A stretch of 15,099 bases of DNA from Mailhella sp. GTDB lineage: Bacteria > Desulfobacterota > Desulfovibrionia > Desulfovibrionales > Desulfovibrionaceae. The DNA is taken from positions 1-15,099 of the forward strand of contig JAFWYI010000240.1 of the NCBI GenBank assembly GCA_017522745.1, written 5' to 3'. The translations under genes and the position numbers were made by a program. Each line of letters opens with the position of its first letter. The stretch's first letter is position 1. This document shows, piece after piece, positions 1 through 15,099 of the stretch. The notes beneath the pieces are model-generated. The model was not told the DNA's origin. It saw nothing but the letters and a program-made list of their open reading frames with translations, and searched no databases.

Positions 1-1
1 C

Positions 2-859
2 GCCGTGGCTCGTACGCTTTCCGAACGCGGACATGCCGTGACCCTGTTCGACCTTTCCGAAGGCTTCAACAAACTCATGGCTCTTGCAGAAGAACATGAC
101 GTGGCCTTCCTCAATCTCCACGGTCAGCCGGGAGAAGACGGACTCGTGCAGGCCCTGCTGGAACACGCGGGATGCCCGTATCAGGGCGCCGGACCTGTGG
201 GCTCGTTCCTCGCGCTGAACAAGGCCGCCACGAAAACACTGTACCGCCGAGCCGGCATACAGACCGCAGACTGGGATTTCCTGCCTGTCCGCCCGGCGGC
301 CGACTGGAAGCCCTCTCTTGGATATCCGCTTTTCGTGAAATCCAATACCGGCGGCTCCAGCATCGACCTGTTCCGCGTGGAAGACGAAAAGGCGCTGAGC
401 GAAGCGCTGGATACGCTGTTCGCTCATCGTCAGGAAGTCCTCATCGAACCGCTCATCACCGGGCAGGAACTCACCTGCGGCGTTCTGGGCATGCCCGGCG
501 AGGAAAAAGCCCTGCCCCCGGTCCTCATCGTGCCCAAGCGTGAATTCTTCGACTTCCACGACAAATATGCCGACGACGGTGCCGCTGAAATATGCCCGGC
601 CCCGCTGCCCGAAGAAGTCATCGCCCGGGTGCAGGAAGCCGCCGTTGCCGCTCATCGCTGCCTCGGTCTTGCCGGGTACAGCCGTACCGACTTCCGCCTG
701 CGGGAAGATGGCGAGATCTTCGCCCTTGAGACCAACACCCTTCCCGGCATGACCGCCGCCAGCCTCATCCCCAAGGAAGCCGCGGCCATAGGCATGCCCT
801 TTGCCGAACTTCTGGAGACCCTGCTGGACTACGCCATACGCCTGCATGGAAAAGCGTAA
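2..859 (+). CDS. ddl: D-alanine--D-alanine ligase, 5' end outside the window
   Basis: ATP-grasp ligase that makes the D-Ala-D-Ala dipeptide for peptidoglycan in the cytoplasm. The reading frame is open from base 2. The first possible start (GTG at 5) falls inside the family's N-terminal domain, so roughly 15-20 residues, including the usual glycine-rich start, lie upstream. Counting from that GTG, visible family motifs are LHGQPGED (38-45), the ATP-binding lysine and loop VKSNTGGSS (111-119), the omega-loop DKY (186-188), TDF (228-230) and LETNTLPGMT (241-250), which carries the metal-binding Glu/Asn. The Tyr after Lys187 matches E. coli DdlB Tyr216, where Phe is linked to D-lactate use, so D-Ala-D-Ala specificity is expected. 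The ATP loop differs slightly from the usual KPxxGSSxG form. The family assignment is secure. The next gene has its own promoter. Confidence 0.95.
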   Translation, partial: AVARTLSERGHAVTLFDLSEGFNKLMALAEEHDVAFLNLHGQPGEDGLVQALLEHAGCPYQGAGPVGSFLALNKAATKTLYRRAGIQTADWDFLPVRPAADWKPSLGYPLFVKSNTGGSSIDLFRVEDEKALSEALDTLFAHRQEVLIEPLITGQELTCGVLGMPGEEKALPPVLIVPKREFFDFHDKYADDGAAEICPAPLPEEVIARVQEAAVAAHRCLGLAGYSRTDFRLREDGEIFALETNTLPGMTAASLIPKEAAAIGMPFAELLETLLDYAIRLHGKA

Positions 860-883
860 GGTCCCCAGCGTTCGTTCCTGCTA

Positions 884-912
884 TTGACACTCCTCCTTTT
901 GAGGTGCATCCT
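884..912 (+). promoter_or_regulatory. Sigma70-type promoter for the symporter leader transcript
   Basis: A perfect -35 box TTGACA (884-889) is followed after 17 bp by CATCCT (907-912), which keeps the conserved A2, T3 and T6 of the -10 consensus. Transcription would begin near 919, about 15 nt before the leader ORF. The placement downstream of the ligase stop and upstream of the leader peptide supports it. The -10 box is weak, which would suit a gene that is further controlled by attenuation. Confidence 0.55.
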
Positions 913-933
913 TTTTGCCGAAAGGAAAAACGT

Positions 934-1014
934 ATGAACTCCATTTTCGCCATGAACGCCTATTATTACCTCTATTATCATAGCGGGTCTTGCGGCGTGT
1001 CATGCGAAAGGTAG
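934..1014 (+). CDS. Tyrosine-rich leader peptide, 26 aa
   Basis: Short ORF starting at ATG 934 and ending at TAG 1012-1014. It is preceded by a Shine-Dalgarno-like AAAGGA (921-926) at about 7 nt. Residues 10-16 are Tyr-Tyr-Tyr-Leu-Tyr-Tyr-His (codons 961-981), giving five tyrosine codons within six. The ORF is followed by an intrinsic terminator (1047-1080) and then by a sodium:solute symporter gene. This is the layout of amino-acid leader peptides such as PheL, HisL or TrpL, in which ribosome stalling on a codon run decides termination. The peptide itself probably has no function; its translation would be the sensor. The tyrosine run and the spacing are seen directly, and the sensing role is inferred. 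A chance ORF remains possible. Confidence 0.7.
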   Translation: MNSIFAMNAYYYLYYHSGSCGVSCER

Positions 1015-1058
1015 AACACAGAAAGCCTTTCTGAAAACGATAAAACAAAGCCGCACGG
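951..1058 (+). promoter_or_regulatory. Attenuator switch: mutually exclusive leader RNA pairings
   Basis: Segment 1 (951-960, CATGAACGCC) pairs with segment 2 (994-1004, GGCGTGTCATG) in 10 base pairs with one bulged G (999). The loop between them holds all five Tyr codons. Segment 2 (TGCGGC, 991-996) can instead pair with GCCGCA (1050-1055), the 5' arm of the terminator. A ribosome stalled on the Tyr codons would cover segment 1 and free segment 2 to block the terminator. A ribosome at the stop codon (1012) would cover segment 2 and let the terminator form. A small hairpin, CAGAAA/TTTCTG (1019-1033), lies between. The antiterminator core is only 6 bp by eye, so its strength needs a folding calculation. 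Confidence 0.6.
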
Positions 1059-1080
1059 AGTTTCTGTACGGCTTTTTTCT
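1047..1080 (+). terminator. Intrinsic terminator acting as attenuator ahead of the symporter
   Basis: Stem AAAGCCGCAC (1047-1056) pairs with GTACGGCTTT (1066-1075), with one C/A mismatch, around a 9-nt loop. The run of T residues extends to 1078. It lies 32 nt after the leader stop codon and 42 nt before the symporter start, so it can only be an early terminator of the symporter transcript. The ligase gene upstream could also end here. Confidence 0.8.
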
Positions 1081-1122
1081 TTGTCAGGGATTCCGGCGCT
1101 TCCAACCCGCGGAGGAATCCCT

Positions 1123-2706
1123 ATGCTGGTCAAGATCCTTATCCTGCTGTGCTTCTTTCTCGTGACACTCGGCGTTGGCTTTGCCTGCCGCCGCAGTGCG
1201 AACGATGTCAACGGCTTCGTGCTGGGCGGCCGCTCCGCCGGCTCGTGGCTCACCGCTTTCGCCTACGGGACATCCTACTTCTCTGCGGTCATTTTCGTGG
1301 GTTACGCCGGGCAGTTCGGCTGGAAATACGGCATTTCCGCCACATGGATAGGTCTCGGCAACGCCTTCTTCGGCTCCCTGCTGGCGTGGCATGTGCTTGG
1401 CCGCCGCACACGCATCATGACACAGCATCTCGGCAGTGCCACCATGCCGGAATTCTTCGGCAAGCGATTCTGCTCCCCAGCGCTTCGCATCGCCGCGGCC
1501 GCCATAATCTTCATCTTCCTCATCCCCTACACCGCATCCCTCTATAATGGGCTCTCGCGTCTTTTCGGCATGGCCTTCAGCGTAGACTACACATGGTGCG
1601 TGCTGGGCATGGCCGTACTCACCGCCGCCTATGTCCTGCTTGGAGGCTACATGGCCGCGGCTGTGAACGACTTCATTCAGGGCATCGTCATGCTTTTCGG
1701 CATCGTGGCCGTCATCTGGGCCGTTCTGGAAAGCAACGGCGGTATGAGCATGGTCATGGCGAAACTTTCCACCATACCCGCACCTCAGGCCCCGGATATG
1801 CAGGGGGCGCTCATCTCCTTCTTCGGCCCTGCGCCTCTGGAACTTCTAGGGGTAGTCCTGCTCACGTCCTTCGGCACGTGGGGCCTGCCGCAGATGGTGG
1901 GAAAATTCTACGCCATCACCGACGAATCCGCCATTTCCAAGGGAACCATCATTTCCACGGTTTTCGCCTTCATCGTGGCAGGAGGCTGCTACTTCCTCGG
2001 AGGTTTTGCTCAGCTCTATGCAGAGTCCGTGGAATACGCGGCACCGGGCAAGCCTGTTTTCGACAGCATCATCCCCACCATGCTTTCCGGTCTGCCGGAC
2101 ATACTGCTCGGCATCGTGGTCATCCTCGTGCTTTCCGCTTCCATGTCCACGCTGTCTTCGCTGGTCATCACTTCCGGCTCAACGCTCGCGCTGGATATTT
2201 TCGTTCCGCTGATGCGCCGCCGCGGCATACTTCCGGGCAACAGGAGCCAGCTCCTGCAGATACGCCTGCTGGTGGTCTTCTTCATCGCCGTGTCGTCGGT
2301 CATCGCCATCGTTCAGGCCAGAAGCTCCGTCACGTTCATCGCCCAGCTCATGGGTATTTCCTGGGGCGCTCTGGCAGGTGCGTTCCTTGCTCCCTTCCTG
2401 TTCGCGCTGTACTGGAAACGCACGACTCCGGCCGCAGTCATGGCATCGTTCCTTGTGGGCGTAGGCATCATGTGTGCCTGCATGGCGTGCAGTTTCGCAG
2501 GGCTCCCCTTCATCTCGCCCTTCCTGTCGTCTCCCATCAATGCCGGCGTACTTGCCATGCTGGCCGGTCTCATCGTAGTCCCGCTGGTCAGTTTCGTCAC
2601 CTCCGCACCTGAGCGTTCAGAGGTCGACGCCATGTTCGCCAGCTACGATCGCAAAGTCGTGGTGCAGGCTTCCACAGCGCTTTCGCCCCAGGAAGAAAAC
2701 CTGTGA
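1123..2706 (+). CDS. Sodium:solute symporter (SSS/SLC5 family), possibly for tyrosine or aromatic amino acids
   Basis: 527-residue inner-membrane transporter with about 13 hydrophobic segments, taken to couple sodium entry to solute uptake. ATG 1123 is chosen because GGAGGA (1111-1116) sits 6 nt upstream and the first membrane segment starts at once. Family features are FVLGGRSAGSW near 32-42, the unwound-helix region around 47-60, the SSS signature GGYMAAAVNDFIQG near 174-187, and the sodium-site helix LSASMSTLSS near 337-346. The usual Thr of the signature is Asn here. The closest familiar types are PutP-like and other amino- or organic-acid symporters, and sequence alone does not give the substrate. 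The upstream tyrosine-rich leader and terminator suggest, by inference, a tyrosine or aromatic substrate with induction when charged tRNA-Tyr is scarce. The family call is sure; the substrate is speculative. Confidence 0.92.
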   Translation: MLVKILILLCFFLVTLGVGFACRRSANDVNGFVLGGRSAGSWLTAFAYGTSYFSAVIFVGYAGQFGWKYGISATWIGLGNAFFGSLLAWHVLGRRTRIMTQHLGSATMPEFFGKRFCSPALRIAAAAIIFIFLIPYTASLYNGLSRLFGMAFSVDYTWCVLGMAVLTAAYVLLGGYMAAAVNDFIQGIVMLFGIVAVIWAVLESNGGMSMVMAKLSTIPAPQAPDMQGALISFFGPAPLELLGVVLLTSFGTWGLPQMVGKFYAITDESAISKGTIISTVFAFIVAGGCYFLGGFAQLYAESVEYAAPGKPVFDSIIPTMLSGLPDILLGIVVILVLSASMSTLSSLVITSGSTLALDIFVPLMRRRGILPGNRSQLLQIRLLVVFFIAVSSVIAIVQARSSVTFIAQLMGISWGALAGAFLAPFLFALYWKRTTPAAVMASFLVGVGIMCACMACSFAGLPFISPFLSSPINAGVLAMLAGLIVVPLVSFVTSAPERSEVDAMFASYDRKVVVQASTALSPQEENL

Positions 2707-2741
2707 TCTTGCAACATTATAGATAAAGGACTGTAGATACA

Positions 2742-2782
2742 CGAAAGGCATATCTGCACGATATGCCTTTCGTCATTGGAAA
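2742..2782. terminator. Bidirectional terminator-like hairpin between convergent genes
   Basis: Perfect 12-bp inverted repeat, CGAAAGGCATAT (2742-2753) and ATATGCCTTTCG (2761-2772), with a 7-nt loop. The GAAA/TTTC ends give an A-tract before and a T-containing tract (TTTCGTCATT) after the GC-containing core, the usual form of a two-way terminator. It lies between the symporter stop (2706) and the stop of the opposing lipoprotein gene (2805). The T-tract is weak on both strands. Confidence 0.65.
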
Positions 2783-2804
2783 ATCAAAGGAGCGCCCAAA
2801 AGCC

Positions 2805-3311
2805 TTATTTCTGGAGCAGGCTCGCGGCAGCCTCGAGCAGGCGGGAGAAAACCTCGATGGCGCCGCGCAGGATATCCCCGGAAAGTTCCTTGAGGACAGG
2901 CAGGCTTTCCTTGACGCCCTCACCCACATTCTTCGCCAGAGTACCGGCGACTTCTGCGGTGCGATCCGCCATGTCCTTGCGAGGCGGCATGGAGTCCTCC
3001 ACGCTTTTCACGGCCTTTTCCACGGCATCGCCGGCTTTCCCGCCGATGGCGCGACTGATGGTATCGAGCTTGCTCACGAACGCTTCCAGCTCGGAACTGG
3101 TCAGTCCTTCCTTGCGGTTACGCTCGATAACAGGCTGAACGTCCTGTTCAAAAAGGCTGGGCGGCAAAATACGCTTCAGCGACTCAAGGCTGGAATCGTC
3201 CACTTTGCGAGGAGCTTCGGGGCGGGCAGGTGCGCCTTCCTGCTCACCGCTGTGCTGAAAAAAAACACCGCAGGCCGCGAGGAAAAGAAGTACGAGAAAA
3301 GTTCTGAACAT
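2805..3311 (-). CDS. Putative lipoprotein of unknown function
   Basis: 168 residues. The first 14 residues form a lipoprotein signal: Arg3, a hydrophobic core, then the lipobox Leu11-Ala12-Ala13-Cys14. Gly at +2 argues against inner-membrane retention, so an outer-membrane lipid anchor facing the periplasm is likely. A proline/charge-rich linker (about 20-40) follows, then a mostly helical acidic/basic region with no recognised domain (Ser/Leu/Glu-rich, with several Asp/Glu-Lys alternations), ending in a hydrophobic amphipathic helix. A CAGGA ribosome-binding sequence precedes ATG 3311. It follows RNase E/G on the same strand, but the RNase E/G terminator ends only about 12 nt before the start codon. 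It must therefore rely on read-through or on a promoter inside the terminator or the RNase E/G 3' end. I do not recognise the family. Confidence 0.75.
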   Translation of the reverse strand: MFRTFLVLLFLAACGVFFQHSGEQEGAPARPEAPRKVDDSSLESLKRILPPSLFEQDVQPVIERNRKEGLTSSELEAFVSKLDTISRAIGGKAGDAVEKAVKSVEDSMPPRKDMADRTAEVAGTLAKNVGEGVKESLPVLKELSGDILRGAIEVFSRLLEAAASLLQK

Positions 3312-3322
3312 GAGATATCCTG

Positions 3323-3365
3323 AAAAAGCCCCGCCTTGACAGCCGTAACTGTCCGGGCGGGGCTT
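3323..3365 (-). terminator. Intrinsic terminator after RNase E/G
   Basis: Read on the minus strand, AAGCCCCGCC (3365-3356) pairs perfectly with GGCGGGGCTT (3335-3326). An inner GACAG/CTGTC stem (3353-3349 with 3342-3338) sits around a 6-nt loop, and the outer stem runs into TTTTT (3327-3323). It ends the RNase E/G message and lies directly before the lipoprotein ribosome-binding site. Confidence 0.88.
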
Positions 3366-3372
3366 CGTGCGT

Positions 3373-6300
3373 TTACTTCAACCGGATCTCGATGTGTACC
3401 CCGAACTTTTCTTCCAGCGCGGCGATGCGGTCGCGCTTACGGTTCAGGATATACAGCGCCAGTTCGGCAGTGCTTTCATACACGAAGGTAGCCATTTCGG
3501 ACTTGTCGCCCTTCGGATCGGCCTTCCTAGTCTTGCCGCTGTCTAGGCTCTTGCAGAGCTTGGAGCGCAGATCGCGCATGGCCTGCAGGGCCTGCCATTC
3601 CAGATTGCGGCGCACCCCGGTGCCATGGCAATGCGGGCAGGGTTCCGTGGTGATGGAAATAGCGGAAGTGCCAGTGCGCTGACGGACCAGTTCCAGCAGA
3701 CCGAAAGAACTCATGTGGCCAACGTCGTGGCGGGCGCGGTCCTTACGCATGGCGTTGCGTATGGTGCGTTCCACCTCGCGGCAATGGTTCTTGTCGCGCA
3801 TTTCGATGAAGTCGATGACCACCTGACCGCCGATATCGCGCAGACGCAGATGACGTGCGATGGCTTCGGCAGCTTCCATATTGGTGCGGAACACCATGGC
3901 TTCGAAGTTGGTCTTGCCCTGCGTCTTGCCGGAGTTGATGTCGATGGCCATGAGAGCTTCCGTCTGGTCGAAGACGAGACGCCCGCCGGAAGGCAGGATG
4001 ACTTCACGGCTGGTCACGGACTCCAGCTGCTTGAGCAGACCGAAGCGTTCCCACATCGTCTGGCGCTGTTCCTTGTGCAGCTTGATGTAGAAATTCTTGC
4101 GATCGGGGAAGATGACGTCGATGACGCCTTCGAGGCGCTTCTTCGTTTCTTCATCGTCCGTCCAGATATCTTCGATATCCTCAGAAAGATAGTCGCGCAC
4201 CGAGCGGGTGGCGAGGTCGGCTTCCTGATAGATGAGCGAAGGGGACTTTTCCTGCTGGGCCTTCTTCTGGATATCCTTCCACATGCGCTGAAGCTGCTGG
4301 AGGTCCTGCTGGATGCTGACCTTGTTCACACCTTCGCTGGCGGTACGGATGATGACGCCCATGTTCTCGCCGGGCTGGATATCGTTCAGAAGCTCCTTGA
4401 GGCGGGCACGTTCTTCAGGATCCTCCACCTTGCGGGAAACGCCGATCTGTTCCTGACCGGGGGTGAGGACGAGGAAGCGGCCGGCAATGGATATCCACGT
4501 GGTAAGGAAGGCGCCCTTGGTACCCGCAGGTTCCTTGACCACCTGGACCAGCACTTCCTGACCGACCTTCAGCACCTTCTGGATAGGAGGATACTTGGGG
4601 CCGCGGCTGGAATCGTGATGGACGAGGTAGTATTCGGGATGGACTTCGTCGATCTGCAGGAAGCCGTTCTTTCCGTTGCCGAAATTCACGAAGGCCGCCT
4701 GAAGATTGGTATCGATATTGTTGATGATACCCTTATAGATATTCCCGCGGATCTTGACCTGATGGGCCATGTCCACAAAATACTCGGTAACGAGGCCATC
4801 TTCGGTGATGACCACTTCCACCTGCTCGTCCGGCACGGAACTGATGTAAAGGGCGCGAACGGCCTTGGACTGTTCGGGAGCGGCTTCGGCCTTGGTCTCC
4901 TCGATGGCGGCCTTCTCGTCTCTCGCAGCGTTCTCTTCGCGGGGAGCCTTCTCGTCCTTGTTCTTCCGTCCCTTGCGGTCCTTACGGTTCTCCTTCTGCT
5001 GGGGGCGGGCAGGAGCGGCGATGCGGTTGCCGTTCACGGCGGCATCGAGCGCTTCAAGGTCTTCTTCCGCCATATCGCCAGAAGAGAAGGGCTGTGCCAC
5101 AGGCTGGTCGAGGATGACAGGCTGAGGACCGTCGTCCTCTACGAAGTCATCTTCCTCCTGACGGCCGAAAGCCACCCCGAGGACACTATCGTTGAGCATG
5201 GCAGCATTGAAATCGAAGTCGGCAGGCAGGGTAGGAACGGCCTGCTGGTTGCGGCGATTCTTCTTGCCGCGACGATCCTTGCGGTTGCCGAAAGGCGCAT
5301 CCGTGAGCGGAGGCTGGAGCTGACCGTAGAATTCCTGCTGGTAGGGAGCGGGCAGATACGGCGAACCGTTGAACATGGGCTGAGCGTCACGGTCGCGACG
5401 CCCCTTACGCGTATTGATACGACGATGGGAACGCACGTCTCCGCCGTATTCATTGGCGTAAGGCAGGATATTCGTCACGATGCCGTCATCGAACCATTCC
5501 GGCTGAGCATCGCTGGAAGGCTTGGCCGGAGCTTCGGCGCGGTTGCCAAGGTCGTCATCAGGCATCTGAGGTTTTTCAAGAGCCTGATTGCCGGGAGCGG
5601 CCTTCTGAAATTTTTCCTGCTGGCGGGCCTTCTTGTTCCGGCGGTCGTTACGATTACGGCGGTTCGGACGTTCCACCACGTCTTCATCCCGCCTGCCCTC
5701 TTCACGCAGACCGGAAGGGGGAAGCATATCGTCGAGTACGATGGCAGAGCCCAGATGCACGATCTGGTCATCATCGTCGAAAGCGCTGTCGTAGTCGGGG
5801 GTGCCAAGAGGCGCGGCTTCAGCACGAGGTCTGCGAGCCTTGCGATTCCGGGGATCGAGACGTTCGGCGCGTTCACGAGGAGCGTTCTTCTCTGCGGCGG
5901 CTTCGGCCACAGGCTGTTCTGCAGGGATGGGAGCGGCTTCCACATCCGCCTCGCCCTGTGCCCCATTCAGCTTGCGGTCACGCTTCACGGACTTGCGGGC
6001 TTCCTTTTCCGCGTCCTCAGCGGGAAGCGCATTGGCCGCTTCGTCACTATGGCTGATCTGCTGGGGGATCTCAGGCTGAACATCTGCCGGCGCGGCTTCC
6101 GTCTTAGCCTTGCGACTGCGGCGAGGTTTGGCCGGCGCGGCTTCTGCAGGAGTTTCCACAGGAGCCGTCACAGGAGCTTCCGCAACGGATACTTCTGCAG
6201 GCTCGTCCTGTACGTCAGCCTTAGCCTTGCGGGGACGACCACGGCGAGGCTTGGGGGCTTCCGTATTTTCAGTGGCGGCTTCGGGAGCGGCATCGCCCGC

Positions 6301-6510
6301 GGGGATCTCCGCGGTCACGGCTTCCGCCTTGGGCTTTCTGCTTCTGCGAACAGTTTTTTTCGGAGCAGGAGCGCCCTCTTCCTGAGTAGCGGGAACAGCT
6401 TCAGGCAGGACCTCAGGAACGGCGGCAGCCTTGGTTTTTCTGCCCTTACGGACGGGCTTTTTGACGGTTTCAGTGGTTGATTCTTCGGGAAGAATGGGGG
6501 TCTGACTCAT
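3373..6510 (-). CDS. rne: Ribonuclease E/G with a long N-terminal disordered scaffold
   Basis: 1045-residue endoribonuclease for mRNA decay and rRNA/tRNA processing. The catalytic part occupies about 551-1045: S1 RNA-binding domain (about 585-680), 5'-monophosphate sensor Arg722-Thr723, catalytic MAIDINSG with Asp857/Asn859, VVIDFIEM with Asp900, zinc-link CPHC (Cys958, Cys961) and a C-terminal small domain. Residues 1-550 are low complexity, rich in Ala/Glu/Pro, with repeated Lys/Arg blocks (17-30, 51-62, 87-99, 128-138, 409-421, 508-520). One block contains the AT-hook-like RRGRPRK. Short aromatic or acidic islands interrupt the tail. E. coli RNase E carries its scaffold at the C-terminus; here it is N-terminal and nothing follows the small domain. 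ATG 6510 has a GAGGA-type site. The gene lies 24 bp after the metallophosphoesterase stop, so the two probably share a transcript. The symbol could equally be rng. Confidence 0.95.
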   Translation of the reverse strand: MSQTPILPEESTTETVKKPVRKGRKTKAAAVPEVLPEAVPATQEEGAPAPKKTVRRSRKPKAEAVTAEIPAGDAAPEAATENTEAPKPRRGRPRKAKADVQDEPAEVSVAEAPVTAPVETPAEAAPAKPRRSRKAKTEAAPADVQPEIPQQISHSDEAANALPAEDAEKEARKSVKRDRKLNGAQGEADVEAAPIPAEQPVAEAAAEKNAPRERAERLDPRNRKARRPRAEAAPLGTPDYDSAFDDDDQIVHLGSAIVLDDMLPPSGLREEGRRDEDVVERPNRRNRNDRRNKKARQQEKFQKAAPGNQALEKPQMPDDDLGNRAEAPAKPSSDAQPEWFDDGIVTNILPYANEYGGDVRSHRRINTRKGRRDRDAQPMFNGSPYLPAPYQQEFYGQLQPPLTDAPFGNRKDRRGKKNRRNQQAVPTLPADFDFNAAMLNDSVLGVAFGRQEEDDFVEDDGPQPVILDQPVAQPFSSGDMAEEDLEALDAAVNGNRIAAPARPQQKENRKDRKGRKNKDEKAPREENAARDEKAAIEETKAEAAPEQSKAVRALYISSVPDEQVEVVITEDGLVTEYFVDMAHQVKIRGNIYKGIINNIDTNLQAAFVNFGNGKNGFLQIDEVHPEYYLVHHDSSRGPKYPPIQKVLKVGQEVLVQVVKEPAGTKGAFLTTWISIAGRFLVLTPGQEQIGVSRKVEDPEERARLKELLNDIQPGENMGVIIRTASEGVNKVSIQQDLQQLQRMWKDIQKKAQQEKSPSLIYQEADLATRSVRDYLSEDIEDIWTDDEETKKRLEGVIDVIFPDRKNFYIKLHKEQRQTMWERFGLLKQLESVTSREVILPSGGRLVFDQTEALMAIDINSGKTQGKTNFEAMVFRTNMEAAEAIARHLRLRDIGGQVVIDFIEMRDKNHCREVERTIRNAMRKDRARHDVGHMSSFGLLELVRQRTGTSAISITTEPCPHCHGTGVRRNLEWQALQAMRDLRSKLCKSLDSGKTRKADPKGDKSEMATFVYESTAELALYILNRKRDRIAALEEKFGVHIEIRLK

Positions 6511-6534
6511 GTGATCCTCAAAAATGATGCGAGG

Positions 6535-7311
6535 TCAGCGGTCCAGCCTTCGCAGAGAGACCTGCACGCCGCGTTCGGCGACAGAGAGCAGCGCGTAGCA
6601 TCCGGCGGAGAAGGGGCCGGGGTTGGCCACGATGGTTCGGCCAAGGCGCTGCATCCCTACGGACTCATGGATATGTCCGCAAAGGCAGATAGCGGGCTGA
6701 TGTTCCTCGATGAAATCGCGGACGGCAGAGGAGCCGACATGAAGGCCGTTGCTCGTGCGGTCACAGGCGGTATTGTATGGCGGATTATGTGCGGCAAGCA
6801 CCAGATGCTGTGTGCTGCCGGCTCGCAAGGCAAGCTCTTCCAGCCATTCCGAAAAACGTGCTTCTGGAAATTCCGATGGCGTTCCAAAAGGGCTGAACGT
6901 GGAACCACCCACACCAAGGAGGGCGACGTTCGGGAGCAGGTTCCGCACATGGCGGTGCAGATTGATGCCCCTTGCCTCAAGCCAATCATTCACTTCAGGG
7001 CGATCCATGTTGCCTATCTGGGCGAAAACGACGGGATTCAGGACCTCTATGGCCTCGATCACGGCGCGGGCGGCGGCAACGCCTCCCAAGGTGGTCAGAT
7101 CACCGGTGAGAATGACTCCGGCCGCTTTTTCCAGTTCAGGTATCTCACGAACACGGCGTATCTTACCGTGGACATCGCCAAGCACGACCCATATCTGCCC
7201 ATCTTCGGGCAAAGGGCCATCGCCCAGAGCCCCGGTGAAACGCGCAAGGCGTGCCGACGGAGAAGAACAGCTCGGCACGTACGGAGCTGATTCCGGGAAG
7301 GAGCTTGGCAT
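6535..7311 (-). CDS. Calcineurin-like metallophosphoesterase
   Basis: 258-residue two-metal phosphoesterase. The metal ligands appear in order: GDVHG (Asp46, His48), GDLT (Asp71), GNMDRPE (Asn101, Asp103), AAHNPPY (His175) and GHIHES (His213, His215). This order matches YfcE/ICC-like single-domain cytoplasmic phosphoesterases. The substrate cannot be told. The first ~38 residues before the first beta strand are longer than usual and not conserved-looking. ATG 7311 is still favoured, because AAAGGA (7326-7321 on the minus strand) lies 9 nt before it and the promoter at 7375-7403 fits. It is the first gene of the unit with RNase E/G, 24 bp apart, so a role in RNA or nucleotide turnover is possible but only suggested by position. 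Confidence 0.88.
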   Translation of the reverse strand: MPSSFPESAPYVPSCSSPSARLARFTGALGDGPLPEDGQIWVVLGDVHGKIRRVREIPELEKAAGVILTGDLTTLGGVAAARAVIEAIEVLNPVVFAQIGNMDRPEVNDWLEARGINLHRHVRNLLPNVALLGVGGSTFSPFGTPSEFPEARFSEWLEELALRAGSTQHLVLAAHNPPYNTACDRTSNGLHVGSSAVRDFIEEHQPAICLCGHIHESVGMQRLGRTIVANPGPFSAGCYALLSVAERGVQVSLRRLDR

Positions 7312-7374
7312 GAAGAGGAGTCCTTTCTACTGGAGCGGACGAAAATTTGTGGCAGAACTCATCTGCCGGGAGGC

Positions 7375-7403
7375 ACCATAGCGTATTTTTTTCGTTTTGA
7401 CAA
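7375..7403 (-). promoter_or_regulatory. Promoter for the metallophosphoesterase-RNase E/G unit
   Basis: On the minus strand TTGTCA (7403-7398) is followed after 17 bp by TATGGT (7380-7375). Transcription would start near 7368, leaving a leader of about 57 nt before ATG 7311. That leader holds a small hairpin, GGCAGA/TCTGCC (7351-7356 with 7362-7367). The -35 box overlaps the -35 box of the divergent promoter on the plus strand. Confidence 0.6.
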
Positions 7404-7425
7404 AGGGGAAGAGCTGGCAAATAAC
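7397..7425 (+). promoter_or_regulatory. Promoter for the folate cyclo-ligase-pgeF unit
   Basis: Perfect TTGACA (7397-7402) followed after 17 bp by AATAAC (7420-7425; four of six matches to TATAAT). The start would fall near 7432, about 12 nt before ATG 7444, so the leader is very short. The core TTGACAA is nearly its own reverse complement and is shared with the opposing promoter. Confidence 0.55.
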
Positions 7426-7443
7426 GAGAAAAAGAGTAAAAAT

Positions 7444-8061
7444 ATGGGGATGGAAACGCTTGCCACATCTGAAAAAAACGCCCTTCGCGCAGAACTGCGT
7501 GCCAGACGGCTTACTCTTGCCCTTTCGCCTGAAGGCGCACTTCATTCGCGCCGCATGCAGGAACGCCTGCTGGAAAGCGCGCTGTGGCAGAAATGCCGCA
7601 GCGTAGTCGCCTACATTTCTATAAAGGGCGAGGCGGGAACGGAACGCATTCTCGACGATGCGTGGCGTTCAGGCCGTGAAGTATTTCTGCCGCGCTGCCG
7701 GCGCAAAGGGGAAGATGGCTGGCCCGGCGGGATGGACCTCATCCTCTGCGGCGGGATGGACGAACTCGTCCCTTCTCCATTCGGCATCCCGGAACCGCCG
7801 CTCACTGCTTCGTCCTGTCTGCTGAGCGACGCAGAACTTGCCGAGCCGGACACGCTCATCATCGTGCCCGCGCTGGCCTTCGACCGGGCGGGCTTCCGCA
7901 TCGGCTACGGCGGCGGCTATTATGACCGAATGCTGGCCCGAGCCGCGTGCCCCTGCGTAGGGCTCGCCTTCCACGATCTTCTTTTCGATACCCTTCCCCG
8001 CGAACCGTGGGATAAAGCTGTGCAGGCCGTCTGCACCGAGGAGTTCCTGCTTTGCCTGTGA
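7444..8061 (+). CDS. 5-formyltetrahydrofolate cyclo-ligase
   Basis: 205 residues, normal for the family (E. coli YgfA / MTHFS). It converts 5-formyl-THF to 5,10-methenyl-THF with ATP, returning this storage folate to the one-carbon pool in the cytoplasm. Visible family features are the basic N-terminal helix with RAELRARR (15-22), VVAYISIKGEAGT (54-66), PSPFGIPEP (110-118), and the signature from VPALAFDRAG to GYGGGYYDR (141-162), which binds nucleotide and folate. ATG 7444 gives only a weak upstream ribosome site (GAGAAAAAGAG). ATG 7450 is an alternative that would remove two residues. The 3' end overlaps the next gene by 10 bp, so the two are translationally coupled. In many proteobacteria 6S RNA lies beside this gene; the 132-bp upstream gap here is too short for it. 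Confidence 0.93.
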   Translation: MGMETLATSEKNALRAELRARRLTLALSPEGALHSRRMQERLLESALWQKCRSVVAYISIKGEAGTERILDDAWRSGREVFLPRCRRKGEDGWPGGMDLILCGGMDELVPSPFGIPEPPLTASSCLLSDAELAEPDTLIIVPALAFDRAGFRIGYGGGYYDRMLARAACPCVGLAFHDLLFDTLPREPWDKAVQAVCTEEFLLCL

Positions 8062-8798
8062 CCATCATCCCCTTCCAGTTCCCCGGCGTACCGAACGTAG
8101 GCTGTGCGTTCACCGGGCGCGGTTTCGGCAACATCTCCCTCGACCTTGCCGCCCGAGATCAGGCCCCGACGGCATGGGCTGATACCGTGCGGGCGCGCGA
8201 GTCCATCCCTGCCGTGCTGGGCGTAGACGCCTTTGCCGAAGTGCATCAGGTGCATGGCGTGCGTACTATATTCGAGCCGGAAGCACAGTCCCCTACCGCT
8301 CCATCTGTCACAGATGCCGATGGGCTGGCCACCACGCGGCGAGGTCTCGCTCTCATGATAAAGACAGCAGACTGTCAGCCCATCCTCATCGCGCACGGAT
8401 CAGGGCGCTATGTCATGGGCCTCCATTCCGGCTGGAAAGGCAACCAGCAGGATTATCCGTATGTCGCGGTGCAGGAGTTCTGCCAGCGTTACAGCCTCGA
8501 CCCGGCAGAACTCTGGGCAGTACGCGGCCCCAGCCTTGGTCCGGCGGCTTCTGAGTTCACGAATTTCGCCTCAGAATGGGGGCAGGGCTTCAGCCGCTGG
8601 TTCGATACAGAGAAGCGGACCATGAATCTGTGGATGCTGGCCCGCGATCAGCTCGTGCGGGCTGGGCTTTTGCCCTCCCGTGTACTGGGGCTCGACATCT
8701 GCACCTTCGACAATGCAGAAAACTTCTTTTCTTACAGGCAGTTCCGTAAACATAGCGTACCTGATGGCAGGCAGGCCAGCTTCATCTGGATACGCTGA
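8052..8798 (+). CDS. pgeF: PgeF/YfiH-family protein (laccase-domain, peptidoglycan editing factor type)
   Basis: 248 residues, normal for the YfiH (Cu-oxidase_4, 'polyphenol oxidase') family. Members have been described as peptidoglycan editing factors that remove wrongly built muropeptide precursors, and as purine nucleoside phosphorylases. The metal-site residues are present: HQVHG (His68), KTADCQP (Cys108) and GLHSGWKGN (His125). Other family features are TDADGLATT (87-95), GPSLGP (159-164) and the C-terminal DICTF...FFSYR (215-229). TTG 8052 is chosen because GAGGAG (8038-8043) lies 8 nt upstream. The alternative GTG 8058, in a GTGA overlap with the previous stop, would sit 14 nt away. 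The HSGWKG form replaces the more common HAGWRG. The family is sure; the in-cell activity is taken from relatives. Confidence 0.9.
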   Translation: MPVTIIPFQFPGVPNVGCAFTGRGFGNISLDLAARDQAPTAWADTVRARESIPAVLGVDAFAEVHQVHGVRTIFEPEAQSPTAPSVTDADGLATTRRGLALMIKTADCQPILIAHGSGRYVMGLHSGWKGNQQDYPYVAVQEFCQRYSLDPAELWAVRGPSLGPAASEFTNFASEWGQGFSRWFDTEKRTMNLWMLARDQLVRAGLLPSRVLGLDICTFDNAENFFSYRQFRKHSVPDGRQASFIWIR

Positions 8799-8815
8799 TT
8801 TTTTGTTTGATTTTT

Positions 8816-8845
8816 TTGACAAAGCGGCGTATCCGTTTTTAGCTG
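8816..8845 (+). promoter_or_regulatory. Possible promoter of the FadL-type gene
   Basis: A perfect TTGACA (8816-8821) lies at the end of a T-rich tract (8799-8817) that could act as an upstream element. The -10 region at 17-18 bp (TTAGCT/TAGCTG, 8839-8845) is poor, so either an activator helps or the real -10 lies elsewhere. If used, the leader would be about 105 nt. No clear hairpin terminator follows the pgeF stop at 8798, only this T-rich stretch, so some read-through into the channel gene is possible. Confidence 0.35.
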
Positions 8846-8959
8846 TGCTGTTTTCCGCCTGTCGAGGAGAGGTCGATACGCGGAACGCTCTGGTTGTGCC
8901 CATTCAGGGAACAGTACGCAGCTCGGCTCTGCCGATAACTTTATTCCCCGAGGAATATC

Positions 8960-10279
8960 ATGAACGTATCTCGCTTTATGCGCGGCGTCTCTGCTGCCGT
9001 GCTCGCTCTCGGCCTTGTTGCCGGTTCCGCAGTCAATGCTTCTGCTGAAGGTTTCGCCATCAGCACTCTCAGCGCCCGTGGCGGCGCTTTCGGCGGCGGC
9101 CCTGCCTCCGGTATGGTGGGTCGTGCCGACGACGCTTCCGCCGTTGCCTACAACCCCGCTGGTCTCACCCAGATCCCCGGCACTCAGGTCATGGCCGGCC
9201 TCGCCGCCGTTGCCCTGAACCTCGACGTAGAAACCGAAAGCGGCCACTGGATGAGCAACTCTCATCAGGTCTGGCCTATCCCTCACGGCTATCTTTCCCA
9301 TCAGCTCAATGATAAGTTCTGGTTCGGCGTGGGCATGTTCACCCGCTGGGGTCTTGGCCATTCCTACCCCGACAACTGGGGTGCTCAGGCTACTCAGATG
9401 CCGACCAACCTGCTCAAGTCCATCACTCTGCTGACCTCCACCATCAACCCCACCATCGCCTACAAGCTGAACGACGTGTGGTCCGTGGCCGCCGGTGTAA
9501 ACTACACCTGGGGCTATCTCAGCCTGAACCAGCAGTTCAATGCTCCGACAATGGGCGCACAGGCCGATATCCGCATCCATTCTGAAAACGGCCACGCCTT
9601 CGGCTATAACCTCGCCCTGCATGCCAAGTTCAATGACCAGTGGAGCGCCGGCCTTACTTACCGCTCTCATGAACGCCTGAAGTTCAACGGCAGCTCCCGT
9701 GTCCGCGGTAATGCTCTTGGCGAAATGCTCGTACTCGGTGGCGGCAAGCTGGGCAACACCCGCGGCAAGGCAACGCTCGTCCTGCCCGACGTCATCACTC
9801 TCGGCGCTGCTTACAAGCCTACCGATCGTCTGAGCTTCGAAGCCGACGTTGCCTACACCGTGTGGAGCCGCTGGCGTTCTCTCAACGTGGATTTCTTCGG
9901 CACTAACCCTGTCACGAACCAGCCTTACACCGGCATCCATCAGCAGAAGAACTGGCGTGACACCTGGGCCTTCTCCCTCAGTGCCGAATACTGGATGTAT
10001 GACTGGCTGGCCCTTCGTGCCGGTATCATGTACGAAACCTCTCCCCTCAACGGCGAAGCATATCACGACTACTTCATTCCTACCAATGGTCGTATTCAGG
10101 CTTCCGTCGGTCTCGGCATGAAGTACGAAGACTGGACCCTCGACTTCGCCTACATCCACATGCACGAACGCGAAACCCCGCTTATTGACCATCATGATGG
10201 CGCTTTCGAAACCCTCAAGGGCAAGTTCGGTAACGGCTACGACCACACCTTCTGCCTCACCCTCGGCTACAAGTTCTAA
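8960..10279 (+). CDS. FadL/OmpP1/TodX-family outer-membrane transport protein
   Basis: 439 residues. An N-terminal Sec signal peptide (basic MNVSRFMR, hydrophobic core, Ala-Ser-Ala at about 27-29) is followed by the mature start Glu-Gly-Phe, which is typical of FadL proteins. The conserved hatch segment runs from about 30 to 75: RGGAFGG, GRADDAS and YNPAGLTQIPG with the NPA motif at 65-67. The rest shows alternating beta-strand patterns and ends in GYKF, a terminal aromatic expected for BamA-recognised barrels. Such channels pass hydrophobic compounds (long-chain fatty acids or aromatics) across the outer membrane; the substrate here is unknown. ATG 8960 has CGAGGA (8949-8954) 5 nt upstream. 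Many GCT/GGT/CGT/AAC codons suggest high expression. It appears to be a single-gene unit closed by a strong terminator. Confidence 0.93.
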   Translation: MNVSRFMRGVSAAVLALGLVAGSAVNASAEGFAISTLSARGGAFGGGPASGMVGRADDASAVAYNPAGLTQIPGTQVMAGLAAVALNLDVETESGHWMSNSHQVWPIPHGYLSHQLNDKFWFGVGMFTRWGLGHSYPDNWGAQATQMPTNLLKSITLLTSTINPTIAYKLNDVWSVAAGVNYTWGYLSLNQQFNAPTMGAQADIRIHSENGHAFGYNLALHAKFNDQWSAGLTYRSHERLKFNGSSRVRGNALGEMLVLGGGKLGNTRGKATLVLPDVITLGAAYKPTDRLSFEADVAYTVWSRWRSLNVDFFGTNPVTNQPYTGIHQQKNWRDTWAFSLSAEYWMYDWLALRAGIMYETSPLNGEAYHDYFIPTNGRIQASVGLGMKYEDWTLDFAYIHMHERETPLIDHHDGAFETLKGKFGNGYDHTFCLTLGYKF

Positions 10280-10303
10280 TCATCGCCACAGGGCATAATT
10301 TTC

Positions 10304-10332
10304 GGGCCTCTGCTTCGGCAGGGGCCTTTTTC
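10304..10332 (+). terminator. Strong UUCG-loop terminator after the FadL-type gene
   Basis: Nine-base-pair stem, GGCCTCTGC (10305-10313) with GCAGGGGCC (10318-10326), including one G-T pair. It is closed by the stable TTCG tetraloop and followed by TTTTT (10327-10331). It lies 25 nt after the channel stop codon. Confidence 0.93.
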
Positions 10333-10348
10333 TTGCGTTTTCACTGCC

Positions 10349-10377
10349 TTGGTCTTTTTCTCTGTTTGGGCTACCAT
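10349..10377 (+). promoter_or_regulatory. Possible promoter for the reductase-lysO unit
   Basis: TTGGTC (10349-10354), 17 bp, TACCAT (10372-10377). The start would be near 10384, 18 nt before ATG 10402. Matches are three of six and four of six, so this is tentative. A promoter is expected here because a strong terminator lies directly upstream. Confidence 0.4.
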
Positions 10378-10401
10378 GCCGTTCCACTTTCCGGAGGTTC
10401 T

Positions 10402-11133
10402 ATGAACGATAACACTTACGGACTCGACAAGCCCTACGTCATCTGCCACATGGGCATGTCGCTGGACGGTAAAGTCACTGGCGGATTCCTCGATTTGCCT
10501 CATTGCGCCGAGGCGCTGGAAGCCTACTACACTGTCAACCGAGAACTCTCGGCCATGGCCTACGCCTGCGGACGCGTGACCATGGAAGGCAGTTTCACCA
10601 AGGGCTTTCGACCGGATCTCACGCCTTTCCTCGAAGAAGTCGTACCGCCCATGGATTATGTGGCCGATGAAAACGCCACCTTCTTCGCCGTAGCCTTCGA
10701 CCGCCGCGGCCGTCTCGGCTGGACGGCTCCCGCCATCGAAGATGAAGACCCCGGCTATGGCGGCGCGCACATCATCGAAGTACTGTGCGCGGGCGTTCCG
10801 CAGGCCTATCTCGCCTACCTTCAGAGCGTAGGTGTTTCCTATATCTTCGCCAGCCGTGAAGACGATGCTTCCGAGCTGGACATCGCGCTGGCACTGCATA
10901 AGCTGAAGGCTATCTTCGGCATCGACAAACTGCTCCTCGAAGGCGGCAGCATCCTCAACGGCGCCTTCCTGCGCGACGATCTTGTGGACGAGCTGAGCCT
11001 CGTCCTGTTTCCCGCCACAGGAGCGGAAGAGGACAAGCCGCTGTTCTGGCAGTCCTCCACGAATCGTTTCACACTGGCGGAATCCCGCTCCATCGGATCC
11101 GTCCCTCATCTGCGCTATACGCGAGTCCGCTGA
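10402..11133 (+). CDS. RibD C-terminal-domain / dihydrofolate-reductase-like protein
   Basis: 243 residues. ATG 10402 is chosen because GGAGG (10393-10397) lies 4 nt upstream; the longer frame to 10333 runs back into the terminator tail. It has the RibD_C fold signs: a first strand with YVICHMGMSLDGKV (12-25, SLDGK typical of NADPH-dependent reductases), RVTMEG (about 58-63), and the C-terminal LLLEGGSILNGAFL plus VDELSLVLFP. RibD_C enzymes reduce the ribosyl side chain of a pyrimidine intermediate in riboflavin synthesis, but stand-alone copies often have other or unknown substrates. No deaminase domain is attached. It ends 7 bp before the lysO-type gene, so the two are co-transcribed. Domain family sure, reaction unknown. 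Confidence 0.85.
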   Translation: MNDNTYGLDKPYVICHMGMSLDGKVTGGFLDLPHCAEALEAYYTVNRELSAMAYACGRVTMEGSFTKGFRPDLTPFLEEVVPPMDYVADENATFFAVAFDRRGRLGWTAPAIEDEDPGYGGAHIIEVLCAGVPQAYLAYLQSVGVSYIFASREDDASELDIALALHKLKAIFGIDKLLLEGGSILNGAFLRDDLVDELSLVLFPATGAEEDKPLFWQSSTNRFTLAESRSIGSVPHLRYTRVR

Positions 11134-11140
11134 GGCCACC

Positions 11141-12076
11141 ATGCTTCTTGAGATAGGTCTTATCGCCGGCGGCGTTCCTGCCGGATGGCTCCTGAGAAAT
11201 AATGCCCCGGCAGTGAAGTGGGTGAACGAATTCCTCACATGGACGGTTCGCGCCATGCTCTTCCTGCTCGGCCTTGCGCTGGGGTTGGACGACGAACTCA
11301 TCGGTCAGCTCGAAAGCCTTGGTCTGTATGCGGTCATCATCAGCTCGTTTTCCGTGATGGGCTGCTTCATGGCCGCACGTCTGCTGGGCAAATACGTGTT
11401 CACGGAATACGCACCGGAAAGTAATACCCGAGGCGGCGAACATACCTCCGGCCTTGCCAGGAGCCGAGGCTCCTTCATCGCGCTGGGCTTCTTCGTGCTG
11501 GGGGCCCTTATGGGTTGGATGCGCGTCATCGAGCCTACTCCAATGGCAGGAGAAGCCGCGGTGTGGGTGCTGTATCTCCTGCTTTTCTCTGCGGGCATGA
11601 CTGTCGGCTTCGACCTCAAGGCGCTGGGCGTCATCCACGAGCTGAAGGGGCGCATCCTGCTCATCCCGCTGGGCGTTGTGGTCGGGACTTTTGCGGGTTC
11701 CGCTCTGGCGTGGTGTGTTCTGTCCACCTTTGCGGACATCACGCTGATAGAATCGCTGGCCGTGGGTGGCGGCTTCGGCTACTACAGCCTCGCCACGGTG
11801 ATACTCACGCGGCTGGGCGACCCGGCGCTGGGTTCCATGGCCCTGCTTTCCAACATGATCCATGAGGCGCTGGCCCTGCTCCTGCCGCCCTTCCTCGTGC
11901 GCTTTTCCGGCAAACTCGGTCCAGTGCTGGCGGGCGGTGCGGCGGCTATGGATACCTGCCTGCCTGTGGTCGCTCATGTGAGCGGCGAACGCTGTGCCAT
12001 CCTCGCCGTCTTTTCCGGGATGTGCCTGACGCTGTTCGTCCCCATACTCCTGCCGCTGCTCATGGCTATCCGCTGA
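11141..12076 (+). CDS. lysO: LysO-type lysine exporter (YbjE/DUF340 family)
   Basis: 311-residue inner-membrane protein with about 8 hydrophobic helices and few long loops; the largest loop is at about 88-108. Family features are the N-terminal helix pair ending in LFLLGLALG (41-49), the central AGMTVGFDL (151-159), GGGFGYYSL (209-217) and GGAAAMDTCLP (265-275). These correspond to the glycine-rich stretches of E. coli LysO, which exports L-lysine and toxic analogues. ATG 11141 follows TGAGG, which overlaps the stop of the reductase gene; the 7-bp gap points to one operon. E. coli lysO is placed under ArgP; no such operator was recognised here. The family is well supported; lysine as substrate follows from relatives. 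Confidence 0.85.
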   Translation: MLLEIGLIAGGVPAGWLLRNNAPAVKWVNEFLTWTVRAMLFLLGLALGLDDELIGQLESLGLYAVIISSFSVMGCFMAARLLGKYVFTEYAPESNTRGGEHTSGLARSRGSFIALGFFVLGALMGWMRVIEPTPMAGEAAVWVLYLLLFSAGMTVGFDLKALGVIHELKGRILLIPLGVVVGTFAGSALAWCVLSTFADITLIESLAVGGGFGYYSLATVILTRLGDPALGSMALLSNMIHEALALLLPPFLVRFSGKLGPVLAGGAAAMDTCLPVVAHVSGERCAILAVFSGMCLTLFVPILLPLLMAIR

Positions 12077-12098
12077 TAGCTAGTACAGGAAAGCATAC

Positions 12099-12140
12099 AA
12101 CGAAAGCCGCGACTCCGTTGAGAGCCGCGGCTTTCGTTAT
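12099..12140. terminator. Bidirectional terminator-like hairpin between lysO and the TSUP gene
   Basis: Perfect 13-bp inverted repeat, AACGAAAGCCGCG (12099-12111) with CGCGGCTTTCGTT (12126-12138), around a 14-nt loop. The AACGAAA lead and TTTCGTTATT tail provide the A- and T-tracts for either strand. It sits between two convergent genes (stops at 12076 and 12160). Confidence 0.75.
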
Positions 12141-12159
12141 TGATCCCGATGGGAAACGA

Positions 12160-12957
12160 CTAGATGACGTCCAGAAGCATCTTGGTCGCCACGCAGTACA
12201 GGAAGCAGGCGAATATCTTCTTGAGCTTGGGGATGGGCAGTTTATGGGCCAGCGCCGCACCACGAGGAGCCGTGATGGTGCTTATCGCCACGATGCCCAC
12301 GAGGGCAGGCAGGTAGATGAAGCCCAGCGTGTACTCCGGCAGGTCGGGCGTACCCCAGCCGTTCACGATGAAGCCGAGGCAGCCGGCCAGCGCGATGGGG
12401 AAACCGATAGCCGCAGACGTGCCCACAGCGCGGCGCATATCCACGTTATGCCAGACAAGGAAGGGCACGGAAAGCGTGCCGCCGCCGATGCCCACAAGGC
12501 TGGACACGGCGCCGATGACCATGCCGGCACCCGTCATCCCCTTGAAGCCGGGGAGCTGGCGCGTGGGGTTGGGCTTCTTGTTGAGCAGCATGTTGGTGGC
12601 CACGTAGTACAGGAAGCAGACGAAGAACATCTGGAGATAGCGGGCAGGAATGGCCGCCGCCACGAAGGTGCCCGTGTACGTGCCGACAAGGATACCGACC
12701 GCGATGTATTTCACCACGTTCCAATCCACACCGCCGCGCTTGTGATGGGCGCGGGCGCTGGAAATGGCCGTGAACATGATACTGCCCAGAGACGTACCGA
12801 TGGCCATGTGTATGGCCACGGACTGGGGGATGTTCAGCCAGTCGAAGGCAAAAACGAGCATGGGCACGACAACGGCCCCGCCGCCGATGCCCAGAAGCCC
12901 GGCCAGCAGGCCGGCCACAGCGCCAAGTACGCAATAAAGAATCATCGCAGTGAGCAT
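12160..12957 (-). CDS. TauE/SafE (TSUP) family anion permease
   Basis: 265-residue inner-membrane protein with about 8 helices in two homologous halves. Each half carries the family's GIGGG turn (about 23-27 and 156-160) and a closing helix of nearly identical sequence (FVCFLYYVATNML and FACFLYCVATKML). TSUP proteins move sulfite, sulfoacetate, taurine-derived or other small anions; which one cannot be read here. ATG 12957 is preferred, because GAGGA (12968-12964, minus strand) lies 6 nt upstream; a TTG two codons earlier would touch the ribosome site. The gene is transcribed away from the AraC regulator across a 405-bp gap, so control by that regulator is possible. In a sulfur-metabolising host a sulfite or sulfonate substrate would make sense, but this is inference. 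Confidence 0.92.
   Translation of the reverse strand: MLTAMILYCVLGAVAGLLAGLLGIGGGAVVVPMLVFAFDWLNIPQSVAIHMAIGTSLGSIMFTAISSARAHHKRGGVDWNVVKYIAVGILVGTYTGTFVAAAIPARYLQMFFVCFLYYVATNMLLNKKPNPTRQLPGFKGMTGAGMVIGAVSSLVGIGGGTLSVPFLVWHNVDMRRAVGTSAAIGFPIALAGCLGFIVNGWGTPDLPEYTLGFIYLPALVGIVAISTITAPRGAALAHKLPIPKLKKIFACFLYCVATKMLLDVI
12176..12213 (-). repeat. Intragenic direct repeat, copy A (end of TSUP second half)
   Basis: 38-bp segment that matches 12587-12624 at 34 of 38 positions in the same orientation. It encodes the closing helix of the second half of the permease. The two halves of TSUP proteins are old duplicates, so such close DNA identity is more than expected. Confidence 0.85.
12587..12624 (-). 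repeat. Intragenic direct repeat, copy B (end of TSUP first half)
   Basis: Partner of 12176-12213, with four mismatches in 38 bp, two of them C/G, one C/T and one A/G. It encodes the closing helix of the first half of the permease. Confidence 0.85.
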
Positions 12958-12985
12958 ACACAATCCTCGGGATAAGGTTTAGGTC

Positions 12986-13013
12986 ATAATACCCCCTTGA
13001 CCCGAGGCGTCAA
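12986..13013 (-). promoter_or_regulatory. Promoter of the TSUP gene with an overlapping dyad
   Basis: On the minus strand TTGACG (13013-13008), 16 bp, TATTAT (12991-12986). Both boxes are close to consensus. Transcription would start near 12979, about 22 nt before ATG 12957. The dyad TTGAC-N7-GTCAA (12997-13013) covers the -35 box and much of the spacer, a natural place for a repressor or activator; its binding protein is unknown. Confidence 0.65.
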
Positions 13014-13245
13014 TCCTGTGCGTAAAGGCACATTCTCAAGAGATGGAGGTTCACAGAGGTCGGTCAGGGCTCTTCCAGCAGGAAAAAGGGCTGGCTGGCA
13101 ACGATAATTTTAACTTTTTCTCCAAAAAAATGTTGCCGTTTCGCGTACTGGTTCGCCCCACACCGGAACGAAACAGGCAAAAAACGGCTACCGTGGCGGG
13201 GAAGCCGGGAATCCCGCCTGAACGCCGGAAGCGCAGATGACAGAT
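13014..13245. other. Non-coding part of the divergent intergenic region
   Basis: No convincing gene. It holds an AT-rich core (about 13103-13131) bounded by GGCAAC/GTTGCC (13097-13102 with 13132-13137). It also holds a stem GCCGTTTCG (13135-13143) with CGAAAC-A-GGC (13169-13178, one bulge), and a GC-rich stem GGCGGG/CCCGCC (13195-13200 with 13213-13218). These could be operator DNA or part of an RNA; no T-tract directly follows any of them. A 65-codon frame at 13043-13240 has no good ribosome site and no recognisable protein character. Confidence 0.5.
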
Positions 13246-13275
13246 TTGACAGTGTTGCTCCTATAGGGGTATGTT
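13246..13275 (+). promoter_or_regulatory. Promoter of the AraC-family regulator
   Basis: Perfect TTGACA (13246-13251), 18 bp, TATGTT (13270-13275; four of six, including T1, A2, T3, T6). Transcription would start near 13282, leaving about 80 nt before ATG 13363. Confidence 0.6.
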
Positions 13276-13362
13276 CCTTATGATTCCATAAAAGGCTGAG
13301 GCGAGGAAAGCTGATCTTTCTGCCCTATCCCGCTCCAGCATACGAGTCTCTGGAGGCCGCAC

Positions 13363-14304
13363 ATGAGCGCCCCTGCCGAACCGCTGCATCACTACTTTGA
13401 GCTTCTCCGCAGAACTCTCCTTCAACGTGTTCCTCAGGTCGGATCTTCCGCGCTGTCTGCGACCGGACTCCGCTGCCTGCGAAGAAATACGCCTGCCGCG
13501 CCCGAAGCCGGTCTGCTCTCTCCCTGTGTTTACCTTGTGGTGCAAGGGGCGGCACGCATGACCATGAGCGGTGAGGAGATCTTCCTCCAGCCCGGGCAGT
13601 TCCTTGCCAACTGCGTGGACATGCATACGGTCTTTTCGCTCGACGCCTCTGAGGACACGCCGTTCCTCGCACTGGCGCTGGATATGGATAGCAGTGCGTT
13701 CGCAGAGATGTTCCGTGAGCTGGACGAAGCGAAGGACGCCAGCTCCAGCGACGAAAAAAATCCTGGCGAAACAGGCGGCTCCGGTATTTCCAGCACCAGC
13801 AGAGCGATATACGTCTCTCGGGCAACGCCGGAACTGCTCAACGCGTTTCTGCGCCTCGTAACGCTGGAAGGCGATGAACGCCGCATCCGTTTCATCTCGC
13901 ATCTTATCATCAGGGAGATCTGTTTCTATCTGGCAGAAGACGAAAACGGAGCCTGCCTGCGGGCTTTTTACGCATCGTCCACTCAGGGCAGTCAAATCGC
14001 CAGAGCCATAGGCTATATGCGGGAACACTGCCATGAACGCCTGCGCATCGAAACGCTGGCCAGACTGGCAGACATGGCGGAATCGACGTTCAACAGGAAT
14101 TTCCGCAGGATCACCACGCTCAGCCCTCTGCAGTATCATAAGAACCTCAAACTGCATGAAGCCAGACGTCTCATGATAGCTGAAAACATGAGTGCGGCCG
14201 CTGCCTGCTACGCCGTGGGCTATGAAAGCCAGCAGCAGTTCACCCGGGAATATAAACGGCTGTTCGGCAGTCCTCCCATGAAGGATGCCCGGCGTTCGCA
14301 GTAA
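13363..14304 (+). CDS. AraC-family transcriptional regulator
   Basis: 313-residue cytoplasmic DNA-binding regulator. The N-terminal effector half resembles the AraC_N type (PF06719-like): PCVYLVVQGAARMTMSGEE (54-72) followed by LQPGQFLANCVD (75-86). A Ser/Asp/Gly-rich insert (about 122-146) lies between it and the linker helices. The C-terminal AraC DNA-binding domain has two helix-turn-helix units: IETLARLADMAESTFNRNFRR (about 229-249) and about 277-302, with the typical ...GYESQQQFTREYKRLFG (286-302) ending. ATG 13363 follows GGAGG (13350-13354) by 8 nt. It is divergent from the TSUP permease and precedes the MBL hydrolase by 63 bp, so either could be a target; self-control is also common. 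The ligand is unknown. Confidence 0.93.
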   Translation: MSAPAEPLHHYFELLRRTLLQRVPQVGSSALSATGLRCLRRNTPAAPEAGLLSPCVYLVVQGAARMTMSGEEIFLQPGQFLANCVDMHTVFSLDASEDTPFLALALDMDSSAFAEMFRELDEAKDASSSDEKNPGETGGSGISSTSRAIYVSRATPELLNAFLRLVTLEGDERRIRFISHLIIREICFYLAEDENGACLRAFYASSTQGSQIARAIGYMREHCHERLRIETLARLADMAESTFNRNFRRITTLSPLQYHKNLKLHEARRLMIAENMSAAAACYAVGYESQQQFTREYKRLFGSPPMKDARRSQ

Positions 14305-14308
14305 GGCA

Positions 14309-14337
14309 TGGACGATTGCCGGCAAAAAGGCTATGGT
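14309..14337 (+). promoter_or_regulatory. Possible promoter of the MBL-fold hydrolase
   Basis: TGGACG (14309-14314), 17 bp, TATGGT (14332-14337), four of six matches each. The start would be near 14344, about 24 nt before ATG 14368. The -10 box is the same hexamer as at the metallophosphoesterase promoter. Co-transcription with the AraC gene is the alternative. Confidence 0.4.
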
Positions 14338-14367
14338 GAGCAAAACCTAGGATCACGAGGATACGCC

Positions 14368-14982
14368 ATGCCTGTCATCACGTTGCCCTTCGGCCCGCTG
14401 GAAGCCAACTGCCACATCGTCCACAACGGCAAGGACGCCGTGGTATTCGACCCTTCCGACGAGACCGCCTTCCTGCTCAAGACCCTTTCGGACAACGGCC
14501 TTACCCTGCGCGCCGTGGTGCTTACCCATCTGCACGCCGATCACTGCCTCGGCTGTGCCGACATTGCTGAAGCCACAGGCCTGCCTATTTTCGTGGGCAA
14601 GGAAGACTGGGACGAACGCTCCATGTTCCTGTGCAAAGGCATGTGCTTCGGCATGCGTATGAAGCCTTTCGAAGCTGAGATCCTTGCCCCCGGCGAAGTG
14701 ACGTGGGGCTCGCTGCATTGCCACGTCATCCATACTCCCGGACACTCCCCGGGCAGCCTGTGCTGTTATTTCGATGAGCTGGGCGTCATCATCACGGGCG
14801 ACCTGCTCTTCTACCGCTCCGTCGGTCGCTCCGATCTTCCCTTCGGAGACGGTCCCACCCTCGTCCGCTCCCTGCGTGAGAAGATCTACACGCTGCCCGG
14901 CAACGTGGAAGTCTATCCCGGTCATGGTCCGGAGACCAGCATCGGCTACGAGGCCATACACAACCATTTCTGCCGCGCATAA
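14368..14982 (+). CDS. MBL-fold metallo-hydrolase, glyoxalase II-like
   Basis: 204 residues. ATG 14368 is favoured over an in-frame ATG 60 bp upstream, because GAGG (14357-14360) lies 7 nt before it and the homologous start MPVITLPFGPLEANCH matches the family (first strand, then 'NCH/NCY'). The two-metal site is complete: THLHADH (His54, His56, Asp58, His59), HTPGHSPGS (His126), TGDLLF (Asp145) and YPGHGPET (His186). Proteins of this length and pattern are the YcbL-type hydrolases, which act on thioesters such as S-lactoylglutathione or have unknown substrates. They lack the C-terminal glutathione-binding domain of classical glyoxalase II, as here. A rho-independent terminator follows at once. 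Confidence 0.92.
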   Translation: MPVITLPFGPLEANCHIVHNGKDAVVFDPSDETAFLLKTLSDNGLTLRAVVLTHLHADHCLGCADIAEATGLPIFVGKEDWDERSMFLCKGMCFGMRMKPFEAEILAPGEVTWGSLHCHVIHTPGHSPGSLCCYFDELGVIITGDLLFYRSVGRSDLPFGDGPTLVRSLREKIYTLPGNVEVYPGHGPETSIGYEAIHNHFCRA

Positions 14983-14989
14983 ACGGTTC

Positions 14990-15019
14990 AAGGCTCCCGT
15001 TTTTTCGAGAGCCTTTTTT
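14990..15019 (+). terminator. Intrinsic terminator after the MBL-fold gene
   Basis: AAGGCTC (14990-14996) pairs with GAGCCTT (15009-15015) around a T-rich loop in which CG/CG can extend the stem. The T-tract runs 15014-15019. It is 7 nt after the hydrolase stop and only 14 nt before the next start codon. Confidence 0.85.
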
Positions 15020-15033
15020 ATGTTGGAGGAATC

Positions 15034-15099
15034 ATGACCACGGCACCGATACTCATCGCCTCATGCAGTCCCCGCAAGGGCGGCAACAGTGATATGGCA
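15034..15099 (+). CDS. Flavodoxin-fold / NADPH-dependent FMN reductase-like protein, 3' end outside the window
   Basis: Only 22 codons are visible. ATG 15034 follows a strong GGAGGA (15025-15030) by 3 nt. The start shows a hydrophobic first strand (PILIAS) and then the phosphate-binding loop CSPRKGGNSD, which corresponds to the GSPRxxGN loop of flavodoxin-like FMN reductases and iron-sulfur flavoproteins; Cys replaces the usual Gly. The gene begins 14 nt after a terminator T-tract, so it depends on read-through or on a promoter not seen here. The family is likely, the exact product is not known. Confidence 0.7.
   Translation, partial: MTTAPILIASCSPRKGGNSDMA

Follow-up and report, generated by a model that had tools for sequence, protein, structure and literature searches.

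A predicted tyrosine attenuator before a sodium:solute symporter gene, with a T-box counterpart in related genes

The region in front of a sodium:solute symporter (SSS) gene of Mailhella sp. is real and conserved and, judged from its sequence and those of its relatives, very probably a tyrosine attenuator, which is new in its signal, its target family, the phyla in which it occurs and its T-box counterpart. We consider it highly likely that this region acts as a ribosome-mediated transcription attenuator with tyrosine as the signal. Because tyrosine leaders precede the gene in three phyla of gut bacteria, and another tyrosine sensor precedes it in further relatives, a shortage of tyrosine very probably switches the symporter gene on. 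The window, i.e., the whole stretch of 15,099 nucleotides that was analysed, belongs to a 1.68-Mb draft genome of the Desulfovibrionaceae that is 85% complete (G000). The original prediction for this DNA was right on anatomy and signal, and its interpretation as a tyrosine attenuator is supported, with the amendments given below.

Anatomy of the element and predicted pairing of the leader RNA

The element (Table 1) had been predicted to include a promoter with a consensus -35 hexamer, a ribosome-binding site and the ATG of a 26-codon leader, an intrinsic terminator and an SSS target gene, and each of these was found. A consensus scan missed the promoter, because it required at least four of six matches per hexamer and CATCCT scores three; the same scan also left the terminator unlisted. 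The run of five tyrosine codons in six, likewise predicted, is confirmed: among the 30162 frames in the window it is the sole one with at least five Tyr in six codons, and no such run occurred in 300 simulated windows (first-order Markov). Comparison of the window with Rfam yielded no family at gathering score, T-box (RF00230) included. The symporter matches PF00474 at 182.5 bits (cut-off 22.8).

Table 1. Features of the element in the window (coordinates are window positions).
Feature	Position	Strand	Evidence
Leader promoter: TTGACA 884-889, 17-nt spacer, CATCCT 907-912	884..912	+	Sequence read; 9/12 consensus matches
Leader ribosome-binding site AAGGA	922..926	+	Sequence read
Leader ORF MNSIFAMNAYYYLYYHSGSCGVSCER*, 26 codons, ATG 934 to TAG 1012-1014	934..1014	+	Sequence; leader kept in G001, G003, G208
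Regulatory codons TAT TAT TAC CTC TAT TAT, 5 Tyr of 6	961..978	+	Tyr at 961, 964, 967, 973, 976
1:2 stem, arm 1, directly 5' of Tyr codons	945..960	+	Folding, shuffles, alignment
1:2 stem, arm 2, overlapping antiterminator arm	994..1009	+	Folding, shuffles, alignment
Antiterminator arm TGCGGC	991..996	+	Folds, exact complementarity
Antiterminator partner GCCGCA, inside terminator arm 3	1050..1055	+	Folds, exact complementarity
Intrinsic terminator: stem 1047-1075, T-run 1073-1078	1047..1078	+	Folding vs shuffles
Sodium:solute symporter gene (SSS, PF00474); SD GGAGG 1111-1115	1123..2706	+	Profile match

The 1:2 stem is present, but its length had been understated: instead of the predicted 10 bp between 951-960 and 994-1004, it has 15 pairs, formed by 945-950 and 952-960 with 994-1009 (-22.8 kcal/mol for 945-1009). 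The segment 945-1010 folds at -23.5 kcal/mol (z -3.56), and none of 200 shuffled sequences was equally good; for the terminator region 1044-1080 (z -3.98), one of 200 was. The competing helix of the original prediction (991-996 with 1050-1055) is an exact pairing, but the segment that contains it, 980-1058, folds no better than shuffles (z -0.31). Compensatory changes in related leaders, which had been proposed as a check, were found in the 1:2 stem but not in the antiterminator. In four species, 91.7% of the cells of the 1:2 stem are paired and two pairs are changed on both sides; the covariation score, which comes from only four sequences, was matched by 28 of 500 shuffles. Three species have an identical 6-bp antiterminator, and two of its pairs are broken in G208, so that there is no covariation; G208 has lost part of TGCGGC, and its fold relies on a shifted pairing.

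From this anatomy, we infer a transcript, ribosome stalling, termination and read-through, as follows. RNA polymerase would start near 919, and a ribosome would translate the 26-codon leader. With ample charged tRNA-Tyr, the ribosome would reach the stop codon and cover arm 2, the terminator would form, and transcription would end near 1078. With charged tRNA-Tyr in short supply, the ribosome would stall on the tyrosine codons, covering arm 1 and freeing arm 2, which would then pair with the 5' arm of the terminator and allow read-through into the symporter gene. Without translation, the 1:2 stem would form, and termination would be the default. The symporter, once made, would raise the tyrosine supply, via import either of tyrosine or of an aryl acid that is converted to tyrosine.

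Folds with a modelled ribosome agree with this scheme in part. In the window, 8.7 of the 13 nt of arm 3 are paired upstream when the ribosome sits on the second tyrosine codon, compared to 3.9 nt when it sits on the stop codon and 1.8 nt when there is no ribosome. Upstream pairing of arm 3 with the ribosome on the tyrosine codons, halved or lower on the stop codon, was seen in 9 of 17 leaders (four Desulfovibrionaceae, three Bacteroidota, L167 and L198); in L050 and L167, this pairing is about equal without a ribosome. The Clostridia-type leaders L054, L055 and L140-L145 show little or no difference between the two ribosome positions, or a reversed one; in leaders of this type, AGTAATAGTGATT around the stop is complementary to the tyrosine codons (alignment, folds). 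With the ribosome on the tyrosine codons, the terminator probability of 0.94 drops to 0.18 in G001 and to 0.10 in G003. In the window and in G208 it is still 0.94 at equilibrium, and the model therefore needs a kinetic order, in which the pairing of arm 2 precedes the synthesis of arm 4. In 17/17 leaders, antiterminator pairing is above the mean of the shuffles, with P < 0.05 in two of them (L051, L167) and P 0.126 in the window; combining the 17 leaders by Fisher's method gives 0.002, a value that is too favourable, given the relatedness of the sequences. Of all parts of the attenuator model, the antiterminator is the least secure. Its statistical weakness, together with equilibrium folds that keep the terminator, would fit control at the level of translation or of transcript stability, with the last hairpin not decisive. 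We consider such control very unlikely, because the T-run of this hairpin lies 44 nt 5' of the symporter start and the symporter ribosome-binding site (1111-1115) is outside the hairpin.

It should be noted that the Clostridia-type leaders L054, L055, L140-L145 and L147 have their stop codon within the conserved AGTAATAGTGATT, which gives TAA, TAG and TGA consecutively. Elsewhere in the window, an open frame of 951 aa (3625-6480, + strand) runs antisense to an RNase E/G gene (PF10150; 3373-6510, - strand) and is probably a by-product of base composition. Further neighbours are a FadL/TodX-type outer membrane protein (8960-10279), a LysO-type exporter (11141-12076), a TauE/SafE protein (12160-12963) and an AraC-type regulator (13363-14304); no tyrosine link was seen for these four.

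Tyrosine leaders and T-boxes before orthologous symporters

We collected 219 ortholog loci: 20 from the family of the window, 80 from a collection of species genomes (the 80 best among 574 confirmed) and 119 from two broader searches; six of the 116 matches of one search were left out. A leader was defined as an ORF of 8-60 codons with at least four Tyr in seven codons, no more than 400 nt upstream. Such leaders were found at 21 loci, or 18 after merging contigs present twice (L033/L049, L052/L129, L054/L138). L055 (same contig as L139) has the tyrosine run, with the leader start beyond the contig end, which brings the total to 19 distinct leaders: 4 in Desulfovibrionaceae, 3 from metagenome-assembled genomes labelled Bacteroidota and 12 in Clostridia. 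For example, MGLKGATYRYYYYPARE, MTTISHTASYYYYYYRTPLWGWEVYV and MRFVNYTCAYYYYYYYYFA are leaders of this kind; their sequences differ from group to group, and the plan is common to all. The definition was satisfied by 18 of 215 distinct upstream segments, compared to 11 of 4465 control segments of the same loci, which were taken from both strands and are mostly coding. In the same test with other residues, no upstream segment qualified with His, Trp, Cys, Asn or Gln and five did with Phe, whereas Arg (31), Leu (29), Ala (24) and Ser (22) had higher counts than Tyr.

The original prediction had named orthologous leaders without tyrosine codons or terminator as evidence against it; all 19 distinct leaders keep the tyrosine cluster, and an intrinsic terminator follows 17 of them. 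The terminator of L147, where a hairpin is visible on inspection, was missed in the count because the gene start is mis-set, and the hairpin of L220 has only a poor T-run. Promoters recur as well. All four Desulfovibrionaceae leaders have the same -35 and spacing, with CATCCT or CATGCT as the -10; an exact TTGACA-17-TATAAT precedes 10 of the 11 Clostridia leaders with upstream sequence, and the other one has 10/12 matches. The promoter end lies 21 to 42 nt from the leader start outside Bacteroidota. Before all three Bacteroidota leaders, TAnnTTTG, which we take to be the Bacteroidota promoter motif, starts 31 to 50 nt 5' of the leader start.

One could read the hairpin as the ordinary terminator of the upstream gene, a D-Ala-D-Ala ligase gene, with a chance tyrosine-rich frame nearby, given that it sits between two genes of the same strand. 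This reading is contradicted, and we regard it as extremely improbable, because tyrosine clusters recur before orthologs and because leader and terminator follow the symporter while the upstream ORF changes: read by eye, the four Desulfovibrionaceae leaders lie behind four different ORFs, the other three presumably encoding, from their translations, an RND efflux pump (G001), a helix-turn-helix protein (G003) and a PyrR-like protein (G208). Of 19 genomes from the genus that were searched at the DNA level, three contain the element, always before the symporter; an extra 30-nt match in G007 was taken as chance. A search of 16 genomes for second leaders with a five-Tyr pattern, which is blind to the shorter runs of Desulfovibrionaceae, gave matches in nine, each at the symporter leader. 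Six further five-Tyr places were rejected as leaders: four in long ORFs, L289, which lies in frame just 5' of a long ORF, and L291, a short frame behind another ORF.

Leader composition bears on the specificity of the signal. The attenuator might sense aromatic amino acids generally, Tyr and Phe together, as Phe (6) outnumbers Tyr (4) in the G208 leader, and the Clostridia leaders have 4 to 9 Tyr and 0 to 4 Phe. We hold this to be unlikely: Tyr is the clustered residue in 19/19 leaders, the three Bacteroidota leaders and L220 contain no Phe, and the T-boxes before orthologs read UAC, as described next.

A T-box motif ([TC]GGNACC[GA][CT]G) was found within 400 nt upstream at 43 of the 219 loci, all in Bacillota, and none of these 43 has a leader. 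The T-box-bearing loci include L061, L074, L108 and L123 plus 39 others. When 29 of them were compared to Rfam, 19 matched at gathering score (L215 and L217 among them) and eight more at E up to 1e-4; L168 (G953:C250) also matches, and L213 had no T-box match in this comparison. By text search, 30 of the 43 loci have UA(C/U) in a context like that of a specifier, the hit in L176 being elsewhere; at the other 13, UAC was read by eye in the printed loops, and L176 reads GAAUACC. The specifier columns of the covariance alignments show UAC for L061, L108, L123, L193, L200, L208, L214 and L217, and ACA, ACC or ACG in the ungapped alignments of L074, L176, L185, L205 and L215. This register can be set with the valS T-boxes of three genomes from the same set (G889, G805 and G734), in which GUA or GUC (valine codons) directly follows the same GAA; by this register, the symporter T-boxes read UAC (Tyr). 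The UAC reading is less certain for L234, L244, L246 and L247. Since some orthologs have the leader and others a UAC T-box, two unrelated sensors would tie one gene to tRNA-Tyr charging.

No gathering-score T-box was found before the nine leader-bearing loci scanned, and no T-box at E up to 0.001 in G000, G001, G208, G304, G305 or G306. T-boxes do occur at other places in eight Clostridia genomes with a leader (seven have 8 to 13 matches each and G899 has one, counted at E up to 0.001, with many below gathering score). A weak T-box match (63.7 bits) lies directly 3' of a leader-controlled symporter at G924:C26:16494-16782. At 155 of the 219 loci (two being the cut leader L055/L139), leader and T-box motif are both absent within 400 nt upstream; L006, of the same genus as the window and 74% identical, has neither.

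A quick tree was built from 84 symporters; on it, the distribution of the 19 leader rows requires 5 changes, compared to 17.4 in shuffles, and the starred branches of the tree force at least 4. Leaders fall into a Clostridia group of nine (support 95), another of three (support 99) and a mixed group of Desulfovibrionaceae and Bacteroidota, in which 7 of 10 members have a leader (support 99). This mixed group suggests leader transfer between phyla.

Gene neighbours and the candidate substrate

We infer the substrate from the tyrosine-specific control and the gene neighbours, which together suggest tyrosine or an aryl acid such as 4-hydroxyphenylacetate. The symporter falls below the TIGR00813 cut-off (159.9 vs 184) and the PutP and PanF equivalog cut-offs, and a search of solved structures with its sequence returned sodium/glucose cotransporters only. 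We surveyed the neighbours at 139 loci longer than 2.5 kb (some contigs are present twice), counting as ligases proteins with at least 55% identity over 300 residues to the acyl-CoA-ligase-like protein of L067. Such a ligase occurs at 38 of the 139 loci, adjacent to the symporter in 32; other neighbours are iorA (16), iorB (9) and a PaaK-like ligase (13). None of these linked loci is among the leader or T-box loci. At L067 (6759-10954), the genes are arranged as symporter, iorA, iorB and ligase; iorA scores above the IOR_alpha cut-off and iorB above a beta-subunit cut-off, and the ligase passes no family cut-off among the matches listed (25 of 98 families).

In methanogens and rumen bacteria, indolepyruvate ferredoxin oxidoreductase together with an aryl-CoA ligase can form aromatic amino acids from aryl acetates, and the SSS family has known permeases for phenylacetate. 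We propose, tentatively, a salvage route that may operate in gut anaerobes: the symporter would import an aryl acid, probably 4-hydroxyphenylacetate, the ligase would activate it, and the oxidoreductase, run in reverse, would yield the arylpyruvate and hence tyrosine, under tRNA-Tyr control by a T-box in some lineages and, in others, by a tyrosine leader that was exchanged several times and moved between phyla. A route from 4-hydroxyphenylacetate to tyrosine fits the tyrosine control and leaves the Bacteroidota members unexplained. According to a passage of PMC7925072, 4-hydroxyphenylacetate is not a substrate of the tyrosine transporter known from C. difficile.

In the genome of the window (G000:C44, 68%), in G001 and in 11/11 leader-bearing Clostridia genomes searched, the ligase ortholog is encoded away from the symporter; in G000 and G001, it has no T-box or leader in front. 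A T-box motif precedes the ligase in 8 of the 10 Clostridia genomes with the start available, with a UAC reading in six. A PaaK-like ligase of G308 is preceded by a T-box that reads UUC (Phe). The leaderless genomes G002, G011, G015, G018, G307 and G491 gave no match to the ortholog at E up to 1e-60. Control through a sensor before the ligase, considered as the reason for sensorless orthologs, was rejected, with no T-box or leader found before the ligase at 31 ligase-linked loci with upstream sequence.

The same attenuator could serve a symporter that imports tyrosine itself, with no aryl-acid precursor, which is possible, if rather doubtful. It is the simplest reading of Tyr-only control, and it fits the leader-bearing genomes G003, G208 and G304-G306, in which the ligase ortholog had no match at E up to 1e-60, as well as the absence of TyrA (PF02153) from the leader-bearing Bacteroidota G304-G306. 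However, the linkage of leaderless orthologs to acyl/aryl-CoA ligase, iorA and PaaK-like ligase genes counts against tyrosine as the substrate, because the linked enzymes handle acids, not amino acids. TyrA is present in the leaderless G307 and G491. Tyrosine auxotrophy as a rule was rejected, TyrA being found in 9 of 12 leader-bearing Clostridia genomes and, with weaker matches, in G001, G003 and G208. There was no TyrA match in the 85% complete draft G000, and PDH_C (PF20463) gave no information, being absent from every Desulfovibrionaceae genome tested.

Relation to known systems and meaning

Leader-peptide attenuators of enterobacteria control trp, his, phe, leu, thr and ilv genes. The element described here shares with them a short ORF with a run of regulatory codons, a terminator before the gene and, as predicted, alternative 1:2, 2:3 and 3:4 helices; it differs in the tyrosine signal, in targeting an SSS transporter rather than a biosynthetic operon, and in its occurrence in Desulfovibrionaceae, Bacteroidota and Clostridia. 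The T-box (RF00230) with a UAC specifier likewise senses tRNA-Tyr charging and precedes orthologs of this symporter in Bacillota, but it binds tRNA directly and requires no translated leader. An exchange of both kinds of sensor before one gene is described in passages on Firmicutes, where His leader peptides replace His T-boxes (PMC2965389, PMC9413887); that exchange, as described there, is His-specific, with the new leaders in Firmicutes, whereas the one proposed here concerns Tyr and three phyla. Transport under tyrosine control is also described in part of PMC2494555, as a Tyr T-box before NhaC-family transporters, i.e., NhaC instead of SSS and without a leader peptide. The transporter table given there lists no SSS family, and another passage of the paper mentions four 'sodium symporter' genes with distant T-boxes, the family being unstated there. 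The original prediction had called a tyrosine leader before an SSS transporter an unfamiliar case; in the open-licence literature, we found neither a tyrosine leader attenuator nor an SSS gene under one, aryl-acid import by IOR-linked symporters being outside the scope of this search. The proposed link to aryl-acid salvage is also new.

These data would add tyrosine to the signals of leader attenuators and place such attenuators in Desulfovibrionaceae and Bacteroidota. They provide a substrate prediction, tyrosine or 4-hydroxyphenylacetate, for at least 7999 candidates (E up to 1e-100) named only 'sodium:solute symporter'. The symporter would also be a clear case of unrelated RNA sensors taking each other's place before one gene, with the signal unchanged.
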